A stretch of DNA of 64,000 nt, taken from contig NZ_CP031165.1 of NCBI RefSeq assembly GCF_003344865.1, positions 2,981,910 through 3,045,909 of the forward strand. Direction: 5' to 3'. The DNA is from Euzebya pacifica. GTDB taxonomy: Bacteria > Actinomycetota > Nitriliruptoria > Euzebyales > Euzebyaceae. Shown here piece by piece: positions 1 through 64,000 of the stretch. The stretch's first letter is position 1, and the number at the start of each line of letters is the position of its first letter. Both the position numbers and the translations under genes were made by a program. Under the pieces are notes generated by a model. It saw nothing but the letters and a program-made list of their open reading frames with translations, had not been told where the DNA came from and ran no database searches.

Positions 1-265
1 CCGCGATGACGCTGCCGTCGGCGGCGTACACCGTCGAGGTCTGGTCCAGGCCCGCGAGCTCGACTTCCTGGGGGACCTGCACGCCGAAGCCGACGCTGTT
101 GGCCAGGCCCTCACCGGCGGGGGCGAGCAGCATCGACGCCACCCATCCGAGGATCAGGAAACCCACGAGCAGGCCGGCGAACAGGCCGCCGGTGCGCAGG
201 AGGATGAGGACGCCGCCCTTGGTGAGCTGCAGGGCGCGGTCGGATGAGGGAGAAGTTTCGGACAT
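1..265 (-). CDS. Penicillin-binding protein, class A type (N-terminal fragment)
   Basis: Only the first 88 codons are in the window; the rest lies beyond base 1. The start is the ATG at 265-263. A short polar N-terminus is followed by one hydrophobic helix of about 25 residues (roughly residues 19-50, GGLFAGLLVGFLILGWVASM) and then an extracytoplasmic segment ending STVYAADGSVIA. That last motif resembles the 'S.vyDrdG.li' stretch that opens the glycosyltransferase module of bifunctional PBPs, which polymerise and cross-link peptidoglycan outside the membrane. No catalytic residues are visible, so the assignment rests on the membrane anchor and this short motif. It is divergent from pafB, where mycobacteria would have pafA. 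Confidence 0.55.
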   Translation of the reverse strand, partial: MSETSPSSDRALQLTKGGVLILLRTGGLFAGLLVGFLILGWVASMLLAPAGEGLANSVGFGVQVPQEVELAGLDQTSTVYAADGSVIA

Positions 266-444
266 GCCGATGGCCTGTGGACGACGATGGACTCGGGCAC
301 AGTCTCGCACGGTCCTGTGGTGATCTCCGCAGCCGTCACCGTCCGTTCGCATGGTTTGGCCGACGGTCCGGCTGGGCACTCGCTGCACAGCCGGGGGAAG
401 GGCACACCGCGTTCCCGCCCGACGGCCGCTAGCCTGACCGCCCG

Positions 445-1395
445 GTGGTGGATCGACTCGAACGGCTGATCAACCTCGTCATCGCGCTGCGCGAGACGAG
501 GCGTCCGTTGACGGTCGACGCCATCAACGAACGGGTCGCCGGCTACGAGGGAAACCGGACCGACGCGTGGCGACGGATGTTCGAGCGCGACAAGGCCGAC
601 CTCCGCGACCTGGGCGTGCCGCTGCGGACCGAACGGGTCGACCGGTTCGACGAGACGCTCGGGTACCGGATCGACCCGGCCGACTACGACCTCCCCGACA
701 TCACCTTCGACCCCGCCGAGCTGACCGCGCTGGCGCTGGCCGTGCAGCTGACCGGACTGGGGGACGAGGCCGCACCCGGCCTGGACAAGCTTGCGGTCGG
801 CGCCGACCTGCCGGGCACGCCGCGGGGGATCGGTCGCCTGCCGCTGGAGCTCGGGCTGGACGCACCGAACCGCGGCACCCTGACCGACGCCCTCCTCGAC
901 CGGCGCCGCGTCCGGTTCGCCTACCGCCGCCCGGCTGACATGGGCGAGGACTCCACCACGCGCAGGGTCGAGCCCCATGCGCTGCTGCACCACCGCGGTC
1001 GCTGGTACCTGCGGGGCCACGACCTGGACCGGCAGGCCCTGCGGACCTTCCGGCTGGACCGCATCGAGGGAACCGTGCGGCTGACCGGTGAGGCGGGCGC
1101 GTTCGTCATCCCCGACGAGGTCCCCGACCCGAGGGAGGTCGTGCCCGGTGCCGACCTCGACCCGGTGGACGCCGTCGTGCTGGCCGATGCCGAGATCGCC
1201 TGGACGGTCGCCCGGCGTGCCCGTGGCGCCGGCGAGCCTGCCCCGCGGACCGGCTGGCGCCGGTTCACCATCCGCGTGACCGACCCCGACAGCTTCGTGT
1301 CGTGGGTCCTCGACCAGGGCCCCGCCATCGAGGTCGTCTCGCCGCCCGACCTCCGTGCGCGTGTCGTCGATCACCTGCAGGGGCTGCGCGGATGA
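445..1395 (+). CDS. pafB: PafB-like WYL-domain transcriptional regulator
   Basis: A 316-residue protein with an N-terminal winged-helix region (about residues 1-90, beginning VDRLERLINLVIALRETRRP) and a WYL domain. The WYL signature is at GRWYLRGHDLDRQALRTFRLDR (around residues 190-210), and a WCX-type C-terminus follows. In mycobacteria PafB and PafC together form a DNA-damage-responsive activator. The start is GTG at 445 (a second GTG follows directly). The stop overlaps the pafC start in an ATGA junction, so the two are translationally coupled. Their order with tatA, tatC and helY downstream matches the conserved actinobacterial arrangement, but pafA is not adjacent. Confidence 0.88.
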   Translation: MVDRLERLINLVIALRETRRPLTVDAINERVAGYEGNRTDAWRRMFERDKADLRDLGVPLRTERVDRFDETLGYRIDPADYDLPDITFDPAELTALALAVQLTGLGDEAAPGLDKLAVGADLPGTPRGIGRLPLELGLDAPNRGTLTDALLDRRRVRFAYRRPADMGEDSTTRRVEPHALLHHRGRWYLRGHDLDRQALRTFRLDRIEGTVRLTGEAGAFVIPDEVPDPREVVPGADLDPVDAVVLADAEIAWTVARRARGAGEPAPRTGWRRFTIRVTDPDSFVSWVLDQGPAIEVVSPPDLRARVVDHLQGLRG

Positions 1396-2336
1396 ATCCC
1401 ACGCTTGCCCGCCTCCAGCGCTTGCTGGTCATGGTGCCCTGGCTGCTGGACCACCCCGGGGTCCACGTCGAGGAGGTCGCCGAGCGGTTCGACGTGGCGC
1501 CCGGTGACGTGCTCGACGACCTCGACGTGCTCGGCTACTGCGGGCTGCCGGGCTACGGGGGCGGTGACCTCATCGAGGTGTCGATCAGCGGGGACCGCGT
1601 GGCCGTGCGGATGGCCGAGTTCTTCGCCCGGCCGCTGGCCCTGTCGGTCCGGGAGGGCCTTGCCCTCCTCATGGCCGCGCGCGCTACACGCGACAGCGGG
1701 ATCCTGGCCGAGGGACACGGTCCGCTGGAGTCGGCGATCGACAAGCTGACCGACCACCTCGGCGGACCGGCCGGCCTGCCCGTTGTGCTCGACATCGACG
1801 CAGGCGGGTCGGACCTGCTGCGTCGGCTCATGCCTGCGGTCGCCGACCAGCGGGTGGTCAGGATCACCTACCGGTCGGCGTCCAAGGAGGAGACGACGGT
1901 CCGCGAGGTCGAACCGTGGGCGCTGCGCAGCACCGGCGGCGCCTGGTACCTGCAGGGGTACTGCCGGATGGCCGAGGACGCCCGGGCGTTCCGGCTCGAC
2001 CGGATCCGCGACCTCGTGGTCAGCGACGAACGCGCCCCCGATCCGCCGGACGAGCCCCCGCGGCCGCCGGTCTACGAACCGACCGACGCCGACCCCGTCG
2101 TGGTCATCGACGTCGGCCCCGAGTCGGCGTGGATCACCGACCACGTCGTGCTGTCGGATCGCGAACAGCTGGCCGACGGCCGACTGCGGCTGACCTTCCG
2201 CGCCGCGACCCTTGAATGGGCGGCAAGCCTGCTGGTCCGCCTCGGCGCGAACGCGACGGTGGTCACCCCGGATGCACTGCGGGACGTCGTCAGGGCCCGC
2301 GTCGAGGACGTACTAGTCAACTACGGCCAGGGTTGA
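1392..2336 (+). CDS. pafC: PafC-like WYL-domain transcriptional regulator
   Basis: A 314-residue partner of PafB. The ATG at 1392 overlaps the pafB stop by 4 bases and is preferred over an upstream in-frame start inside pafB. The N-terminus (MNPTLARLQRLLVMVPWLL) leads into a winged-helix domain with VEEVAERFDVAPGDVLDDLDVLG. The WYL motif reads GAWYLQGYCRMAEDARAFRLDRI around residues 180-200. The C-terminal WCX region ends at residue 314. In this family the two paralogues act as a heterodimer or fusion controlling LexA-independent DNA repair genes. Whether the regulon is the same here cannot be seen from the sequence. Confidence 0.87.
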   Translation: MNPTLARLQRLLVMVPWLLDHPGVHVEEVAERFDVAPGDVLDDLDVLGYCGLPGYGGGDLIEVSISGDRVAVRMAEFFARPLALSVREGLALLMAARATRDSGILAEGHGPLESAIDKLTDHLGGPAGLPVVLDIDAGGSDLLRRLMPAVADQRVVRITYRSASKEETTVREVEPWALRSTGGAWYLQGYCRMAEDARAFRLDRIRDLVVSDERAPDPPDEPPRPPVYEPTDADPVVVIDVGPESAWITDHVVLSDREQLADGRLRLTFRAATLEWAASLLVRLGANATVVTPDALRDVVRARVEDVLVNYGQG

Positions 2337-2479
2337 CCCCTCCAATGTGATGGTTTGGGCCTTCGGACGGCGTCGGACGCTCAAGGTTCGGTGATGCTCC
2401 GCCGATGCAGGGAGTGTGCGAGAAGCCACCGACGGGCCTCGGACGGATGGAACCCCTGACTCGAAGGACTCGAGACCTC

Positions 2480-2818
2480 ATGACGACGATCAAGGCCACG
2501 TGCCCCACCTGCGGTGAAGTTGCGCTTACCCCCGACGACATCGAGCTGCGCGTTGACCAGGACCGTACCGAAGGCTCCTTCTACGGATTCGAGTGCCCTC
2601 GCTGCACCGCCCAGGTCCGCAAGCCGGCCGACGAGCGTGTCGTCCGCCTGCTGGTCAGCGGCGGCGTCCCCGCCCTGCCGGTCGAGGACGAACCCGTTCG
2701 CGTGAAGCTCAGCGAACGCTTCGACCACCCCCGCATCACCCACGACGACCTGCTGGACTTCCACCAGGTGCTGCAGGACGAGTCCTGGTTCGAGCGACTG
2801 CTCATCGACGCAGCCTGA
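2480..2818 (+). CDS. Small zinc-ribbon protein of unknown function
   Basis: A 112-residue protein starting at the ATG at 2480; the upstream in-frame start at 2405 gives an unconvincing N-terminus. Two CxxC pairs, CPTCG near residue 8 and CPRC near residue 37, form a likely zinc ribbon. They are followed by an acidic helical tail (LDFHQVLQDESWFERLL). I do not recognise a named family. It sits between pafC and tatA, where mycobacteria have nothing, and is followed by a hairpin terminator at 2836-2866. It may therefore be the last gene of the pafBC transcript. A zinc ribbon this small could bind nucleic acid or a protein partner. Confidence 0.7.
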   Translation: MTTIKATCPTCGEVALTPDDIELRVDQDRTEGSFYGFECPRCTAQVRKPADERVVRLLVSGGVPALPVEDEPVRVKLSERFDHPRITHDDLLDFHQVLQDESWFERLLIDAA

Positions 2819-2835
2819 CACGCAACGGTTCCCAC

Positions 2836-2866
2836 ACGACGCCCCGGCACTCGCCGCGGGCGTCGT
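2836..2866 (+). terminator. Hairpin terminator after the zinc-ribbon gene
   Basis: A perfect 9-bp stem (acgacgccc at 2836-2844 with gggcgtcgt at 2858-2866) and a 13-nt loop lie 18 bases after the stop codon. There is no strong U tract, as is common in high-GC actinobacteria. Confidence 0.55.
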
Positions 2867-2913
2867 TGGCTGTTCGGGCAGCAGGAACCGATGGGGTGTC
2901 CAGCGAACTCTGG

Positions 2914-2937
2914 GTGAACGTGACGGTTCACGTCACG
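2914..2937. promoter_or_regulatory. Overlapping inverted repeats upstream of tatA
   Basis: Two nested inverted repeats overlap: gtgaac/gttcac (2914-2919 and 2926-2931) and cgtgacg/cgtcacg (2919-2925 and 2931-2937). A TACACT hexamer at 2967-2972 could be the -10 box of a tatA promoter. An operator is possible, but no regulator can be named. Confidence 0.35.
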
Positions 2938-3032
2938 CGTACGGCGACGGGTCGTTGTGACCGTCGTACACTCGACTGACGTTGTGGTCACCCTGTGACG
3001 CCCAAGGCAACGCCCACCCTCAAGGACCTCCC

Positions 3033-3236
3033 ATGAATCTCGGCCCCACTGAAATCATCGTCCTCGCCGTCCTGGTCATCGTGCTCTTCGGCGCCAAGAA
3101 GCTCCCGGAGCTCGGCAGCTCGGTCGGCAAGACCATCACGAACTTCCGCAAGGGCATGTCCGAGGCCGAGATCGAGGCCCAGGAAGAAGCCAGGGCCGAG
3201 TCCCGCAGCGAGTCCGTCGACTCCAACGACGCCTGA
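3033..3236 (+). CDS. tatA: Sec-independent translocase subunit TatA
   Basis: A 67-residue protein with the TatA layout. It has a short N-terminus (MNLGPTE), one membrane helix (IIVLAVLVIVLFGA), the hinge motif KKLPELGSSVGK with the expected FG..KLPELG pattern, an amphipathic helix (FRKGMSEAEIE) and an acidic, Ser-rich tail. TatA oligomerises to pass folded, cofactor-loaded proteins with twin-arginine signals across the membrane. The ATG at 3033 has an aagga ribosome-binding site 7 bases upstream. No tatB is present in the window, and tatC follows after 46 bases, as in the mycobacterial tatA-tatC pair. Confidence 0.95.
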   Translation: MNLGPTEIIVLAVLVIVLFGAKKLPELGSSVGKTITNFRKGMSEAEIEAQEEARAESRSESVDSNDA

Positions 3237-3282
3237 TCACGGGAGCGCCGGCTGACGCCAGCCGCCCCCGGTTCGACTGCTC

Positions 3283-4113
3283 GTGACCGCGACTGCTGAC
3301 CCGCCCATGCCCTCCGCCGAGGACTACGAGGGCGAGGAGATGACCCTCTGGGAGCACCTGGAGGAGCTGCGGTCGCGCCTGTTCAAGGCCGCCCTGGCCC
3401 TGATGCTGACGTTCATCGTCGGGTTCCTCCTCAACGAGTTCGTCTTCGACATCCTCATCAAGCCGTACTGCTCGTTGGACCCGAGCCTGCGGGTGTCCAG
3501 CGCGATCTTCGACGACGAGTCCTGCCGGCTGGTCTTCTCCGACGTCCTCGGGGCGTTCAAGGTTCGCCTGAAGGCCGCATCGGTGATCGCCATCACCTTC
3601 GGTGGCCCGGTCGTCTTCTACCAGCTGTGGGCGTTCATCGTCCCCGGGCTGAAGGCGCAGGAGAAGAAGTACGCCGCCCCGTTCTTCTTCCTCAGCCAGT
3701 TCCTGTTCCTGCTCGGCGCGGCGTTCAGCTACTTCGTGATCCCCAAGGGGCTGGAGTTCCTCCTCAGCTTCGGGGGGTCGAACCTGATCAGCCTCATGGA
3801 CGCCGACCGCTACATCAGCTTCCTGATCCGCACGATGATCGGGTTCGGCGTCTCCTTCGAGTACCCGCTGCTGGTCGCCATCCTCGTGCTGATGGGGGTC
3901 GTCAGCCACGCCTGGCTCAAGGAGTACCGCCGGCACGCCTTCTTCGGCGCCTTCGTGGCCGCCGCCGTCATCACCCCCTCGCAGGACCCGGCTACGATGA
4001 TCGTCATGGCCCTGCCGCTGGCGCTCTTCTACGAGATCTGCATCGTCTTCGCCAAGTTCGTCGAGCGTGGACGTGGCGCCGATGTCGACCCGGAGGTCGA
4101 CGCCGCGACGTGA
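3283..4113 (+). CDS. tatC: Sec-independent translocase subunit TatC
   Basis: A 276-residue polytopic membrane protein. It carries the TatC N-terminal signature MTLWEHLEELRSRLFKAA, in which the glutamates bind twin-arginine signals, and six hydrophobic segments, including AALALMLTFIVGFLLN, FFFLSQFLFLLGAAFSYFVI and YPLLVAILVLMGVV. The motif PSQDPATMIVMALPLALFYE near the C-terminus is typical. TatC recognises the signal peptide and recruits TatA. The start is GTG at 3283; an ATG at 3307 is an alternative. Its stop overlaps the helY start (GTGA), which indicates translational coupling. Confidence 0.95.
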   Translation: MTATADPPMPSAEDYEGEEMTLWEHLEELRSRLFKAALALMLTFIVGFLLNEFVFDILIKPYCSLDPSLRVSSAIFDDESCRLVFSDVLGAFKVRLKAASVIAITFGGPVVFYQLWAFIVPGLKAQEKKYAAPFFFLSQFLFLLGAAFSYFVIPKGLEFLLSFGGSNLISLMDADRYISFLIRTMIGFGVSFEYPLLVAILVLMGVVSHAWLKEYRRHAFFGAFVAAAVITPSQDPATMIVMALPLALFYEICIVFAKFVERGRGADVDPEVDAAT

Positions 4114-6857
4114 GCGACGCCGCCGCCGACACCCCCGAAGACCAGCCGCTGCTGACCAACGAACCCCTCGAACGGTTCGCGGCCGGGCTGGACTTCCCCC
4201 TCGACCACTTCCAGCGGAAGGGCATCATCGCCCTGTCCGAGGGCCGGTCGGTCCTGGTCGCTGCGCCCACCGGTGCAGGCAAGACCCTCGTCGGTGAGTT
4301 CGCGCTGTGGCACGCCCTGAAGCGCGGCCGCAAGGCCTTCTACACCACGCCGATCAAGGCCCTGTCCAACCAGAAGTTCCACGACCTCCGCGCCCTGCAC
4401 GGTGAGGAGAACGTCGGGCTGCTGACCGGGGACAACGTCATCAACGGCGAGGCGCCGCTCGTCGTGATGACCACCGAGGTGCTGCGCAACATGCTCTACG
4501 AGCAGTCCAGCACCCTCCACGGCCTCGACGCCGTGGTGCTGGACGAGGTGCACTACCTTGCCGACCGCGACCGCGGTGCGGTGTGGGAGGAGGTCATCAT
4601 CCAGCTGCCGCTGCAGGTGACCATCGCCGCCCTGTCCGCCACCGTCAGCAACGCCGAGGAGTTCGGCGCCTGGCTGGCCGATGTCCGCCATGGCTGTGAC
4701 GTGATCGTCTCCGAGCTGCGGCCCGTTCCGCTGGAGCACCACTACGCCGTCAACGACAAGCTCTACCCGGTGTTCCGGTCCGGGGCCCGCGGCGCCGGTG
4801 GCAAGAAGGCATCCGACGCCGACAAGGAAAAGGCCGTCCAGGCCCGTGGCGGGCGGCCCAACCCCGAGGTGCTGATGCTCGAGCGGAAGGCCGGGCAGCG
4901 CAACCGGGTCACGCGCAAGGGCAACCGTGTCGGGGGCGGCATCCGCCTGCGTTATCCCTCCCGCGCCGACATCACCCGCATGCTCGCGCAGCGCAAGTGG
5001 CTGCCGGCGATCACCTTCATCTTCAGCCGTGCCGCCTGCGACGACGCCGTGGAACAGGTGGTGTCCTCCGGGGTGCAGCTGACCACCGTGGAGGAGCGGG
5101 AACGCATCCGCGAGATCGTCCGCCGCCGGACCGACATCCTGCCCACCGCCGACCTGACGATGCTCGGCTACGGCGCGTGGCTGCACAGCCTCGAGCGGGG
5201 CGTGGCTGCCCACCACGCCGGCATGGTCCCGGTCTTCAAGGAGACGGTGGAGGAGCTGTTCTCCGCCGGCTTGGTCAAGATGGTCTTCGCCACCGAGACG
5301 CTGGCGCTCGGCATCAACATGCCGGCCCGCACCGTGGTGATCGAACGGCTCGAGAAGTGGAACGGCAAGCGGCACGAGCTGCTGACCCCCGGCCAGTTCA
5401 CCCAGCTGACGGGCCGGGCCGGTCGCCGGGGCAAGGACACCGTCGGCCACGCCGTCGTGTCGTACCAGCGCGACGTGGAGTTCGAGGTGGTCGCTGGCCT
5501 GGTGGGCCGTCGTACCGAGCGGCTGGTCAGCCGTTTCGCCCCCTCCTACAACATGGCCGTCAACCTGCTCCGCCGTCAGGGCGTCGAGGACGCCATCGAG
5601 CTGCTCGGACAGTCCTTCGCGCAGTACCAGGCCGACGGGCAGTCCACCGGCCGAGCCGACGAGATCGCGAAGAACCAGCGGGCGCTGGAGGGCTACGCCG
5701 CGCACCTGCACTCCGACCACGGTGACTTCGAGGAGTACTGGTCGATCCGCCGCGAGCTCTCGCGGATCGAGGCCGACGGGGCGAAGACCCGCCGTGCTCG
5801 CCGGACAGCAGCCGTCGAGGAGGCCATCGAGACCCTCAGGCCCGGCGACGTCATCCAGGTGCCCGGGGGACGTCGGGGCCAGACCATGCTGGCCGCCGTC
5901 GTCACCACCACCAGCGCCAAGTCCGGCACGCCGCTTGCCACGGTCGTCACCGAGGATCGTCGCCAGACCCGCGTCGGTCCCCGCGAGTTCGACCGCCCCC
6001 CGGAACCAGTCGGCTTCGTGCGGCTGCCGAACAAGGGCGGTCCCCGCCAACCGGCCTACCGCAAGGCCGTCCAGCGCCTGCTGTTCGACGTCGACCCCAA
6101 GGGCTCGGGGCGCCTCGAGGACATCCCGGTCGACCAGCACCTGACCGAACAGGTCAGCGACCTCCGAGCACGCCTGCGGGAGCACCCGGTCCACGACGAC
6201 CCGAACCTGCACGAGATCGAGGTGTGGGCTCGCCGCTACGACGAGCTGAAGGGCAAGAGCGACCGGCTCGAGCGGACGATGCGCCATCGCACCCAGTCGC
6301 TGGTCACCGCCTTCACGTCCATCATCGACCTGCTGACCGGCCTCGGGTACCTCGACGAGACCCCTGCGCCGACCGAGGAGGGCATGCGCCTGGCGGGCCT
6401 GTACGCCGAGACCGACCTGGTGCTGGCCGAGTGCCTGCGCTGGGGTGTCTTCGACGGCCTCAACGCTGCGGAGCTTGCGGCGATGGCCAGCGTCTTCACC
6501 TTCGAGGCCCGTCGCGACGACGGCCCGCCGGTACACATCCCGACCACCCGACTGCACGACGCCGTCGACGCGGCCGAACGACACCTCCAGCGGATCGTCG
6601 ACCTCGAGACGATGGCCGCGCTGCCCGCCACGCGAGACCTCGACGCCACCTTCATGGAGGTGGTGTACCGCTGGGCACGCGGTGCCGACCTGGACCGCGC
6701 CCTCGGGACCACCGACATGACGCCCGGCGACTTCGTCCGTGCCACGAAGATGGTCGCGGACCTGGTCCGCCAGATCAGGGATTCCAGCGACGGGCCGCTG
6801 CGCGCGACGGCCCGAGAGGCCAACGACCTACTGGTCCGCGGCGTCGTCGCCTACTGA
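4110..6857 (+). CDS. helY: HelY-like Ski2/MTR4-family DEAD/DEAH-box RNA helicase
   Basis: A 915-residue helicase. Motif I is APTGAGKT (about residue 50), motif II DEVH in VVLDEVHYLADRDRG, motif III SAT, and motif VI QLTGRAGRRGKD. The downstream region has the rRNA-processing arch and DSHCT-like C-terminal domain seen in Mtr4/Ski2 relatives (RRYDELKGKSDRLERTM through ADLVRQIRDSSDG). These enzymes unwind structured RNA with ATP. The chosen start is GTG at 4110, overlapping the tatC stop; longer in-frame extensions run inside tatC and look non-coding. tatA-tatC-helY is a conserved actinobacterial string, but a functional link between export and this helicase is not established. Confidence 0.92.
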   Translation: MSDAAADTPEDQPLLTNEPLERFAAGLDFPLDHFQRKGIIALSEGRSVLVAAPTGAGKTLVGEFALWHALKRGRKAFYTTPIKALSNQKFHDLRALHGEENVGLLTGDNVINGEAPLVVMTTEVLRNMLYEQSSTLHGLDAVVLDEVHYLADRDRGAVWEEVIIQLPLQVTIAALSATVSNAEEFGAWLADVRHGCDVIVSELRPVPLEHHYAVNDKLYPVFRSGARGAGGKKASDADKEKAVQARGGRPNPEVLMLERKAGQRNRVTRKGNRVGGGIRLRYPSRADITRMLAQRKWLPAITFIFSRAACDDAVEQVVSSGVQLTTVEERERIREIVRRRTDILPTADLTMLGYGAWLHSLERGVAAHHAGMVPVFKETVEELFSAGLVKMVFATETLALGINMPARTVVIERLEKWNGKRHELLTPGQFTQLTGRAGRRGKDTVGHAVVSYQRDVEFEVVAGLVGRRTERLVSRFAPSYNMAVNLLRRQGVEDAIELLGQSFAQYQADGQSTGRADEIAKNQRALEGYAAHLHSDHGDFEEYWSIRRELSRIEADGAKTRRARRTAAVEEAIETLRPGDVIQVPGGRRGQTMLAAVVTTTSAKSGTPLATVVTEDRRQTRVGPREFDRPPEPVGFVRLPNKGGPRQPAYRKAVQRLLFDVDPKGSGRLEDIPVDQHLTEQVSDLRARLREHPVHDDPNLHEIEVWARRYDELKGKSDRLERTMRHRTQSLVTAFTSIIDLLTGLGYLDETPAPTEEGMRLAGLYAETDLVLAECLRWGVFDGLNAAELAAMASVFTFEARRDDGPPVHIPTTRLHDAVDAAERHLQRIVDLETMAALPATRDLDATFMEVVYRWARGADLDRALGTTDMTPGDFVRATKMVADLVRQIRDSSDGPLRATAREANDLLVRGVVAY

Positions 6858-6881
6858 CCCCCGTTTCGACGCCACCGGGTC

Positions 6882-6903
6882 GTTAACCCTCCGTTCACGC
6901 GGC
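6882..6903 (+). promoter_or_regulatory. Probable PHO box (PhoP operator) for the Na/Pi transporter
   Basis: Two contiguous 11-nt direct repeats, GTTAACCCTCC (6882-6892) and GTTCACGCGGC (6893-6903), closely match the Streptomyces PhoP repeat unit (GTTCACCCGGC as I recall it). A TAAGGT hexamer at 6907-6912 fits a -10 box placed just downstream. It predicts phosphate-starvation control of the two genes that follow. Confidence 0.65.
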
Positions 6904-6921
6904 GGGTAAGGTCTTGCGGAC

Positions 6922-8043
6922 ATGAGCCGCACGACGTCACTCCCGGCCCCGCTGCGCCTGTCCGTGGTGGTGGGCCTGCTCTACGGATTCCTGGTCGGCG
7001 TCAGCCTGCTCGAGGGCGGGATCAAGGCCCTCGGCCCCGACCTGCAGGAAGAGCTGTTCGCCAGCGTCGACAACCCGTTGGCCGGCCTGCTCGTCGGTGT
7101 GCTCGCGACCGTGCTTGCGCAGTCCTCGTCGGTGACGACGTCCACGATCGTCGGACTGGTCGGCAGCGGGCTGCTGGGCGTGGGCGACGCCGTGCCGATG
7201 ATCATGGGGGCCAACATCGGGACGACGGTCACCAACACGTTGGCGTCCCTCGGCCACCTGCGGCGACCCCACGAGTTCAAGCCCGCGTTCGCGGCCGCCA
7301 CGGTCCACGACTTCTTCAACGTGCTGGCCGTGGCGCTGCTGCTGCCGCTCGAGCTGGCCACCGGGATCCTCCGTCGGGGCGCCGAAGCGCTCGGCGAGGT
7401 GTTCGTCGGGTCGGCGGGGGTCACCTTCGACAGCCCCGTGAAGTCGGCGGTCAAGGCACCCGCGGGGTGGGTCGAGGACGGGGTGGGCGCCCTCGGCGCG
7501 TCCGGGACGGTCCTCGGCCTGATCCTCCTCGCGGTCGGCCTGGGCGCCATCTTCGTCTGCCTGGCGTTGATCACCAAGAACATGAAGACCCTGGTGGCCG
7601 ACCGGGTCGAGCGGTCCATCAACGACGTGCTCGGCCGGGGCGCTGGCCTGGCCGCCATGGGCATCGGCGTCATCATCACGATCGCGGTGCAGTCATCCTC
7701 GATCACCACGTCGATCCTCATCCCGCTCGCGGCATCGGGGGTGCTGTCGCTGGCCAGCACCTATCCGGTAACGCTCGGCGCCAACGTGGGCACCACGGTC
7801 ACGGCGCTGCTGGCGTCCCTGGCCACGGACCGACCGGAAGCGCTGACCGTGGCGTTGGTCCACACGCTGTTCAACCTGGCCGGCATCCTGCTGCTGTATC
7901 CGGTCCCCGCCCTCCGGCGGATTCCGCTCCGCCTGGCCGAGCGAATGGCGGAGACCGCAGCAACCAACCGACAAGCCGTGCTGTTCTACGTGGTCGGATT
8001 GTTCATCGTCGTGCCCGCCGTCGGCGTGGCGCTGTTGAGATAG
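6922..8043 (+). CDS. Na+/phosphate cotransporter (NptA/YjbB family)
   Basis: A 373-residue multi-spanning membrane protein made of two inverted Na/Pi-cotransporter repeats. Each repeat has a QSSS motif (VLAQSSSVTTSTIVGL near residue 70 and VQSSSITTSILIPL near residue 255) and a GANIGTTVT or GANVGTTVT motif, which together form the substrate and sodium sites. It probably moves inorganic phosphate across the cytoplasmic membrane with sodium. The PHO box upstream and the PhoU-like gene 9 bases downstream support a phosphate role. The ATG at 6922 lies about 10 bases after the proposed -10 box, so the transcript may be almost leaderless. Confidence 0.9.
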   Translation: MSRTTSLPAPLRLSVVVGLLYGFLVGVSLLEGGIKALGPDLQEELFASVDNPLAGLLVGVLATVLAQSSSVTTSTIVGLVGSGLLGVGDAVPMIMGANIGTTVTNTLASLGHLRRPHEFKPAFAAATVHDFFNVLAVALLLPLELATGILRRGAEALGEVFVGSAGVTFDSPVKSAVKAPAGWVEDGVGALGASGTVLGLILLAVGLGAIFVCLALITKNMKTLVADRVERSINDVLGRGAGLAAMGIGVIITIAVQSSSITTSILIPLAASGVLSLASTYPVTLGANVGTTVTALLASLATDRPEALTVALVHTLFNLAGILLLYPVPALRRIPLRLAERMAETAATNRQAVLFYVVGLFIVVPAVGVALLR

Positions 8044-8052
8044 GGAGCGCAC

Positions 8053-8712
8053 ATGGTCTTCAAGTTCCTGAGAGGTGGCGACACCGGCATGGAGTCGGTG
8101 GAACGCATGGTGACGACGATGCTGGGCGACTGTCGCCACAGCTTCGACGTGGCCATGGCCGCGTTGACCGCGGGTGACGACGTGCACCAGCAGGGGGTCG
8201 ACGTCCGCGAGACCGACCGCCGGATCAACGCCATGGAGGAGCAGGTCCGACGGGCCCTCGTGGTGCACGTGGCCGTCCAGGGCGGCACGGACGTGGGGCT
8301 GGTGATGACCTACCTGCTGCTGGTCAAGAAGCTCGAGCGGGTCGGGGACCAGAACAAGAACATCTTCGACCTCGCCGAGGACGGGCTGCGGTTGGAGGAA
8401 CCCGACATCGCGCTGGACCTGCGCGCCGAGGTGTCGGGGATGTTCGCCGAAGCCGGCCGCATCCTGCTGGAGCAGGACGAGACCGCCCTCGATCCCTTCG
8501 CTGCCCGTGCTGCCGACATCCGGCACGAGCTCGACGACCTGATCCGGGCTGCCAGCCACTCCGACGACCCTGCGTCCGCGGTCGTGCCGCGGGTCCTCCT
8601 GTACCGCTACATCAGCCGGATCGTCGCCAACCTGTCCAGCGTCTCCCAGGTCGGCATCGAGGGCATCGAACGGATCGAGCACGAGCCCGACGGGTCGGAC
8701 ATGGACGACTGA
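8053..8712 (+). CDS. PhoU-domain protein
   Basis: A 219-residue all-helical protein with PhoU-like repeats. The motif LLVKKLERVGDQNKNIFDLAED (about residues 90-112) carries the E..GD pattern of PhoU metal-binding helices, and MTTMLGDCRHSFDVAMAAL occupies the first repeat. PhoU proteins restrain phosphate uptake and signalling. A PhoU-like protein following a Na/Pi cotransporter, rather than a Pst system, suggests it modulates that transporter. The ATG at 8053 has gggag 6 bases upstream, and the gene is almost certainly cotranscribed with the transporter. Its 3' end faces the convergent metF-like gene 20 bases away. Confidence 0.85.
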   Translation: MVFKFLRGGDTGMESVERMVTTMLGDCRHSFDVAMAALTAGDDVHQQGVDVRETDRRINAMEEQVRRALVVHVAVQGGTDVGLVMTYLLLVKKLERVGDQNKNIFDLAEDGLRLEEPDIALDLRAEVSGMFAEAGRILLEQDETALDPFAARAADIRHELDDLIRAASHSDDPASAVVPRVLLYRYISRIVANLSSVSQVGIEGIERIEHEPDGSDMDD

Positions 8713-8732
8713 CCCCGCCCGCGGGGGGGCCG

Positions 8733-10628
8733 TCAGCGGGTGGCCGACGCGACCACTCGAGCGGCCAGCTCGTACTTGCCGAGCGCCGGGATGACGTAGG
8801 CGCCGGCAACGAGCGGACGGACGGCCTCGACGAGCTCCTCTGCGATGGCCACACCCTCGTCGGGGGCACGGTCCCCGGCCGCATCGAGCCGCTCGAAGAT
8901 GGCCTTGGGGATGACGATCCCGGGGACCTCCTCGTGGAGGAACCGGGCCTGTCGTGTGCCGAACAGCGGCATGATGCCCATGAGGACCGGCAGGTCGAAC
9001 GGCCGGCCGTGGCGGGCCTCGTATGCCTCGAGGAAGCGGCTGATCCGGGAGGGTTCGAACACCGCCTGGCCCAGCGCGAAGTGCGCACCGGCCTCCATCT
9101 TCCGCTCGAGGACGTCCAGCTCGTGGTCGAGGTCGTCGGCGAACATGTTCAGCGCGCAGCCGACGGTGAACCCCGTGGGCCGGCCGATGTCGTTGCCGCC
9201 CAGGTCCTCACCGACGTTCATGCGTCCGGCGATGGTCCCGATCAGCGCCGACGGGGCGATGTCGAAGGCATCCATCGCCTCGGGGAAGTCCCCGATCCGG
9301 GTGGGGTCGCCCATGGTCACGAACAGGTTGCGCAGCCCCAGCGCATGGGCGGCCAGCAGGTCGCCCTGGACCCGCAGGAGGTTCCGCCCCCGGGTGGGGA
9401 AGTGCAGGATCGTCTCCAGGCCCACCTGTGACTGCAGGACCTGCGCAGCGGCCCACGGGCTCATCCGCATGCGGGCCGCCGGGCTGTCGGCGACGTCGAT
9501 CAGGTGGGCACCGGCGTCGCGGAGCAGCTCGGCCGCACGCAGCAGACGGGCGGTGTCGTGGCCCCGGGGCGGGCTCAGCTCGACGGTCACCGTGAACTGA
9601 CGCTGGGCCAGGCGGTAGCCGAGCTCGGTTGGTTCGAGTGTCGGCGCGTCGCTGGTCGGCGCGGCGGTGGGCGCGGCGATGGCGATGGGCGCCGGGGGCG
9701 TCGGGTCGTCCAGGACGGTCCGCATCGCGGCGATGTGCTCGGGGGTGGTGCCGCAGCAGCCCCCGACCAGCTGCACGCCGACGGCCCGCAGCCGTTCGGT
9801 CGCCTGGGCGAAGTACTGCGGGGTCGCGGGATACAGGACACGGCCGCCGACCTGCTCGGCGAATCCGGCGTTGGGGTAGGCCGACAGGCGGGCGTCGGGG
9901 ACCGACCGGCGCATGGCCTCGATCAACCGCTGGATCTGCGCGGGTCCGCCCGAGCAGTTCACGCCGATCACGTCGGCGCCGGCCGCGTGCAGCTCGGCGG
10001 CGACCCGGCCGGGCAGGACTCCCAGGACCGTGCGGTCGTCACGGGCGAACGTGGCGTGGGCGATGACGGGGACGTCGGGGTGGACCTCGCGGGCTGCGGC
10101 GAGGGCGGTCAGCAGCTCACCGTGGTCACCGAAGGTCTCCAGCGCGATGACGTCGACGCCCTCGAGGGCCCGCATCTGCTGGACGAAGAAGCCCTTCGCC
10201 TCCTCCGCCGACATGCGGCCGTAGGGGGCCATGGGCACGCCGAGTGGGCCCACCGTCCCGGCCAGCAGCACGTCGGCGTCCCCGATCGCGGTCCGGGCCA
10301 GGTCGACCGCTGCCCGGTTGATCGCCTCGACGTCGTCGGCGTGGCCGTGGCGGCGCAGCTGGACGGCGTTGGCCGCGAAGGTGTTGGTGGACAGCACGTC
10401 GACGCCGGCGGCCACGTAGTCGCGGTGCAGGCCGAGGACCACGTCGGGAGCGGTCAGCACGAGCGCTTCGAAGCACGCGTCGCTGGGCAGGTCGGCGCGA
10501 AGGTGCAGCATCGTGCCGGTGGCACCGTCGCCGAGAAGCGGGGTGCCGCTGTGCAGCCGGTCCAGCAAGGGACGGTTGGGCGTGGCGGTGGCCGTCGGGC
10601 CAGCGTCTTGGACAGTTCGATGGGTCAC
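8733..10628 (-). CDS. Bifunctional homocysteine S-methyltransferase / 5,10-methylenetetrahydrofolate reductase
   Basis: A 631-residue fusion, close to the usual size of YitJ-type proteins. Residues about 1-310 are the homocysteine methyltransferase barrel, with GDGATGTMLH, the zinc-cysteine motif VNCSGGP and the paired cysteines of GGCCGTTPEHI. After an Ala/Pro-rich linker (TPPAPIAIAAPTAAPTS), residues about 335-631 form a MetF-type flavin barrel (FTVTVELSPPRGHD, FVTMGDPTRIGDFPEA, FTVGCALNM). Together they reduce methylene-THF and may transfer the methyl group to homocysteine to make methionine. The start is GTG at 10628. No riboswitch is visible in the 70-base divergent gap. Confidence 0.92.
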   Translation of the reverse strand: MTHRTVQDAGPTATATPNRPLLDRLHSGTPLLGDGATGTMLHLRADLPSDACFEALVLTAPDVVLGLHRDYVAAGVDVLSTNTFAANAVQLRRHGHADDVEAINRAAVDLARTAIGDADVLLAGTVGPLGVPMAPYGRMSAEEAKGFFVQQMRALEGVDVIALETFGDHGELLTALAAAREVHPDVPVIAHATFARDDRTVLGVLPGRVAAELHAAGADVIGVNCSGGPAQIQRLIEAMRRSVPDARLSAYPNAGFAEQVGGRVLYPATPQYFAQATERLRAVGVQLVGGCCGTTPEHIAAMRTVLDDPTPPAPIAIAAPTAAPTSDAPTLEPTELGYRLAQRQFTVTVELSPPRGHDTARLLRAAELLRDAGAHLIDVADSPAARMRMSPWAAAQVLQSQVGLETILHFPTRGRNLLRVQGDLLAAHALGLRNLFVTMGDPTRIGDFPEAMDAFDIAPSALIGTIAGRMNVGEDLGGNDIGRPTGFTVGCALNMFADDLDHELDVLERKMEAGAHFALGQAVFEPSRISRFLEAYEARHGRPFDLPVLMGIMPLFGTRQARFLHEEVPGIVIPKAIFERLDAAGDRAPDEGVAIAEELVEAVRPLVAGAYVIPALGKYELAARVVASATR

Positions 10629-10698
10629 GTGACCAGAAACGGTACGCCCATGGCCGGCTTCGGGGAAACCTGATCGGCACGAGTACCATCCGACGGCG

Positions 10699-11625
10699 AT
10701 GAGCCACCCCTTCGGCACCCTGCACCTGATCGCCAACCCGACCTCGGGAAGCGGCGCGGTCCGCAAGACCATGCCCGAGCTGCGCCGTCTGCTGGACGAG
10801 CACGAGCTGGACCACGAGGTCCACCTGACGACGGGCCCCGGCCACGCCACCGAGCTGGCCCGCAGCATCGTCGAGGGTGGGGGCCGCTACATCGCGGCAG
10901 TCGGTGGCGACGGAACCGTCCACGAGGTCGTCAACGGCCTGCTGGACGCCGACGGGCAGCCGATCGCCGCCGACATCGTGCTGGCCGTCGTCCGTGCCGG
11001 ATCCGGCGGCGACTTCGCCCGCACGTTCGGGCTGGACCGGCCGGTCGAGCGCCTCGTCCGTCGTCACCTGACGGGCACGGCCACGATGCCGCTTGACGTC
11101 GGGCACGTCACCTACGTCAAGGATGGTCGCGAGGAGAGCTGCTTCTTCGTCAACATCGCCGAGGTCGGCTGGGGCGCCGATGTGGTCCGTCGTGCCGCGA
11201 AGCTGCCCCGCTTCGTCGGGCGCGTCCGCTACCTGATCTCCGCGCTGGCCGCCGTGCGGGCCGCCAACCCCCAGCAGGTGGCGCTGGTCCTGGAGAAGAC
11301 GACCGCCAACATCGGCATGGTCGAGCTGGTCGTGGCCAACGGCCAGTTCTTCGGGGGCGGCATGAAGGTCGCGCCACGGGCGCTGCCCGACGACGGGCTG
11401 TTCAACGTCCTGGCGTTCACGGGCGGCAAGGCGCAGGTGTTCACGTTGACGCCGAAGCTGTTCCAGGGCGAGCACCTGCCGAACCCGCGGATCGCCGAGT
11501 GGCAGTCCTCGACGGCATCCGTGGCGCCCGAGGAACCGATGCTGGTCGAGGCCGACGGCGAGGTCCTCGGGACCACTCCCGCGTCGTTCACCGTGGTCGA
11601 CAAGCCGCTCGTCCTCAAGATCTGA
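10699..11625 (+). CDS. Diacylglycerol/sphingosine kinase-family lipid kinase (YegS/DgkB type)
   Basis: A 308-residue protein. The kinase signature is GGDGTVHEVVNGL (about residues 69-81), preceded by LIANPTSGSGAVRK, the phosphate-binding NP.SG motif of the DAGK catalytic domain. The C-terminal beta-sandwich has NGQFFGGGMKVAPRALPDDG, typical of YegS/DgkB. It probably phosphorylates diacylglycerol or a related membrane lipid at the inner membrane face, using ATP. The ATG is at 10699. cbiB starts two bases after its stop, so the two share a transcript although their functions do not obviously connect. Confidence 0.87.
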   Translation: MSHPFGTLHLIANPTSGSGAVRKTMPELRRLLDEHELDHEVHLTTGPGHATELARSIVEGGGRYIAAVGGDGTVHEVVNGLLDADGQPIAADIVLAVVRAGSGGDFARTFGLDRPVERLVRRHLTGTATMPLDVGHVTYVKDGREESCFFVNIAEVGWGADVVRRAAKLPRFVGRVRYLISALAAVRAANPQQVALVLEKTTANIGMVELVVANGQFFGGGMKVAPRALPDDGLFNVLAFTGGKAQVFTLTPKLFQGEHLPNPRIAEWQSSTASVAPEEPMLVEADGEVLGTTPASFTVVDKPLVLKI

Positions 11626-11627
11626 GC

Positions 11628-12578
11628 GTGCCGTCCCGTCGAGGGTGGCTGGCGGCCGGCCTGGTCGCCGGGGTCGTGGCCGACGAGCTGCTCGGCGACC
11701 CCCAGCGCTGGCATCCGGTCGCCGGCTACGGGCGTGCGGCGGGATGGCTCGAGCGTCGGCTGTGGGCGGACCGGGTCGGTGCGGGCGCGGTGTTCACCGC
11801 GATCGCCGTCGGGTTGCCGGTGGTCGGTGCCGTGGTGGTCGACCGTGGCCTCGGGTCCCGTCGGGGTGGGCGGGGTGCGTTGTTGGCCGTTGTCGTCTGG
11901 TCGTCGGTCGGTGGGCGTCAGCTGCGGGAGGTGGGGGAGCGGATCGGGTCCCTGCTGGAGGACGGCGACCTGAACAGTGCCCGCGGCTGGCTGCCCTGGC
12001 TGGTCGGCCGGGACCCGTCGACGCTGGATGTCGACGGGGTCGCCCGCGCGGTCGTGGAGTCCCTGGCGGAGAACACCGCGGACTCCGTCGTGGGCCCGCT
12101 CGTGTGGGGGGCGCTGCTGGGCACGCCCGGGGTGGTTGGGTACCGGGCGATCAACACGCTGGATGCGATGGTCGGGCACCACAGCCCCAGGTACGAGCGC
12201 TTCGGCACGGCGTCGGCCCGGCTGGACGACCTCGCCAACCTGCTGCCGTCGCGGGTCACCGCCGCGGTCACCGCGCTGGTCGCGCCGGTGGTGGGCGGCT
12301 CGCCCTGCCGGGTGGTTGCGGTCGTGCGACGTGACGGCCGACGGCATCCCTCGCCCAACGCCGGCCCGGTGGAGGCTGCGGCGGCGGGGGCGCTCGGCCT
12401 GACCCTGGGTGGTCCGCTGTCCTACGAGGGGCGCGCCGAACGACGCGGCCCGCTCGGTGACGGGCCGCCCCCCACGCCGACCGACATCCCCCGGTCGGTG
12501 CGGCTGTCCCGATGGATCACCGTCGGCGCGACGGTCCTGGCGGCCGTCGTGGGTCAGCGCCGGACGGACTCGAGGTAG
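11628..12578 (+). CDS. cbiB: Adenosylcobinamide-phosphate synthase CbiB/CobD
   Basis: A 316-residue membrane protein with the CbiB signatures VADELLGDPQRWHPVAGYGRAAG near the N-terminus, VESLAENTADSVVGPLVWG and NTLDAMVGHHSPRYERFGTASARLDDLANLLPSR. It attaches the aminopropanol arm to adenosylcobyric acid in cobalamin synthesis. The start is GTG at 11628. Its substrate-making and later-stage partners (CobU, CobD decarboxylase, CobT) are in a separate operon about 10 kb away at 21729-25047. The 3' end overlaps the convergent amidohydrolase gene by 25 bases. Confidence 0.9.
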   Translation: MPSRRGWLAAGLVAGVVADELLGDPQRWHPVAGYGRAAGWLERRLWADRVGAGAVFTAIAVGLPVVGAVVVDRGLGSRRGGRGALLAVVVWSSVGGRQLREVGERIGSLLEDGDLNSARGWLPWLVGRDPSTLDVDGVARAVVESLAENTADSVVGPLVWGALLGTPGVVGYRAINTLDAMVGHHSPRYERFGTASARLDDLANLLPSRVTAAVTALVAPVVGGSPCRVVAVVRRDGRRHPSPNAGPVEAAAAGALGLTLGGPLSYEGRAERRGPLGDGPPPTPTDIPRSVRLSRWITVGATVLAAVVGQRRTDSR

Positions 12579-13222
12579 GCGAGCGCGGCCGACAGCTCGA
12601 CGACCTCCGCGTACTTGGCCGCGAGGTCCTCGAGGTTGCCATCGTGCACACGGTCGGATCGGTCGCCGCAGGCGTCTGCGACGACCAGGGGAACGAACCC
12701 GTGGGACATGGCGTCGACGACGGATGCCCGCACGCACCCGGATGTGGACACCCCGCCGACGACCACGGTGTCGATGCCCATCGCGGTCAGCGTGCCGGCA
12801 AGCGACGTGCCGAAGAAGGCGCTCGGCATCTGCTTGACCACCACGACCTCGCCGTCGACCGGTGCGACTTCGGGCCGGATCGCGCCCGGTCCGTCGGGGC
12901 CATCGTTCGCGTCGGCGGCGAACACTTGAAGGCCTGCGACCTTGCGGAAGAACACACCCCCGTCGACCCCGTCGGCGGCGTAGCGGACGCACGTGTGGAC
13001 GACGGGCACGCCCGAGGACCGGGCAGCGTCGAGCAACCGGGCGGCCGCCTCGAGCGCATCGGTCGAGGGGAGCTCGAAGGCGCCGCCGACGTCGAAGTAG
13101 GCACGAACCATGTCGATCAGCAGCAGCGCCGGGCGGCGACCGGGCTGGAGCGCCCCACCCCACCCCGACCGGTCGTGCCCGCTGGAATGCCCCGGGCCGT
13201 CGGGGCCACCGGGTGGGCTCAC
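12554..13222 (-). CDS. Isochorismatase-fold amidohydrolase, probable N-carbamoylsarcosine amidase type
   Basis: A 222-residue cysteine hydrolase with the expected triad: Asp37 (LLIDM), Lys130 (VVVKQMPSAF) and Cys163 (STSGCVRAS). The triad spacing (93 and 33 residues) equals that of Arthrobacter N-carbamoylsarcosine amidohydrolase (Asp51/Lys144/Cys177, from memory). Such enzymes release ammonia and CO2 from N-carbamoyl amino acids. The GTG start overlaps the hyuB stop (GTGA), placing it directly after an ATP-dependent hydantoinase. This is the order of steps in N-methylhydantoin breakdown. Other isochorismatase-family activities remain possible. Confidence 0.75.
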   Translation of the reverse strand: MSPPGGPDGPGHSSGHDRSGWGGALQPGRRPALLLIDMVRAYFDVGGAFELPSTDALEAAARLLDAARSSGVPVVHTCVRYAADGVDGGVFFRKVAGLQVFAADANDGPDGPGAIRPEVAPVDGEVVVVKQMPSAFFGTSLAGTLTAMGIDTVVVGGVSTSGCVRASVVDAMSHGFVPLVVADACGDRSDRVHDGNLEDLAAKYAEVVELSAALAYLESVRR

Positions 13223-15093
13223 AACCGGGCCATCGGTGGCTTCGGTGCCGGCAGGCCCGTCTCCTCCTCGCAGCGGGCCAGGATCTCCTCCAGCGGCGGG
13301 CCGGCGTTGATCACCGGACGCTCGTCGGGTCGGGAGCGGCGCAGCTCCTCCCGCAAAGCGGTCGTCGCCGCGTCGTCGACGACACCGTCCTCGTCGCAGA
13401 CGACGCCGTACCGCCGGGCACCGTCCACGCTCACCAGGCGCCGCCGCACCTCCAGCCCGACCAGCGACGGGTCACGCTCCAGCGGGTCGCCCCAGCCGCC
13501 ACCACCCCAGGTGACGAAGTGCAGCAGCTCGCCGGCCCGGACGGGAACGTCGTGGCACTTCGACGGGAGGACCTCGGTGGTCCCGTCCAGCCGTTCGATC
13601 CACTTGGTGCCGCGTGCCCCCGGCTCGCCACCGATGACCCCCCACGGATAGGTCAGCCAGCGGTCGTCGTGGATGGCGATCTCGCCGTCGGAGAGGAACC
13701 GGTAGGCCACTTCGACGCCGTTGCCGCCGCGATGCAGTCCGGCGCCGCCGGTGTCGGTCACCGTCGTCCACGTCTCGATCCGCAGCGGGTAGTACGACTC
13801 GAGGTACTCACACGGGATGTTGGTGAACGATGGCCACAGGCTGTGGCCGTCCGGGCCGTCGCCCATGGGACGGCCGGGGATCCCACCGAACCCGATGGAG
13901 TACAGCTGGAACCACTCGCCCTTGCGTTCTCCCTCCGAGTACGTGCCCGAGTACATGAAGTGCGGGGAGGAGGAGAAGCCAGCTGCGTTCATCAGGTCGG
14001 GGTTGGTCTTGCCCAGCAGGCCCCCGAGCAGGTCGAAGACGCGGCCGATGCCGTGGTTGCGGCCGCTGAGCGCTGCGGGGAACCGTGGCTTCCAGAAGCT
14101 GTCCTCGGGGATGACCACATCGATCAACGGATAGAAGCCGTCGTTCCAGAGGATCTGGGGGTCAGCCACGGTGATCATGTAGATCCCGAAGAACATCCGG
14201 ATCAGGTTCTCGTTGATGTAGTAGTTGATCGGGCCGGCGGCCTGGGGGGAGGAACCCGTGAAGTCCAGCGTCACCCGGTCGCCGTTGCGGGTCAGCGACA
14301 GCTTCAGCTCGTAGGGACCGAAGCCGACCCCGTCGTCGCAGATGTAGTCGGTGAAGTCGATGGTCTCGCCGTCGGCGAACACCATGCCGAGGAGCGCCTT
14401 CATCGCGTCGTGGTTGCGCTGCAGCAGCGCATCGAGCGCCGACAGGTAGGTCTCGACCCCGAAGCGGTCACACAGCTCGGTGATCCGACGTCCGGCGGTG
14501 CGGCAGGCCGCCACGATGCCGTTGAGGTCGGCCCGGTTCCAGTCGGGTTTGCGGACCTGGCGGAGGATGACCTCCAGCGCCTCGTCGGCGAGCTCGCCCT
14601 TCTTGTACAGCTTGAAGGGCGGGATGATCACGCCCTCCTCGTAGATGGTCTTCGCGTCCGTCGGCATCGACGCGGGCGTCTTCCCGCCCACGTCGGACAT
14701 GTGCCCGAACATGCTCGCCCATCCGACCACCCGCCCCGAATGGAAGATCGGCATGACGACCAGCCAGTCGTTGGCATGGGAGATCGCGGCACCGCAGGCG
14801 TACGGATCAGAGGTCAGGAGGACATCACCCTCCTCGATCGTCCCGTCGTAGTTGTCCAGGAAGTCGGGGATGGACAGCCCGAACTGCCCGACCACCATCT
14901 TCCCCTCGGGGTCACCGATGAGGGGGAACTCGTCGTGCTGTTCACGGATGCCGGGGGACAGCGCCGTGCGGAACAGCACCTCGTCCATCTCGTAGCGGGC
15001 GTTGCGCAGGGCGTTCTCGACCAGGTCGAGGGTGATGACGTCGACGTCGACCCGGTCCACGGGGTCGGTGTTGGTCTCGATGATCGTGGCCAT
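13219..15093 (-). CDS. HyuB-like hydantoinase/oxoprolinase B subunit
   Basis: A 624-residue protein of the hydantoinase B/oxoprolinase C-half family. It starts with an acidic helix bearing DVITLDLVENALRNARYEMDEVLFRTALSPGIREQHDEF. Family hallmarks follow: GDVLLTSDPYACGAAISHANDW, FHSGRVVGWASMFGHMSDVGGK and LDFTGSSPQAAGPINYYIN. With HyuA it forms an ATP-dependent ring-opening enzyme acting on hydantoins, 5-oxoproline or related cyclic amides, or a carboxylase of the acetone-carboxylase class. The ATG at 15093 lies two bases after hyuA ends. The exact substrate cannot be read from the sequence. Confidence 0.85.
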   Translation of the reverse strand: MATIIETNTDPVDRVDVDVITLDLVENALRNARYEMDEVLFRTALSPGIREQHDEFPLIGDPEGKMVVGQFGLSIPDFLDNYDGTIEEGDVLLTSDPYACGAAISHANDWLVVMPIFHSGRVVGWASMFGHMSDVGGKTPASMPTDAKTIYEEGVIIPPFKLYKKGELADEALEVILRQVRKPDWNRADLNGIVAACRTAGRRITELCDRFGVETYLSALDALLQRNHDAMKALLGMVFADGETIDFTDYICDDGVGFGPYELKLSLTRNGDRVTLDFTGSSPQAAGPINYYINENLIRMFFGIYMITVADPQILWNDGFYPLIDVVIPEDSFWKPRFPAALSGRNHGIGRVFDLLGGLLGKTNPDLMNAAGFSSSPHFMYSGTYSEGERKGEWFQLYSIGFGGIPGRPMGDGPDGHSLWPSFTNIPCEYLESYYPLRIETWTTVTDTGGAGLHRGGNGVEVAYRFLSDGEIAIHDDRWLTYPWGVIGGEPGARGTKWIERLDGTTEVLPSKCHDVPVRAGELLHFVTWGGGGWGDPLERDPSLVGLEVRRRLVSVDGARRYGVVCDEDGVVDDAATTALREELRRSRPDERPVINAGPPLEEILARCEEETGLPAPKPPMARL

Positions 15094-15095
15094 GA

Positions 15096-17165
15096 TCAGG
15101 CCTCCTCGGTGGGGGTGATGAGCAGGGAACCGGAGGGGTGCACCGTGGCGATGTGCCCGGGCAGCACGAGCGTGGTGGAGTCCATCTCCGTGATGACCGC
15201 GGGGCCGTCGACGACCGCACCGGCACCCAGCAACGACCGGTCGATGACGACCGCCTCGTGATGGGCACCGTCGACCCAGATCCGGTGGCGGCCGACGGTG
15301 GCGTCGGCGACCGATTCGCCCTCATCGACGGTGTCAGGGGTGACGTTCGGTCGTGGCCCGCTCGCGGTTGCCCGCAGCGTCACCACCTCGTGGGCCGTGG
15401 TGTCGAGCAGGAAGCCGAAGAGCCGGTCGTGTTCGGCGTCGAACGCCGAGGCGATCGCAGCCAGCCCCGCCCCCTCCCCGTCGAAGGCCTCGCGGTCGAC
15501 GGGGATCGGGATCTCGAATCCCTGCCCGTGGTAGCGGACGTCGGCGGCGAACTCCACGACCATGTCGCCGTCGTCGATGCCCTCGGCCCGCAGCGTCGTC
15601 CGCGCAGCGGCAGCGAGCTCGTCGAACGCCGTGGCGATCTCGGGGTCGGAGGTGTCGGGAAGCTGGCGGATCCACGTCCTGGCGCTCTCGTCGCGCAGCG
15701 ACGTGGTGGCGTCCCCGTAGGCACACAGGACGCCGGGGGAGGGGGGGATGATGACCGGCCACGACCCCAGGAGGCGCCCGAGCGCGTTGGCGTGAAGGGG
15801 ACCTGCGCCTCCGAAGGCCACGAGCGCGAAGTCCCTCGGGTCGAAACCCTGCTGGACGCTGACCAGCCGCAGGGCCCCGAACATGTTCTCGTTGACGATG
15901 TCGATGATGCCCGAGGCCGCGGCCTCGACGCTCCCCAGGTCCGTGGCGTCGGCGATCGTCCCGACGGCTGTCCGAGCGGCGTCGATGTCCAACGCGATCT
16001 CACCCCCTGCTAGCGAGGAGGGCAGGTAACCGAGGACGAGGTTGGCGTCGGTGACCGTCGGCTCGGTGCCGCCCTGGCCGTAGGCGGCCGGCCCGGGCGC
16101 GGCACCAGCGGACTGCGGACCCACCCGCAGCGCACGGGTCAGCTGGGGGACGTGGGCGATCGAGCCGCCGCCGGCCCCCACGGTGCGGACGTCGACCGAG
16201 GCGGCCCGGACGTCGAGGTCGCCGACGCGGGTCTGTCGACCGATGCGGGGCACACCGTCCTGGACCAGGGCCACATCCGTGGAGGTCCCACCCATGTCGA
16301 AGGTCAGGAAGTCGCTGTGCCCGACCTGCTGGGCCACCCATGCCGCTCCCGCGACGCCGCCGGCCGGTCCGCTCAGCAGCATGTTGACGGGCGAGGCCGT
16401 GGCGGCGTCGGCGGATGCCAGCCCGCCGTCGGAGCGGAGAATCTTCAGGTCGCCGGTGATGCCCCCGTCCCGGAGCTCTGCCTGCAGGTTGCTGATGTAG
16501 CGGGAGACCTGCGGCTGCACATAGCCGTTGGCGACGGTGGTCACGGTGCGCTCGTACTCGCGGAGCTCGGGCAGCACGCTGGAGGACAGGGACACACCGA
16601 TGTCGTTGCCGAGGACCTCGGTCGCGATGGCCCCGATCGTCTTCTCGTGGTCGGTGTTGGCGAAGGAGTTGATCAACGACACCGACAACGCCTCGATGCC
16701 GGCGTCCTTCAACCGGTACAGGTCGGCGCGGATGGCCTCCTCGTCGAGCCGGGTGACGACGGTCCCGTCCGAGGCGACGCGTTCGACCGCACCGACCGTG
16801 TGCTCCAGCGACGCCAACGGTTCGGGTTTGGGCCAGATGATCCAGCCGGCGAGCCCGCCGGGGACGAACGAGCGGGCGATCTGCAGGACCTGCTCGAAGC
16901 CCTTCGTCGTGACCAAGCCGACCCTGGCGCCCTTCTGCTCGAGGATCGCGTTGGTGGCAACGGTCGTCCCGTGCAGCACCTCGCCGATGTCGGCCATCGC
17001 GATCCCGGCGTCGTCGCACACCCGGCGGATGCCGTGCAGGACGCCGATGGACTGGTCAGCCGGCGTGGAGGCGGTCTTGACCCGCCACGTCCCGCCGGTG
17101 TCGGTGTCGATCAGCAGGACGTCGGTGAAGGTGCCTCCGACGTCGACTCCGAGCCTGTAGGTCAT
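15096..17165 (-). CDS. HyuA-like hydantoinase/oxoprolinase A subunit
   Basis: A 689-residue protein with two actin-like ATPase motifs, LGVDVGGTFTDVLLID at the N-terminus and FDMGGTSTDVALVQDG around residue 285. It also has GGAGPLHANALGRLLG, typical of the family. The catalytic use of ATP to activate an amide or ketone is shared by N-methylhydantoinase, 5-oxoprolinase and acetone/acetophenone carboxylases. Its length matches the standalone A subunits. It lies in an operon between the CoA-transferase (63 bases upstream) and hyuB (2 bases downstream). The N-carbamoylsarcosine-amidase-like gene at the end of the operon favours a hydantoin substrate. Confidence 0.86.
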   Translation of the reverse strand: MTYRLGVDVGGTFTDVLLIDTDTGGTWRVKTASTPADQSIGVLHGIRRVCDDAGIAMADIGEVLHGTTVATNAILEQKGARVGLVTTKGFEQVLQIARSFVPGGLAGWIIWPKPEPLASLEHTVGAVERVASDGTVVTRLDEEAIRADLYRLKDAGIEALSVSLINSFANTDHEKTIGAIATEVLGNDIGVSLSSSVLPELREYERTVTTVANGYVQPQVSRYISNLQAELRDGGITGDLKILRSDGGLASADAATASPVNMLLSGPAGGVAGAAWVAQQVGHSDFLTFDMGGTSTDVALVQDGVPRIGRQTRVGDLDVRAASVDVRTVGAGGGSIAHVPQLTRALRVGPQSAGAAPGPAAYGQGGTEPTVTDANLVLGYLPSSLAGGEIALDIDAARTAVGTIADATDLGSVEAAASGIIDIVNENMFGALRLVSVQQGFDPRDFALVAFGGAGPLHANALGRLLGSWPVIIPPSPGVLCAYGDATTSLRDESARTWIRQLPDTSDPEIATAFDELAAAARTTLRAEGIDDGDMVVEFAADVRYHGQGFEIPIPVDREAFDGEGAGLAAIASAFDAEHDRLFGFLLDTTAHEVVTLRATASGPRPNVTPDTVDEGESVADATVGRHRIWVDGAHHEAVVIDRSLLGAGAVVDGPAVITEMDSTTLVLPGHIATVHPSGSLLITPTEEA

Positions 17166-17228
17166 GTCCCTTGCCCTCCTGCGTCGTCACGCGGTTGGTG
17201 TGCTCTTCGGGTGTGGCGGTTCGGTCGG

Positions 17229-18449
17229 TCAGATCACGCCGTCGGATCGGAGCGCCTCGATGGCAGCGTCGTCGAGGCCTGCGACCTCGCGGAGGACCTC
17301 GTCGGTGTGTTCACCGAGGTCCGGTCCGGTGCGGCGGACCCGCCCGGGCGATGCCGTCAGGCGGGGGGCCACGTTCTGCATGGGCACCTCGCCGAACTCG
17401 GGGTGGGCGATGCGGACGATCGCCTCGCGGGCGGCGAAGTGGGGGTCGGCCAACATGTCCTTGGCGCGGAAGATCCGGCCCGCGGGGACGGCGCCCTCGG
17501 CCAGGGCATGGAGCAGGTCGTCGGCGTCGATCGTCGACGTCCACGCCGCGATCATGTCGTCCAGGAGTGCCGCGTTGGCGCCGCGGGCGGAGTGGGTGGC
17601 GAAGCGGTCGTCAGTCGCCAGCTCGGGCTGGTCCATCACCTTGGCGAGCCGGGTGAAGACGGTGTCCTGGTTGGCGGCCACCAGGACCATCTCGCCGTCC
17701 TTGGTCGGGTAGGCGTTGGACGGAGCCACGTTGGGCAGCACCGAGCCGGTTCGTTCTCGCTGGTAGCCGGCGACCTCCCACTCGGGCAGCAACGACTCCA
17801 TCAGGGCCAGCACGGCCTCGTAGATCGCGGAGTCGACCACCTGCCCGCGGCCCGTCGTGTGCCGGTGGTGCAGCGCCACGAGCGTGCCGAGGCACGCGAA
17901 GGTGGCCGCGAGGGAGTCCCCGAGGGAGATGCCAGCTCGGGCCGGTGGCTTGTCGGGGTCGCCGATGACGTGCCTGATCCCGCCCATGGCCTCGCCGATC
18001 GATCCGTACCCCGGTCGGGGGGCGTAGGGACCGGTCTGGCCGAACCCCGTCACCCGGGTCACGATGAGTCGCGGGTTGATGGCCCAGAGGTCCTCGGGGG
18101 CCTGCCCCCAGCGTTCGAGCGTGCCGGGGCGGAAGTTCTCGATCAGGATGTCCGCGTCGGCCACCAGCTTGCGGACCAGGTCCTGACCGGCTTCGGTCCG
18201 CAGGTCACACGTCACCGACCGCTTGTTGCGTGCGACCACGGGCCACCACAGCGACTTGCCGTGTGGCTTCTCCCGCCCCCACTGGCGCATCGGGTCACCG
18301 CGTCCGGGGTCCTCGACCTTGATGACGTCCGCGCCGAAGTCGCCGAGGAGCTGTCCGCAGAACGGGCCGGCCAGCAGCTGTCCGAGCTCGATGACCCGCA
18401 GGTCCTCCAGCGGCATCGGGGTGCGGTCGGTGGGCACATCGGTGGTCAT
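17229..18449 (-). CDS. CaiB/BaiF-family (class III) CoA-transferase
   Basis: A 406-residue protein. It has the class III CoA-transferase N-terminus (LRVIELGQLLAGPFCGQLLGDFGADVIKVE), NKRSVTCDLRT and the catalytic aspartate region ISLGDSLAATFACLG near residue 180. Further motifs are YGSIGEAMGG and VAANQDTVFTRL. These enzymes move CoA between carboxylic acids via an aspartyl-CoA thioester. The ATG at 18449 overlaps the regulator's stop (ATGA), so it is the second gene of the gntR-caiB-hyuA-hyuB-amidase operon. With the HMG-CoA-lyase-like gene across the promoter, it suggests activation and aldol cleavage of a branched dicarboxylate. Confidence 0.88.
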   Translation of the reverse strand: MTTDVPTDRTPMPLEDLRVIELGQLLAGPFCGQLLGDFGADVIKVEDPGRGDPMRQWGREKPHGKSLWWPVVARNKRSVTCDLRTEAGQDLVRKLVADADILIENFRPGTLERWGQAPEDLWAINPRLIVTRVTGFGQTGPYAPRPGYGSIGEAMGGIRHVIGDPDKPPARAGISLGDSLAATFACLGTLVALHHRHTTGRGQVVDSAIYEAVLALMESLLPEWEVAGYQRERTGSVLPNVAPSNAYPTKDGEMVLVAANQDTVFTRLAKVMDQPELATDDRFATHSARGANAALLDDMIAAWTSTIDADDLLHALAEGAVPAGRIFRAKDMLADPHFAAREAIVRIAHPEFGEVPMQNVAPRLTASPGRVRRTGPDLGEHTDEVLREVAGLDDAAIEALRSDGVI

Positions 18450-19108
18450 GGGGTGGTGCGGCTCCGGTCGGGGATGGGGGTGGTCGTCCGCGGTCCGAGG
18501 ACCGAGGCGCGGGCGTTGTAGAGGTGGCTGCGCATGACGCTCTCCGCCCACGCGCCGTCCCGGGCCCGCAGGGCGGCCACGATCTCCAGGTGGTGGGCGA
18601 CCGAACGGCGGACGGCGTCGGCGTCGAATCCGCTGAGCGTGCGCAGCACCGCCACGGTGTGGAACAGGCCGTCGATCGTGGCGGCCACGGTCGAGGAGCG
18701 GCTGGCCGCTGCGAGGCCCTCGTGGAACCGGGCGTTGAGCTCGTAGACGGTGTCGAGGTCCTGCGACGGTCCCGGCAGCGCGAACAGGGCGATCTGCTCG
18801 GCGAGTGCCTCGAGGTGGTCGAGTTCGTCGTCGGTGATGCTGTCGGCGGCCCGGCGTGCCGCCATCCCCTCGACCCGGGCGCGGAGCTCGAAGATGTGCT
18901 CCAGCTCGTCGGTCGTCAGCTCGACGACACGGGCACCTCGTCGGGGGACGATCTCCACCAGGCCGTCGGCGGCGAGGCGCTGCAGCGCTTCCCGGACCGG
19001 CGTGCGGGACACCCCGAGGCGGTCGGCCAGCTCGACCTCCCCCAGCCGGTCACCCGGCCCGTAGACCCGCTGGACGATCAAGGCGCGTATCTGGTCGACG
19101 ACATCCAT
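18446..19108 (-). CDS. GntR-family regulator with FCD ligand domain
   Basis: A 220-residue regulator. The winged-helix domain (residues about 1-70) has DRLGEVELADRLGVSRTPVREALQRLAADGLVEIVPRRGARVV, the classic GntR sequence. Residues about 75-205 form the all-helical FCD domain with LRARVEGMAARRAADS and the His-rich metal/ligand region (NARFHEGLAA, SVAHHLEIVAAL). FCD proteins usually repress catabolic operons until an organic acid binds. It is the first gene of the operon it likely controls and faces the HMG-CoA-lyase-like gene across a 94-base gap holding two TGCATACA sites. The start is ATG at 19108. Confidence 0.9.
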   Translation of the reverse strand: MDVVDQIRALIVQRVYGPGDRLGEVELADRLGVSRTPVREALQRLAADGLVEIVPRRGARVVELTTDELEHIFELRARVEGMAARRAADSITDDELDHLEALAEQIALFALPGPSQDLDTVYELNARFHEGLAAASRSSTVAATIDGLFHTVAVLRTLSGFDADAVRRSVAHHLEIVAALRARDGAWAESVMRSHLYNARASVLGPRTTTPIPDRSRTTP

Positions 19109-19110
19109 CT

Positions 19111-19193
19111 TGCATACACGCAAGGGGTCGCCGGCACGCTTGTCAACCCCTAGTCGCATATCAGGCGCCTGCTGGCTTGACCGAGTGCATACA
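19111..19193. promoter_or_regulatory. Divergent control region with two TGCATACA sites
   Basis: TGCATACA occurs at 19111-19118 and again at 19186-19193, one close to each divergent start codon. The second reads as TTGTATGCA on the minus strand, close to the TTGTATACAA-type operators bound by several FCD-domain GntR proteins. The placement fits repression of both promoters by the adjacent regulator. Confidence 0.45.
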
Positions 19194-19202
19194 ATCTTGG
19201 CG

Positions 19203-20108
19203 ATGCCTGAACTCCATGTCGTGGAAGTCGGGCCGCGAGACGGCCTGCAGAACGAGGCGACCGTGCTGGACCCCGCCACACGCGTGGCGTTCGTGTCACG
19301 GCTGGTCGCGGCCGGTCACCGTCGGATCGAGACCGTCAGCTTCGTCCATCCCGAGCGGGTCCCGCAGATGGCGGGAGCAGAGGAGGTCATGGCGGCAGTG
19401 CCCCGGGAGGGCCCCGACGGCCGGACCGTCAGCCACATCGGCCTGGTCCTCAACGAGCGGGGCCTGGAACGGGCCGTCGACGCGGGGGTGGACGAGGTCA
19501 ACCTCGTGGCCGTGACGACCGAGACCTTCAACCAGCGCAACCAGGGGGCCGGCCTCGACGCCGTGCTCGACGCGACGGCACGCATGGTGGACCGGGCGGG
19601 ACAGGCCGGTGTGTCGTCCACCGTGACCGTCGCCGCGGCCTTCGGCTGCCCGTTCGAGGGCGAGGTCACCACCGACCAGGTCCTCCGCGTCGTCGAGGCC
19701 GTCCTGCCTGCTGGCCCGGACGAGATCGCGTTGGCCGACACCATCGGCGTGGGCGTTCCCGCCGACGTCCATCGCCTGGTGGGCGCCGTCCGCGACGTCA
19801 CCGACGTCCCCGTGCGGGTCCACCTCCACAACACGCGCAACACCGGCTACGCCAACGCGTGGGCTGCCGTGGAGGCCGGGGTCGTCGCCATCGACGCGAG
19901 CGCGGGCGGGTTCGGTGGCTGCCCGTTCGCCCCTGCAGCGACGGGCAACATCGCGACCGAGGACCTCGTCTACCTGCTCGGCCGTTCCGGGCTCGACGTC
20001 GGCCTCGCGGTCCCGGATCTCGTCGAGCCGGCCAGCTGGATCGCCGAGGCCCTCGGGGCGGACCGCACGCCGGCGCTCCTCGGGCGCGCCGGCACGTTCC
20101 CGGGCTGA
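19203..20108 (+). CDS. HMG-CoA lyase-family enzyme
   Basis: A 301-residue TIM-barrel lyase. It has VVEVGPRDGLQNEATVLD with the catalytic arginine and metal aspartate (RDGLQNE), SFVHPERVPQM, LADTIGVGVP, HLHNTRNTGYANAWAA with the metal-binding H.H pair, and the signature loop GGFGGCPFAPAATGNIATED with the active-site cysteine. Members cleave 3-hydroxy-3-methylglutaryl-CoA to acetoacetate and acetyl-CoA; relatives act on citramalyl-CoA or similar tertiary hydroxyacyl-CoAs. The ATG is at 19203. It is divergent from the gntR-caiB-hyuAB operon, so its substrate is probably a CoA ester made by the CaiB protein. Confidence 0.88.
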   Translation: MPELHVVEVGPRDGLQNEATVLDPATRVAFVSRLVAAGHRRIETVSFVHPERVPQMAGAEEVMAAVPREGPDGRTVSHIGLVLNERGLERAVDAGVDEVNLVAVTTETFNQRNQGAGLDAVLDATARMVDRAGQAGVSSTVTVAAAFGCPFEGEVTTDQVLRVVEAVLPAGPDEIALADTIGVGVPADVHRLVGAVRDVTDVPVRVHLHNTRNTGYANAWAAVEAGVVAIDASAGGFGGCPFAPAATGNIATEDLVYLLGRSGLDVGLAVPDLVEPASWIAEALGADRTPALLGRAGTFPG

Positions 20109-20129
20109 TGCCCTGGATCGTCGGGACGG

Positions 20130-21623
20130 TCACACGACGACGCGAAGGTCCTCGAGCTCGCAGATGGGGGAGGGGTCGGCGTGCTGCTCCCAGGCGTCGG
20201 CCAGGCGGTCCACCGCGCGGGTGAGCACCAGCTCGGAGTGGCTGTAGGGAATCCGCAGGTGGTCGGAGAAGTGGCCCTGCGGTGACTGGATGCTGCCGGC
20301 AGCAAGGGCCACTCCGTGGCGAGCGGCCCGCATGGTGAGCTCCCTCGCCGAGCCGCCGGGCAGGCGGATCCACAGGCACAGGCCACCCTCGGGCGTGTCG
20401 AAGGTCCACGACGGCAACCGGTGGGCCAACGCCCGCTCCAGGGTTCGGCCGCGCTGGGCGATCATCGCCCGTCGGTCGTCGGCGAAGTCCTCACCCTCCT
20501 CCATCAGGCGGATGGCCAGCAGCTGCGAGGGGATGCTCGACCCCAGGTCGGTGAGGGCCTTGAGCCGGGCGAGCCTGCGGATCTCGGGCACCGGACCACG
20601 CACCCAGCCGACCCGCAGGCCACCCCAGATCAGCTTGGACAACGAACCGGTGTGGAGCACGCGGTGGGCGCCGGGGTAGCTGCCCAGCGGGGGCGGCGGG
20701 CGCCGGTCCCGGTAGGTGTCAGCCAGCGTGTCGTCAGCGATGACGACCAGGTCGGGGTGTTCGTCGAGCAGCGACGCCAGCCGCCGCCGCTCGCGCGCCG
20801 GCATGACGCTGCCGAGCGGGTTGTGGATGGACGGGATCAGGTACAGCAGCCGCGGACGCTCGGTCAGTACCCGTTCGATCGCATCCACGTCGGCGCCCTG
20901 CTGGCCCACGGGCACGGTCCGGAGGCGGGCGCCGGAGGCGACGAACAGGTCGATGGCACCGGTGTGGGTCAGCGCCTCGGTCACGACCTCGTCGTCGGGG
21001 CGCACGTGCAGCATGGCGATCAGGGCCAGGGCCTGCTGCGCACCGGAGGTGACCAGCACCTCACCCGGTTCGGTCGGCAGGCCGAGGGCGGTATACCGGG
21101 CGGCGATGGCCGCCCGCAGGGCCGGCAGCCCGGCGGGCACGTAGCCCTGGAGGCTGGCCGCTCGAGCCACGTCCGCACCGACGGCGTCCAGCGCACGTTG
21201 GGGCAGGCCGGGGGAGTCGTGGATCACCGCGGACCGCATGTCGAGCAGCTCACGTGGCGGGTCGAGCAGCCCGTCGAAGATCTCGTTGCGTTCGAGGCTG
21301 CGCATCAGGACGGACTCGCGTGGCGGCGGCGTCTCGGTACGGACGCTCTCGACGTAGGTGCCCGAGCCGTGGCGGCGCGTCACCAGGCGACGGTCGGCGA
21401 GCAGCTCGTAGGCGCCGGCGACGGTGGTGCGCGACACCTTCAGCTCCGTCGACAGCAGCCGCTCGGCGGGGAGTCGGGCGCCGCCCTGCACCTCACCCGC
21501 CTGCACGAGCCGTTCGATGGCCTGCGCGAGCCGTTGGTACATCGGGCCGCTGCCGTCGGGCCAGTCATGCAGCCGTTCGGCCAACCAGACGGCATCCACC
21601 TGTGAGACGAGGACCTTTGCCAT
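20130..21623 (-). CDS. MocR-type regulator (GntR DNA-binding domain fused to an aminotransferase domain)
   Basis: A 497-residue fusion. Residues about 20-90 are a GntR winged helix (YQRLAQAIERLVQAGEVQGGARLPAERLLSTELKVSRTTVAGAYELL). Residues about 110-490 are a fold-type I aminotransferase domain with YLIPSIHNPLGSVM and the PLP-lysine motif HTGSLSKLIWGGLRVGW. MocR proteins sense PLP or amino-compound adducts and control nearby genes. ATG codons at 21632 and 21623 are both possible; gagg nine bases upstream favours 21623. It is divergent from the cobalamin operon by about 105 bases, so it may regulate that operon, though no operator is apparent. Confidence 0.88.
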   Translation of the reverse strand: MAKVLVSQVDAVWLAERLHDWPDGSGPMYQRLAQAIERLVQAGEVQGGARLPAERLLSTELKVSRTTVAGAYELLADRRLVTRRHGSGTYVESVRTETPPPRESVLMRSLERNEIFDGLLDPPRELLDMRSAVIHDSPGLPQRALDAVGADVARAASLQGYVPAGLPALRAAIAARYTALGLPTEPGEVLVTSGAQQALALIAMLHVRPDDEVVTEALTHTGAIDLFVASGARLRTVPVGQQGADVDAIERVLTERPRLLYLIPSIHNPLGSVMPARERRRLASLLDEHPDLVVIADDTLADTYRDRRPPPPLGSYPGAHRVLHTGSLSKLIWGGLRVGWVRGPVPEIRRLARLKALTDLGSSIPSQLLAIRLMEEGEDFADDRRAMIAQRGRTLERALAHRLPSWTFDTPEGGLCLWIRLPGGSARELTMRAARHGVALAAGSIQSPQGHFSDHLRIPYSHSELVLTRAVDRLADAWEQHADPSPICELEDLRVVV

Positions 21624-21728
21624 GCTCGCCATCCTCGACGAGTGGACCCAACCAATCAAGTGGCCACTGTGGCTGCTGGTGGACGGGGCACCCCTGTCCG
21701 GCGGCGGGGCCGGGTAGGGTGCGCGGCC

Positions 21729-22346
21729 GTGCCCACCCTCTACGTGCTGCGACACGCCACCACCGGTGAGACCCGGAAGGCGTTCCCCTCGTCGTGCGGT
21801 CGGGAGGGCGAGGACGGCGGTGTGGAGCTGGACCTTCCCGGTCACCGAGCGGCCCGGTCGCTGGCGGAGCACCTGCCACGTGCCGACGTCGTCTGGTCGT
21901 CGTGGGCGACCAGGGCGGTACAGACCGCCACGCTGGCCGCCCGCGAGCCCGACACGCAGACTGACGACCTTGCCGAGGCGTCGTTCGGTGAGTGGGAGGG
22001 CCGGACCGTCGCCGACGTCGACGCCGAGACGCCCGACGTCCTGCGGGGTTGGATGGCCGACGCCGACGCCACCCCTCCCGGTGGTGAGGCCTTCGGCGAC
22101 GTCAAGCAGCGGGCCCGGCGGGTGCTCGATCGTGCCGCGTCGGTGGACGGGACGGTCGTGGCCGTCTCCCACGGCGGGTTCATCCGTGCGCTCGTCACAG
22201 AAGTGCTGGGTGCGCCGAGCCGTGCAGCCTGGGGCCTGCAGCTTGCACCGGCATCGGTGACGATGCTGACCGGCGACGGGGACCCCGACCACTGGCAGCT
22301 GACAGTGGTCGGCTGGCGGCCCACCCTGCCGGAGGCACTTGGATGA
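21729..22346 (+). CDS. Histidine phosphatase-family protein, probable alpha-ribazole phosphatase (CobC-like)
   Basis: A 205-residue phosphoglycerate-mutase-fold phosphatase. The catalytic histidine is in YVLRHATTGE at the N-terminus and the second in VAVSHGGFIRALV near residue 150; the acid is likely the glutamate of FGEWEG. The canonical RHG is RHA here. As the first gene of an operon with CobU, a threonine-phosphate decarboxylase and CobT, it most likely dephosphorylates alpha-ribazole-phosphate or adenosylcobalamin-phosphate. The GTG start is at 21729, and the stop overlaps the next start (ATGA). Histidine phosphatases are versatile, so the substrate call leans on context. Confidence 0.75.
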   Translation: MPTLYVLRHATTGETRKAFPSSCGREGEDGGVELDLPGHRAARSLAEHLPRADVVWSSWATRAVQTATLAAREPDTQTDDLAEASFGEWEGRTVADVDAETPDVLRGWMADADATPPGGEAFGDVKQRARRVLDRAASVDGTVVAVSHGGFIRALVTEVLGAPSRAAWGLQLAPASVTMLTGDGDPDHWQLTVVGWRPTLPEALG

Positions 22347-23995
22347 CGGCCGAGCTGATCCTCGTCATCGGGGGGACGCGGTCCGGGAAGAGCGTGGTGG
22401 CCGAACGACTGGCGGCCGAACCCGGGGACACCGTGACCTATGTCGCCACCGGCACGGTGACCGATCCGGAAATGGATCATCGGGTCGCAGCGCACCGTGC
22501 GCGTCGGCCGTCGACGTGGACGACCGTGGAGACCGCCGATGTCGCCGCGGCCATCGCCGAGGCGTCCGGCACGGTGCTCGTGGACTCGGTGGGCACCTGG
22601 GTGCAGGCCCGCATGGATGCGGAGGACCTGTGGGAGGACGGTGACCTCGACGGGGTCGTGTCCGAGGCGGGGTCGTGGGCGGACGGGGCGACGGGGCGCG
22701 TGGTCGTCGTCGCCGAGCAGGTCGGTGGCGGCGTCGTGGCGACCGGACGGGGGACCCGGCGGTGGATCGACACCGTCGGCGCGCTCACCCAGACGCTGTC
22801 GGCCGTTGCCGATCGGGTCGTGCTGGTCGTGGCGGGACGCATGGTCGACCTGCCCGCGGCGCCTGTGGATCCTCCTGTCGGACCGGAGGCGGCGGAACCC
22901 GGGGCAGACGGGGTGGTCCCACCTCACGGCGACGTGGTCGCACCTCACAGCGACAACGCCGGGGATGATGCGGGGGTCGGCGCTCCTGCCGGTGAGCGGA
23001 TGCTCGCGGCCCACGGCGACACCATGGTCCCCGAGGGGGCGCTGGACTTCGCCGTCAACGTCTGGGGCGACCGGCCCCCGGCCCACATCCGCCGAGCGCT
23101 TGGCGACGCCGCCGTCGGGCGCTACCCCAACCTCGACGAGACCCGAGACGTCGTCGCCGGCCACACCGGACTGACCCGCGACCACGTGGTGCTGCTGGCC
23201 GGGGCCGCCGAGGCGTTCTGGCTGGTCCCGCATGCGCTGCGTCCGACACACGCCGCCATCGTGCATCCCACGTTCACCGCCCCGGAAGCGGCCCTGCGTG
23301 CGTGTGACGTACGGATCACCCGTGTGCCCCGCGATGCCGCCAACGGGTGGGCGCTGCGACCCGACCGGGTGCCCGACGACGCCGACCTTGTCGTGGTGGG
23401 CAACCCCAACAACCCCACCGGCACGCTGGACGAACCGTCGGCGATCGTGTCGCTCTGCCGGCCCGGGCGGATCGTCCTGGTCGACGAGGCCTTCATGGAC
23501 TTCGTCACCGACAACCGCTCGTCGCTGACCGGCCGGGTCGACATGCCGGGGCTGGTCGTGGTGCGGTCGGTGACCAAGCTGTGGGCCGTTCCGGGCGTGC
23601 GTGCCGGGTGGCTCGTCGCCGACCCGTCCATCGCCGAGCGGTTGCGCGCGCATCAGCAGCCCTGGCCCGTGTCGACAGCGGCGCTCGGTGTCATCAGCGC
23701 GTCGTTGTCGGAGGAGTCGTGGCGGCTGGACACCGCAGCCGGCATCGCCCGGCGACGGACGGCGATGGTGCGTCGGCTGGAGCGGATCCCCGGCGTGACC
23801 GTCCACGATGGCGCGGCGAACTTCGTGCTCGTCGAGGTAGACGGTGGCCCTGCCGTCCACCGTGCGCTGCTGGCCCGTGGGATCGCCGTCCGCCCCTCCA
23901 CCTTTCCCCTGCTGCCCCCGCGTTGCCTGCGTGTCGCTGTCCGCGACGCAGCGGCCACCGAGCAGCTCGCCCAGACCCTCGAGGAGATCCTGTGA
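22343..23995 (+). CDS. Fusion of adenosylcobinamide kinase (CobU/CobP) and threonine-phosphate decarboxylase-like aminotransferase (CobD/CobC)
   Basis: A 550-residue two-domain protein. Residues 1 to about 172 are CobU/CobP, with the P-loop VIGGTRSGKS, YVATGTVTDPEMDHRVAAHRARRP and VAEQVGGGVVATGRGTRRW. A 40-residue Pro/Asp/Gly linker follows. Residues about 213-550 are a fold-type I PLP enzyme with ALDFAVNVWGDRPP, VVGNPNNPTGTLD and the PLP lysine in SVTKLWAVPGVRAGW. This matches the L-threonine-O-3-phosphate decarboxylase that makes aminopropanol phosphate. The fused enzyme would serve both the side-chain donor and the GTP-dependent activation of cobinamide. It overlaps its neighbours on both sides. 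Confidence 0.85.
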   Translation: MTAELILVIGGTRSGKSVVAERLAAEPGDTVTYVATGTVTDPEMDHRVAAHRARRPSTWTTVETADVAAAIAEASGTVLVDSVGTWVQARMDAEDLWEDGDLDGVVSEAGSWADGATGRVVVVAEQVGGGVVATGRGTRRWIDTVGALTQTLSAVADRVVLVVAGRMVDLPAAPVDPPVGPEAAEPGADGVVPPHGDVVAPHSDNAGDDAGVGAPAGERMLAAHGDTMVPEGALDFAVNVWGDRPPAHIRRALGDAAVGRYPNLDETRDVVAGHTGLTRDHVVLLAGAAEAFWLVPHALRPTHAAIVHPTFTAPEAALRACDVRITRVPRDAANGWALRPDRVPDDADLVVVGNPNNPTGTLDEPSAIVSLCRPGRIVLVDEAFMDFVTDNRSSLTGRVDMPGLVVVRSVTKLWAVPGVRAGWLVADPSIAERLRAHQQPWPVSTAALGVISASLSEESWRLDTAAGIARRRTAMVRRLERIPGVTVHDGAANFVLVEVDGGPAVHRALLARGIAVRPSTFPLLPPRCLRVAVRDAAATEQLAQTLEEIL

Positions 23996-25047
23996 CCGCC
24001 GCCGATCGTGTTCGAGCCCTCGTCGATGCCGTGGGGGAGGTGGACGAGGGTGCCCGAGCGGGTGCCGTCGCCCGCTGGGACGCCCTGGCCAAGCCGCCGG
24101 GCAGCCTCGGACGGGTGGAGGCCGTCGGGGCGCGGCTGGCGGCGATGGCGGGGGAGGAGGTGCCGCCCGTCCCGGCTTCGCCCGGCCTCATCGTGTGCGC
24201 CGCCGACCACGGGGTGCATGCGCAGGGGGTGACCCCGTGGCCGCAGGCGATCACCACGGCGATGGTCGAGGTCATCGCCGACGGCAAGGCGTCGTGCAGC
24301 GCGCTGGCCCGGACCGTCGGCGCGTCGGTCGTGACGCTGGATGTCGGCTGTGCGGTCGAACCCCGTCCGCGGGAGGGGCTGACGTCGGCGCGTGTGGCGG
24401 CGGGGACCGCTGACCTGTCGGTCGGGCCGGCGATGACGGCGGACGAGGTCGTGCTGGCCGTACTGGCGGGGGCCACCGCGGCAGGGCAGATGCTGGACGA
24501 CGGGGTCGACCTGCTCGTGCTCGGTGACATGGGGCTGTCCAACACGACAGCATCCGCGGCGCTGATCGCGGCGTTCACCGGTGCGTCGGCGGAGGAGGTC
24601 ACCGGTGCGGGTGCGGGCGCGGATGCCGACACCCTTGCGCGCAAGCAGTCGATCGTGAGGGGTGCCGTCGGGCGGTTGCCGTCGGGGGCTGCGCCGCTTG
24701 AGGTGCTTGCCGCTGTGGGCGGGCTCGAGCATGCAGCGCTGGTCGGCGCGATCTTGGTGGGGGCGGGCCGTCGGGTGCCGGTGCTGCTGGACGGGGTGAT
24801 CACGGATGCCGCGGCACTGTGCGCGGCGGCCCTCGCGCCTGCGTGCGTCGGCTACATGATCGCCGGCCACCTGTCGACGGAGCCGGGTGCGGGAGTGGCC
24901 CTTCGCCACCTCGAGCTGGACGCGCTGCTTGACCTGGACCTGCGGCTGGGGGAGGGGACCGGCGCCTTGCTGGCCGTCCCGATCGTGCAGGCCGCGGCGC
25001 GTGCACTCGCCGAGACCGCGCTGATCAGTGAGCTGACCCCGGGCTAG
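23992..25047 (+). CDS. cobT: Nicotinate-nucleotide--dimethylbenzimidazole phosphoribosyltransferase CobT
   Basis: A 351-residue protein, the normal size for CobT. Signature segments are WDALAKPPGSLGRVE, VCAADHGVHAQGVTPWP, LDVGCAV, LVLGDMGLSNTTASAAL, GAGAGADADTLARKQ and the C-terminal EPGAGVALRHLELDALLDLDLRLGEGTGA. The catalytic glutamate is expected in that last segment. It makes alpha-ribazole-phosphate for the lower ligand of cobalamin. The GTG at 23992 overlaps the fusion gene's stop. The TAG stop interlocks with the convergent lipoprotein gene's stop at 25044-25047. Confidence 0.93.
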   Translation: MTAADRVRALVDAVGEVDEGARAGAVARWDALAKPPGSLGRVEAVGARLAAMAGEEVPPVPASPGLIVCAADHGVHAQGVTPWPQAITTAMVEVIADGKASCSALARTVGASVVTLDVGCAVEPRPREGLTSARVAAGTADLSVGPAMTADEVVLAVLAGATAAGQMLDDGVDLLVLGDMGLSNTTASAALIAAFTGASAEEVTGAGAGADADTLARKQSIVRGAVGRLPSGAAPLEVLAAVGGLEHAALVGAILVGAGRRVPVLLDGVITDAAALCAAALAPACVGYMIAGHLSTEPGAGVALRHLELDALLDLDLRLGEGTGALLAVPIVQAAARALAETALISELTPG

Positions 25048-25322
25048 AGGCGGCCCTCCGCGAAACAGGCCGCGTAGGCGTCTGCTTCGCTGACGTCCGG
25101 GTCGGCGGTCATCACGCCGATGGCGCAGGCTCGGTAGGCCCTGAGCTCGGAGTAGTCGCCGCGGCTGGACTCGGGGGCGAAGGTGCCGGAGGTCCGGAGG
25201 GAGTCGTTGGTGCAGTTCAGGCCGTCCTCGTCCTGAACGCAACCGAGGACTCCGTCATCCATTGCGCACCCGCTCGTAAGGAGGACCAGGAGGAGGAGTA
25301 GTAGTCCTGTGAGGCGGGACAT
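25044..25322 (-). CDS. Small predicted lipoprotein
   Basis: A 92-residue protein with a lipoprotein signal: MSRLTGLLLLLLVLLTSGC, ending in the lipobox LTSGC, so Cys19 should be acylated. The mature part is short, acidic and contains five further cysteines (CVQDEDGLNC, RACAIG, AACFAEG), enough for two disulfides. No family is recognised. The ATG is at 25322. It stands alone between cobT, with which its stop overlaps, and the divergent HNH gene. Confidence 0.65.
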   Translation of the reverse strand: MSRLTGLLLLLLVLLTSGCAMDDGVLGCVQDEDGLNCTNDSLRTSGTFAPESSRGDYSELRAYRACAIGVMTADPDVSEADAYAACFAEGRL

Positions 25323-25508
25323 GACAGAGATGTTCACGACGGTCCTTCTTCGGAGGGGCAACGACGGACTGCGAGCGGTGGCGGACACCCCGCGCCTCCC
25401 GCCGGATCGCGAGACTAGCGGTCCGAAGTGCATGGGTTTCGGTGGCCAGGATTCCTTGAGAAGTTGTCCCCAGATCCCCGCCAGCGGGGCCTGAGTGTCA
25501 CACCTAAC

Positions 25509-25524
25509 TCGTACACTTGTTCGT
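25509..25524 (+). promoter_or_regulatory. Probable LexA (SOS) box abutting the HNH gene start
   Basis: TCGTAC-ACTT-GTTCGT differs by one base per half from the actinobacterial SOS consensus TCGAAC-N4-GTTCGA. It ends exactly one base before the ATG at 25525. Several M. tuberculosis 13E12-repeat (DUF222/HNH) genes carry LexA boxes, so the gene family and the site agree. Confidence 0.65.
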
Positions 25525-26874
25525 ATGAAGGTCGAGCTGGATCGAGCGCCGGGTGGAGGGTCCTCCACCGGTGTCGGTGTGCTCGATCCGTTCGACTCGG
25601 CTGTCTCGTTGCTGCGCGAGGTCGACCGGCTGATGGCCCGGTTGCTGCGCTGCATCCAGCAGGCCGGTGGGGTGTCCAGGGATGGCCTGCCCGCCCGTCG
25701 ACTGATCGGCCTCGCCGCCGACGTGACCGGTGCCGAAGCCGCATTCCTCGAGCGGTGTGTGCAGACGCTGTCGGCGATGCCCGAGACCTGGCAGGCCTTC
25801 GACCAGGGCTGCCTGTCGTGGTCACAGGTCCGCGCCATCGTCATGGCGACTCGTGACCTGTCCGTCGCCCAACGACAGACCCTCGACGACCAGCTCGCCG
25901 CCGCCGTCGGTACCGCCCGCGACGTCGAACCCGACCGGATCGGCGAGATCACCGCCGACCTCGCCTGGCGCATCGACCGCACAGCCGTCGACACGGCCGC
26001 AGCGACCGCACCCGACCATGCCTCGGCGGTCTGCCAGCCCTCCTTCGACGGCTGGGGCGACTGGTACATCCACGCCGACCCCGAGCTCAACGCCGTCCTC
26101 GGCCAGGCCATGAACGCCGCCGCCAACCGACCCACATCCGCACAGGCACCCGCAGGCCACGACCACCACCTCGACAACCCCAACGACGCGGTTGGCGACG
26201 ACGACCTGACCGCCGACGTGTCAGACGACGACGTTGCCCGCGATGACGAGGGCACGCCGATCCCCAAGACGTACCGGGACACCCGACCACGACGGGTCCA
26301 GCTCGCCGAAGGGCTGTACCGGGCCCTGAGCGAGTGGCTCGCCACCCCCGCCCCCGGACGGCCAGCCCGACCCCGACTGTCGGCCATCGTCGACGTCAAG
26401 GACCTCCTCGACGACCCCGACAGTCACGGCCCGGATGGCCGGGCGACGGCGCAGTTGTTGTGGCAGACCGCCGGCGGATCCACCCGCATCAGCCAGGTCA
26501 CCGCCCAGGCTTGGGCGTGTGACGCCACCATGGTGCCGATCATCACCGACGGCACGTTGGTGATGGCCGCCGGACGGGGTGACACGCCGGTCACCAAACC
26601 CCTGCGTGATGCCCTTGATGCCAGGGATCAGGGCTGCCGGTTCCCGGGCTGTCGTGCGCCGGCACGGTGGACCGATGCCCACCATGTGATCCCACGGCCC
26701 GGCCCGACCGACACCACCAACATGGTGCTGCTGTGTCGCCGCTGCCACCTGCGGGTCCATGCCCCCGGCTGGACCCAGACCCTCCAGCCCGACGGCACCT
26801 ACATCGTCACCCACGGCCGCACCCGCCTGGTCTCCCGACCGCCGCTGCGACCGACCCAAGCAAGACCGAGCTGA
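25525..26874 (+). CDS. DUF222 and HNH-endonuclease domain protein (13E12-repeat type)
   Basis: A 449-residue protein. A long helical DUF222 region (residues about 20-330; FDSAVSLLREVDRLMARLLRCIQQAGGVSRDG) is followed by an HNH nuclease domain, CRFPGCRAPARWTDAHHVIPRPGPTDTTNMVLLCRRCHLRVH. The domain has both CxxC-type zinc pairs and the catalytic DAHH. An acidic Asp-rich linker lies at about residues 220-255. These proteins are numerous in actinobacteria and are associated with mobile repeats, but their biological role is not settled. The chosen start is the ATG at 25525, directly after a LexA-box-like sequence. The gene may therefore be leaderless and damage-inducible. Confidence 0.85.
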   Translation: MKVELDRAPGGGSSTGVGVLDPFDSAVSLLREVDRLMARLLRCIQQAGGVSRDGLPARRLIGLAADVTGAEAAFLERCVQTLSAMPETWQAFDQGCLSWSQVRAIVMATRDLSVAQRQTLDDQLAAAVGTARDVEPDRIGEITADLAWRIDRTAVDTAAATAPDHASAVCQPSFDGWGDWYIHADPELNAVLGQAMNAAANRPTSAQAPAGHDHHLDNPNDAVGDDDLTADVSDDDVARDDEGTPIPKTYRDTRPRRVQLAEGLYRALSEWLATPAPGRPARPRLSAIVDVKDLLDDPDSHGPDGRATAQLLWQTAGGSTRISQVTAQAWACDATMVPIITDGTLVMAAGRGDTPVTKPLRDALDARDQGCRFPGCRAPARWTDAHHVIPRPGPTDTTNMVLLCRRCHLRVHAPGWTQTLQPDGTYIVTHGRTRLVSRPPLRPTQARPS

Positions 26875-26974
26875 CCCGCACCCCACCCGACCAGGTGGGG
26901 CCACAGCCATGGGAAGAGTGGGGAGAGGTCGCTCAGGCCCCTCCTTCAGCTGCGAACGGCCGTGTATGGACCCC

Positions 26975-29900
26975 CTACCGCGGGGGCAGGTCCGGCCTGG
27001 TCAGCATCGGCGCGGTGCCGACGTCGGGCAGCTCCGGTGGGCCCTGGTCCTCCAGCGCCTCAAGGGCCAGGTCGATGGCGGTGTCCAGCTGGGGGTCGAG
27101 GCCGGCGGCCGCGTCGTGGGGGGCGATCTCGACCGGGTGGGTCGGGTCCGTCCCGTAGTTCTCCACGCCGAAGCCGACGTCGTCGAACCAGAAGGCGAAG
27201 CCGGGCTGGGTGGTCACGGTCCCGTCGACGCTGGGGTTGCGGGGCTGGATGCCGATCACGCCACCCCACGTCCGGGTCCCGACGACCGGACCCAGCTCCA
27301 GCCGCTTCCATGCATGGGTGAAGATGTCGCCATCCGACCCGCACCGCTCGTTGGTCACCGCCACGAGCGGGCCCGCGGGGGCGTGGTGGGGATAGGGCTC
27401 CAGCGCCCCCGTCCGGCGCAGCTGGTAGCCGATCCGCCGCCCGCTCAGCGTCTCCAGGATCAACGACGAGACGTTCCCGCCACCGTTGAACCGCACGTCG
27501 ACGACCAGCGCCTCGCAGTGCATGGTCGCCAGGTACTGGTCGGTGAACTCCGCGTACCCCCCCGCGCCCATGTCGGGGATGTGGACGTACCCGATCCGCC
27601 CATCGGACCGCTCGGCCACCCGCGCCCGGTTCCCGGCCACCCAGTCGGCGTACCGCAGGGGCGTCTCCGCCGACAGCGGACGCACGCGTACCGTCCGCTC
27701 GTCGGGATCGGCCACCCGCAACGACACCTCCTTGCCCGCCCGGTTGACCAGCAGGCTCGCCGGCGACGTGGACTCGTCGACGGGCACGCCGTCGACCGCG
27801 AGCAGCCGCGCGCCCTCCGACACCCGCACACCCGGCGCCCGCAGGGGCATCCGCCGCGACCGGTCCGTGGGGTCACCGACGAGCACTCGACCGACGGTCC
27901 ACCCCTCCTCGCCGAACTCGACGTCCGCGCCCAGGTGCCCGAGCGGCGCCTGGGGCGCTGAGGGGTGGTCGCCGCCGCGTTCGTAGGCGTGCCCGGTCCC
28001 GAGCTCGCCGAGCATCTCCCAGATCAGGTCCGACAGCTCGGCCCGGGTGGCGATGCGATCGACCAACGACAGGTAGCGGTCACGAACCGCATCCCAGTCG
28101 ACCCCCGACATCTCGGCGTGCCAGAACAGCTCGCGCTGCAGCCGCCACGCCTCGGCCAGGATCTGACGCCACTCCGCGGGCGGCGACACCTCGACCGACA
28201 ACCGTCCCAGCTGCAGCCAGCCCGACACGCGCGGCGGCCCGTCGGATCCCGGTCCCTCGGGCGGCTTCACGCCAGCCCGCACGGCCCGCAGGCGACGCTT
28301 CACCGAGTAGACCAGCGTCGACCGGTCCTCCGATACCGCGTAGGACGACACCGACGGGATCTGCACCTCGTGCTTGCCGGTCATCAGGTCCAGCACCTCG
28401 AGCTGGGCCATCGGCGGCCGGTCGTTCGGCGGCCGGGGCACCAGCGGCTGGGGACGCAACGGCATGCCCATCGCCATGACCTTGCCGCGCAGCCCCGTGA
28501 CCGCGCGGTACCGGCCGGTGGGGAACGGCAGCGTCACGACACGCTCCGACAACCCCTCGACGTCCAGGCGCATCGGCGGCGGCGTCTTCTTGTCGTCGGT
28601 CTTCAGGCCGAGCGGGTCCGTCGGGTCCTGGTCACCGGCGCCCGGGTCATCAGCCCCGGATTCCTCCGAGCCGACCGCATCCGGATCTCTGTCGCCCTGT
28701 CCAGCGTCATCGGGATCAGACGGGCCATCGGGCGCAGAAGGATCGTCTGGGTCCACCGGCGGCACCGGCGTGGGCTCGTCCTCGTCGGACCCTCGAGCGG
28801 GGGAGGGGAGGGGCGGGGGCTTCGGGCGCTTCTTGCCGCCGGGACGCTGACCGGGCGCATGGGGGTCGTGGTCCATCGGCGCCTGACCGTCCTCGGTCAG
28901 CACGGCCGCGACGACCAGGTCGGGCATGGGGAACCCGTGGTCGAACCGCACCCCGTCGGGCACGGGCGACAGGCGGGTGCTCGCGATCCAGTACAGGAAC
29001 TTGCCGGAGGGGTCCCAGGCGGGCGCACGGTTGGCGTGCCGTCCCTCGGCCACGACCGCCTCGGTGCCGTCCTCGCGATGCCAGATCCGGATCGACGCGG
29101 TGTACCAGTTGCTCTCCCGGTGCGACCAGGCCAGCCAGCGCCCGTCGGGCGACCAGCGCGGGTGGTCCACGCCGTACACCGACGACGCCACCTCGGTCAC
29201 CGAACCATCCGACAGGTCGACGACACGCAGGCGACCGCCCTGGTCGACCAGGGCCACCAGGTCATCCAGCGGCGAGACGACCAGGTCCAGCGGCACCCCC
29301 ACCTCGACGTCGTCGAACCGGGTCACCGTCCCGTCGGGCGCGTGGACCTCCAGCCGCTCCTCGCCGTCGGTGTCGGCCAGCAGCACCAGCCGCTCGCCGT
29401 CGGGCAGCCAGTCGACCAGCCGGTGGTTCACGCCGTCCCGGGCGCCGTGCTGCACGACGGGCCCGTCGTAGAGCGGCATGGAGAACGGGCGGCCCCGCAC
29501 CCGCATGGCGACGTGGGTGCCCTTGGGGTGGACGGCGTAGGACTGCAGCCAGCGCGACGGGTCGACGAAGCGACGCGACCGCTCGGTACGGGGCGAGCCC
29601 AGCCGCAGGTCGACGCGCTCGGGGCCGGCATCGGCGAACGGATCCAGCCGCCACACGTCCCCACCGGCGGTGTAGACGATCGTCGTGCCGTCGGTATGGG
29701 CGAAGCGGGCGTAGAAGTCGTGGTGGTCGGTGTGGCGACGCAGGTCACCGCCGTCGAGGTCGCACGAGTGGATGTTGCCGACGCCGTCGTGGTCGGAGAC
29801 GAACCAGACCCGATCACCGATCAGCATGGGGGAGGAGATGTCGCCCGACAGGTCGGGCAGCAGCCGCTCGAAGGTCCCGGACCCGTCACCGTCCAGCCAC

Positions 29901-30412
29901 AGGTGGCCGGCGGTGCCGCCGCGGTACCGCTTCCAGCGCCCCTGGTTGGTGGTGTTCCGCCCGAGCAGCACCCGACCGTCGTCACCGAAGGCCACCTCGT
30001 GGGCAGTGCCCCAACCCAGCGGACGGGGCTCGGGCGCGCCGTCGCCGCCGACCTCCATCAGCTGGCTGTCGCGAACGAACGGCAGGCGGGCGTTGGTCGC
30101 CAGGACCAGCCGGTCCTCGCCACGCCAGGCCCGAGGCACGCTGATGCTGGCGCCGAGGTGGGTCCAGCGGTCGTGCGGCCCGCCCTCCAGCGGCATCCGG
30201 TAGACCTCGGGGTGGCTCTCCTCCCGCGAGGTGAAGGCCAGCCAGGTCCCGTCCGGCGAGGGCAGGGGGTGGCTTGCCGCCGTGCGCCCGTCGGTCACCC
30301 GATGGGCACGACCTCCGCCGAGGTCGGCGATCCAGATGTCGTCGTCGGCAACGACCAGCAGGGTGTCGCCGTGAACGGCCGGGTGACGGAGGTAGTCAGC
30401 GGGGGCAACCAT
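26975..30412 (-). CDS. Tricorn-like protease (S41 family)
   Basis: A 1145-residue protein. Residues about 1-540 form beta-propeller WD/PD40-like blades (VTDGRTAASHPLPSPDGTWLAFTSREES and later HPRWSPDGRWLAW). A helical C1 domain, a PDZ domain (VGRVLVGDPTDRSRR to KEVSLRV) and the C2 protease core follow. Catalytic elements are the histidine of LGTGHAYE, the nucleophile in TNERCGSDGDIFTHAW, and VENYGTDPTHPVE with the charge-relay glutamate. Tricorn degrades peptides produced by the proteasome or other proteases. Unusually, about 75 residues of Pro/Asp/Gly-rich linker (around residues 530-605) split the propeller region. The start is ATG at 30412. Confidence 0.88.
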   Translation of the reverse strand: MVAPADYLRHPAVHGDTLLVVADDDIWIADLGGGRAHRVTDGRTAASHPLPSPDGTWLAFTSREESHPEVYRMPLEGGPHDRWTHLGASISVPRAWRGEDRLVLATNARLPFVRDSQLMEVGGDGAPEPRPLGWGTAHEVAFGDDGRVLLGRNTTNQGRWKRYRGGTAGHLWLDGDGSGTFERLLPDLSGDISSPMLIGDRVWFVSDHDGVGNIHSCDLDGGDLRRHTDHHDFYARFAHTDGTTIVYTAGGDVWRLDPFADAGPERVDLRLGSPRTERSRRFVDPSRWLQSYAVHPKGTHVAMRVRGRPFSMPLYDGPVVQHGARDGVNHRLVDWLPDGERLVLLADTDGEERLEVHAPDGTVTRFDDVEVGVPLDLVVSPLDDLVALVDQGGRLRVVDLSDGSVTEVASSVYGVDHPRWSPDGRWLAWSHRESNWYTASIRIWHREDGTEAVVAEGRHANRAPAWDPSGKFLYWIASTRLSPVPDGVRFDHGFPMPDLVVAAVLTEDGQAPMDHDPHAPGQRPGGKKRPKPPPLPSPARGSDEDEPTPVPPVDPDDPSAPDGPSDPDDAGQGDRDPDAVGSEESGADDPGAGDQDPTDPLGLKTDDKKTPPPMRLDVEGLSERVVTLPFPTGRYRAVTGLRGKVMAMGMPLRPQPLVPRPPNDRPPMAQLEVLDLMTGKHEVQIPSVSSYAVSEDRSTLVYSVKRRLRAVRAGVKPPEGPGSDGPPRVSGWLQLGRLSVEVSPPAEWRQILAEAWRLQRELFWHAEMSGVDWDAVRDRYLSLVDRIATRAELSDLIWEMLGELGTGHAYERGGDHPSAPQAPLGHLGADVEFGEEGWTVGRVLVGDPTDRSRRMPLRAPGVRVSEGARLLAVDGVPVDESTSPASLLVNRAGKEVSLRVADPDERTVRVRPLSAETPLRYADWVAGNRARVAERSDGRIGYVHIPDMGAGGYAEFTDQYLATMHCEALVVDVRFNGGGNVSSLILETLSGRRIGYQLRRTGALEPYPHHAPAGPLVAVTNERCGSDGDIFTHAWKRLELGPVVGTRTWGGVIGIQPRNPSVDGTVTTQPGFAFWFDDVGFGVENYGTDPTHPVEIAPHDAAAGLDPQLDTAIDLALEALEDQGPPELPDVGTAPMLTRPDLPPR

Positions 30413-30445
30413 GTCGCAGGACAGTAGCCCCCCGACCCCCGGCGG

Positions 30446-31285
30446 TCATCGTCGGGCCTGCTGTCCCTCCAGCGCCTCGGCCTGATAGGCGTCCCGGACG
30501 GCGTCGTCAGTGTTGGCCATCACGTCGTGTCCGCCCAGCGCACGGGTGAGGAAGTCGCGGGCCACCGACGGCAGGCCGGCGGTCAGCATGCGGATGGGCT
30601 CGAGGATCCAGGGCACCATCGCCTCGTTCCTGCGACCCCGCACGACCCGCACCACGGCGGCGGCGACGTCCTCGGGCTCCACGGAGGGGATCATGCTGGA
30701 CCCGAGTCCCGCGCCCAGGCGGGTGTTGACGACGTTGGGCATGATCGCCGACACCTGGATGCCGTGCGGGCGCAGCTCGGCCCGCAGCGAATCGGTGATC
30801 CCGACCACGGCGTGCTTGGTGCCGGCGTAGGTGACCAGCCGGGCGATCGCCACCTTGCCGGCGGCCGAGGCGATGTTGACGATGTGGCCCTGCCCGCGGT
30901 CGGCCATGACACGACCGGCGGCCTTGGCTCCCAGCAGCACGCCGCGGACGTTGACGTCGATCTGCAGGTCGGTGGCCCGGTCGTCCTCCTTGAGGAAGTC
31001 CCCGACGACCATGATCCCGGCGTTGTTGACCATCACGTCCAGCGGACCGAACGCCTGCTCGGTGGACCGGACGAAGGCCTCCATCGACGCCGGGACGGTC
31101 ACGTCCAGCTCGAAGGCGACGGCCCGGTCACCGAGCTCCTTGGCGGTGGCCTGTGCCAGCTCGAGGTCCAGGTCACCGATCGCGACCGACATGCCCTCGG
31201 CCACGAAGGCCTCGGCGATGGCCTTCCCGATCCCGCGGGCGCCACCGGTGATGGCGGCGACCTTGCCCTTCAGCTCGACGGTCAT
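30446..31285 (-). CDS. Short-chain dehydrogenase/reductase
   Basis: A 279-residue classical SDR. It has the cofactor motif AAITGGARGIGKAIAEAF (TGxxxGIG), VMVNNAGIMVVGDF (NNAG), catalytic Ser in IVNIASAAGKVAI and the Y-x3-K pair in VTYAGTKHAVVG. Asp in IGDLDLELAQ after the second strand suggests NAD preference. The C-terminal extension (NEAMVPWILEPIRMLTAGLPSVARDFL) is like that of membrane-associated or lipid-acting SDRs. The substrate is unknown. The ATG is at 31285, with an inverted repeat at 31333-31351 in its promoter region. Confidence 0.88.
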   Translation of the reverse strand: MTVELKGKVAAITGGARGIGKAIAEAFVAEGMSVAIGDLDLELAQATAKELGDRAVAFELDVTVPASMEAFVRSTEQAFGPLDVMVNNAGIMVVGDFLKEDDRATDLQIDVNVRGVLLGAKAAGRVMADRGQGHIVNIASAAGKVAIARLVTYAGTKHAVVGITDSLRAELRPHGIQVSAIMPNVVNTRLGAGLGSSMIPSVEPEDVAAAVVRVVRGRRNEAMVPWILEPIRMLTAGLPSVARDFLTRALGGHDVMANTDDAVRDAYQAEALEGQQARR

Positions 31286-31332
31286 GACGTGGTGCTCCTC
31301 GGCTCGACGATGCGGCGCCGGTGCGACGCCGC

Positions 31333-31351
31333 CGGCGATAACCTATCGCCG
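31333..31351. promoter_or_regulatory. Inverted repeat in the SDR promoter region
   Basis: A perfect 8-bp inverted repeat, cggcgata-acc-tatcgccg, lies 48 bases before the SDR start. Its size and spacing suit a dimeric repressor such as a TetR-family protein. No regulator gene is adjacent. Confidence 0.4.
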
Positions 31352-31391
31352 TTAACCAAGTGGCGGAAGGGGGCACTCCGGGAACGACGAA

Positions 31392-31414
31392 ACCGCCGAC
31401 CATGGGTCGGCGGT
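31392..31414 (-). terminator. Terminator downstream of rpsN
   Basis: A 10-bp perfect stem (accgccgacc with ggtcggcggt) and a 3-base loop lie 40 bases past the rpsN stop. On the minus strand they are followed by tttcgtcgttcc. Confidence 0.65.
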
Positions 31415-31453
31415 CATCGAGGGCGCGGGGCGCTGCAGCCCCTCAGCCGAGTC

Positions 31454-31759
31454 CTACCAGGAGGACTTGGTGATGCCCGGGAGCTCGCCCTTGTGGGCCA
31501 GCTCGCGGAAGGTCACGCGGGAGAGGCCGGCGAAGCCGATGTGACCACGCGGGCGACCGTTGAGGCGGTCACGGTTGCGCAGGCGCACCGGGCTGCCGTT
31601 CACCTTCATCGCGTTGAGGGTGTCACGGGCGACCAGCTTCTCCTCGAACGGGGTGTCCGGGTTGCTGATGATGGCCTTGAGCTCGGCGCGGCGCTCGGCC
31701 TGCTGAGCGACCATCTGCTGGCGCTGGATGTTCCTTGCGATCTTGCTCTTCTTGGCCAC
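31454..31759 (-). CDS. rpsN: 30S ribosomal protein S14, zinc-independent (C-) type
   Basis: A 101-residue S14 of the long type, beginning VAKKSKIARNIQRQQMVAQ and ending RVTFRELAHKGELPGITKSSW, with NRDRLNGRPRGHIGFAGLSR in the conserved core. It has no cysteines, so it cannot form the zinc ribbon found in the short zinc form. Such C- copies often serve when zinc is scarce. The GTG start is at 31759. It stands alone, divergent from the M24 peptidase gene, but L28, L33 and L31 copies of the same zinc-free type lie 8 kb away. I see no Zur-type AT-rich palindrome upstream. Confidence 0.93.
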   Translation of the reverse strand: MAKKSKIARNIQRQQMVAQQAERRAELKAIISNPDTPFEEKLVARDTLNAMKVNGSPVRLRNRDRLNGRPRGHIGFAGLSRVTFRELAHKGELPGITKSSW

Positions 31760-31915
31760 GACTGTGTCTTTCGACGAGGGTGTGCGGTGGTGAGGACTTT
31801 CCGATGATGCCGTACAGCGAGGACGCTGGGGCGCAGGCAGCACGATGGGCCGCGCAACGGCGGATGGAGAGTGTACGCGTCGGCCGGAATCCGTGCCAGC
31901 CGTATCATCGGCCGC

Positions 31916-33046
31916 GTGTCAGCCACCACCCACACCGCCCCGACCACCAGCACGTCCCGCCTGGACCGTGCCGTCACCGCCATGGAGGCCGCCGGCGTCC
32001 GCGCGCTGCTGATCGGCCCCGGCGCCGACCTGCGCCACCTGATCGGCTACGACACCCACCCGCTGGAGCGGATGACCCTCCTCGTCGCTGCTGCCGACGG
32101 CAACCACCTGCTGGTGGTTCCCGAGCTGGAGCGTGCCCGGGCCGAGGCCGCTGGCGTCGGTGTGCCGGTGCACGGCTTCGGCGAGACCGACGATCCCTTC
32201 GCGCTGGTTGCGGCGCACCTCGACGGTGGCCGCGCTGACGAGGCGATCGGCGTCGGTGACCAGCTGTGGGCGCGGTTCGTGCTCGGCCTGCAGGACGCCA
32301 TGCCGGGGGCGACGTGGACACCTGCCTCGGCGGTGACCCGCCAGGTCCGCATGGCCAAGACCCCGGAGGAGGTCGCCGGGCTGCGTGCGGCCGGACGGGC
32401 GATCGATGCGGTCCATGCCCAGGTGCCCGGACTGCTGCGGCCCGGCCGGACCGAGGACGAGGTCGGCCGCGACATCGCCGAGGCGATGCTGGCCGCCGGC
32501 CACGACGCCATCGACTTCGTCATCGTCGGCAGCGGCCCCAACGGCGCATCCCCCCACCACGAGACATCCGATCGCGTCATCCAGGCCGGCGACGCGGTCG
32601 TCGTCGACATCGGCGGGCCCGTCGATGGGTGGTTCAGCGACTGCACCCGGTGCTACGTCGTCGGCGAGGAACCCGAGGGGTATGCCGAGGCGTATGCGGT
32701 CCTCAAGGCGGCCCAGCAGGCCGCTGTCGACCACGTCAGGCCGGGCGTCACCGCCGAGTCCGTCGACCGGGCCGCGCGACAGGTCATCACCGACGCCGGT
32801 TACGGCGAGGCGTTCATCCACCGGACCGGACACGGCATCGGCCTGGAGGTCCACGAGGAGCCCTACATCGTGGAGGGCAACGACCTGGTCCTGACCGAGG
32901 GCATGACGTTCTCCATCGAACCGGGGATCTACCTCGAGGGCCGCTTCGGGATGCGCCTGGAGGACATCGTCGCGGTCACCGCCGACGGGGTGGAGCGGCT
33001 CAACGCCGCCGACCACGACCGGGTCATGGTCCCCCTCAACCCGTGA
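31916..33046 (+). CDS. Xaa-Pro aminopeptidase-like M24 metallopeptidase
   Basis: A 376-residue protein with the N-terminal creatinase/prolidase domain (residues about 1-140; LLIGPGADLRHLIGY) and a pita-bread M24 domain. The five metal ligands are visible: the two aspartates of VVDIGGPVDGWFSDCTR, the histidine of HRTGHGIGLEVHEEPYI, and the glutamates in SIEPGIYLEG and MRLEDIVAV. It should remove an N-terminal residue linked to proline, or split X-Pro dipeptides. The GTG at 31916 is preferred because upstream in-frame codons run into the rpsN promoter region. Its stop overlaps the next start (GTGA). Confidence 0.9.
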   Translation: MSATTHTAPTTSTSRLDRAVTAMEAAGVRALLIGPGADLRHLIGYDTHPLERMTLLVAAADGNHLLVVPELERARAEAAGVGVPVHGFGETDDPFALVAAHLDGGRADEAIGVGDQLWARFVLGLQDAMPGATWTPASAVTRQVRMAKTPEEVAGLRAAGRAIDAVHAQVPGLLRPGRTEDEVGRDIAEAMLAAGHDAIDFVIVGSGPNGASPHHETSDRVIQAGDAVVVDIGGPVDGWFSDCTRCYVVGEEPEGYAEAYAVLKAAQQAAVDHVRPGVTAESVDRAARQVITDAGYGEAFIHRTGHGIGLEVHEEPYIVEGNDLVLTEGMTFSIEPGIYLEGRFGMRLEDIVAVTADGVERLNAADHDRVMVPLNP

Positions 33047-33402
33047 GCGACGCCGAGCTCGAGACCGCACCGGAGGACTTGCGCGCCAGCGCCGACCGTC
33101 GGGTCCTCCGCCGTGCTGCCCTCGCCGGGACGATCGCCTTCGTGGCCACCGCCGTGGTGGTCCTCGGGCTGAACGCCGCGTTCGGCGGGGACGGGCAGGG
33201 CGCCCTGGTGTGGTTCATGGCCGCCATCGTCGTCGGGCTGCTCGTCTGGTCCGGCTGGTTGGTGCTGGTCCTGCTCCTCGACGTCATCGCCGGTACGGTG
33301 CCCGGCCGACGACGACTGGTCTGGACCGCGGTGGCGTTCGTCCTTGCCTTCGTCAGCCCGATCCTGCCTGCAGCCGCGCTGCAGGCCGCCGCAGGGAGCT
33401 GA
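33043..33402 (+). CDS. Small membrane protein of unknown function
   Basis: A 119-residue protein. After an acidic, cytoplasmic-looking N-terminus (VSDAELETAPEDLRASADRR) there are three hydrophobic segments: AALAGTIAFVATAVVVLGLNAAF, ALVWFMAAIVVGLLVWSGWLVLVLLLDVIAG and LVWTAVAFVLAFVSPILPAAAL. No family is recognised. It is coupled to the M24 peptidase by a GTGA overlap and ends 7 bases before the RNase H gene, so all three share a transcript. Confidence 0.65.
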   Translation: MSDAELETAPEDLRASADRRVLRRAALAGTIAFVATAVVVLGLNAAFGGDGQGALVWFMAAIVVGLLVWSGWLVLVLLLDVIAGTVPGRRRLVWTAVAFVLAFVSPILPAAALQAAAGS

Positions 33403-33409
33403 TCGCCAG

Positions 33410-34078
33410 ATGCCCAAGTGTTCATCGTGTGGCACGACCTTCGAGGTCGACACCGAGCTGACCGGCCGGTTTCCCGGCTGGACCCCCAAGGAGTGCTCGG
33501 CCTGCTGGAAGAAGGGCAGGAAGGGGTCGGGCGGCGGCAGGACGCGCGGCGGCTCCAGGGGCGGGGGAGGAGGCGGCCGCAGGGGCACCCTCAACGAGGA
33601 GAACCTGACCACCGCCGAGGTCCTGGCCAAGTACACCGACGGCCCCACCGAGGGTGTGTTCACCGACGGCAGCTCCAGCCCCAACCCGGGCCCGGGCGGT
33701 TGGGGTGCCGTCTACGTCGTCGACGGCGAGGTCGTGGACCGGGCACACGGGCACGACCCCGCCACCACCAACAACCGGATGGAGCTGGCCGCGCTGAAGG
33801 CGGGCATCGAGCTGGTCCCCGAGGGCACACCGGCGGTCCTGTACACCGACTCCCGCCTGGCCGTGGACACCCTGACCAAGTGGGCCAAGGGGTGGGAGGC
33901 CAAGGGGTGGAAACGCAAGGGCGGGGAGATCAAGAACCTCGACCTGATCAAGCCGCTGTACCGCCTCGTCAGCGAGCGGCCCGAGGTCGAGATCCGTTGG
34001 ATCGCGGCGCATTCGGGCAACCGGTGGAACGAATACGCCGACTCCCTGTCGACCGCCTGGCTGCGGGACGAGGTGTGA
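33410..34078 (+). CDS. Ribonuclease HI with N-terminal zinc-finger and glycine/arginine linker
   Basis: A 222-residue protein. Residues 1-36 contain CSSC and CSAC, a likely four-cysteine zinc site. An RGG-like linker follows (SGGGRTRGGSRGGGGGGRRG, residues about 41-60), then a type 1 RNase H domain. Its acidic residues are in VFTDGSSSPNPGPGGWG, NNRMELAALK, LYTDSRLAV and NEYADSLS, so all four are present and the enzyme should cut RNA in RNA-DNA hybrids. The ATG at 33410 is chosen because it starts immediately before the zinc motif. Most bacterial RNase HI proteins lack this N-terminal module, which could help bind nucleic acid. Confidence 0.87.
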   Translation: MPKCSSCGTTFEVDTELTGRFPGWTPKECSACWKKGRKGSGGGRTRGGSRGGGGGGRRGTLNEENLTTAEVLAKYTDGPTEGVFTDGSSSPNPGPGGWGAVYVVDGEVVDRAHGHDPATTNNRMELAALKAGIELVPEGTPAVLYTDSRLAVDTLTKWAKGWEAKGWKRKGGEIKNLDLIKPLYRLVSERPEVEIRWIAAHSGNRWNEYADSLSTAWLRDEV

Positions 34079-34142
34079 CGGAACACTGTCGACGCACCCG
34101 CCTCCCGGGCGTTCTGCGTCACATCCCGTAGTCTTGACCACG

Positions 34143-35666
34143 ATGGTTGGCGACGAACCGTTGCTGCTGGTCGGTGCTGACGTCGTCACGCTCGACGACG
34201 CGAGACCCCACGCCAGCGCCCTGCTCGTCAAGCGACGTCGGATCGCTTGGCTCGGCGCGGTGGAGGACATCCCGACGGTCCCCGGCGTGCGCCGGATCGA
34301 CCTGACGGGTGCCACGGTGATGCCGGCGTTCGTCAACGCCCACAGCCACCTCACCAACGTCGGCCTGGCGCTGAACGCCATGGACCTGTCGATCGCCGAT
34401 TCCCTGTCGGACTGCCTCGGCGCGGTCGAGGCCATCGCCACCGTGACACCCCACCGCGTGATCTGGGCCGGCGGATGGGACGAGACGAAGTGGCCCGAAC
34501 ATCGCGCCCCGTCCGCTGACGACCTCGCCCGCGCCGGTGACGACCGACCCGTCATGCTCGTGCGTGCCGACGGCCACTGCGTCGTGGTGGACCGCACGTC
34601 GCTGTCGGCCCTGCCGATCGCCCGGTCCCGCGGTGTCGAACGAGGCCCCGACGGTCGGCCGACCGGCCTGCTGCGCCAGGAAGCCGCACAGGTGGCGCAG
34701 CGCTGGTTCAGCGCCGAGATGCCCGAAGGCGTCCTGTCCGAGGCCCGGGCCTCCGCCGCGGAACACCTGGTCACCCTCGGCGTGGCAAGCGTCCACGAGA
34801 TGGGCGGCCCCCACCGGATGGGCCCCGCCGACTTCGACGCGTGGCTGCAGGGCAAGTGGCCGATCGAGGTCATCCCCTACTGGGGCGACCTCGACCTGGA
34901 GTTCGTGGTCGAACGAGGGCTGCGTCGCGTGGGCGGCTCGTTGCTGCTCGACGGCACCATCGGCAGCCACAGCGCCGCGCTCGTGGAGCCCTACGTCGAC
35001 CGTGCCGGTTCGGGGCAGCTGTACCGCGACTCCGCGGAGCTCACCGAGTTCGCGCTCGAGGCGACCCGACGCGGGATCCAGGTGGCGCTGCACGCCATCG
35101 GCGACCGAGCCGTGGCCCAGGCCATCGAGGTGCTCGAGAAGGTCGCGGCCGAGGTCGGTGTCGCCCAGCTGCGACGGTTGGCCCACCGGATCGAGTACGC
35201 CGCCCTCATCCAGCCCGAGCAGATGATCCGGTTGGCGCGTCTCGGGGTCGTGGTGGTCATCCAGCCCGCGACCGACCTGAGCCTCGGGGTCGACGGCGGC
35301 GCCTACGAGCTGCGACTCGGTACCGAACGCGCCAGGTCGTCCAACCCCCTGAGCTCGCTGGCATCCCACGGCATCCCGCTTGCGTTCGGCTCGGACAGCG
35401 TGGTCAACCTGGACCCCTGGCGATCCGTCGACGCGGCGGCCGAACCCCGGGTCGGCCTGCCCGCCCTCGAACGCCAGATGGGTATCCGTGCCGCCACCCT
35501 CGGGGGACGCACCGCCGCACATCAGGCCAACGTCGGTGTGCTGCGGCCGGGCCAACGCGCGGACCTGGCCGCCTTCGAGCACCCCGACGACGCCGAACGA
35601 CGTCGCTGCATCCTGACGATGGTCGCCGGCCGCCCGGTGTTCGAGGACGGACGGGTCCATGTCTGA
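34143..35666 (+). CDS. Amidohydrolase-family protein (YtcJ-like)
   Basis: A 507-residue amidohydrolase. The strand-1 metal motif is NAHSHLTN (H.H), with further metal or catalytic histidines in ALHAIGDRAVAQ and AHRIEYAAL and the aspartate in LAFGSDSVVNLDPW. Beta-sandwich halves sit at both ends (ADVVTLDDARPHASALLVKRRRIAWLG and RADLAAFEHPDDAERRRCILTMVAGRPVFEDG). YtcJ-type enzymes hydrolyse amides or related bonds of unknown physiological substrates. The ATG at 34143 has a TAGTCT -10-like hexamer just upstream. The last 8 bases overlap the next gene. Confidence 0.85.
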   Translation: MVGDEPLLLVGADVVTLDDARPHASALLVKRRRIAWLGAVEDIPTVPGVRRIDLTGATVMPAFVNAHSHLTNVGLALNAMDLSIADSLSDCLGAVEAIATVTPHRVIWAGGWDETKWPEHRAPSADDLARAGDDRPVMLVRADGHCVVVDRTSLSALPIARSRGVERGPDGRPTGLLRQEAAQVAQRWFSAEMPEGVLSEARASAAEHLVTLGVASVHEMGGPHRMGPADFDAWLQGKWPIEVIPYWGDLDLEFVVERGLRRVGGSLLLDGTIGSHSAALVEPYVDRAGSGQLYRDSAELTEFALEATRRGIQVALHAIGDRAVAQAIEVLEKVAAEVGVAQLRRLAHRIEYAALIQPEQMIRLARLGVVVVIQPATDLSLGVDGGAYELRLGTERARSSNPLSSLASHGIPLAFGSDSVVNLDPWRSVDAAAEPRVGLPALERQMGIRAATLGGRTAAHQANVGVLRPGQRADLAAFEHPDDAERRRCILTMVAGRPVFEDGRVHV

Positions 35667-36240
35667 ACCCCAGTCCCTGCACCCGCCCGACCCGAGCCGC
35701 GCGGACGCGGCCCTCGCGGTCCTCGTCGGCGTCACGCCGGACATCGCCGTGGTGGCTGCTCGACGGGTCCAGGCGGACTGGCCGGGGCTCGGCCTGCTCG
35801 TCGCCGGCGCACTTGCCGCTGCCCGTTGGGGAGTGGACCTCGTACCGGCGATCCAGCGGCTGGCCGAGGACGAGCCCCTGCGGGGCACCACCAGTGACTA
35901 CGAGGTGCGCTTCGCCGTCGAGGAAGCAAGCGACGACCTCGACCGCGCCCTCGACCGGCTGGCCGCCGGCATGTGGGATGGCGAGGAGGGCGAGGCGATC
36001 CTCCTGCCGCCACGTGACGCCGAGATCGCGGCTGCCACGATCGCGATCGAAGGGCGAAGGGCCTGGCAGCTGGACGTAGGGACCCCGCCGGAGTCCAGCG
36101 CGCGGGTGGCCGCGCTCGCCACCCGCCTGGGCGCCCGACTGGTCACCGACGGTCATGATCCTGTCGCCCAGGCGACAGGACCGCTGGACGGCGACGAAAC
36201 CACGGTCCTCGTTGGGTGGGACCGGCTGCTCCGCACCTGA
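35659..36240 (+). CDS. Conserved-looking protein of unknown function
   Basis: A 193-residue protein that I do not recognise. The first half is Ala-rich and helical (ADAALAVLVGVTPDIAVVAARRVQADWPGLGLLVAGALAAARWGVDLV). The second half is mixed and acidic, ending VLVGWDRLLRT. No cysteine or histidine motif stands out and no signal peptide is evident. It overlaps the amidohydrolase by 8 bases, so it is cotranslated with it and may be a partner. It is the last gene before a 650-base gene-free region. Confidence 0.6.
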   Translation: MSEPQSLHPPDPSRADAALAVLVGVTPDIAVVAARRVQADWPGLGLLVAGALAAARWGVDLVPAIQRLAEDEPLRGTTSDYEVRFAVEEASDDLDRALDRLAAGMWDGEEGEAILLPPRDAEIAAATIAIEGRRAWQLDVGTPPESSARVAALATRLGARLVTDGHDPVAQATGPLDGDETTVLVGWDRLLRT

Positions 36241-36322
36241 CCGATCGGCACGCCGAAGGTGAACGGGAGAATTCGGACGAAACGCACGGATTTGCCGTCG
36301 AGGTTCCACGGATCATCGAAAG

Positions 36323-36356
36323 TGCAGGTCAGCCGACATTCGGCTCAGAAACTGCA
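36323..36356 (+). repeat. Nested hairpin upstream of the candidate RNA
   Basis: An inner stem agccga-cat-tcggct (36331-36345) sits inside outer arms tgcag (36323-36327) and ctgca (36352-36356). It lies just before the -35 box at 36360 and after the upstream gene. It could be a terminator for that gene or a regulatory structure. Confidence 0.35.
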
Positions 36357-36359
36357 GGC

Positions 36360-36388
36360 TTGACGAGCATCGGGTGGCGTCCTAACGT
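36360..36388 (+). promoter_or_regulatory. Strong sigma70-type promoter with no gene behind it
   Basis: TTGACG (36360-36365), exactly 17 bases, then TAACGT (36383-36388): a near-consensus promoter, rare in this GC-rich window. No open frame with coding character follows before a strong terminator at 36667-36699. Confidence 0.6.
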
Positions 36389-36394
36389 CTGGCG

Positions 36395-36699
36395 AACGAG
36401 ATCAAGGAGAAGGCGTCCGCTGGACACGTTGGGTGTGACGAGGTGGGGCAACGGGTGAAGGGGAACTTCACCCGGTCTTGTCCCGCCTCCCAAGGTGCCA
36501 ACGACGGCACATGTGTACGGACCGCAACCGCACCGCCGGTTCGGTCCCCAGCCCGGGCGACCATGATCGATTGATCGGAAGGGAAGAGCGACACAGTAGA
36601 GAACGGCGGATTGGAGTTCGTCACGACAATCCGGTGGTGCCACCTGTCGCCCATCCCTCAACCGCAGCCGGCCCCGAACGCACAGCGTTCGGGGCCGGC
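36395..36699 (+). ncRNA. Candidate structured small RNA of about 300 nt
   Basis: The span from the predicted start (about 36395) to a 15-bp terminator stem has no plausible gene and several stable stems. The largest is 36440-36489: 12 bp (gaggtggggcaa with ttgtcccgcctc, two G-U pairs), a 3-nt bulge, 9 bp (cgggtgaag/cttcacccg) and a gggaa loop. Others are gtgcc/ggcac at 36495-36510, ggacc/ggtcc around aaccg/cggtt, and ggattg/caatcc. I do not recognise tmRNA, RNase P RNA, SRP RNA or a known riboswitch. The length and isolation recall the Ms1/6S-like RNAs of actinobacteria, but that is only a guess. Confidence 0.5.
36667..36699 (+). terminator. Strong terminator hairpin closing the candidate RNA
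   Basis: A perfect 15-bp stem (gccggccccgaacgc with gcgttcggggccggc) and a 3-base loop (aca). It is one of the longest perfect stems I noticed in the window. Confidence 0.7.
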
Positions 36700-36714
36700 G
36701 CCTGTTCGGGGCGA

Positions 36715-36763
36715 GACATCGCAGCCGTGACATCGCACCGCGACATTGCACGGAGACGTTGCA
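36715..36763. repeat. Four direct repeats of GACATCGCA type
   Basis: GACATCGCA (36715), GACATCGCA (36729), GACATTGCA (36742) and GACGTTGCA (36755) repeat every 13-14 bases upstream of the acidic-protein gene. They could be binding sites for a regulator; no palindromic symmetry is seen within a unit. Confidence 0.45.
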
Positions 36764-36889
36764 CCGGGGCGCTCGAACCGCTACACATGCGCCCGCTTCG
36801 GTGACCCGCACGTGTGCGGACGGCTCGACGGGCTACCCTGCCGGTCCCTCGCCACAGCGGCACCCATCCCCGACCCATGGAGGCCCGCG

Positions 36890-37363
36890 TTGACAGACCG
36901 CGACCTCGAGTCCACAGCAGCCGACGACCTCGACGACGACCTCGAGGACGACGACGACCTCGATGGTGACGATGACCTCGATGGTGACGACGACCTCGAC
37001 GACCTGGCAGACGACATCGCCGACGACGACGAGATCTACGACGCCGACGACGACACCGATGATGCCGACGACGACGACGTCGATGACGACGATGATGACG
37101 ACGACACGGAGGACGACGTCGTCGAAGAAGAGGACGACGACGCCGACGACCTCGACGACGAGCTCGACGAGCTCCTCGAAGAGGACGAGGAGGTCCAGCC
37201 ACTCGACGTCGAAGGCGTCGAGGACAGCAAGAAGGGCGCAAAGCCTCGCCGCAAGGTCGAGCTGATCAGCGAGGACGAGTTCACGTGTCGGTCCTGCTTC
37301 CTCGTCAAGAAGCCCTCGCAGCTCGCGGATCGCGACGAGATGCTCTGCTTCGACTGCGTGTGA
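36890..37363 (+). CDS. Hyperacidic protein with C-terminal DUF4193-like zinc ribbon
   Basis: A 157-residue protein. Residues about 12-105 are almost entirely Asp and Glu (runs such as DDDDVDDDDDDDDTEDD), a low-complexity, surely disordered segment. The C-terminus has the DUF4193-type sequence VELISEDEFTCRSCFLVKKPSQLADRDEMLCFDCV with CRSC and CFDC, a zinc ribbon. DUF4193 proteins are short and actinobacterial, and their role is unknown. The start is TTG at 36890, chosen for the ggagg six bases before it. The usual family N-terminus is only mildly acidic, so the extended polyacidic stretch is unusual. Confidence 0.75.
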   Translation: MTDRDLESTAADDLDDDLEDDDDLDGDDDLDGDDDLDDLADDIADDDEIYDADDDTDDADDDDVDDDDDDDDTEDDVVEEEDDDADDLDDELDELLEEDEEVQPLDVEGVEDSKKGAKPRRKVELISEDEFTCRSCFLVKKPSQLADRDEMLCFDCV

Positions 37364-37400
37364 TCCTCACGACCCAGCACCCCCACGACCCCGTCGGCAC

Positions 37401-38990
37401 GTGAGGCCCGTCCCGCCAGTCGTCCAGCGCCTCCTGATGGCCCTGGCGGGCGGATCGATGTTGTTCGCGGGCCATCCCCCCATCGACGCGGGGTGGCTCG
37501 GCTACGTGGCGCTCGTGCCCCTCGTGGCCCTCTCGCGGAACCTGTCGACACACCAACGTCCGTTCCGCGCGGGCCTCGGCTGGGGAACCCTCGCCGGGCT
37601 CGTCGCCTTCGGGCCCCTGCTGTACTGGCTGCTGCCGTTCGGGGTGGCCGCGTTCGGGCTGCTCGTCGTCATCCAGTCCATGTGGCTGGGCCTGTTCGTC
37701 GGGCTCGGCGCCGTGTACGGCGAACGGCTCTGGCGTCCCGCGGTCCTCGTGGCGCTGTGGGTCGGCATCGAGGCTGCCCGGGGCGTCTGGCCCCTGGGGG
37801 GCTTCGGGTGGGGCAGTCTCGGCTACACCCAGCACGCCGGAGGACCGCTGCTGGGCGTCGCTCGGACGCTCGGGGTCCACGGGGTGTCCCTCGCCCTCGC
37901 GGCGATCGCCGTGGCCGCGGAGGAGGCCATCAGGACCGGTCGCGCGGTCTGGCCTGCTGCACGGAAGGCCGAGATACCGGCCGAACACCTCTTCGGTGCC
38001 ATCCGCACGCCGTTGCTGACCGTGCTCGGGGTCCTGTCCCTGGCCGTCCTCCTGACCGGCGAGGCCCCCGAGCCGACCGGCGGGACCGTCGAGGTGGGGA
38101 TCGCCCAGGCCGGTGACACCCGCGCCACGGCTGCGGCTGGGGTCAACCGGCTCGACAGCGATCGCATCCAACGCGTGGCCGAGCTGGCCCTGCAGGCGAC
38201 CCAGCCGTTCGCCGCTGACCCACCGGACCTGGTGATCTGGCCCGAGAACTCCCTGGACATCGACATCCGCACCCCCCGCGGCGAGCCGATCGCGGACCTG
38301 CTGGCCGCAGGACTGGAGGCCGTCGCGCCCACCCCCATCCTGGCGGGGGAGTACATCGGCGGGCCACAGCCGAACACCCTCTTCAACCGCATGACGGTGT
38401 TCACCGAGGAGGGAGAGGGCGCGAGCTACGTCAAGCGCAAGCCCGTCCCGTTCGGTGAGTACGTCCCGGCTCGGAGTCTCTTGGACTGGTTCCCGCCCCT
38501 CGAGCAGATCCCCAACGACACCCTGCCCGGTGCCGAGGCCCAGGTCCTCGAGGTCGCCGGCGCCCACATCGGAGGGGTGATCTGCTTCGAGAACATCTTC
38601 CCCGGCCTGGTCCGTGACCAGGTCCTGGCCGGTGCCGACCTGGTCGTCGTAAGCACCAACAACTCCTCCTTCGGCGACACGCCCATGTCGGCGCAGCACC
38701 TCGCGTTCAGCACGCTTCGCGCCGTGGAGACCGGCCGTTGGGTCGTGCACGCCGGCATCTCCGGGATCAGCGCCTTCATCTCTCCGGAGGGAGAGGTCCT
38801 GCAGCGCACCGAGCTGTTCGAGCCGGCCTCGCCCCGCATGGAGGTGCCCCTGCTCGACGGGACGACCATGGCCATGCGCCTGGGCAGCCTGGTGCCGGGG
38901 CTGGCCCAGATGATGGCCGTCGCCGCCATGGCGCTGGTGCTCGGGGAGCGCGTCCGTGCCCGAAGGACCGGGACCACCGAGGACGACTGA
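37401..38990 (+). CDS. lnt: Apolipoprotein N-acyltransferase
   Basis: A 529-residue protein, normal length for Lnt. About six to eight membrane helices fill residues 10-230. A periplasmic nitrilase-like domain follows with the triad glutamate in LVIWPENSLDI, lysine in YVKRKPVPFGEYVPAR and cysteine in GGVICFENIFPG. A final membrane helix lies near residue 500. It adds the third acyl chain to lipoproteins such as the one at 25044-25322. The GTG start is at 37401, 37 bases after the acidic-protein gene, so they may be cotranscribed. A bidirectional terminator follows. Confidence 0.93.
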   Translation: MRPVPPVVQRLLMALAGGSMLFAGHPPIDAGWLGYVALVPLVALSRNLSTHQRPFRAGLGWGTLAGLVAFGPLLYWLLPFGVAAFGLLVVIQSMWLGLFVGLGAVYGERLWRPAVLVALWVGIEAARGVWPLGGFGWGSLGYTQHAGGPLLGVARTLGVHGVSLALAAIAVAAEEAIRTGRAVWPAARKAEIPAEHLFGAIRTPLLTVLGVLSLAVLLTGEAPEPTGGTVEVGIAQAGDTRATAAAGVNRLDSDRIQRVAELALQATQPFAADPPDLVIWPENSLDIDIRTPRGEPIADLLAAGLEAVAPTPILAGEYIGGPQPNTLFNRMTVFTEEGEGASYVKRKPVPFGEYVPARSLLDWFPPLEQIPNDTLPGAEAQVLEVAGAHIGGVICFENIFPGLVRDQVLAGADLVVVSTNNSSFGDTPMSAQHLAFSTLRAVETGRWVVHAGISGISAFISPEGEVLQRTELFEPASPRMEVPLLDGTTMAMRLGSLVPGLAQMMAVAAMALVLGERVRARRTGTTEDD

Positions 38991-39046
38991 CACGGCTCGG
39001 TCGTGACGCCGGGTCCGGGTGGTTGGTGAACGTCCCCGCAACGAGC

Positions 39047-39071
39047 AACGGCACCCCATCGGGGTGCCGTT
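39047..39071. terminator. Bidirectional terminator between lnt and rpmE
   Basis: A perfect 11-bp stem (aacggcacccc with ggggtgccgtt) and a 3-base loop lie between convergent genes, with tgatc on one side and tgctcgt on the other strand. Confidence 0.8.
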
Positions 39072-39096
39072 GATCAGGTCTGCGGTGTGGCCGGCG

Positions 39097-39342
39097 CTAG
39101 CCCTTGGCGTAGCGGCGGTTGTAGCGGTCAACACGACCCGCGGTGTCGACCATCTTCATCTTGCCCGTGTAGTACGGGTGGCTCGCGGCAGAGATGTCGA
39201 CCTTCTTCAACGGATAGGTCGTGCCGTCCAGCTCGATGGTGTCGCTGGTCTCGATGGTGGACCGGGTGATGAAGGTCCAGCCGTTGGCGCCGGTGTCCTG
39301 GAAGACGACCGGCCGGTACTCGGGGTGGATGTCAGCCTTCAT
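39097..39342 (-). CDS. rpmE2: 50S ribosomal protein L31, type B (zinc-independent)
   Basis: An 81-residue L31 of type B: MKADIHPEYRPVVFQDTGANGWTFITRST, with the C-terminal SHPYYTGKMKMVDTAGRVDRYNRRYAKG. It contains no cysteine, unlike zinc-binding type A. L31 bridges the two ribosomal subunits, and type B replaces type A under zinc limitation where both occur. It is the third gene of rpmB-rpmG-rpmE, starting two bases after the L33 stop. The bidirectional terminator lies 25 bases past its stop. Confidence 0.96.
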   Translation of the reverse strand: MKADIHPEYRPVVFQDTGANGWTFITRSTIETSDTIELDGTTYPLKKVDISAASHPYYTGKMKMVDTAGRVDRYNRRYAKG

Positions 39343-39344
39343 GC

Positions 39345-39509
39345 CTACTTCTCTTCCTTGAAGTCCACGTGCTTGCGGACCACCGGGTCGTACTTCTTCA
39401 TGGTGATGCGCTCGCGCTGGGTGCTCTTGTTCTTGGTGGTCATGTAGGTGAAGCCGGTGCCCGCGGAGGAGCGCAGCTTGACCTTGATGCGGTTGTCGTT
39501 GCGTGCCAT
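39345..39509 (-). CDS. rpmG: 50S ribosomal protein L33, zinc-independent type
   Basis: A 54-residue L33: [20 protein letters not shown], then [33 protein letters not shown]. It has no cysteines, so this is the C- form. Its ATG overlaps the rpmB stop by one base (TGATG), and rpmE follows after two bases, so the three are translationally linked. Confidence 0.95.
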
Positions 39510-39745
39510 CAGACCTTCACCCCGTTGCGGCGCATGTCAGCGACCACGGTCTCGATCCCATTCTTGGAGATCGTCTTCATCGCCTTGGTCGACAGCGTCA
39601 GCGTGACCCACCGCTTCTCGGAAGGGAGGTAGTAGCGCTTCTTCTGAAGGTTCGGCTCGAAGCGACGCTTGGTCTTCTTGTTCGAGAACGACACGTTGTT
39701 ACCGGAGGTCGGGCGCTTGCCCGTTACCTGGCAGACCTTGCTCAC
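39509..39745 (-). CDS. rpmB: 50S ribosomal protein L28, zinc-independent type
   Basis: A 78-residue L28: [34 protein letters not shown], ending [12 protein letters not shown]. It has only one cysteine, so the four-cysteine zinc site of the C+ form is missing. The sequence pattern matches the alternative L28 (rpmB2) of mycobacteria. The GTG start at 39745 has aggag 8 bases upstream. It is the first gene of the rpmB-rpmG-rpmE operon. The 230 bases upstream contain no AT-rich Zur-type palindrome. Confidence 0.95.
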
Positions 39746-39977
39746 GGCAGGGCTCCTAAAGATATTGGAGGACGAATGGCGCGGGCGGCGCGGGCACGGC
39801 TGACCGCACGCCCCATGCGCGGACGGACGAGTGTACGTCACGGGCGGGGGTGTCGGCAACCATCTGCTCCGACGGAACGGCTGCGCGTTGCTGCAAGCGT
39901 GCCATGCCGCCGGCAGATCCACACGGACCTTCCGCACGAGGCCGTCCGCAGCCGCCCCCCGTACCGGCCCGCTGCGC

Positions 39978-40571
39978 CTAGAAGACGGCCCTGAACAGCA
40001 GGACGACCCCCACGACGGCCAGGACGAGCACCAGCACGACCAGCGCGATGGCGGCAAGGATCGTCGTGGCGACCAGGCGTTGGCTGTCCTTGGTGGTCCG
40101 TTCGGGCTGCAGCGCCTGGCTGGCCAGGACGCGGGAGTTCCGCTCGTTGGCCTTGAACACGAAATCGAACACCGTGCCCAGCACCGGGATGGTGCCGACG
40201 AGCGCGTCGACGCCGGCGATGCCCATCATCCGGCCAACGGTGACCGGGCGGGCGCCCGCGTGGATCGCCTGGACGATGAGGCCCACGGACAGCACCAGGC
40301 CGGCGCTGCTCCCGATTCCGGGAACCAGGCCAAGCACGGCATCCACCCCGAACGTGCGCGACGTGCCCGGCACCGTGAACTGGCTGTCGAGCAGCTTGGC
40401 GAACCGCTGGACCCGTGCAAGGCGTTGCCTCCCCGCCGGGTCGAGACCGGCCCTGGTGGCCCAGGGGCTGGCCGGAGCGTCCGTCGTCGCGGCCGGCGAC
40501 GGCTCCGGGACGTGGGGCTCGGTCGGGCCCGTCGACGGCGGCCCGTCGGCTGGGGGTGAGGTCTCGGCCAT
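39978..40571 (-). CDS. DUF4112 membrane protein
   Basis: A 197-residue protein. A Pro/Ala/Thr-rich N-terminus (residues 1-45) precedes the DUF4112 core: LAKLLDSQFTVPGTSRTFGVDAVLGLVPGIGSSAGLVLSVGLI (printed here from residue class; the visible start is FAKLLDSQF), then MMGIAGVDALVGTIPVLGTVFDFVFKANERN. A C-terminal membrane helix follows (TTILAAIALVVLVLVLAVVGVVLLF). The family is membrane-associated and of unknown function. The ATG is at 40571. It probably follows the 92-residue gene on the same transcript. Confidence 0.85.
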   Translation of the reverse strand: MAETSPPADGPPSTGPTEPHVPEPSPAATTDAPASPWATRAGLDPAGRQRLARVQRFAKLLDSQFTVPGTSRTFGVDAVLGLVPGIGSSAGLVLSVGLIVQAIHAGARPVTVGRMMGIAGVDALVGTIPVLGTVFDFVFKANERNSRVLASQALQPERTTKDSQRLVATTILAAIALVVLVLVLAVVGVVLLFRAVF

Positions 40572-40630
40572 CTGACGCAGCAGCGTAACGTAGCTGCGCT
40601 CCCGCACTGACGATGATCCCCCCACCCGGC

Positions 40631-40909
40631 TCACTCCCGTTCGACCGGGGCAGGAAGTGCCGGCGCGTCGGGATCCCACTCGCCGGTGGTGCGGGTGACG
40701 GCGTCGGCGGTCGGCACGAGGTCGACCGGGCCCACCAGGTTGCTGAGGCCGCTCCCGACCATCACGCCCGAGATCGCGGCCACGGCAAGCACCGCCGCGA
40801 CCGCCGCGACGAGGCTGACGACGGCTCGCCGTCGTTCGGCGGGCAGCTGCATCCACGCGCGAACCACGCGCGAACCAGGGGATGGAGTGGGCGAAGCGGG
40901 ACTGCTCAT
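40631..40909 (-). CDS. Small membrane-anchored protein of unknown function
   Basis: A 92-residue protein with one membrane helix (AVVSLVAAVAAVLAVAAISGVMVGSGL, about residues 27-53) after a Ser/Pro-rich, arginine-ending N-terminus. A short extracytoplasmic tail rich in Pro and Glu follows. The chosen ATG is at 40909; an in-frame ATG 15 bases upstream is possible. No family is recognised. It lies 59 bases before the DUF4112 gene in the same direction. Confidence 0.5.
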   Translation of the reverse strand: MSSPASPTPSPGSRVVRAWMQLPAERRRAVVSLVAAVAAVLAVAAISGVMVGSGLSNLVGPVDLVPTADAVTRTTGEWDPDAPALPAPVERE

Positions 40910-41048
40910 GCCCGTTGGACGCAACTTCGTCTCCGAAGTTGCGCCACGGGACCAGATTGCTCGAAATGCCCCAGATGGCGTGGATCGGGCGAGCCGTAAC
41001 CGGTTGGGCGTCGGACCCGCGTCGAGCCGCTACACTGCCCTCTCTCCT

Positions 41049-41125
41049 GGCCCCGTCATCTAGCTGGCCTAGGATACCGGCCTTTCAAGCCGGCGGCGCG
41101 GGTTCGAATCCCGTCGGGGCTACCA
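41049..41125 (+). tRNA. tRNA-Glu (UUC anticodon)
   Basis: A complete cloverleaf. The 7-bp acceptor stem (ggccccg with cggggct, one G-U) is followed by an anticodon stem ccggc/gccgg around the loop ctttcaa, with anticodon TTC at positions 34-36. The T arm is gcggg-ttcgaat-cccgt, then discriminator A and an encoded CCA at 41123-41125. A TACACT -10-like box at 41031-41036 lies upstream. Its 3' half is duplicated at 43759-43802, which marks it as the integration site of a small element. Confidence 0.95.
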
Positions 41126-41126
41126 C
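41082..41126 (+). repeat. Left attachment repeat (attL) inside tRNA-Glu
   Basis: The 45 bases from the anticodon loop to just past CCA recur at 43759-43802 in the same orientation with a single deleted C. This is the geometry produced by tRNA-targeted site-specific integration, where the incoming element restores the gene. Confidence 0.75.
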
Positions 41127-41211
41127 TCATAATCGCAGGTCAGAGCCATACTGCTCGACGAGCACATACTACGACTCCTTCGTGCCACCTATGTGCCATA
41201 CGGTATGTGGC

Positions 41212-41934
41212 ATGAACGATGTCGTTGCCGTTCTGATTGCGTTCCTCGGCGTCATGGCAACTGGCGCCGCTGCATTCGCGGCTGCACGGACGGCCAAGGC
41301 CGCGGAACGCAGCCTCACGTACGCCCAGACTGCAGCGAAAGCGAGCGAAAACCTCATAAATGAGATGCGGCGCGACCGTAACCTTGCTCGGGAGGCATTG
41401 GACGTTGCACGCGAGAGCCTCGATGTCGCCGCGCACTCGCTGGACGTGGCCAACGAGCAACTCCGATGGGCACGACTGGCACCCAGCGTCGATGCTGCCG
41501 GCGAACTGATTAAGAGTCTGGCCAAGATCAGCGAGCGGATTCTTGAGTTGCCCGACACCCTGAGCCCAGGGTCGGTCCAAGTTCGAACGCAGCCAATCCA
41601 TGACGCTCGCAACGCATGGATGCTTCACCGTGGTCAGTATGTGGGCCGACTCCAAGAGCCAGCCCTTCGTGCGGATGTTCATCGGTTCACGGATCTGCTC
41701 TCCCATGTGATGGTCGGTCGGCAAGCGCTGCTCGAAAGGGTCGCCAACGGTTCGGTTTCGGGGGCTCAAGACCGCTTACGAGGCCTGATCCAGGTGCTGT
41801 CAGCGCAACTTGCGGCACACGTTCGGGGCGAAGACGTGACCGCGACTGCCCTACCAGCGCATGAGGATCACGTGGATTTCTGGACACTTTCGTCCACAGA
41901 GCATTCTGACAGGTTCGGGTCGAGCACGAATTGA
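41212..41934 (+). CDS. Island gene 1: membrane-anchored coiled-coil protein, unknown
   Basis: A 240-residue protein. One N-terminal membrane helix (VVAVLIAFLGVMATGAAAFAAA, residues about 3-25) is followed by a long helical, heptad-like segment (TAKAAERSLTYAQTAAKASENLINEMRRDRNLAREALDVARESLDVAAHSL, described in parts; residues about 27-85). A globular helical domain follows. This layout is common among phage- and defence-associated membrane proteins, but no family is recognised. The ATG is at 41212 after an imperfect inverted repeat (gccatac/gtatgtggc). Codon use is less GC-biased than in neighbouring genes, consistent with transfer. Confidence 0.65.
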   Translation: MNDVVAVLIAFLGVMATGAAAFAAARTAKAAERSLTYAQTAAKASENLINEMRRDRNLAREALDVARESLDVAAHSLDVANEQLRWARLAPSVDAAGELIKSLAKISERILELPDTLSPGSVQVRTQPIHDARNAWMLHRGQYVGRLQEPALRADVHRFTDLLSHVMVGRQALLERVANGSVSGAQDRLRGLIQVLSAQLAAHVRGEDVTATALPAHEDHVDFWTLSSTEHSDRFGSSTN

Positions 41935-42322
41935 CGGTTGGGGTACCTACCCTCTGCCTCACCAAGGAGTATCTCCGGTGGGCTGACCGCCGCGTCCCTG
42001 AGTTCCGCGTGGAGCGCGACCCGGCTCAGCGGTGTCGCCTTCACGCAGCGCTGACAGACCAGATGGCTCGGCTCGCCTGCGACTCGATGCGGCGGAGTCG
42101 GTCAAACACGATTCCGTCCCACCTTGGCCAACCCTTTCCAAGCCGGGCTCTGGGCCCGCTGCCAAACCGCGCTCGATCCCCGCCACGACCGCGGCAAGGT
42201 CGGGGACCCACCCCTCGCCGATTCTCTCGCCGAACTCTCCGCCTCCGACCCCACGACGGAGGCCAGCTTGGACCTGGCTCCGTCGCAGTCGGCTTGTCAC
42301 ACCCACCCGGTACCTTGTCACC
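41935..42322. other. Spacer between the two island genes
   Basis: These 388 bases hold open stretches in two frames (about 41931-42110 and 42124-42270) that look locally protein-like but do not join. This may be a frameshifted gene remnant. I see no RNA gene, repeat or clear promoter. Confidence 0.3.
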
Positions 42323-43192
42323 ATGGGGGAAGAGCTCGCACGACAGGACGAGGCGTTGCGGCCCGTGCGACACGTTCTACAGTCGACGAGCAATTTCATC
42401 ACCAACTTTCTGGAATTGACCAAGCGCCCAACGGACGACTCTCCGGCCGGTATCGCTTCACCAACGATGGAGGGGTTTGCCACCGAATGGATCGGCCAAC
42501 CAGCCGTGTTCACCTACTCCGCTGGCACGATGCCGTTGGTCGTCGCCAATCAGCACCTCGGCGCACTCGCTGACCTCATGCATCCCCCGCTCAAGCCGTT
42601 GGTGGACAAAGGTTTGATTCGTGTCGTGCTGGACAACGCCGCACGTGCTTGGTGGCTCTGGGACCCCGGAATCGACCCAAGAGAACGGCACCGCAGGGCG
42701 CTCAATGAGCGCATCTACAGCCTTCGTGAGGCTGCCAAATTGGCGCGCGAGTTGGGCGTTGACGACGGGGCGGAGGCGGGCGTGGAGGAGGTATACCGCC
42801 ATGCGCGCGCCAACGGGTACGAAGCGAAGCAGTTTGTGGGCTCCGGAAGGCCAACGGCCACGGATCTCATTAGGAAAATGAATGCCGGTAGTCGCCAACC
42901 GGCCGCGATGGCCTACTACCGATCCGGCTCAGCGATCATCCATGGCGTTGCCTGGGGCTTCATGCAAGTCTCCGAGGTCCGCCCCGTCGGTAGAGGCGGC
43001 GTCTATCGTGTCGATGCACGCCCCAGAGGGGTGCAGGACGTAGCGCTGGACAGCGCTCTCGCCGTGCAGGTGCTCTTCGATGCCATGGCTCGACGGAATA
43101 CGACGTTAGGTGCTGATCCGAGAATATGGGACAACTGGGTTGAGGGGGCCAAGCGGAACCTCGGGAAGCACCTATCCCGACCCCGCACCTGA
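42323..43192 (+). CDS. Island gene 2: unknown protein
   Basis: A 289-residue protein beginning MGEELARQDEALRPVRHVLQSTSNF. The frame is open 291 bases further upstream, but that part is Pro/Arg/Ser-rich and unlike a real protein, so the ATG at 42323 is preferred. The sequence is mostly helical, with ALADLMHPPLKPLVDKGLIRVVLDNAARAWWLWDP and a late YYRSGSAIIHGVAWGFM. The YxxxSxxxHG-type patch is seen in several uncharacterised proteins that contact nucleotides or RNA, but I cannot name a family. With island gene 1 it may form a two-gene system carried by the element. Confidence 0.6.
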   Translation: MGEELARQDEALRPVRHVLQSTSNFITNFLELTKRPTDDSPAGIASPTMEGFATEWIGQPAVFTYSAGTMPLVVANQHLGALADLMHPPLKPLVDKGLIRVVLDNAARAWWLWDPGIDPRERHRRALNERIYSLREAAKLARELGVDDGAEAGVEEVYRHARANGYEAKQFVGSGRPTATDLIRKMNAGSRQPAAMAYYRSGSAIIHGVAWGFMQVSEVRPVGRGGVYRVDARPRGVQDVALDSALAVQVLFDAMARRNTTLGADPRIWDNWVEGAKRNLGKHLSRPRT

Positions 43193-43848
43193 TGTCATTG
43201 GAGTTCGCTCCCTGGGCAGGTCGGTCAACTCCGCCCCCCGGGGCCCCCTTGTCGCCCCACTCCGCAACGATGCCGGAAACTGGTCGCGCATGACCGACTC
43301 GTCCTTTCCGCCGACCGTGTCGGCCTCACGTCGATGATCGGCACCAGTGCCGGGCATAGCACGTACATCGTCACCGCCTCCTCGAAGTCGTCGGCGTCGC
43401 GCTCAAGCGACAGCGTCTCGGGCCCGATCTACTCAGCCAGCACCCGGGCCGCGTCGCCAGTCTGGTCTGTACGTCCCCGAAGTGGCGGTCGCCGAATTCC
43501 TCGACGTCGACGGGGGGTGGGCGTGGAAGGGGGTCGTACCAGTGCTGATGGCATGACCTCCTAACTCATGGCTGGCCCCGGAGCCGCTGCACGCTTCCCG
43601 GGGCGTTGATTTCAACGGCCACCAGGTCCGCGGGCCAGAACTTCTGCCATAGGCATCGGGTCAAAGGCGGCAAATCTCAGGGTCTCCCGGACACCACTAT
43701 GGCGCGTCTGCGAAGGCCAGAAGGGAGTAACCGCAGGTCAGCGGCCGGTACAGCGGATCTTTCAAGCCGGCGGCGCGGGTTCGAATCCGTCGGGGCTACC
43801 ACCGCGATCCACGGCCACGCAGGCCCAGTGGGTACGACAGACAACAAC
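43193..43848. other. Gene-free right end of the island, with possible gene remnant
   Basis: No intact gene is supported. A frame ending at 43556 finishes with the protein-like GLYVPEVAVAEFLDVDGGWAW, while nearby frames read like parts of other proteins, so a decayed gene is possible around 43260-43556. The right attachment repeat is at 43759-43802. Confidence 0.35.
43759..43802 (+). repeat. Right attachment repeat (attR): tRNA-Glu 3'-half remnant
   Basis: 44 bases match the tRNA-Glu gene from the anticodon loop through CCA, with one C missing from the T stem. The 5' half is absent, so this is not a functional tRNA. It marks the far boundary of the element. Confidence 0.8.
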
Positions 43849-43876
43849 GCGGCCCGATCCATCAGGATCGGGCCGC
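43849..43876 (-). terminator. Terminator of the DEAD-box helicase gene
   Basis: A 12-bp perfect stem (gcggcccgatcc with ggatcgggccgc), loop atca, lies 27 bases past the helicase stop. On the minus strand it is followed by gttgttgtctgt. Confidence 0.75.
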
Positions 43877-43902
43877 GTCGTTCGTCCTCGGGTCAGCCGG
43901 GG

Positions 43903-45291
43903 TCAGCCGCGACGCGACTGGTTGCGGCCGGACCGCTGTCCGCCGCTGGCCTGGCCGTTGCCGTTGCGACGGCGACGGCTGCCGTTTCCGTTGCCGCCCC
44001 CACCGTTTCCGTTGCCACCGTTGCCTCCGCGGCCACCGTTGTTGCCGCCGCCGTTGCGGGCGTTGCCACCACGGCCGCCACCGTTGTTCCCACCGTTGCC
44101 GGCTTGCTTCGGGGCGGCGGTGTTGGGCCCGTTCTTGTCGCCAACCCAGCCCAGGTCGACGGTCAGGTCCTTCGCGAGGGTCCTGGCGTCGCCCTTGGAG
44201 TCGTCGCAGACCACGGCGTGCACGGTGCCGTCGGCACCCGCGCGACCGGTGCGTCCCGACCGGTGGGTGTAGTCCTCGGCCGTGGCCGGCAAGTCGTAGT
44301 GCAGCACGACGTCGACGTCGTCGACGTGGATGCCACGCGCGGCGATGTCGGTGGCGACCAGCACGCCGACCCGACCGTCGGTGAAGTCGTTGAGGGCCCG
44401 CTGACGCTGGCTCTGGGAGCGGTCACCGTGGATCGGGGCTGCCTTGAGGCCGCCCCTGGACAGCTGCTTGGCGAGACGGTCCGCGCCACGCTTGGTGCGG
44501 GTGAAGACGATCGCCGACCGGCTGTCGGAAAGGAGCTTCTCGGTGATGGGACGACGGTCCGCACGAGGGACGACGTGCCAGGTGTGGCTGACGTTGCCCG
44601 AGGCCTTCACGGCGTTGCCGACGTCGACACGGACCGGGTCGGACTGGTAGCGACGCTCCAGCTTGGCGGTCGTGTCGTCCAGCGTGGCGGAGAAGAGCAG
44701 GAGCTGTCCGTCCGCGCAGTCCGTGGCGTCCAGCAGGCGGGTGACATCGGGGATGAAGCCCATGTCGGCCATGCGGTCGGCCTCGTCCAGCACAGCCATG
44801 CGCACCTTCGACAGGTCCAGGAGGCCGCGGTTCTTGAGGTCGATCATGCGACCGGGGCACCCGACGAGGATGTCGACGCCGCGCTTGAGGGCGTTGATGT
44901 CCTTGTTGATCTTGGTGCCGCCGATCAGGACGCGGGTGCGCAGGCCACGACGGTCGGCCAGCGGCGCCAGCACCTCGTCGATCTGGACGGCCAGCTCACG
45001 GGTCGGTGCCAGCACGAGGCCGACCGGACGGCCGTTCCCGGGCACGAGGTGGGCAAGCGGCAGGACGAACGCCAGCGTCTTGCCGGAACCGGTCGGGGCA
45101 CGGCCGCAGACGTCGAGGCCGTCGAGGGCGGCTTCGATCGTGTCGGCCTGGATGGGCCTGGGGGTTCGGATCTGCTGGCGACCGAGGATGCGGACGAGCT
45201 CCTGGTCGACGCCGAGGGCCTCGAACGTGGGCTGCTCGCCGTCGGTGCGGCGACGGGATCGCTCGCGGGTGGGGGTGGACGTCGGGGACAT
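43903..45291 (-). CDS. DEAD-box ATP-dependent RNA helicase with RGG-like tail
   Basis: A 462-residue helicase. It has a Q motif region (PTFEALGVDQELVRILGRQQIRTPRPIQ), motif I APTGSGKT, Ia PTRELAVQ, motif II VLDEADRM, motif III SAT, motif V ATDIAARGIHV and motif VI HRSGRTGRAG. The last about 90 residues are Gly/Asn/Arg-rich (GGNNGGGRGGNARNGGGNN, then RRRRNGNG), an RNA-binding disordered tail as in cold-shock helicases. It remodels RNA, for instance during ribosome assembly or decay. The start is ATG at 45291. It lies beside, not inside, the tRNA-Glu island. Confidence 0.93.
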   Translation of the reverse strand: MSPTSTPTRERSRRRTDGEQPTFEALGVDQELVRILGRQQIRTPRPIQADTIEAALDGLDVCGRAPTGSGKTLAFVLPLAHLVPGNGRPVGLVLAPTRELAVQIDEVLAPLADRRGLRTRVLIGGTKINKDINALKRGVDILVGCPGRMIDLKNRGLLDLSKVRMAVLDEADRMADMGFIPDVTRLLDATDCADGQLLLFSATLDDTTAKLERRYQSDPVRVDVGNAVKASGNVSHTWHVVPRADRRPITEKLLSDSRSAIVFTRTKRGADRLAKQLSRGGLKAAPIHGDRSQSQRQRALNDFTDGRVGVLVATDIAARGIHVDDVDVVLHYDLPATAEDYTHRSGRTGRAGADGTVHAVVCDDSKGDARTLAKDLTVDLGWVGDKNGPNTAAPKQAGNGGNNGGGRGGNARNGGGNNGGRGGNGGNGNGGGGNGNGSRRRRNGNGQASGGQRSGRNQSRRG

Positions 45292-45670
45292 GGTGAAACC
45301 TTTCGGGGCGCGCCCTGTGGGCAACGCGATCGGGCACGCGCTCGATGCGCAGTGCCGGTCCCGCTGGAGCGGGACGGCTGGCGCGTGAAGGCACGCGCCG
45401 GCGGCGGGTCAGGGGGAGGTGCCGCGGGGTCGGTGGTGCTCGCGTGCCCCGGAGAAGTCCGTGGCCGGCGGCCGAGCGTCGTCGCAGCCACTGCGGCCGG
45501 GACGGCGTCGTGTCCGGCCAGCATGTGGCCCAGCTCGACGCGTTGGCACCCACGGTACCCGGTTCGTGACGCAACGGGGGGAGGCCGGGCGGACACCCCC
45601 CGTTGTCGGCCATCCCGACGACTCCTCCGGGCAGCCGACGGACGAGCGCCGCCTGCGCGATGATGCGCGG
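45292..45670. other. Divergent control region of the helicase and corA
   Basis: 379 bases without a supported gene. It contains two hairpins: gtcccgc-tgga-gcgggac near 45359, and a 10-bp stem caacgggggg/ccccccgttg at 45572-45605. A long structured leader is typical of cold-induced DEAD-box genes, so the first may be in the helicase 5' UTR. No clear promoter pair is seen. Confidence 0.4.
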
Positions 45671-46648
45671 ATGATCAACGGCTGTGGGACCTACCGGGCA
45701 GGGGTGGCGCTGCCCGACACCGACACACCCGTGGGGGCACTCGCCGCCCTCGCGGAAGGACACGGGCGGACGTGCTGGATCGCGCTCAGCGACCCCTCGC
45801 GGGAGGAGGTCCACCGGCTGGCCCAGATCGCGCACCTGCCGCCCGTCCTCAGCATGGCGATGGAGGAGTCGTCCAGCCGGGCGTCGCTGACCCAACCGGA
45901 CGGGTCGCTCGTCCTCACCGTCGCCGCTGCCCGCTACGACCCGGGACGTGACCTCGTGGAGATCGGCAGCCTCAGCGTCATCGTCCACGGCGACCTGGTC
46001 ATCACGGTTGCACGCCACGCGCCCACCGACGTGCGGGACCTTCGCTGGCACCTGGAGCAGCAGGCATCCGACCTCGCCCGTGGCCCGGCGGGGATCGTCC
46101 GGGCCCACCTGCAGGCCGTCATCGCCGGCTACGGCGCCGTGCTGGCCGACCTCCGTCGCGACGTCGAAGCCCTCGAGCGCGAGGTGTTCGACGACCACGC
46201 AGCCCCGGACGCCTCCAAGCGGATCTACCTGTTCAAGCGCGAGGCCATCGACTTCCAGCAGGGAACCGCGACGCTCATCGACCCCCTCGATGACCTCATG
46301 GACGGGACTGTGCCGTTGCTCGCCGAGGTCGGACGGGGGGAGTGGGAGGTCCTCAGGGACCGGCTGGTCCGGCTCGTCGACCGGGCCGAGGCCGTCGACG
46401 GCCTCTTGAGCGGCATCCTCGCGGCCTACCAGACCGATGTGGCGCTGCGACAGAACGAGGACATGCGCAAGATCTCGGCATGGGTGGCCATCGCCGCCGT
46501 CCCGACCCTGCTGGCCGGTGTCTACGGGATGAACTTCGAACACATGCCCGAGCTCTCCCATCCGCTGGGCTACCCGATCCTGCTCGGCGTCATGGCCTTG
46601 TGCTCGGTCGGCCTCTACGTCATCTTCCGCACCCGCAAGTGGCTGTGA
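45671..46648 (+). CDS. corA: CorA-family divalent cation (Mg2+/Co2+) channel
   Basis: A 325-residue protein, the usual CorA length. A large cytoplasmic alpha/beta and helical funnel domain is followed by two C-terminal membrane helices ([18 protein letters not shown] and [19 protein letters not shown]). The selectivity motif GMN is in [11 protein letters not shown], and RTRKWL forms the basic C-terminus. It forms a pentameric magnesium channel in the cytoplasmic membrane. The frame is open upstream, but the ATG at 45671 gives a normal N-terminus. Confidence 0.92.
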
Positions 46649-46698
46649 ACCGCGTGCCGAGCGGGCAGGCGCCCCCCGGCCGGTTACCCTCCGACGGC

Positions 46699-47778
46699 GT
46701 GCTGTACCGCTTGTTGTTCTCCCGTGTGCTCGTGCGCCTCGACGCCGAGCAGGCCCACCATGTAGCCATCCGCCTGCTGCGGCTCCTCCAGGCGATCCCG
46801 GGTGCCCTGTGGCTCGTCCGCCGGATCGTCGGGCGGCCCGACCCCATCCTCGCCACCGAGGCCTTCGGGGTGACCTTCCCGAGTCCGCTGGGGATGGCCG
46901 CGGGGTTCGACAAGGACGCCAAGGTCTACCGGGCGCTCGACGCGTTCGGCTTCGGCTTCGTCGAGATCGGCACCGTCACCGGTCAGCCCCAGCCGGGCAA
47001 CCCGCGACCGCGCATGTTCCGCCTGCCCGCGGACCGAGCCCTCGTGAACCGGATGGGCTTCAACAACGACGGCTCGGCGGCGGCCCGACAGCGCCTGACC
47101 GAGCGGCTGTCGACCGGGGACAGCGGCGTGGTGGGCGTGAACATCGGCAAGACCAAGGTCGTTGCTGCCGAGGACGCCCCCGAGGACTACGTGGTCTCCA
47201 CCCAGCGACTTGCCCCGTTCGCCGACTACCTGGTCGTCAACGTCAGCTCGCCCAACACCCCCGGGCTTCGGGACCTGCAGGCCACCGAACAGCTGCGTCC
47301 GCTGCTGGACGCGGTCCGCGGCGCGGCCCCCGACGACCTGCCGGTCCTGGTCAAGATCGCGCCCGACCTCGCAGACGCCGACGTCGACGCGGTCGCCGAC
47401 CTTGCCGTGGAGCTGGGCCTGGCCGGGATCATCGCGACCAACACCACCATCAGCCGCGAGGGGCTGCGGACACGCGGACGCCTGGCGGCGGAAACCGGCG
47501 GACTGTCCGGCGCTCCGCTCCGGGACCGTGCGGTGGAGGTCCTCAAGCGCCTCCACGCTCGCGTGGGCGACCGGCTCGTCCTGGTCTCCGTGGGTGGCGT
47601 GGAGCACGTCGATGACGTCTGGGAGCGCCTTCGTGCCGGGGCGTCGCTGGTGCAGGCCTACACCGGCGTGGTGTACGGCGGACCCGGCTGGCCGACCACG
47701 GTCAGCCGCCAGCTCGCCGCCCGACTGCGCGCCGAGGGCCACACCTCGGTCGCCGAGATCATCGGTGCCGACGCCTGA
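46699..47778 (+). CDS. pyrD: Dihydroorotate dehydrogenase, class 2 (quinone)
   Basis: A 359-residue enzyme. The amphipathic membrane-binding N-terminus of class 2 is present ([24 protein letters not shown]). Motifs include [13 protein letters not shown] (here [13 protein letters not shown]), [45 protein letters not shown] with the catalytic serine, [18 protein letters not shown] and SVGGVE. It oxidises dihydroorotate to orotate in pyrimidine synthesis and passes electrons to quinone. The GTG start at 46699 follows the corA stop by 50 bases. Confidence 0.95.
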
Positions 47779-47788
47779 GCCGCGACGC

Positions 47789-49480
47789 TCAGGTGCCGTC
47801 CGCAGGTGTCTGTGCCGGGGGCAGGATCACGTCGACCTCCGCCTGACCGATCCGCTCGGCCGCGAGCACGAACGGTGACACGTCGTCGGATCCGTCCGAG
47901 ACGCCACCGTCGATCAGCTCGGTGCGGTCGATCGCGATGAGGGGGAAGGTGGCCTCGCTGGCCACGACGTCGACCTCCTGGCCGGTCACGCCGGGGGAGT
48001 ACCAGCTGTCGTCCCCGGGGGACAGCAGCACCCCGATGCGGTGCCCGGCCCGGAACTCCCAGTCCTGGGGATACAGGGTGAAGGAGAGCGTCTGCTCCCC
48101 GGTCCCGGCGACGAGCTGCGCGCCGCGCTGGACGAACCGGGCCCGACCGTCCGGCGCGATGTCGTAGAGCAGGCCGACCATGTGTGCCAGGGGCACGGTC
48201 GTGGCGACGGTCGCGTCGATCGTGACCTCCCCACCGAGGTGCACGTCGTGGGGCAACACCGGGCTGACGCTCAGCACACCCGTACCGGCCGAGGACCCGC
48301 CTGCGTTGTTGCCCTGTTCGTCGACGTAGGTGCCGGGGTTGAGCGGCATGGTCCAGTCGAACCCGTCGGTCGGCGGCCACTGGGCCTCGTGGCGCCAGTC
48401 GCCGGTGTCGCCCTGCTGGACCGTCACCGCAGCGTCCGTGGTGCCGGGGTCGCGGCCCAGGACGTGCCGGTCGAGGAAGCGGAAGACCTCGTCCATGAAG
48501 TAGTCGCTGCGGCCGACCCCCGCCTCGTGACCCCGCACGTGGGTGAACTGGCCGAACCACGCCTGCGACGGCCCGGTCAGCGAGGAGTACACGTCCATGT
48601 GGCGCGGCTTGGTGTTGGCGTCGTGGAAGCCGTGCAGCCAGAAGGTCGGCACGTCCGAGCCGACGGCGTCCAGATAAGGCTCCTTGTCGGCCCAGAAGGG
48701 GTCCTCGCGGTCCCACACGGTGTTCATCAGCACGATGCCGTCGGTGCGGCAGGTCGGGTAGTTCGCCGCCGTCGTCACCGGCGACAGCGTGGCCCGCCAG
48801 TAGTTCACCTCCCCGAGCGTGGAGGTGTTGTGGGCCGGGAACAGGTCATCGGCGGTGTACACGCTGGTCGTGGCGTACCGACCGGTGGCGTAGTGGACGC
48901 CGTTGTCCCACAGGGCGGTGTAGGCCGACAGACCGGGCGCCTGGATCACCGTGGCCGCCAGGCCGTCGACTTCCTCGCGACCGAGCGCCAGCACGTGCTG
49001 GGCGGCGTCGTAGGACTTGCCCCACAGGGCCACGTCGCCGGCCCAGTCGAGCCCCGCGATGTACTCCACCGCGGTCTCGACGTCCGCTGCTTCGTTGGGC
49101 ATGTAGTACTGGAAGCAGCCCTCCGACCCGCCGAAGCCCCGGATGTCGAACTGCACGTACGCCCAGCGGTCCTGGCCGAAGGACTCGTGGGTGAACAGCT
49201 CGGGGAAGCGGATCTCGGGACCGGACAGGTTCAGGCCGGTCGCCCCGCCGTTGGGGGAGGTGTAGGGCGTCGGCACCAGGATGACGGGATGCTCCTCACC
49301 GTCGACGTGGTCCGACGGCAGGAACACCGCGGCGTGCAGCTGCAGGCCGTCGTGGCTCTCGAACCACTCCTGGGTGAAGGTGTAGCCCGCCGGAACGCTG
49401 TCCGCGCCGGCGCCCGACGGGGCGAGGGCCAGGACGGAGAGGGTCAGGGCAAGGACGACGAGCAGGGCGGTGCGACGCAT
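47789..49480 (-). CDS. Secreted CocE/NonD-family (Xaa-Pro dipeptidyl-peptidase-like) hydrolase
   Basis: A 563-residue protein with a signal peptide (MRRTALLVVLALTLSVLALAPSGAGA). The alpha/beta hydrolase part has QFDIRGFGGSEGCF and the nucleophile elbow ALWGKSYDAAQHVLAL (G-K-S-Y, with the serine). A likely acid-histidine region follows at FWLHGFHDANTKPRHMD and THVRGHEAG. The C-terminal jelly-roll domain (about residues 370-560) is typical of X-Pro dipeptidyl-peptidases and cocaine-esterase relatives. It probably cleaves peptides or esters outside the cell. It is divergent by 63 bases from the cell-wall-binding-repeat protein. Confidence 0.85.
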   Translation of the reverse strand: MRRTALLVVLALTLSVLALAPSGAGADSVPAGYTFTQEWFESHDGLQLHAAVFLPSDHVDGEEHPVILVPTPYTSPNGGATGLNLSGPEIRFPELFTHESFGQDRWAYVQFDIRGFGGSEGCFQYYMPNEAADVETAVEYIAGLDWAGDVALWGKSYDAAQHVLALGREEVDGLAATVIQAPGLSAYTALWDNGVHYATGRYATTSVYTADDLFPAHNTSTLGEVNYWRATLSPVTTAANYPTCRTDGIVLMNTVWDREDPFWADKEPYLDAVGSDVPTFWLHGFHDANTKPRHMDVYSSLTGPSQAWFGQFTHVRGHEAGVGRSDYFMDEVFRFLDRHVLGRDPGTTDAAVTVQQGDTGDWRHEAQWPPTDGFDWTMPLNPGTYVDEQGNNAGGSSAGTGVLSVSPVLPHDVHLGGEVTIDATVATTVPLAHMVGLLYDIAPDGRARFVQRGAQLVAGTGEQTLSFTLYPQDWEFRAGHRIGVLLSPGDDSWYSPGVTGQEVDVVASEATFPLIAIDRTELIDGGVSDGSDDVSPFVLAAERIGQAEVDVILPPAQTPADGT

Positions 49481-49543
49481 GCCGGGGGAGTTCGACACCC
49501 GCTGGCTGGACTCCTGCACCGTCCATGGCACCCTGCCCAGCCC

Positions 49544-51568
49544 ATGCAACGTCACCTCGCAGTCCTGACGGTGCTGACCGCGACGCTCGTCCTGGTCGGC
49601 CTCGCCCCGCCCGCCCCCGCCAACGCCCAGCTCCAGCTCGACGACGTCGGGTTGCTGTGGCAGCGCCCGACGGGTGGGGGAGCGCTGACCACCGGGTCGG
49701 CCTCCGGCGGCCTGGACCGGGAGTCCTTCCGAGGATGGCCGGGCAACGCCGAACGCATCGCCGGCGTCGCCGAGGACGGATCGTTCGTCCTGAGCGAGCG
49801 GCGGCTCGTCGCCACCGATGACACGGGCTACCGGCAGCTGCCGTTCTGGGCGGCGAGCTCTCGCGCCGTGGCCCTGCGTCACACCGGCGCCGACATGGTC
49901 GTGGCTGCCCACGAGGCCCATCTGTCCATCTACGACCTGCAGGAGCTGATGGCGGTCACCAGCCACCAGGACGTCGAGACGGTCCTGACCGAGACTGACC
50001 ACAACGTCCGCCTGGCCTGGATCGCCCCCGACGGCAGCCAGATGCTCTACGTCGACGGAACCGACCTCGAGGCGATCACCCTGCCGGTCGGTGTGCCCCG
50101 GTTCGTCGCCGACCTCTCGGCGTTCGCCCCCTTCCCGCACGTCGAGCTGAGCTGGACACCCGACTCGCAGATGTACGCCTTCGCCGTCGCCACGCTGGAC
50201 TCGTCGGCCTCGGTGGCACAGGTCCGGACGCGCGGTCACGAGCTGGTGGCCGACCTGGCCACGCCGGAGCGGATGGTGGGCGACATCGCCTACAACCCGT
50301 CGGGCACGATGCTGTGGCTGGAGTGGATCCAGCCGACCGGCGGCCGCAACTTCGTCGTGGCCGGTGTGGCTGGCCGTGACGGCAGCGACGTGCGGCGGTT
50401 GGGGGAGAGCAGTCCCTTCGGTCCCGGTCGCGGACCGGCGCAGGCGCTGTGGCTGGACGACGACACCCTCCTGGTGCCCGACATCACCACCGACAAGCTC
50501 GACCTGTGGAACGTCGACGCCAACGCGCCGCACGGGTCCATCGGGGACCTCCCGGAGCACTACAACGCGGTCCGTCGGCTGCCCGTCCGTGCCCCGGCGA
50601 ACTTGCCACCGGCGCCGCTCGTGGAGTTCCGGAGCGGTCGGCTGCCGCTGGAGGCGCCGATCGACATGGCGGCCAGCCTCTCCGCCGCCCGCTACGCCGA
50701 GGACGAGGCCAGCCATGCCGTGCTGTCCCGCTACGACGTCTTCGCCGACTCCCTCGCCGGGGCGGCGCTGACCGCCGACGGCCCGCTGCTGTTCACCACC
50801 CCCGAGGGGCTGGTGCCCACCACCGCCCAGGAACTCCAGCGTGTCCTGCCCGACGGCGCCACCGTGTACGTCCTCGGCGGGGAGAACGCCATCTCCGAGG
50901 CCGTCGTCGACGCCGTCGAGGAGCTCGGCTTCCGCGTGCAGCGGCTCGCCGGTGACAGCCGCGTCGACACCGCGGTCGCGGTCGCACAGGAGGTGCTGAC
51001 ACGCACCGGCGCGGACGAGCTGTACGTGGCCCGTGCCGGATCCCCGGCCAGCAACCCGACCGCCGCATGGGCCGACTCGGTCGCCGGTGGGGCCGCCTCG
51101 GCGGCGACGGGCATTCCGGTGGTCGTCGTCGGGGACAGCCTTCCGCAGGCCGTTGCCGACCTGATCGAGGAGTTCGACATCGCCCGAACGACGGTGCTCG
51201 GCGGCGCGGCCGCCGTGGCCGATGCCGTCGTCGAGGCGCTGCCGTCACCCCGGCGGCTGGCCGGCAACACGCGGATGGCCACCGCCGTCGCGATCGCCGA
51301 GGACGTCTTCGGCTTCGGGGAACGCACCGACGGCGGCATGGTCCTGGTCAACGGCGTGCAGGTCGACGGGTGGGCCTTCGGGTTCGCCGCCGCGGGCTTC
51401 GCCGCCGGACAGGACCTGCCCGTGCTGCTGACCGCCCCTGACCACCTGCCCGCCGAGGTCGTCGCCGGGCTCGACGGTTGCGCGGACGGGTGGCCCCTCC
51501 TGATCGGCAGCATCTCGCTGATCGGTACGGGCGTGCTCAGCGACTACATCGAGGCCTGTCCCACCTGA
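49544..51568 (+). CDS. Secreted protein with beta-propeller-like region and C-terminal cell wall-binding type 2 repeats
   Basis: A 674-residue protein. The signal peptide is MQRHLAVLTVLTATLVLVGL, with likely cleavage after APANA. Residues about 30-380 hold repeating beta segments (IAGVAEDGSFVLSERRLV, WIAPDGSQMLYVDG, AYNPSGTMLWLEW), propeller-like. Residues about 420-674 contain cell-wall-binding type 2 repeats: TVYVLGGENAISEAVVDAVEELG followed by RLAGDSRVDTAVAVAQ, then TTVLGGAAAVADAVVEALPSPRRLAGNTRMATAVAIA. These repeats bind the wall polymer and anchor S-layer-type proteins. It likely sits at the cell surface. The ATG is at 49544. Confidence 0.85.
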   Translation: MQRHLAVLTVLTATLVLVGLAPPAPANAQLQLDDVGLLWQRPTGGGALTTGSASGGLDRESFRGWPGNAERIAGVAEDGSFVLSERRLVATDDTGYRQLPFWAASSRAVALRHTGADMVVAAHEAHLSIYDLQELMAVTSHQDVETVLTETDHNVRLAWIAPDGSQMLYVDGTDLEAITLPVGVPRFVADLSAFAPFPHVELSWTPDSQMYAFAVATLDSSASVAQVRTRGHELVADLATPERMVGDIAYNPSGTMLWLEWIQPTGGRNFVVAGVAGRDGSDVRRLGESSPFGPGRGPAQALWLDDDTLLVPDITTDKLDLWNVDANAPHGSIGDLPEHYNAVRRLPVRAPANLPPAPLVEFRSGRLPLEAPIDMAASLSAARYAEDEASHAVLSRYDVFADSLAGAALTADGPLLFTTPEGLVPTTAQELQRVLPDGATVYVLGGENAISEAVVDAVEELGFRVQRLAGDSRVDTAVAVAQEVLTRTGADELYVARAGSPASNPTAAWADSVAGGAASAATGIPVVVVGDSLPQAVADLIEEFDIARTTVLGGAAAVADAVVEALPSPRRLAGNTRMATAVAIAEDVFGFGERTDGGMVLVNGVQVDGWAFGFAAAGFAAGQDLPVLLTAPDHLPAEVVAGLDGCADGWPLLIGSISLIGTGVLSDYIEACPT

Positions 51569-51673
51569 GCGGGCGTCGTTGCGAAACGGTCGTCGGTTCC
51601 GTCCCACGGAAGGAAATCGGGCACCCGATGTCGAACGGAGGAACAACCCCTCTTCCACGATGGAGTACTCCCC

Positions 51674-53149
51674 TTGTTTCGTTCGTTCCTCCTCTCGGTC
51701 CTGACCGGCCTGCTGCTGATGGCCATGGGTGGCACCGCCATCGCCCACCCGACGATCGGGCTCGACCCGACGCTTCCCGCCGACGTCACCTTCGCGGCGA
51801 CCGACAACATCGACTACCTGGGTCGCTTCCCCGAGCACGCCGGCACAGCAGGTGGGACCAGGCTGGGCGACGTCTACTACGTGACCGACCCGCGGGGCAT
51901 CTACACCTACGACGTGTCGGGGGACAAGGCCGCGGCGCCCGAGCTCCTTGGCTCCCTGGTGCGGTTCCAGACCACCACCGGTGTGGCCCTGGCGCAGGAG
52001 GACCCCGACACCGACGGCAACATCCTCCTCGTCGACAGCTCCGCCAACCCGTTCACCGGGGCCGCGCTGACCGTCGTCGACGTGTCCGACCCGAGCGACC
52101 TGTCGGTGCTGGCCACCGTGCCGGTCACTGACCACACGTGGGAGTGCGCCACGGGCAGGCTCGACACCGGCCAGATCGCCGGCTGTGCCTACGCCTTCGG
52201 TCGCACCGGACACATCATCGACCTGACCGACCCCGCCGAGCCGGAGCAGCTCTCCTTCGGGTGGCGCGACATCGTCGGCTTCACCGGCTACACCCACGAC
52301 CTGACCGAGATCCGGCCCGGGCTGGTCATGTCCGCGGGCTCCACCGCCATCCTGATGGACACCAGCGCCCTGCTGGACGGCGACGCCACCGGCATCCGTG
52401 AGATCACCCGCATCGACGAGTCGGTCCACGGCCACACGTTCCGCAGCCTCGGCTACCACTCCGTGGAGTGGGCCACGCACGCGGACGGGCGCCTCGACGA
52501 CATCCTGGTGGCGGGTACCGAGATCGCCCCCAACGGCGACCTGGCCGGCACCGACTGCGACGGCAGCGAGTCGGTCATCGAGACCTACGACGCCTCGGCG
52601 GTCGCCGGCGCGATCGCCGAATGGGAGGCCGGGACGATCACGTTCGAGGAGATGACGGCACGGGCGACGTTCGCTCCGGTCGACAGCTTCGACGCGGCCG
52701 GGCGGGGACTCTACGTGGACGGCAACGCCCCCGCGCACGTCCTGTACTGCGCGCACTGGATGGAGTTCTCTCCCTCCTTCGACGGTGGCGGCATGCTGGC
52801 CACGTCCTACTACGACCGCGGCACGCGCTTCGTGCCGATCAACGCCGACGGCACGTTCGGGGACGAGTCGGCCTGGATCGTTCCCCTGCAGGGCTACTCC
52901 GGCTCGGTCCAGTGGGTCACCGAGGACGTCCTGTTCATCCACGACTACACGCGCGGCATGGAGGTCATCCGCCTCGGCGGGGAGGCCACCGGCACCTACG
53001 AGTCGGCCACCGCGACCCAGATCCTGACCAGCAGCTTCGTCCCGGCGTCGTCCTTCCACGCCGACGGGGTCGGCCCGGCCGCCATCCTGCTGCTGGGCTT
53101 CGGCCTGCTGGTCATCGAGACGCGCCGGCGCAAGACCGCCCGGCGCTGA
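51674..53149 (+). CDS. Secreted, C-terminally anchored LVIVD/propeller-like protein
   Basis: A 491-residue protein. The signal peptide is FRSFLLSVLTGLLLMAMGGTAIA. The body has repeated short beta motifs such as VVDVSDPSDLSVLATVPV and HIIDLTDPAEPEQLSFGW, the pattern of LVIVD repeats that build a propeller. Conserved-looking His residues (HTWEC, GYTHDL, HGHTFRSLGYHSVEW, YCAHWM) could bind metal. The C-terminus has a membrane helix (VGPAAILLLGFGLLVIE) and basic tail RRRKTARR, so the protein stays attached to the outer face. The start is TTG at 51674, with ggag 8 bases upstream. The function is unknown. Confidence 0.75.
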   Translation: MFRSFLLSVLTGLLLMAMGGTAIAHPTIGLDPTLPADVTFAATDNIDYLGRFPEHAGTAGGTRLGDVYYVTDPRGIYTYDVSGDKAAAPELLGSLVRFQTTTGVALAQEDPDTDGNILLVDSSANPFTGAALTVVDVSDPSDLSVLATVPVTDHTWECATGRLDTGQIAGCAYAFGRTGHIIDLTDPAEPEQLSFGWRDIVGFTGYTHDLTEIRPGLVMSAGSTAILMDTSALLDGDATGIREITRIDESVHGHTFRSLGYHSVEWATHADGRLDDILVAGTEIAPNGDLAGTDCDGSESVIETYDASAVAGAIAEWEAGTITFEEMTARATFAPVDSFDAAGRGLYVDGNAPAHVLYCAHWMEFSPSFDGGGMLATSYYDRGTRFVPINADGTFGDESAWIVPLQGYSGSVQWVTEDVLFIHDYTRGMEVIRLGGEATGTYESATATQILTSSFVPASSFHADGVGPAAILLLGFGLLVIETRRRKTARR

Positions 53150-53166
53150 TCCAGCTCCCACGGGGG

Positions 53167-53196
53167 GACGGCCGGTCCGGCACAGGACCGGCCGTC
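53167..53196. terminator. Bidirectional terminator
   Basis: A 12-bp perfect stem (gacggccggtcc with ggaccggccgtc) and a 6-base loop lie between two convergent genes, just touching the stop codon of the minus-strand gene. Confidence 0.75.
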
Positions 53197-54109
53197 ACCA
53201 TTCCCAGCGAAAGCCCACGGTGGCCCGCTGGAGCGGGCTGACCACCCGGTGCACGTCATGGGACCGGCCCACCGTCACGTCCTCCTCCGCGACCACGGCG
53301 GCGTCGGGGCCGTACCCGTCCCAGTGGCACCAGCGGACCCGTCGGGGCATGCGAGCCGGGTGGAACTCCACGATGACCAGGACCTGGTCGATGCGTCGTC
53401 TGCTGGCCCGACGGAACCGTGGTGGGGGAGGGCTCTGGAACGCGAACCGCGTCCGATACCGCAGCGTCGCGGTGTCACCCTTCGACAGCGGGGTGGGGAA
53501 CGTGATCCAGACGCCGTGCAGGCCCTCGTCCACCTCGTGGACCGGTCCAGCACGGCCGCCGTGGAGGCCGTCGACCACGACCTCCTTGCGGTCGAAGCGG
53601 TACAGGTAGCCCTCGAGGGTCTCGCCGGTGGCCTGGATCGTCTGGACGGTCTCGTGGACGGTGGGGATCCCGTCGGGCCCGAGGCGGTGCCACTCCTGCA
53701 GGTGGAGGGTCCGGTGGCCGTCGTCCTCGACCCCGTCCTCGAGCTGGTCGTCGACCGCACCGTGGTTGGCGACCCCCGGGCCCAGCCACGCCTGGAACAG
53801 CTCGCTCTCCTGGTCCGGATCCAGCTCGAAGGCCTCGATGAACCATCGCAGCGTCTCCGCGCTGAGGGAGGACCCGCTCAGGGCACGGTTCACACGATCC
53901 TTCAGCCGGCGCGGCAGGTCCAGGCTGTCGGGGCGTTCGCCGCGGTCGGCGAGGTACCCGGCGAGCACGGCGGCCACCGCACGTTGGTTGACGCCGTCGG
54001 CCGGGCCGACGATGGCATGGCGGAGCCACAGCCGGCGCGGTCCCGGCTGCTGCAGGATCCGCCGCAGCACCGCTGCCGCGGCCAGCGAATCAGTCACCCC
54101 TGTCTCCAT
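53195..54109 (-). CDS. Protein of unknown function
   Basis: A 304-residue protein not recognised. The N-terminal 110 residues are helical, with a stretch like a small DNA-binding or death-like helical bundle (AVLAGYLADRGERPDSLDLPRRLKDRVNRALSGSS, then AETLRWFIEAFELDPDQESELFQAWLG). The C-terminal half is beta-rich and arranged like an immunoglobulin-type fold (VHEVDEGLHGVWITFPTPLSKGDTATLRYRTRF). There is no signal peptide. The start is ATG at 54109; a GTG three codons later is possible. It stands alone between convergent and divergent neighbours. Confidence 0.6.
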   Translation of the reverse strand: METGVTDSLAAAAVLRRILQQPGPRRLWLRHAIVGPADGVNQRAVAAVLAGYLADRGERPDSLDLPRRLKDRVNRALSGSSLSAETLRWFIEAFELDPDQESELFQAWLGPGVANHGAVDDQLEDGVEDDGHRTLHLQEWHRLGPDGIPTVHETVQTIQATGETLEGYLYRFDRKEVVVDGLHGGRAGPVHEVDEGLHGVWITFPTPLSKGDTATLRYRTRFAFQSPPPPRFRRASRRRIDQVLVIVEFHPARMPRRVRWCHWDGYGPDAAVVAEEDVTVGRSHDVHRVVSPLQRATVGFRWEW

Positions 54110-54241
54110 GGTTGCTCTGTGAACGGCAATCCTAGACAGCCGGTATTGGGTCGCCAACGCTGCGACGCCGGTGCGACGCCCTCGTGGTGGTCTGTCGCCG
54201 CACACAGCCACCCACCGAGGGGGTGCTCCGCCGCTGCGGAG

Positions 54242-54277
54242 GGGGTCGACCGATCAGGGTGGGGACCGGTCGACCCC
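54242..54277. repeat. Inverted repeat in the divergent promoter region
   Basis: Ten-base arms ggggtcgacc and ggtcgacccc are separated by 16 bases, each containing the palindrome GGTCGACC. They lie between two divergent genes and could be a regulator site or a hairpin. Confidence 0.35.
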
Positions 54278-54337
54278 GGCAGCCGCCCACTCGCGGGTTC
54301 AGGCCGTCGTGACCGTCCGGCGGATAGCGTGAGCCCG

Positions 54338-54778
54338 GTGAGCAGCCACGAGGACCACCACGACGCGCACGATCACGACGCCTGGCCGCCCGAGGGGCTG
54401 CGCCGCCGTCCCGCCCTGCGGACGGTGCTGTTGCTGGTGATCGGTGCGGTCTTCGGTGCGGTGGCCACGCTGACCTGGACCGTGGCCCCGTCGGGCCGGA
54501 CCGTGACTGCGGTCGTCGCCGCGGTCGACCCGACCGGCAGCGCCATGGCGGTGTCGGCGCCCGAGGACCTGGTGGACACCGGGTTGGGCCTGGTCGGCGT
54601 GCTCTGGCGGGACGGCGAGGGGGAGTGGCAACGGACCATCTCCGCGGACGGCTACCCGACCTGCGTCCAGCCCGGGGACGTCGACACGACGGTGCGCCTC
54701 GGGCTGGTCACCGAACCCGGGGGTCCCGACCGCCCACCGGTCGAGGTCGTGGCCTGGCTGGAGTGCCTCGAGTCCTGA
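54338..54778 (+). CDS. Small single-pass membrane protein of unknown function
   Basis: A 146-residue protein. A His/Asp-rich cytoplasmic N-terminus (SSHEDHHDAHDHDAWPPEG), which could bind metal, is followed by one membrane helix (VLLLVIGAVFGAVATLTW) and an extracytoplasmic domain of about 90 residues with two cysteines (YPTCVQPG and WLECLES), possibly disulfide-bonded. Two GTG starts nine bases apart are possible (54329 and 54338). No family is recognised. Confidence 0.6.
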   Translation: MSSHEDHHDAHDHDAWPPEGLRRRPALRTVLLLVIGAVFGAVATLTWTVAPSGRTVTAVVAAVDPTGSAMAVSAPEDLVDTGLGLVGVLWRDGEGEWQRTISADGYPTCVQPGDVDTTVRLGLVTEPGGPDRPPVEVVAWLECLES

Positions 54779-54888
54779 TCGCGGACGTCGGCGCGTCATC
54801 GGCGGGACGCGGATTGGCCGCTAGGCTTCGTGGGAGGTGGCGCGACCGGCTGTCACCTGCGTCAACGGTTCGGGAAGAGGCATACAGC

Positions 54889-55362
54889 GTGGCGACCAAG
54901 CAGGTCTACGAGGTCGAGGTCGATCGTCAGAAGGCGGCACAGGCGGCGGGGAACTACGACCTGTCCGACCTGCCCGGCGGACTCGGCGAGCCGACCGCGG
55001 GGGCGCGCATCGGCAAGCAGCCGAAGCAGGACTCGATCATCGAGGGCAAGCTCAAGACCCTCGACGCCATCACCAAGCTGACGCCCGGTACGGCGCTGGC
55101 CATCTTCGGCCGTCCCGAGTCCCGCTGGGCGATGGCCTACTGGCGTCGCATGGGTGGCGAGGTGACGATGGAGGAGCTGCTCAGCTACGCCCGCCAGCTC
55201 ATCGGCATGACCCCCGAGGGCGACCTCGTCGTCTGCCTCTGCGGCCACGCCGGCCAGGGAGACTGCATTCCCCTGTGGGCCCCCCGCGAGGAGCTCGGCC
55301 TGACCGTGCAGCCCAACGACCTGGTGCTGCGGTTCGAGGGCGTCGTGCCCTCCAACGTCTGA
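54889..55362 (+). CDS. Protein of unknown function with a Cys-rich patch
   Basis: A 157-residue cytoplasmic protein beginning VATKQVYEVEVDRQKAAQAAGNYDL. It contains ITKLTPGTALAIFGRPESRWAMAYWRRMGGEVTMEELLSYARQL, a helical region, and the patch LVVCLCGHAGQGDCIPLWAP with three cysteines and a histidine that might hold a metal. I do not recognise a family. The GTG start is at 54889. It is 110 bases from the preceding membrane protein and convergent with the coiled-coil gene. Confidence 0.6.
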   Translation: MATKQVYEVEVDRQKAAQAAGNYDLSDLPGGLGEPTAGARIGKQPKQDSIIEGKLKTLDAITKLTPGTALAIFGRPESRWAMAYWRRMGGEVTMEELLSYARQLIGMTPEGDLVVCLCGHAGQGDCIPLWAPREELGLTVQPNDLVLRFEGVVPSNV

Positions 55363-55386
55363 CCCACGCCACCCCGGAGGCGGGGC

Positions 55387-55713
55387 TCACGGCCGCAGGG
55401 CCGCGACCTCCTCCTCCATCTCCAGCACGAAGGCCTCCTGGGCGGCCAGCCGCTCCGGGATCGCCTCCTGCTCGGCCAGCACGACCGCCCGGCGCTTGCC
55501 GATGGCCTCCAGCGTCGGCTTGTCCGTGGAGTCGATCAGCCTGCGGAACTTCCGTGGCACGACGCCCGAGGCGTCGTGGATGTCACGGGCGAACTGCCCC
55601 AGGCGGGCCAGCTCCTCGCCGAGGTACTCCTGGTAGCGGCGCAGGTGGTCCAGCTCCTCGTGGGCACGGAGGAGCGTGAAGTACGCGGCGTCGTAGTCGG
55701 ACTTCTGGCTCAT
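55387..55713 (-). CDS. Small coiled-coil protein of unknown function
   Basis: A 108-residue, charged, mostly helical protein with heptad-like patterns at both ends (LLRAHEELDHLRRYQEYLGEELARL and AEQEAIPERLAAQEAFVLEMEEEVAAL). The ATG is at 55713. It begins 13 bases after the M20 peptidase gene ends, so the two probably share a transcript. No family can be named. Confidence 0.65.
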   Translation of the reverse strand: MSQKSDYDAAYFTLLRAHEELDHLRRYQEYLGEELARLGQFARDIHDASGVVPRKFRRLIDSTDKPTLEAIGKRRAVVLAEQEAIPERLAAQEAFVLEMEEEVAALRP

Positions 55714-55726
55714 CGACGGCGGCCCG

Positions 55727-57112
55727 TCAGCCGGCCAGCTCGGCGAACAGCAGCGCCACCGAGCGACAGGCGGACTTCCAGTCCTCCAGGTGCAGGGACT
55801 CGTCGATCCCGTGCGCGCGGGAGTCCGGGTCCTCGACGCCGAGCAACAACATCGACGCGTCCGGGTTGGCCGTCTGCAGGGGGCCGAGCAGCGGGATCGA
55901 CCCGCCGCTGCCCATCAGGACCGGGGCAGCGCCGTAGCCCTTCTCCAGGGCCGCAAGCATCGCGCGCACCGGCGGACGGTCCAGCTCGGTCTCGAACGGG
56001 TCGCCGGCAGCGCCGGGTGTGGCGGTGACCTCCAGGCCCATGGGAGCCTGGGCGTTGAGGTGGTCCACCAGGGCCTGTCGTGCCGCCTTGGCGTCCTGGC
56101 CCGGCCCGAGGCGCAGGCCGAGCTTGGCGCGGGCGATCGGCTGGATGGCGTTGCTCGCCTGCTGCACCGACGGGGTGTCGATGCCGAGGACGGTCAGGTT
56201 GGGCTCCATCCAGATCTTCTGGAGGGCCGGCAGGTCCGGGTCCCCACCCAGGCGCACGTCGGCGCCGAGGCTGGCCTCCCCACGGAACCGGTCCTCGTCG
56301 AAGTCCAGGGCCTCCAGGCGTCGCATCTCCTCGGGGGTGGGGGAACGAAGCCCCTTCCGCAGCTCGGGGATGACCAGGGCGCCCGTCTCGTCGGTGAGGC
56401 CGGCGATCAGCTTGGCCATCGCCGTCAACGGGTCGGGGACGGGGCCGCCGTACATCCCGCTGTGCACGGCGTGCTCCAGCACCCGGATCTCCACGGCCAC
56501 GTCGACCATGCCCCGGAGCAGGTAGGTCAGCGAGGGGGTGCCGACCTGCCAGTTGACGAGGTCGGCGACCACGACGGCGTCGGCAGCGAGGAGGTCACCG
56601 TGCTCGGCGAGGAACGCGTCGAGGTGCGGCGAACCGATCTCCTCCTCACCCTCGATGATGACCTTCACGTTGACCGGCGGCCCGCCGAGCTGGTTCCAGG
56701 CGGCGATCGCGGTGGCGTGGGCCACCACGCCGGCCTTGTCGTCAGCGCAGCCGCGCCCGTAGAGGCGACCGTTGCGTTCGGTGGGCTCGAACGGCGGTGA
56801 TGTCCACGCGTCGACGTCGCCGGTCGGCTGCACGTCGTGGTGGGCGTACAGCAGCACCGTGGGCCTGTCGTCGTCCACGTGCACCTCGCCGAACACCGCC
56901 GGTGGGGCGCCGCCCCCCTCGAGCAGGCGGACGTCCTGCAGGCCGGAGCGCTCCAGCAGCTCCGCGGTGGCGCGGGCGCTCTCGTGCACCGGGGCCATGT
57001 CGAAGCCGTCGAAGGCGATGGAGGGGATGCGGCACAACGCCTCGAGGTCCGCCCGGGCGGTGGCGTGCCCGGCGTCGACGGCGGCGATGATCTCGGATGT
57101 GGTCGGAGCCAT
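55727..57112 (-). CDS. M20-family metallopeptidase (dipeptidase type)
   Basis: A 461-residue enzyme. Metal-site motifs are VLLYAHHDVQP with the first histidine and aspartate, LYGRGCADDKAGV with the bridging aspartate, and IIEGEEEIGSPHLDAFL with the catalytic and metal glutamates. ADLVNWQVGTPSLTYLLRG carries the next ligand position, and the last histidine is in DSRAHGIDESL. The dimerisation (lid) domain lies at about residues 200-330. Members of this branch cleave dipeptides or acyl-amino acids in the cytoplasm. The ATG is at 57112, divergent from the thioesterase gene by 21 bases. Confidence 0.9.
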   Translation of the reverse strand: MAPTTSEIIAAVDAGHATARADLEALCRIPSIAFDGFDMAPVHESARATAELLERSGLQDVRLLEGGGAPPAVFGEVHVDDDRPTVLLYAHHDVQPTGDVDAWTSPPFEPTERNGRLYGRGCADDKAGVVAHATAIAAWNQLGGPPVNVKVIIEGEEEIGSPHLDAFLAEHGDLLAADAVVVADLVNWQVGTPSLTYLLRGMVDVAVEIRVLEHAVHSGMYGGPVPDPLTAMAKLIAGLTDETGALVIPELRKGLRSPTPEEMRRLEALDFDEDRFRGEASLGADVRLGGDPDLPALQKIWMEPNLTVLGIDTPSVQQASNAIQPIARAKLGLRLGPGQDAKAARQALVDHLNAQAPMGLEVTATPGAAGDPFETELDRPPVRAMLAALEKGYGAAPVLMGSGGSIPLLGPLQTANPDASMLLLGVEDPDSRAHGIDESLHLEDWKSACRSVALLFAELAG

Positions 57113-57133
57113 GGTCAGGCATCCTACGGCGGC

Positions 57134-57562
57134 GTGCACCACACCTTCATCCACCCGATCGACGTCCGATACCTCGAGGTCGACCAGCAGGGCGTGGTCT
57201 TCAACATGTGGTACCTGGCGTACTTCGACGACGCCCTGACGGCCTTCCTCGCCCATCGTGGCGTCCCCTACCAGGACATGATGGACAGGGGGTTCGACGT
57301 CCAGCTGGTCAACACCGACATCACCTGGCGCCGTGGGGTCGGGTGGGGTGACGAGGTCGGGGTGGCCGTCTCGACTGCCCGGCTCGGCTCCACGTCCTTC
57401 GTGCTGGACTTCTCCGTCCGGGTCGACGACGAGGAGTGCGTCACCGGTCGCACGGTCTACGTGGTCGTGGCCACCGACGGGTCCGGCAAGCGGCCCATCC
57501 CGGACTTCCTCCGGGCTGCGCTCGAGCCCGTCGAGCCGTTGCTGGGTGCCGTCTCGGGATGA
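57134..57562 (+). CDS. Hot-dog-fold acyl-CoA thioesterase (4HBT/YbgC type)
   Basis: A 142-residue protein with the 4HBT signature DVRYLEVDQQGVVFNMWYLAYFDDA, in which the aspartate after Val is the catalytic residue, then WRRGVGWGDEVGVAV and a long beta strand pair. It should hydrolyse an acyl-CoA or acyl-ACP thioester. The GTG start is at 57134. It stands 86 bases before the thymidine kinase gene. The substrate cannot be deduced. Confidence 0.87.
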   Translation: MHHTFIHPIDVRYLEVDQQGVVFNMWYLAYFDDALTAFLAHRGVPYQDMMDRGFDVQLVNTDITWRRGVGWGDEVGVAVSTARLGSTSFVLDFSVRVDDEECVTGRTVYVVVATDGSGKRPIPDFLRAALEPVEPLLGAVSG

Positions 57563-57648
57563 GGCCGACCGGCCGGTGGTGGTTGCGCTGTGCGGGGGAC
57601 GGGGCATGACACGATGGACGGACGTTCCGCGACCGACGAGGACGACCC

Positions 57649-58251
57649 GTGGCAACCCTCACCTTCTCCCACGCCCCGATGGGCGGCGGCAAGAGCCTGG
57701 CGGCGCTCGTCCGCCATCACCACGTCACCGCACGTGGGCTCAAGGGCATGCTCATCGTCATGCAGCCACGGCAGGAGGGTGTGGTGGCATCCCGGGTGGG
57801 CGTGTCAGCACCGGCCAACGTGATCACGACCACCTCCGATGTCTTCGCGATGGTGGCCGACGGACTCCGTGACGAGGAGGTCCACCATGTCGTCGCCGAC
57901 GAGGCCCACTTCTACGCCCCGGAGCAGATCGACCAGCTGGCCCGCGTGGCCGACCAGCTGAACGTCCCGGTGGAGGCCTACGGCCTGCTGACGGACTTCC
58001 GCACCAAGCTGTTCCCGGCGTCGGCGCGCCTGATCGAGCTGGCTGACCGCCACGTCGCGCTGCCGACCCAGCCGTTGTGTGCTTGCGGGAACATCGCCAC
58101 GCACAACGCGCGCCTGGTCGACGGGGTCATGGTGACCGATGGCGACCAGGTGCTGGTGGGCGATGTCACGGGCGATCGGGTTCGCTATGAGCCCGTCTGC
58201 CGCCGCTGCCACGCGGTCGTCAACGACCCGGCGCTGGTCTCCCTCCCCTAG
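57649..58251 (+). CDS. tdk: Thymidine kinase
   Basis: A 200-residue type II thymidine kinase. The P-loop is HAPMGGGKSLAA (the usual GPMFSGKS is altered), the Walker-B-like motif VVADEAHFY has the catalytic glutamate, and VEAYGLLTDFRTKLFPASARLIELADR matches the substrate region. Zinc cysteines occur in LCACGN and CRRCH. It phosphorylates thymidine to dTMP for salvage. The GTG start is at 57649. A terminator hairpin at 58267-58293 follows its stop. Confidence 0.88.
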   Translation: MATLTFSHAPMGGGKSLAALVRHHHVTARGLKGMLIVMQPRQEGVVASRVGVSAPANVITTTSDVFAMVADGLRDEEVHHVVADEAHFYAPEQIDQLARVADQLNVPVEAYGLLTDFRTKLFPASARLIELADRHVALPTQPLCACGNIATHNARLVDGVMVTDGDQVLVGDVTGDRVRYEPVCRRCHAVVNDPALVSLP

Positions 58252-58266
58252 TCGCCATGGGGTCAC

Positions 58267-58293
58267 GCCAGCACCACCGACGGTGGTGTTGGC
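58267..58293 (+). terminator. Terminator after tdk
   Basis: A 12-bp stem with one G-U pair (gccagcaccacc with ggtggtgttggc) and loop gac, 15 bases past the stop. Confidence 0.65.
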
Positions 58294-58390
58294 CGGTTGT
58301 CAAGCGCCCGGAAACACCCGTGAAACGGGAACTTCATCCCCTTCGTCATGGATGTCGGTCAGGGTTGTCCCATTGGGCGGGGAGAAGAAG

Positions 58391-58412
58391 TTGACATTGA
58401 CGTCAATGTCAA
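58391..58412. promoter_or_regulatory. Perfect 22-bp palindrome upstream of the fatty-acid gene cluster
   Basis: The arm TTGACATTGAC is followed directly by its exact reverse complement. It stands alone in an AT-richer patch, 77 bases before the first gene. TTGACA at 58391-58396 could also be a -35 box with AATGGT 17 bases on, so a protein bound here would block RNA polymerase. The form suits a TetR-type lipid-responsive repressor. No such regulator gene is in the window. Confidence 0.6.
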
Positions 58413-58488
58413 GAATGGTGGTGACAAGAGCCGGAACCCGCACCCCCGGGCCCCGTCCAACCAAGAACAACGCAAGGGAGACCCCCAC

Positions 58489-58803
58489 ATGTTCGACGTC
58501 GTCACCGACATCCCCGCCGCCAACGAGATCGAGAGCTTCGCCGGCACCGTCGCGGACCGCATGTCCATCGCGGTCGCCCCGTCCCAGGGACGCTTCGCCC
58601 CGGCCATCGACGCCCCGGCCACCGTCGCCCCCGGCGACATCATCGGCCACATCACCGGTGGCAACGGCCGTGCGGACGCCGTCATCGCCCCGATCGGCGC
58701 CACCCTCAAGGAGATGCTGGCCCGCCCCGGTCAGCTCGTCGGCCTCGGCCAGGGACTGGCCTACATGGAGCGCGTGGCCCCCACCGGCCTCGAGTCCGCG
58801 TAG
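58489..58803 (+). CDS. Biotinyl/lipoyl-carrier-like protein lacking the acceptor lysine
   Basis: A 104-residue protein. From about residue 25 it follows the BCCP layout: AVAPSQGRFAP matches the SPMVGTFY strand, VAPGDIIGHI matches the VGD.LC.IEAM turn, AVIAPIGATLKEML matches the A..G.VK.IL strand, and GQLVGLGQGLAYM matches the closing GQPVEF..PL strand. The hairpin where biotin carriers have AMKM reads GGNGRADA (residues 57-64), so there is no lysine to biotinylate; the only lysine is Lys74. The gene leads the fabH-acpP-fabF-accD-fabI cluster, behind a palindromic site. A non-biotinylated structural or regulatory ACC partner is plausible. The assignment is by eye. Confidence 0.6.
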   Translation: MFDVVTDIPAANEIESFAGTVADRMSIAVAPSQGRFAPAIDAPATVAPGDIIGHITGGNGRADAVIAPIGATLKEMLARPGQLVGLGQGLAYMERVAPTGLESA

Positions 58804-58845
58804 GCACCTGACCACATCGCCACCGCGACCAGCCACACCAGCCAC

Positions 58846-59862
58846 ATGACTCACCACCAGCACGTCCCCGCCATGGTCCTCGCCGGACTGGGCGCGTACC
58901 TGCCGGAGGAGGTCGTGACCAACGACGACCTCTCCCGGGTCATGGACACCTCCGACGAGTGGATCTCCTCTCGCACGGGGATCAGTCAGCGTCGACGTGC
59001 GGCCGAGGGGCAGACCTCGCTGCACCTCGCCGTCGAGGCCGGACGCGAGGCGCTCAAGCATCACGGTGAGGGCACGGCGATCGATGCGGTCGTCGTGGCC
59101 ACCTCCACGCCGCATCGGCTGTGCCCGGCCACGGCCCCGGACGTCGCCACGGCGCTCGGACTCGGCCACGTCCCCGCCTTCGACGTCGCCGCGGTCTGCA
59201 GCGGGTTCGTGTACGCCGCAGCCACGGCCCAGGGCCTGATCGCGGCCGGCACCGCGCGGACCGTGCTGGTCATCGGCAGCGACGTCTTCTCCAGCTTCCT
59301 GTACCCGAGCGACCGCAACACGCGGGTCATCTTCGGTGACGGTGCCGGCGCGGCGGTCGTTCGCGCCGGCGACCACGACGAACCGGGCGCGTTCGGCGCC
59401 TTCGACCTGGGATCCGACGGTGAGGGGTCGGACCTGATCACCATCGGTGGCGGCGGCAGCATGCCGCCCAGCGAGGACGCCCCTGCCGGCCGGGACCAGT
59501 TCCTGGCCATGGAGGGTCGCGAGGTCTATCGCCGATCCATCCCCGGCATGGCCGATTCCTGCCGGGTCGCGCTGGATCGGCGCGGCTGGTCCATCGAGGA
59601 CGTCGACGTCATGATCGGCCACCAGGCCAACATCCGCATCCTCGACGCCGTCGCCCGCAACCTCGACCTCGAGCGCGAGCGGTGCTACGTCAACATCGAC
59701 CGGGTCGGCAACACCGCAGGGGCCTCCATCCCCATCGCCATGACCCATGCCCACGCCGACGGTGCCGTGCGTGCTGGCGACAAGGTGCTCCTGACGGCGT
59801 TCGGGGCCGGGCTGACGTGGGGATCCACCACGCTGACCTGGCCCGAGCTGCCCACCATCTGA
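58846..59862 (+). CDS. fabH: 3-oxoacyl-ACP synthase III (FabH)
   Basis: A 338-residue KAS III. The N-terminus has VLAGLGAYLPEEVVTNDDL and TSDEWISSRTGIS. The catalytic cysteine is in FDVAAVCSGFVYA, the histidine in GHQANIRI and the asparagine in VGNTAGASIP. It condenses acetyl-CoA or branched starter CoA with malonyl-ACP to begin fatty acids. The ATG is at 58846, 42 bases after the carrier-like gene. A hairpin at 59881-59898 separates it from acpP. Confidence 0.94.
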   Translation: MTHHQHVPAMVLAGLGAYLPEEVVTNDDLSRVMDTSDEWISSRTGISQRRRAAEGQTSLHLAVEAGREALKHHGEGTAIDAVVVATSTPHRLCPATAPDVATALGLGHVPAFDVAAVCSGFVYAAATAQGLIAAGTARTVLVIGSDVFSSFLYPSDRNTRVIFGDGAGAAVVRAGDHDEPGAFGAFDLGSDGEGSDLITIGGGGSMPPSEDAPAGRDQFLAMEGREVYRRSIPGMADSCRVALDRRGWSIEDVDVMIGHQANIRILDAVARNLDLERERCYVNIDRVGNTAGASIPIAMTHAHADGAVRAGDKVLLTAFGAGLTWGSTTLTWPELPTI

Positions 59863-59880
59863 GGCTGCCCACAGACCTGG

Positions 59881-59898
59881 CCCTCCGTGACCGGAGGG
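59881..59898 (+). terminator. Short hairpin between fabH and acpP
   Basis: A 7-bp stem (ccctccg with cggaggg), loop tgac, followed by ttctgt. It may attenuate transcription or mark an mRNA processing point ahead of acpP, which usually needs higher expression than its neighbours. Confidence 0.4.
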
Positions 59899-59986
59899 TT
59901 CTGTACCCGGTGCCGACCGGCATCGGGGGTGTGTGCCATCGTCGGCCGCACCGATCCCACAACCACCAACACACGAAGGAACCGCA

Positions 59987-60223
59987 ATGTCTGTCTACAC
60001 CAAGATCGTCGCCCTGCTGGACGACAAGTTCGGCATCGCTGCCGACGAGGTCACCGAGACCACCACGTTCGAGGAGCTCGACCTCGACTCCCTCGACCTC
60101 GTCGAGTTCTCCATGGCCGCCGAGGACGAGCTCGGCGTGAAGATCGAGGACGAGGAAGCCGCCGAGCTCAAGACCGTCGGCGACGCCGTCAAGCTGCTGG
60201 AGTCCAAGGGCGCGTCGGTCTAG
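59987..60223 (+). CDS. acpP: Acyl carrier protein
   Basis: A 78-residue, acidic four-helix ACP. The phosphopantetheine serine is in the DSL motif of LDLDSLDLVEF (about residue 37), and the recognition helix SMAAEDELGVKIEDEEA follows. It carries growing acyl chains for FabH, FabF and FabI. The ATG at 59987 has gaagga 8 bases upstream. It is cotranscribed with or separately promoted from fabH, 124 bases downstream of it. Confidence 0.96.
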   Translation: MSVYTKIVALLDDKFGIAADEVTETTTFEELDLDSLDLVEFSMAAEDELGVKIEDEEAAELKTVGDAVKLLESKGASV

Positions 60224-60293
60224 CAACCGGCCCGTCCGGCCGGCGGCGACACCGGCCGTCCCCCTCCAACGATCCCAGAGGAGCACACACGCC

Positions 60294-61508
60294 ATGAGCA
60301 CACCCGTTGCGATCACCGGCATCGGCCTGGTCACCCCCGGCGGTATCGGGGCTGCGGCCTCCTGGGAGGCGGTCCTCCGAGGCGAGAGCACGGCCACGCC
60401 CGACCCCGTCCTGGAGGGCATGGACGTCGACTTCTCCTGCCGGATCCCGGACTTCGACGCCAACGCCCTGCTGGGCCGACGTGCTCGGAAGCTGGACCGG
60501 TTCGTGCAGCTCGCGCTGGTGGCGGCCCGTGAGGCGATCGCCGACGCGGACCTCGACCACGAGACCTGGGACGGTCCGCGCGTCGGCGTCGTCCTCGGGT
60601 GTGGCATGGGCGGGGCTCCCACGTGGGAGGAGCAGCACGGCGTGCTGATGGAACGGGGCCCCAACCGGGTGTCCCCGCACCTCATCCCACGGATGATCCC
60701 CAACATGGCGGCCGGGCACATCGCCATGGACTTCGGCGCGCACGGCCCGAACCTGGCCACGGCCACCGCCTGCGCGTCGGGGGCGACCGCCATCGGCTAC
60801 GCCCTGGACCTGCTGCGGGTCGGACGGTGCGACATCGTCATCGCCGGTGGCACCGAAGCGGGCATCACGCCGCTGTCGATCGCCGGCTTCAACAACATGA
60901 CGGCCCTGTCGACCCGTCGCGACGACCCCACCGCCGCGTCCCGGCCGTTCGACGCCGGCCGCGACGGCTTCGTCGCCGCCGAGGCCGCCGGTGTGCTGGT
61001 GCTCGAGCGGGTCGCCGACGCCGACGCCCGTGGCGTGCGGACCTACGCGAAGCTTGCCGGCTACGGCGCCAGCGCCGACGGACACCACGTGACCGCACCG
61101 GACCCGCAGGGTGCCGGCGGCGAGATGGCCGTCCGGGCCGCGCTGGCCGATGCCGGCCTCGAACCGGGCGACATCGACCACGTGAACGCCCACGGGACCT
61201 CGACCCCGCTCAACGACGTCTCCGAGGCCCGGATGATCGCCCGTGTCCTTGGCGACCGTCCGGCGGTGACGTCCACCAAGGGCGTCACGGGGCACGCGCT
61301 GGGTGGCGCCGGGGCGATCGAGGCCGCGTTCAGCGCCTTGACCCTGCACCACCAGGTGATCCCGCCGACCGCGAACCTCGACAGCCAGGACCCGGAGATC
61401 CAGATCGACGTGGTCTCCAAGGCCCCCCGCGAGACGAAGGTCGAGGCCGTGATCTCCGACTCCTTCGGGTTCGGTGGCCAGAACGCCGTCCTGGCGTTCA
61501 CCGCCTGA
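60294..61508 (+). CDS. fabF: 3-oxoacyl-ACP synthase II (FabF)
   Basis: A 404-residue KAS II. The catalytic cysteine is in TATACASGATAIGYAL, the two histidines in NAHGTSTPLND and KGVTGHALGGAGAIEAAF, and the C-terminal ISDSFGFGGQNAVLAF is typical. It elongates acyl-ACP with malonyl-ACP. The ATG at 60294 has agagga upstream. It lies between acpP and the carboxylase beta subunit. Confidence 0.95.
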   Translation: MSTPVAITGIGLVTPGGIGAAASWEAVLRGESTATPDPVLEGMDVDFSCRIPDFDANALLGRRARKLDRFVQLALVAAREAIADADLDHETWDGPRVGVVLGCGMGGAPTWEEQHGVLMERGPNRVSPHLIPRMIPNMAAGHIAMDFGAHGPNLATATACASGATAIGYALDLLRVGRCDIVIAGGTEAGITPLSIAGFNNMTALSTRRDDPTAASRPFDAGRDGFVAAEAAGVLVLERVADADARGVRTYAKLAGYGASADGHHVTAPDPQGAGGEMAVRAALADAGLEPGDIDHVNAHGTSTPLNDVSEARMIARVLGDRPAVTSTKGVTGHALGGAGAIEAAFSALTLHHQVIPPTANLDSQDPEIQIDVVSKAPRETKVEAVISDSFGFGGQNAVLAFTA

Positions 61509-61553
61509 CCAACCGGTCCCGACCGACACCGACACGAGCCAGCAGAGGAACCG

Positions 61554-62999
61554 ATGACCGACACCCAAGCGCCCGTCCAGCGGCCCGACGCCCGGGGCCG
61601 GATCGACACGCTCGCCGACGACGGCTCCTTCGTGGAGTTCGGATCGCAGGCACGTCACCACGTGACCGCCTTCGGCCTTGCCGACAAGCGTCCCGATGGT
61701 GACGGCGTCGTGACCGGCACCGTCACCGTCGACGGCCGTCCGGTCGCCCTGTTCGCCCAGGACCCCACCGCGCTCGGCGGTTCGCTCGGCGAGGTGCACG
61801 CCCAGAAGATCGCCATGGTCCAGGACAAGGCCAGCCGCGGTCGCATCCCGGTCGTCGGCCTCCTCGACAGCGGTGGGGCCCGGATCCAGGAGGGGGTCGC
61901 CGCACTCGACGGCTACGCCCACATCTTCCACCGCAACGTCCGGTCCTCCGGTCGTGTCCCGCAGATCTCCGTGGTCCTCGGCCCCTGCGCCGGTGGCGCG
62001 GTGTACTCCCCGGCCCTGACCGACGTCGTGATCATGGCCCGGGATCGTGCCCACATGTTCGTGACGGGACCCAAGGTCGTGAAGGCCGTGACGTTCGAGG
62101 ACGTCTCGCTGGCCGACCTCGGAGGTGCCGACGTGCACTCCACCACGAGCGGCGTGGCCCACCTGGTCGCCGATGATGCCGAGGGTGCGCTGGAGCTGAC
62201 CCGACGGGTCCTGTCCTACCTGCCGTCCTCGGCCTGGGAGGAACCACCGCTGGCCGCGCCGGTCCCGCCCGAGGCGATGCCGGAGATCCCCACCGACCAC
62301 CGCCAGCCCTACGACGTGCGCGACGTGATCCGCGGGATCGTCGACGGCGGCTCGATGTTGGAGCTCTCCGAGGCGTTCGCCCGCAACATCGTCACCTCCT
62401 TCGCGCGCATGGACGGCCGTCCCGTCGGTGTCGTCGCCAACCAGCCGTCGGTGCTGGCTGGGTGCCTCGACATCGCCGCCAGCGAGAAGGCCGCCCGGTT
62501 CGTCCGGTTGTGCGACGCGTTCGGGTTGCCCCTGGTGGTCCTGGTCGACGTCCCCGGGTTCCTGCCCGGCACCGGCCAGGAGTCCGCGGGCATCATCCGC
62601 AAGGGCGCCAAGCTGCTGTACGCCTTCTCCGAGGCGACGGTGCCGCGGGCGACGGTGATCCTCCGCAAGGCCTACGGCGGCGCGTACATCGTCATGAACT
62701 CGCGCAACATCGGTGCCGACGCGGTCTACTCGTGGCCGGGTGCGGAGGTTGCGGTCATGGGTGCAGAGGGTGCGGTCGACGTGCTGTATCGCCGCCCGAT
62801 CGCCGAGGACCCGGCGAGCCGACCGGAGTACCTCGCCAAGTACAAGGCCGAGGCCCTGCGTCCCGACCTGCCCAACGAGATCCTGAGCGTCGACGAGACC
62901 ATCGACCCGGGTGACACCCGCAGGGTGCTCCTCGGGACCCTCAACGCGGTTCGCGGATCGCTGGAGCCCGGTTTCCGACACGACAACCTGCCGCAGTAG
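61554..62999 (+). CDS. accD: Acyl-CoA carboxylase carboxyltransferase (beta) subunit, PccB/AccD type
   Basis: A 481-residue protein with both carboxyltransferase halves. The N-half has GGSLGEVHAQKIAMVQDKA, DSGGARIQEGV and GPCAGGAVYSPALTDVVIM. The C-half has GRPVGVVANQPSVLAGCLD, LVDVPGFLPGTGQE and RKAYGGAYIVMNS. It moves CO2 from a biotin carrier to acetyl- or propionyl-CoA. It lacks the N-terminal zinc finger of E. coli AccD and is the single-chain actinobacterial form. A biotinylated alpha subunit is not in the window. Its cluster-mate at 58489 is carrier-like but has no biotin site. Confidence 0.93.
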   Translation: MTDTQAPVQRPDARGRIDTLADDGSFVEFGSQARHHVTAFGLADKRPDGDGVVTGTVTVDGRPVALFAQDPTALGGSLGEVHAQKIAMVQDKASRGRIPVVGLLDSGGARIQEGVAALDGYAHIFHRNVRSSGRVPQISVVLGPCAGGAVYSPALTDVVIMARDRAHMFVTGPKVVKAVTFEDVSLADLGGADVHSTTSGVAHLVADDAEGALELTRRVLSYLPSSAWEEPPLAAPVPPEAMPEIPTDHRQPYDVRDVIRGIVDGGSMLELSEAFARNIVTSFARMDGRPVGVVANQPSVLAGCLDIAASEKAARFVRLCDAFGLPLVVLVDVPGFLPGTGQESAGIIRKGAKLLYAFSEATVPRATVILRKAYGGAYIVMNSRNIGADAVYSWPGAEVAVMGAEGAVDVLYRRPIAEDPASRPEYLAKYKAEALRPDLPNEILSVDETIDPGDTRRVLLGTLNAVRGSLEPGFRHDNLPQ

Positions 63000-63037
63000 A
63001 CCGTCCCCGTTCCGGGGTCGACCGGAGGAACCGCCCG

Positions 63038-63835
63038 ATGACCAGCCAGACCACCGACCTGCCCCAGCTCCTCGCCGGCAAGCGCCTGCTCGTGACGGGC
63101 GTCCTCACCGAGGCGTCGATCGCCTTCGCGACCGCCCGCATGGCCCAGCAGCTGGGCGCAGAGATCGTCCTGACCGGGTTCGGCAAGGGCATCCGGTTGA
63201 CGACCCGGGTCGCCGAACGGCTGCCGTCCACCCCCGACGTGCTGGAGATGGACGTCACCGACATCGAGCAGATGGGTGCCGTCGTGGCCGAGCTCGGTGA
63301 CCGGTGGGGTGCCGTCGACGGCGTGGTGCACGCCATCGGCTTCGCACCGGCGAGCGCCATCGGGGGCAACTTCCTGGAGACCCCGTGGGAGGACGTCGCT
63401 ACCGCGGTGCAGGTGTCGACCTACAGCTTCGCGTCCCTCGCCCGGGTCATGGCTCCCCTGCTCAAGGCGGGCGGCGGCGGCTCCTACGTGGGACTGGACT
63501 TCGACGCGACCGTCGCCTGGCCCAGCTACGACTGGATGGGGGTGGCCAAGGCGGGGCTGGAGAGCGCCTGTCGGTACACCGCCCGTGAGCTCGGCGCCCA
63601 GGGCACCCGGGTCAACCTCGTCGCCGCAGGCCCCCTGAAGACCATGGCGGCCCGGCAGATCGAGGGCTTCAAGTCCTTCGAGGACACCTGGGGCGAACGC
63701 GCCCCCCTGGGCTGGGACATCACCGACACCGAACCGGTGGCGCGAGTGGTGTGCAGCCTGCTGGGGGACTGGATGCCCGGGGTCACCGGCGAGATCGTCC
63801 ACTGCGACGGGGGCGTGCACGCGATCGGTGCGTGA
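63038..63835 (+). CDS. fabI: Enoyl-ACP reductase, InhA-like FabI
   Basis: A 265-residue SDR-type enoyl reductase, very like InhA. It has [74 protein letters not shown] with the catalytic Tyr-x6-Lys pair, and [15 protein letters not shown]. It reduces trans-2-enoyl-ACP with NADH in the last step of each elongation cycle. The ATG is at 63038, 38 bases after accD, completing the cluster. InhA-type enzymes are the target of isoniazid-derived adducts in mycobacteria. Confidence 0.94.
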
Positions 63836-63876
63836 GGCGTGGGGGAGCGGCCGCACGTGGCTGCCATGATGGGGGC

Positions 63877-64000
63877 ATGACCACGCTCGGAATCGTCCTC
63901 GGTGGAGGCGGCGCCCGCGGGCTGGCCCACATCGGGGTGCTCCGGGCCCTCGCCGACGTGGACGTGCATCCGGATGTCCTGGTCGGAGTCTCGATGGGGG
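63877..64000 (+). CDS. Patatin-like phospholipase (N-terminal fragment)
   Basis: Only the first 41 codons are present. They contain the oxyanion motif [17 protein letters not shown] and the nucleophile elbow GVSMG (G-x-S-x-G), the patatin signature. Proteins of this type hydrolyse acyl esters of lipids, often of the RssA/YchK class. The ATG is at 63877, 41 bases after fabI, so a lipid-related transcript may continue beyond the window. Confidence 0.85.

Follow-up and report, generated by a model that had tools for sequence, protein, structure and literature searches.

A predicted free-standing RNA of Euzebya pacifica whose core hairpin recurs over much of Actinomycetota

Gene context of the locus

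The window, by which we mean the whole 64,000-nt stretch of Euzebya pacifica DNA that was analysed, contains a predicted RNA gene downstream of an amidohydrolase gene and upstream of a gene coding for a DUF4193 protein. The features of this locus are as follows.

34134..35666, forward strand: upstream amidohydrolase gene (PF07969, E 1.5e-66), the ancestral neighbour of the RNA, also found beside it in other classes
35659-36240: gene overlapping that of the amidohydrolase; its 193-aa product matches nothing in Pfam or NCBIfam
36324..36333, forward strand: GCAGGTCAGC, one half of a conserved upstream inverted repeat, the other half being degenerate in Euzebya
36360..36388, forward strand: sigma70-type promoter TTGACG-N17-TAACGT, recognised by sequence and by conservation at homologous positions
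near 36394, forward strand: predicted start site
36394..36702, forward strand: predicted RNA gene, about 309 nt, supported by its fold and by conservation relative to the sister species
about 36440..36489, forward strand: long 21-pair hairpin of the predicted fold, part of the lineage-specific 5' domain
36581..36658, forward strand: core hairpin of the new RNA family, 78 nt, supported by the best match of model R3 in the window and by covariation
36581-36593/36645-36657, forward strand: outer stem of the core; the inner stem starts from 36604/36636
36595..36604, forward strand: 5' strand of the internal loop, AGUAGAGAAC
36636..36644, forward strand: 3' strand of the internal loop, GGUGCCACC
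36667-36681/36685-36699, forward strand: terminator-like perfect 15-bp hairpin
36759..36787, forward strand: separate promoter-like sequence of the gene downstream, TTGCAC-N17-TACACA, with its -10 region kept in four species
36890..37363, forward strand: downstream gene for a DUF4193 acidic zinc-ribbon protein (PF13834, 32.7 bits with a cut-off of 25, matching the C-terminal part)
37401..38990, forward strand: gene for apolipoprotein N-acyltransferase Lnt (PF20154 and PF00795), which adjoins the RNA in several classes

The DUF4193 protein has a very acidic N-terminal tract and a C-terminal CxxC...CxxC ribbon. Its gene lies beside the RNA in many classes, and the two may be functionally linked. 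Further along, ORFs on the minus strand (39097-39509) resemble ribosomal proteins bL31 (type B) and bL33 in a form that lacks cysteine pairs, like that of zinc-independent paralogues.

Promoter, transcript and terminator of the RNA gene

The preliminary description of this DNA had proposed a promoter-to-terminator unit encoding a structured RNA of about 300 nt outside the known classes, and this proposal is well supported. Its promoter lies exactly at 36360-36388. As a generic promoter scan did not flag this site, the case for it is conservation: a TTGAC-N17/18-TANNN[TC] promoter occupies the homologous place in 15 of 15 homologues of the order, and a GC-rich terminator hairpin does so in 14 of the 15. 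The transcribed region had also been described as lacking coding character, which agrees with the listed ORFs within the unit not being conserved. The stem of about 21 pairs, named as the best of several stable ones, is present, and so is the perfect 15-bp terminator stem, though without a U tract.

The minimum free energy of the predicted transcript is -165.4 kcal/mol, compared with -126.5 ± 4.9 for shuffled sequences (z = -7.9, with 0 of 100 shuffles as low). The transcript ends are not paired with each other in the predicted minimum-energy fold, which consists of separate domains instead. DNA similarity searching matched only one sister species, 94% identical over the predicted RNA. Compared with the nearest relative, the core shows 100% identity and the 5' part of the RNA 95%, while the upstream gene reaches 74% and the flanking spacers 78-83%. 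The 5' domain is absent or different in other classes.

Judged by its sequence, the RNA locus is an independent transcription unit, because the downstream gene has a separate promoter-like sequence with a conserved -10 region.

Core hairpin and its invariant internal loop

Using the DUF4193 gene as an anchor, we collected 26 loci from 30 genomes of the order; the core was undetectable in seven of the 26. Most loci of the order have, upstream of the DUF4193 gene, AGUAGAGAAC followed by a hairpin and then by GGUGCCAACGG. Alignment of 18 sequences from the order gave two stems around an internal loop, with 13 of 17 pairs changing on both sides, above the level of shuffles and slides. Covariance model R1 was built from the order alignment, R2 and R3 being broader models. 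R3, whose training excluded Euzebya, found its best match in the 64-kb window at the core (36581-36658; 27.7 bits, E = 0.0006), 200-fold ahead of the next one. A score of only 27.7 bits with this broad model makes Euzebya a divergent member of the family.

In the R3 alignment of 77 distinct homologues, which is fitted to its own model, 88.7% of cells pair and 18 of the 19 pairs change on both sides (in 401 cells, compared with 143 ± 9.5 after shuffling); the covariation score is 0.698, and slid partners reach no more than 0.154. The independent counts are the MAFFT-based ones, and they agree. Both core stems covary, and the homologues extend across the phylum. When MAFFT and RNAalifold were applied to whole transcripts, only the terminator and the core gave a result, since the 5' part cannot be aligned.

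The internal loop, flanked by these two covarying stems, is nearly invariant in the family (AGUAGANAAC / GGNNC[C/G]AAN). While the stems vary, AGUAGA is kept in 77 of 77 distinct homologues and C-[C/G]-A-A in 76-77 of 77, matches whose letters the search pattern had fixed being excluded from the count. The sole C-[C/G]-A-A exception is the Euzebya window itself, where the second invariant A (of CCAA) is replaced by C. The window thus carries what characterises the AGUAGA-hairpin family, namely the loop between two covarying stems and the RNA's own promoter on the same strand.

The conserved hairpin is 60-98 nt long across the family, and the promoter is separated from the core by about 56 to 238 bp, depending on the lineage. 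The variability of this distance makes the 5' part dispensable and leaves the hairpin as the minimal unit; in some lineages nearly the whole RNA appears to consist of it. A T-rich stretch follows the core in several short forms, and the long forms have terminators.

Apical loops are conserved within lineages and differ between them (one subtype has GGGGAAGG, the order of the window GUUCGUC). Together with a free-standing gene that has its own promoter, this would suit a base-pairing small RNA in which the apical loop acts as the seed and the hairpin as a stabilising scaffold. We regard such a role as unlikely: the most conserved letters are located in the internal loop between two covarying helices rather than in the apical loop, and the type found in family f12 has only a very short apical loop.

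Distribution over Actinomycetota

With R1, 43 of the 66 class genomes and 48 of 396 across the phylum proved to have the element. Of the same 396 phylum genomes, R2 matched 85 and R3 97 (about a quarter), the latter in 63 genera. There are one or two copies of the RNA per genome, and some families have two paralogues. Scanning of named genomes with a degenerate pattern gave, among the matches listed, Actinomadura, Microbispora, Nonomuraea, Nocardiopsis, Thermomonospora, Serinicoccus, Phycicoccus and Ornithinimicrobium, as well as Acidimicrobiales and Nitriliruptorales.

A CCGAAGGG variant of the motif is found in a single-genus family in which R3 matches 11 of 11 sampled genomes. There, an AsnC/Lrp regulator gene is followed by the amidohydrolase gene, the RNA, a ppm1-like glycosyltransferase gene and that of RbpA, and by this order the genus is probably Streptomyces. 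The RNA was found in none of 41 genomes of a Mycobacteriales-like family, a result obtained with strict search filters, so that this absence is no proof.

Pattern matches in a gammaproteobacterial MAG, a Clostridia MAG and Alicyclobacillus were set aside as chance or unrelated ones. An AGTAGAGAACCACACC... element with near-identical copies near contig ends of one gammaproteobacterial MAG (L103, L136 and L149) is probably an unrelated repeat. Carriage by phages or viruses was rejected, as the four exact pattern matches in virus contigs all appear to be chance ones within coding sequence.

Neighbouring genes and the free-standing character of the RNA

In several classes, the neighbours are arranged as amidohydrolase-RNA-DUF4193-lnt, and in others only DUF4193 or lnt is present. 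Streptosporangiales-like genomes have the RNA beside a 4HBT thioesterase gene and polA, or beside an ANTAR response regulator gene; in other lineages it lies beside genes for a LysM protein and ABC/Mce-type genes. Two loci of probable Streptomyces (L291 and L294) have the RNA adjoining ppm1, a few genes from rbpA, with the AsnC/Lrp regulator gene beyond the amidohydrolase gene.

The frequent presence of DUF4193, lnt or ppm1 downstream and on the same strand could mark the RNA as a leader or riboswitch acting in cis on the gene that follows. This reading we consider very improbable. The RNA ends in a terminator hairpin and the downstream gene has a separate conserved promoter; moreover, the terminator lies outside the conserved part of the RNA. 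From class to class the gene downstream is a different one, and at some loci it is oriented towards the RNA, so neither a constant downstream function nor an expression platform in its mRNA was found.

Promoters of the form TTGACN-N16-18-TANNNT are present within 320 bp upstream on the RNA strand in 53 of 128 distinct loci and on the opposite strand in none of the 128. Since the neighbours vary by lineage and promoters occur on the RNA strand only, the RNA is free-standing and not a leader; it probably acts in trans.

The same strand bias bears on whether the conserved element is an RNA at all. The covariation would be compatible with extruded or single-stranded DNA too, in the form of a hairpin element serving as a recombination, replication or protein-binding site. 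Such a DNA element is most improbable, given the oriented promoter upstream on one strand only, the T-rich stretch or terminators after the core in short and long forms, respectively, the one or two copies per genome, and virus contigs giving no match beyond chance coding ones.

A conserved palindrome upstream of the promoter

Upstream of the promoter lies a palindrome, TGACCTGC-N16/17-GCWGGTCA (also written TGACCTGC-N16-GCAGGTCA), and the whole repeat is clear in other genera. Its end is separated from the -35 element by 28 bp in most genera of the order and by 18 bp in two. In probable Streptomyces and two other families the distance, read from the sequences, is about 8 bp. These spacings differ from one another by about one helical turn each, which is what a protein bound to one face of the DNA would require. 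In three genomes, the exact palindrome occurs at a single site per genome, at the RNA gene. We infer that it is a candidate site of a dedicated regulator of this gene. The palindrome was also seen at homologous positions in loci L010-L031, L072, L075, L249 and L291.

Comparison with 6S RNA, Ms1 and CoRP

The preliminary description had likened this RNA to 6S and Ms1, and that likeness was not borne out. As an RNA of the 6S/Ms1/CoRP type, it would use its interrupted hairpin to mimic an open promoter and sequester RNA polymerase. The RNA described here resembles them in having a hairpin with an internal bubble and a strong promoter of its own, and in probable Streptomyces it lies near rbpA. Ms1 and CoRP were described in the Mycobacteriales lineage (PMC4191392, PMC11077062), and the RNA is absent from the sampled Mycobacteriales-like family, as if it had been replaced by Ms1/CoRP or vice versa.

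With 6S RNA (RF00013) the family shares a hairpin with an internal loop and a free-standing gene. However, no match to the Rfam 6S model was found in the window, either at gathering or at E<=5. 6S RNA has a length of about 160-200 nt and a closing stem of its ends around a large central bubble, whereas here there is no large open bubble, the ends of the window transcript are unpaired, its domains are separate and the core of 60-98 nt is shorter than any 6S. The loop letters are also far more conserved than a promoter mimic needs.

Ms1 (MTS2823, scr3559) shares with the RNA a length of about 300 nt in some members, its own sigma70-type promoter, an interrupted long hairpin, a free-standing gene and the actinobacterial hosts. 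Ms1 is marked by an adjoining HAD-IB hydrolase or oxidoreductase gene and is already present in Streptomyces at another locus (PMC9130861). The neighbours found here are amidohydrolase, DUF4193, lnt, ppm1 and others, with no HAD-IB hydrolase gene; the two RNAs also differ in that the conserved unit of the present family is only 60-98 nt, has invariant loop letters and was not found in the Mycobacteriales-like family.

CoRP and scr0792 (about 85 nt) are polymerase-associated and, like this RNA, are actinobacterial structured RNAs outside the classical families. They are located in other intergenic regions (tRNA-flanked and SCO0791/SCO0792, respectively; PMC11077062), and it is by position that they are told apart here. 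RIP-seq in S. coelicolor found scr3559 and scr0792 on the polymerase, the RNA locus not being named in the main text of that report (PMC11077062). Overall, none of the testable 6S or Ms1 features is present in the RNA; binding to RNA polymerase is a possible role, to which we give a low probability.

Novelty of the family

No Rfam family matched the window or its 19 relatives at gathering or permissive thresholds (E<=5), except for chance microRNA and hairpin matches. This covariance-model check, 6S included, had been proposed at the outset and is in line with an RNA outside the known classes. In the main texts searched, we found no report that names the motif or its counterpart region in Streptomyces, which probably lies between the amidohydrolase gene and ppm1 (SCO1424/SCO1423). 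The transcript may be present in the supplementary lists of Streptomyces small RNA surveys (e.g., PMC3765725), unrecognised as a family.

Models and alignments make it nearly certain that this RNA represents a new, uncatalogued family spread over much of Actinomycetota. The novelty is at the level of the RNA family: free-standing structured small RNAs as a broad kind have precedents, and the mechanism may yet prove to be a familiar one. It seems that an entire conserved RNA has escaped notice, even though probable Streptomyces and other antibiotic producers have it. Structured RNAs conserved over much of a phylum and not yet known are few, and 6S, tmRNA and Ms1 proved central to physiology. 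With the minimal unit defined, together with its invariant loop and covarying stems, its promoter and a putative regulator site, pull-down and deletion experiments in Streptomyces are feasible.

Proposed function

We lean towards a free-standing, trans-acting non-coding RNA of an uncatalogued actinobacterial family, with a protein bound at its loop and a regulator at the palindrome. The invariant letters are in the closed internal loop and not in the apical loop, so contact with a protein or ligand is favoured over antisense pairing, and the RNA most likely works as the RNA of a ribonucleoprotein through this loop. The internal loop would be the binding site of a conserved protein, and the RNA, acting in trans, could be either a ribonucleoprotein component or a decoy or regulator of the bound protein. 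A dedicated regulator on the palindrome would turn the RNA on or off. The more far-reaching form of this proposal, an ancient phylum-wide RNA that forms a dedicated ribonucleoprotein with an actinobacterial protein via its invariant loop, is controlled by its own single-site transcription factor and has been overlooked, is put forward tentatively.

AGUA opposite (C/G)AA, with the following G-C pair, is reminiscent of a bulged-G platform of the loop-E type. The AGUA strand opposite (G/C)AA in an internal loop is shared with the bulged-G module (loop E / sarcin-ricin), whereas the family mostly has CAA instead of GAA, and the likeness is one of letters only.

The lineage-specific apical loops (GGGGAAGG, GUUCGUC) may provide a second contact. 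In families f12, f48, f52 and f59, the second RNA paralogue (L241-L246 and L258) has the conserved apical loop GGGGAAGG, while the first paralogue has only a very short one. The same GGGGAAGG loop is common to this second paralogue and to the Streptosporangiales-like and f14 members.

Follow-up and report, generated by a model that had tools for sequence, protein, structure and literature searches.

A lysine-less biotinyl-domain protein in the fatty-acid synthesis cluster of Euzebya pacifica and its genetic link to an AccD-type carboxyltransferase

Introduction

Acetyl-CoA carboxylase (ACC) is the source of the malonyl-CoA on which fatty-acid synthesis runs. Biotin carboxyl carrier proteins (BCCPs) such as AccB, the 1.3S protein of transcarboxylase (TC) and the BCCP of P. 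horikoshi share the biotinyl-domain fold (PF00364) and the E-x-M-K-M motif with its biotinyl lysine. Small non-catalytic proteins have been described in carboxylases. The BADC proteins of the heteromeric, four-part ACC of plant plastids, which serves fatty-acid synthesis, are BCCP-like but devoid of the biotinylation motif; they are reported to bind BCCP and biotin carboxylase (BC), and inhibition was first suggested for them by in vivo work, whereas they are now described as assembly glue (PMC11926652). The use of a lysine-less BCCP relative as a non-catalytic subunit has been presented as a peculiarity of the plant enzyme (PMC11926652). The epsilon subunit (AccE/PccE, PF13822; e.g. that of TfAcCCE) belongs with the carboxyltransferase (CT) of carboxylases having a fused BC-BCCP subunit and raises Vmax 20- to 100-fold via assembly (PMC7835884). 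The activation of such carboxylases by non-catalytic subunits thus has precedent (PMC7835884, PMC11926652).

In this study, we describe a protein, designated P0001, that is encoded in a fatty-acid synthesis (fab) gene cluster of Euzebya pacifica, within a stretch of 64,000 nucleotides referred to below as the window. The family to which it belongs resembles BADC in the loss of the motif and in the fatty-acid context, but it is bacterial, its members comprise about 75-130 residues, and it is linked to a CT of the fused type (AccD/PccB-like) and not to a four-part heteromeric ACC. Moreover, the genomic link of P0001 is to the CT subunit, whereas BADC is reported to act on BCCP and BC. No description of the lysine-less family was found in the open-access papers searched, and the family, which extends across the Actinomycetota, has apparently gone undescribed so far.

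The P0001 gene and its genomic context

The features of the locus are collected in Table 1. The P0001 frame translates, as a first-pass annotation of the sequence had stated, to a protein with a single lysine (Lys74), and accD is indeed the fourth gene downstream, behind fabH, acpP and fabF. An upstream opening at position 58348 would extend the protein to 151 residues; the start MFDVVTD, which is common to the relatives, argues against it. When P0001 alone was searched against 61 genomes (the window's own and those of 60 relatives, most of which belong to its class), homologues with 83-97% identity turned up in two of the genus's three further genomes. Other genera within the order contributed homologues with 38-56% identity. 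Nearly all of these genes stand immediately 5' of fabH, a position that weaker relatives from another order of the class share. The dN/dS ratio of the gene is about 0.08-0.25 (NG86). The open reading frame is therefore a real gene, whose frame, start and place are kept in the homologues and whose dN/dS lies below 0.3. A chance or antisense reading frame was rejected because of this conservation under purifying selection, and a pseudogene because the frame is open in 30 genomes of the class.

Table 1 Features of the fab cluster in the window
Feature	Position	Strand	Evidence or remark
22-bp perfect palindrome TTGACATTGACGTCAATGTCAA, putative cluster operator	58391..58412	.	76 bp 5' of the P0001 start
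P0001, lysine-less biotinyl-domain protein, 104 aa	58489..58803	+	Barrel-sandwich core, approximately residues 24-96; Gly60 in place of the biotinyl lysine
fabH, beta-ketoacyl-ACP synthase III	58846..59862	+	Pfam/NCBIfam
acpP-like acyl carrier protein, 78 aa, ATG at 59987	59987..60223	+	ORF, conserved place, DSLD motif and context
fabF, beta-ketoacyl-ACP synthase II	60294..61508	+	TIGR03150 above cut-off
accD-type carboxyltransferase, 481 aa, proposed partner	61554..62999	+	PF01039, E 2e-161; own clade
fabI, enoyl-ACP reductase	63038..63835	+	NF005908 above cut-off

The palindrome TTGACATTGACGTCAATGTCAA has a single full match genome-wide, with a chance expectation of none in the window, and exact or near copies are found 5' of the homologous gene in most of the Euzebyales loci examined. 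Copies are likewise present in a genome from which the gene is gone (G016) and at loci where the gene stands with accD alone (L096/L097). A fatty-acid regulator probably has its operator in this palindrome. The corresponding locus of G016 (L139, 8669-8782) has the palindrome and fabH without the lysine-less gene between them but retains accD; this natural deletion is useful for comparison.

Fold and homology to biotinyl domains

With P0001 alone as query, no Pfam family was matched, NCBIfam gave weak matches only (BCCP-like at E 0.067) and a PADLOC scan returned nothing, so that the resemblance to biotin carriers required profile and structure work to become visible. A profile of 24 family members detected in the PDB the biotinyl domain of TC 1.3S (E 3.8e-14) together with other BCCPs, and one member of the family passed the PF00364 cut-off. 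An AlphaFold2 model was calculated from P0001 together with nine relatives. The core of P0001 was predicted with a pLDDT of 93-97; the top Foldseek match of the model was the biotinyl domain of E. coli ACC (1bdo, TM 0.80 on the target), VIA-align superimposed the model on the P. horikoshi BCCP with a Z of 12.4 (1.3 A over 70 residues), and the first eight entries of the VIA-align listing were biotin carriers only. The seven strands recur in the model of a distant family member, which stems from an uncultured actinobacterium (mean pLDDT 86). The biotinyl-domain fold that had been proposed from the sequence of P0001 is thus borne out on the predicted model, and the family is, as judged from profile and model comparisons, homologous to biotinyl domains. 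The barrel-sandwich hybrid domains of the lipoyl and HlyD types belong to the same fold class; P0001 differs from them in having no lipoyl lysine and no membrane-fusion context and in being encoded by a gene of its own within a fab cluster, and its assignment as a lipoyl or HlyD domain was rejected for the missing lysine and context.

Loss of the biotinyl lysine

The hairpin that would hold the biotin reads GGNGRADA (residues 57-64), in accordance with the initial reading. When reference carriers were aligned to the family profile, Gly60 fell in the column of the biotinyl lysine, and the structural ranges agree. None of 60 distinct family members has a lysine in this column, which is mostly occupied by glycine, so that the loss of the lysine first noticed in P0001 holds for the whole family. 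The E-x-M-K-M motif is missing in all 60; since its absence was used to tell members from ordinary carriers, this count means that the fabH-adjacent members lack the motif, not that every biotinyl domain does. Biotinylation at this place is impossible in these proteins, and P0001, judged by its sequence, descends from biotin carriers but has lost the means to be biotinylated at the usual site. A functional BCCP was accordingly rejected on account of the absent lysine. The searches made, including those of Pfam and NCBIfam, revealed no family with a different established role.

Three weak matches had been set aside from the 60 members: a near-cut-off BCCP (L194), a lipoyl-type domain (L013) and a carboxylase fragment (L014). 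The first of these is an AccB-like ORF whose score with the BCCP model, 106.5 bits, falls slightly short of the curated cut-off and which has ELMKTF in place of EAMKM; its genome (G184) also carries the lysine-less protein.

The hairpin itself might have acquired another function, P0001 then carrying a different group or binding a small molecule, with a sensor or carrier role that has nothing to do with ACC subunits. Biotinyl-like folds serve in many contexts, and within the Euzebyales the hairpin is conserved as TGGxGRADxV, but no nucleophile is conserved at its tip, the residues of which differ in other lineages, and such a function would leave the genetic link to accD described below unexplained. 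We consider it very improbable.

Distribution in the Actinomycetota and joint occurrence with accD

When 396 Actinomycetota genomes were searched with a profile and the loci were then read, members of the P0001 family came to light in several families outside the class. A scan of contigs with one subgroup gave 11 loci of uncultured Actinomycetota; the same scan with P0001 alone found no relatives. Downstream of the 60 members lies directly fabH (55 members) or accD (two members); for the remaining three none of this set of genes was resolved, two of them reaching contig ends and one being a paralogue near an accD-like ORF.

The AccD proteins of the fab clusters form a clade of their own, separate from the PccB-type carboxyltransferases that these genomes also encode. 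Among the 61 genomes, 29 have both the P0001-type protein and this AccD, one has the protein only, two have accD only and 29 have neither (Fisher p 6e-14); in other words, the two occur together in 29 of the 32 genomes that have either. The corresponding numbers for the 33 genomes of good quality are 18, 0, 2 and 13 (p 2e-7). In the only genome with the protein alone (G060), the contig stops before the position of accD, and the two genomes with accD alone (G016, G031) indicate that the protein is not indispensable. Clusters that lack the protein also lack accD wherever the downstream region is readable, and where both are missing, fabH and usually also acpP, fabF and fabI remain; the jointly lost genes are not neighbours in the cluster. 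As the relatedness of the genomes is a concern for any co-occurrence, it was checked on the FabH tree, on which the protein and accD each change about 9 or 10 times. All five informative independent pairs agree and none disagrees, and the sign test reaches only p 0.06 because such pairs are few. In one genome (G017), the whole cluster is present twice (L108, L148), each copy with the lysine-less gene and accD. Within the class, the genetic link of the P0001-type gene to accD is strongly supported.

The link to AccD, which had been proposed from the position of the gene four places upstream, is therefore strengthened in the class by joint presence and absence, but it is not seen throughout the phylum. 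Outside the class, two lineages show the order gene-fabH-acpP-fabF-accD, and most members lie beside fab genes only, with no accD nearby; in the wider phylum, most of the member genomes have a PccB-type carboxyltransferase elsewhere and no AccD of the fab clade. The constant neighbour there is fabH, so that AccD is not proven as the partner everywhere. This distribution allows a role tied to FabH, in which the protein would act on FabH or on initiation by FabH and ACP, as a scaffold or regulator joining malonyl-CoA supply to initiation, and the accD link of the class would be secondary. The position of fabH directly 3' of the gene, which is shared across many families of the phylum, and the absence of accD from the majority of clusters outside the class speak for it. 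FabH, however, is present in 55 of the 61 genomes irrespective of the protein, whereas the protein goes with accD, and in two genomes (G018, G023) the lysine-less gene directly precedes accD and fabH is located elsewhere. On balance, we regard a FabH partner as unlikely, albeit the most serious of the alternatives.

Relation to the epsilon subunit and to heteromeric ACC

P0001 and epsilon have in common that they are small and, for P0001 presumably, non-catalytic and that both are connected with a CT, in the case of P0001 by the genetic link. The epsilon model PF13822 did not match P0001 in the Pfam search. Fifteen of the 61 genomes contain a match above cut-off. In 13 cases the match is located within 3 kb of a PccB-type CT, and the fab AccD never has one nearby; the match in the window's own genome, which is located elsewhere, is again near a PccB-type CT. 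Genes for epsilon thus stand beside PccB-type CTs, whereas the P0001 gene is tied to the accD of the fab cluster, a pattern that fits a possible division of labour in which the PccB-type CT would be served by epsilon and the fab AccD by the lysine-less protein. No standalone AccB of the E. coli type was found above the curated cut-off in the 30 genomes that have the protein, which makes a heteromeric ACC of the E. coli type unlikely as its partner.

Proposed role of the lysine-less protein

Because the protein has no biotinyl lysine and, within the class, appears and disappears along with one subunit of a carboxylase, it is probably a non-catalytic partner of this enzyme, comparable to BADC in plants. 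For P0001, the reading we favour, with somewhat more confidence than doubt, is that of a small, BCCP-derived, non-catalytic partner of the acyl-CoA/acetyl-CoA carboxylase formed by the operon-encoded AccD, acting in assembly and activation or in capping. P0001 would still fit the surfaces that recognise biotinyl domains and would dock where such a domain docks, i.e. on the CT hexamer or on the fused BC-BCCP subunit. From there it may help to assemble and activate the complex, as epsilon does, or cap it, as BADC may do, and thereby set the supply of malonyl-CoA for FabH and FabF. Since epsilon promotes assembly and BADC is now seen as assembly glue, activation would be the likelier sign of the effect.

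An inhibitor in the sense first suggested for BADC in vivo (PMC11926652) would rival the biotinylated carrier domain for its sites on BC or CT, thereby reducing the activity of the carboxylase. The retention of the full biotinyl fold with a glycine at the lysine position would suit such a competitor, but more recent studies in plants, and likewise the epsilon subunit of actinobacteria, indicate assembly and activation (PMC11926652, PMC7835884), and the clustering of the gene with accD would better fit a subunit made in stoichiometric amounts. Inhibition therefore appears quite improbable to us, less probable than a FabH partner.

Beyond the single protein, the favoured role as a carboxylase partner can be extended, tentatively and with less confidence than doubt, to the whole lysine-less family, which would then be a phylum-wide dedicated non-catalytic carboxylase subunit, a bacterial counterpart of BADC, standing in for epsilon with one class of AccD and linking the production of malonyl-CoA to chain initiation by FabH. 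The P0001 family and BADC are likely of separate origin, and P0001 is better regarded as an analogue of BADC and epsilon than as an established member of either. A bacterial family analogous to BADC would suggest that enzymes have more than once taken up a dead biotin carrier as a partner, and the P0001 system, being small, is one in which the question of whether BADC is an activator or an inhibitor could be tested.

A second lysine-less biotinyl-like domain was observed in another genome (G246; L082, about positions 297-1049) within a frame of 251 codons. It lies close to an accD-like ORF (33% identity) and is possibly a paralogue with a different partner.
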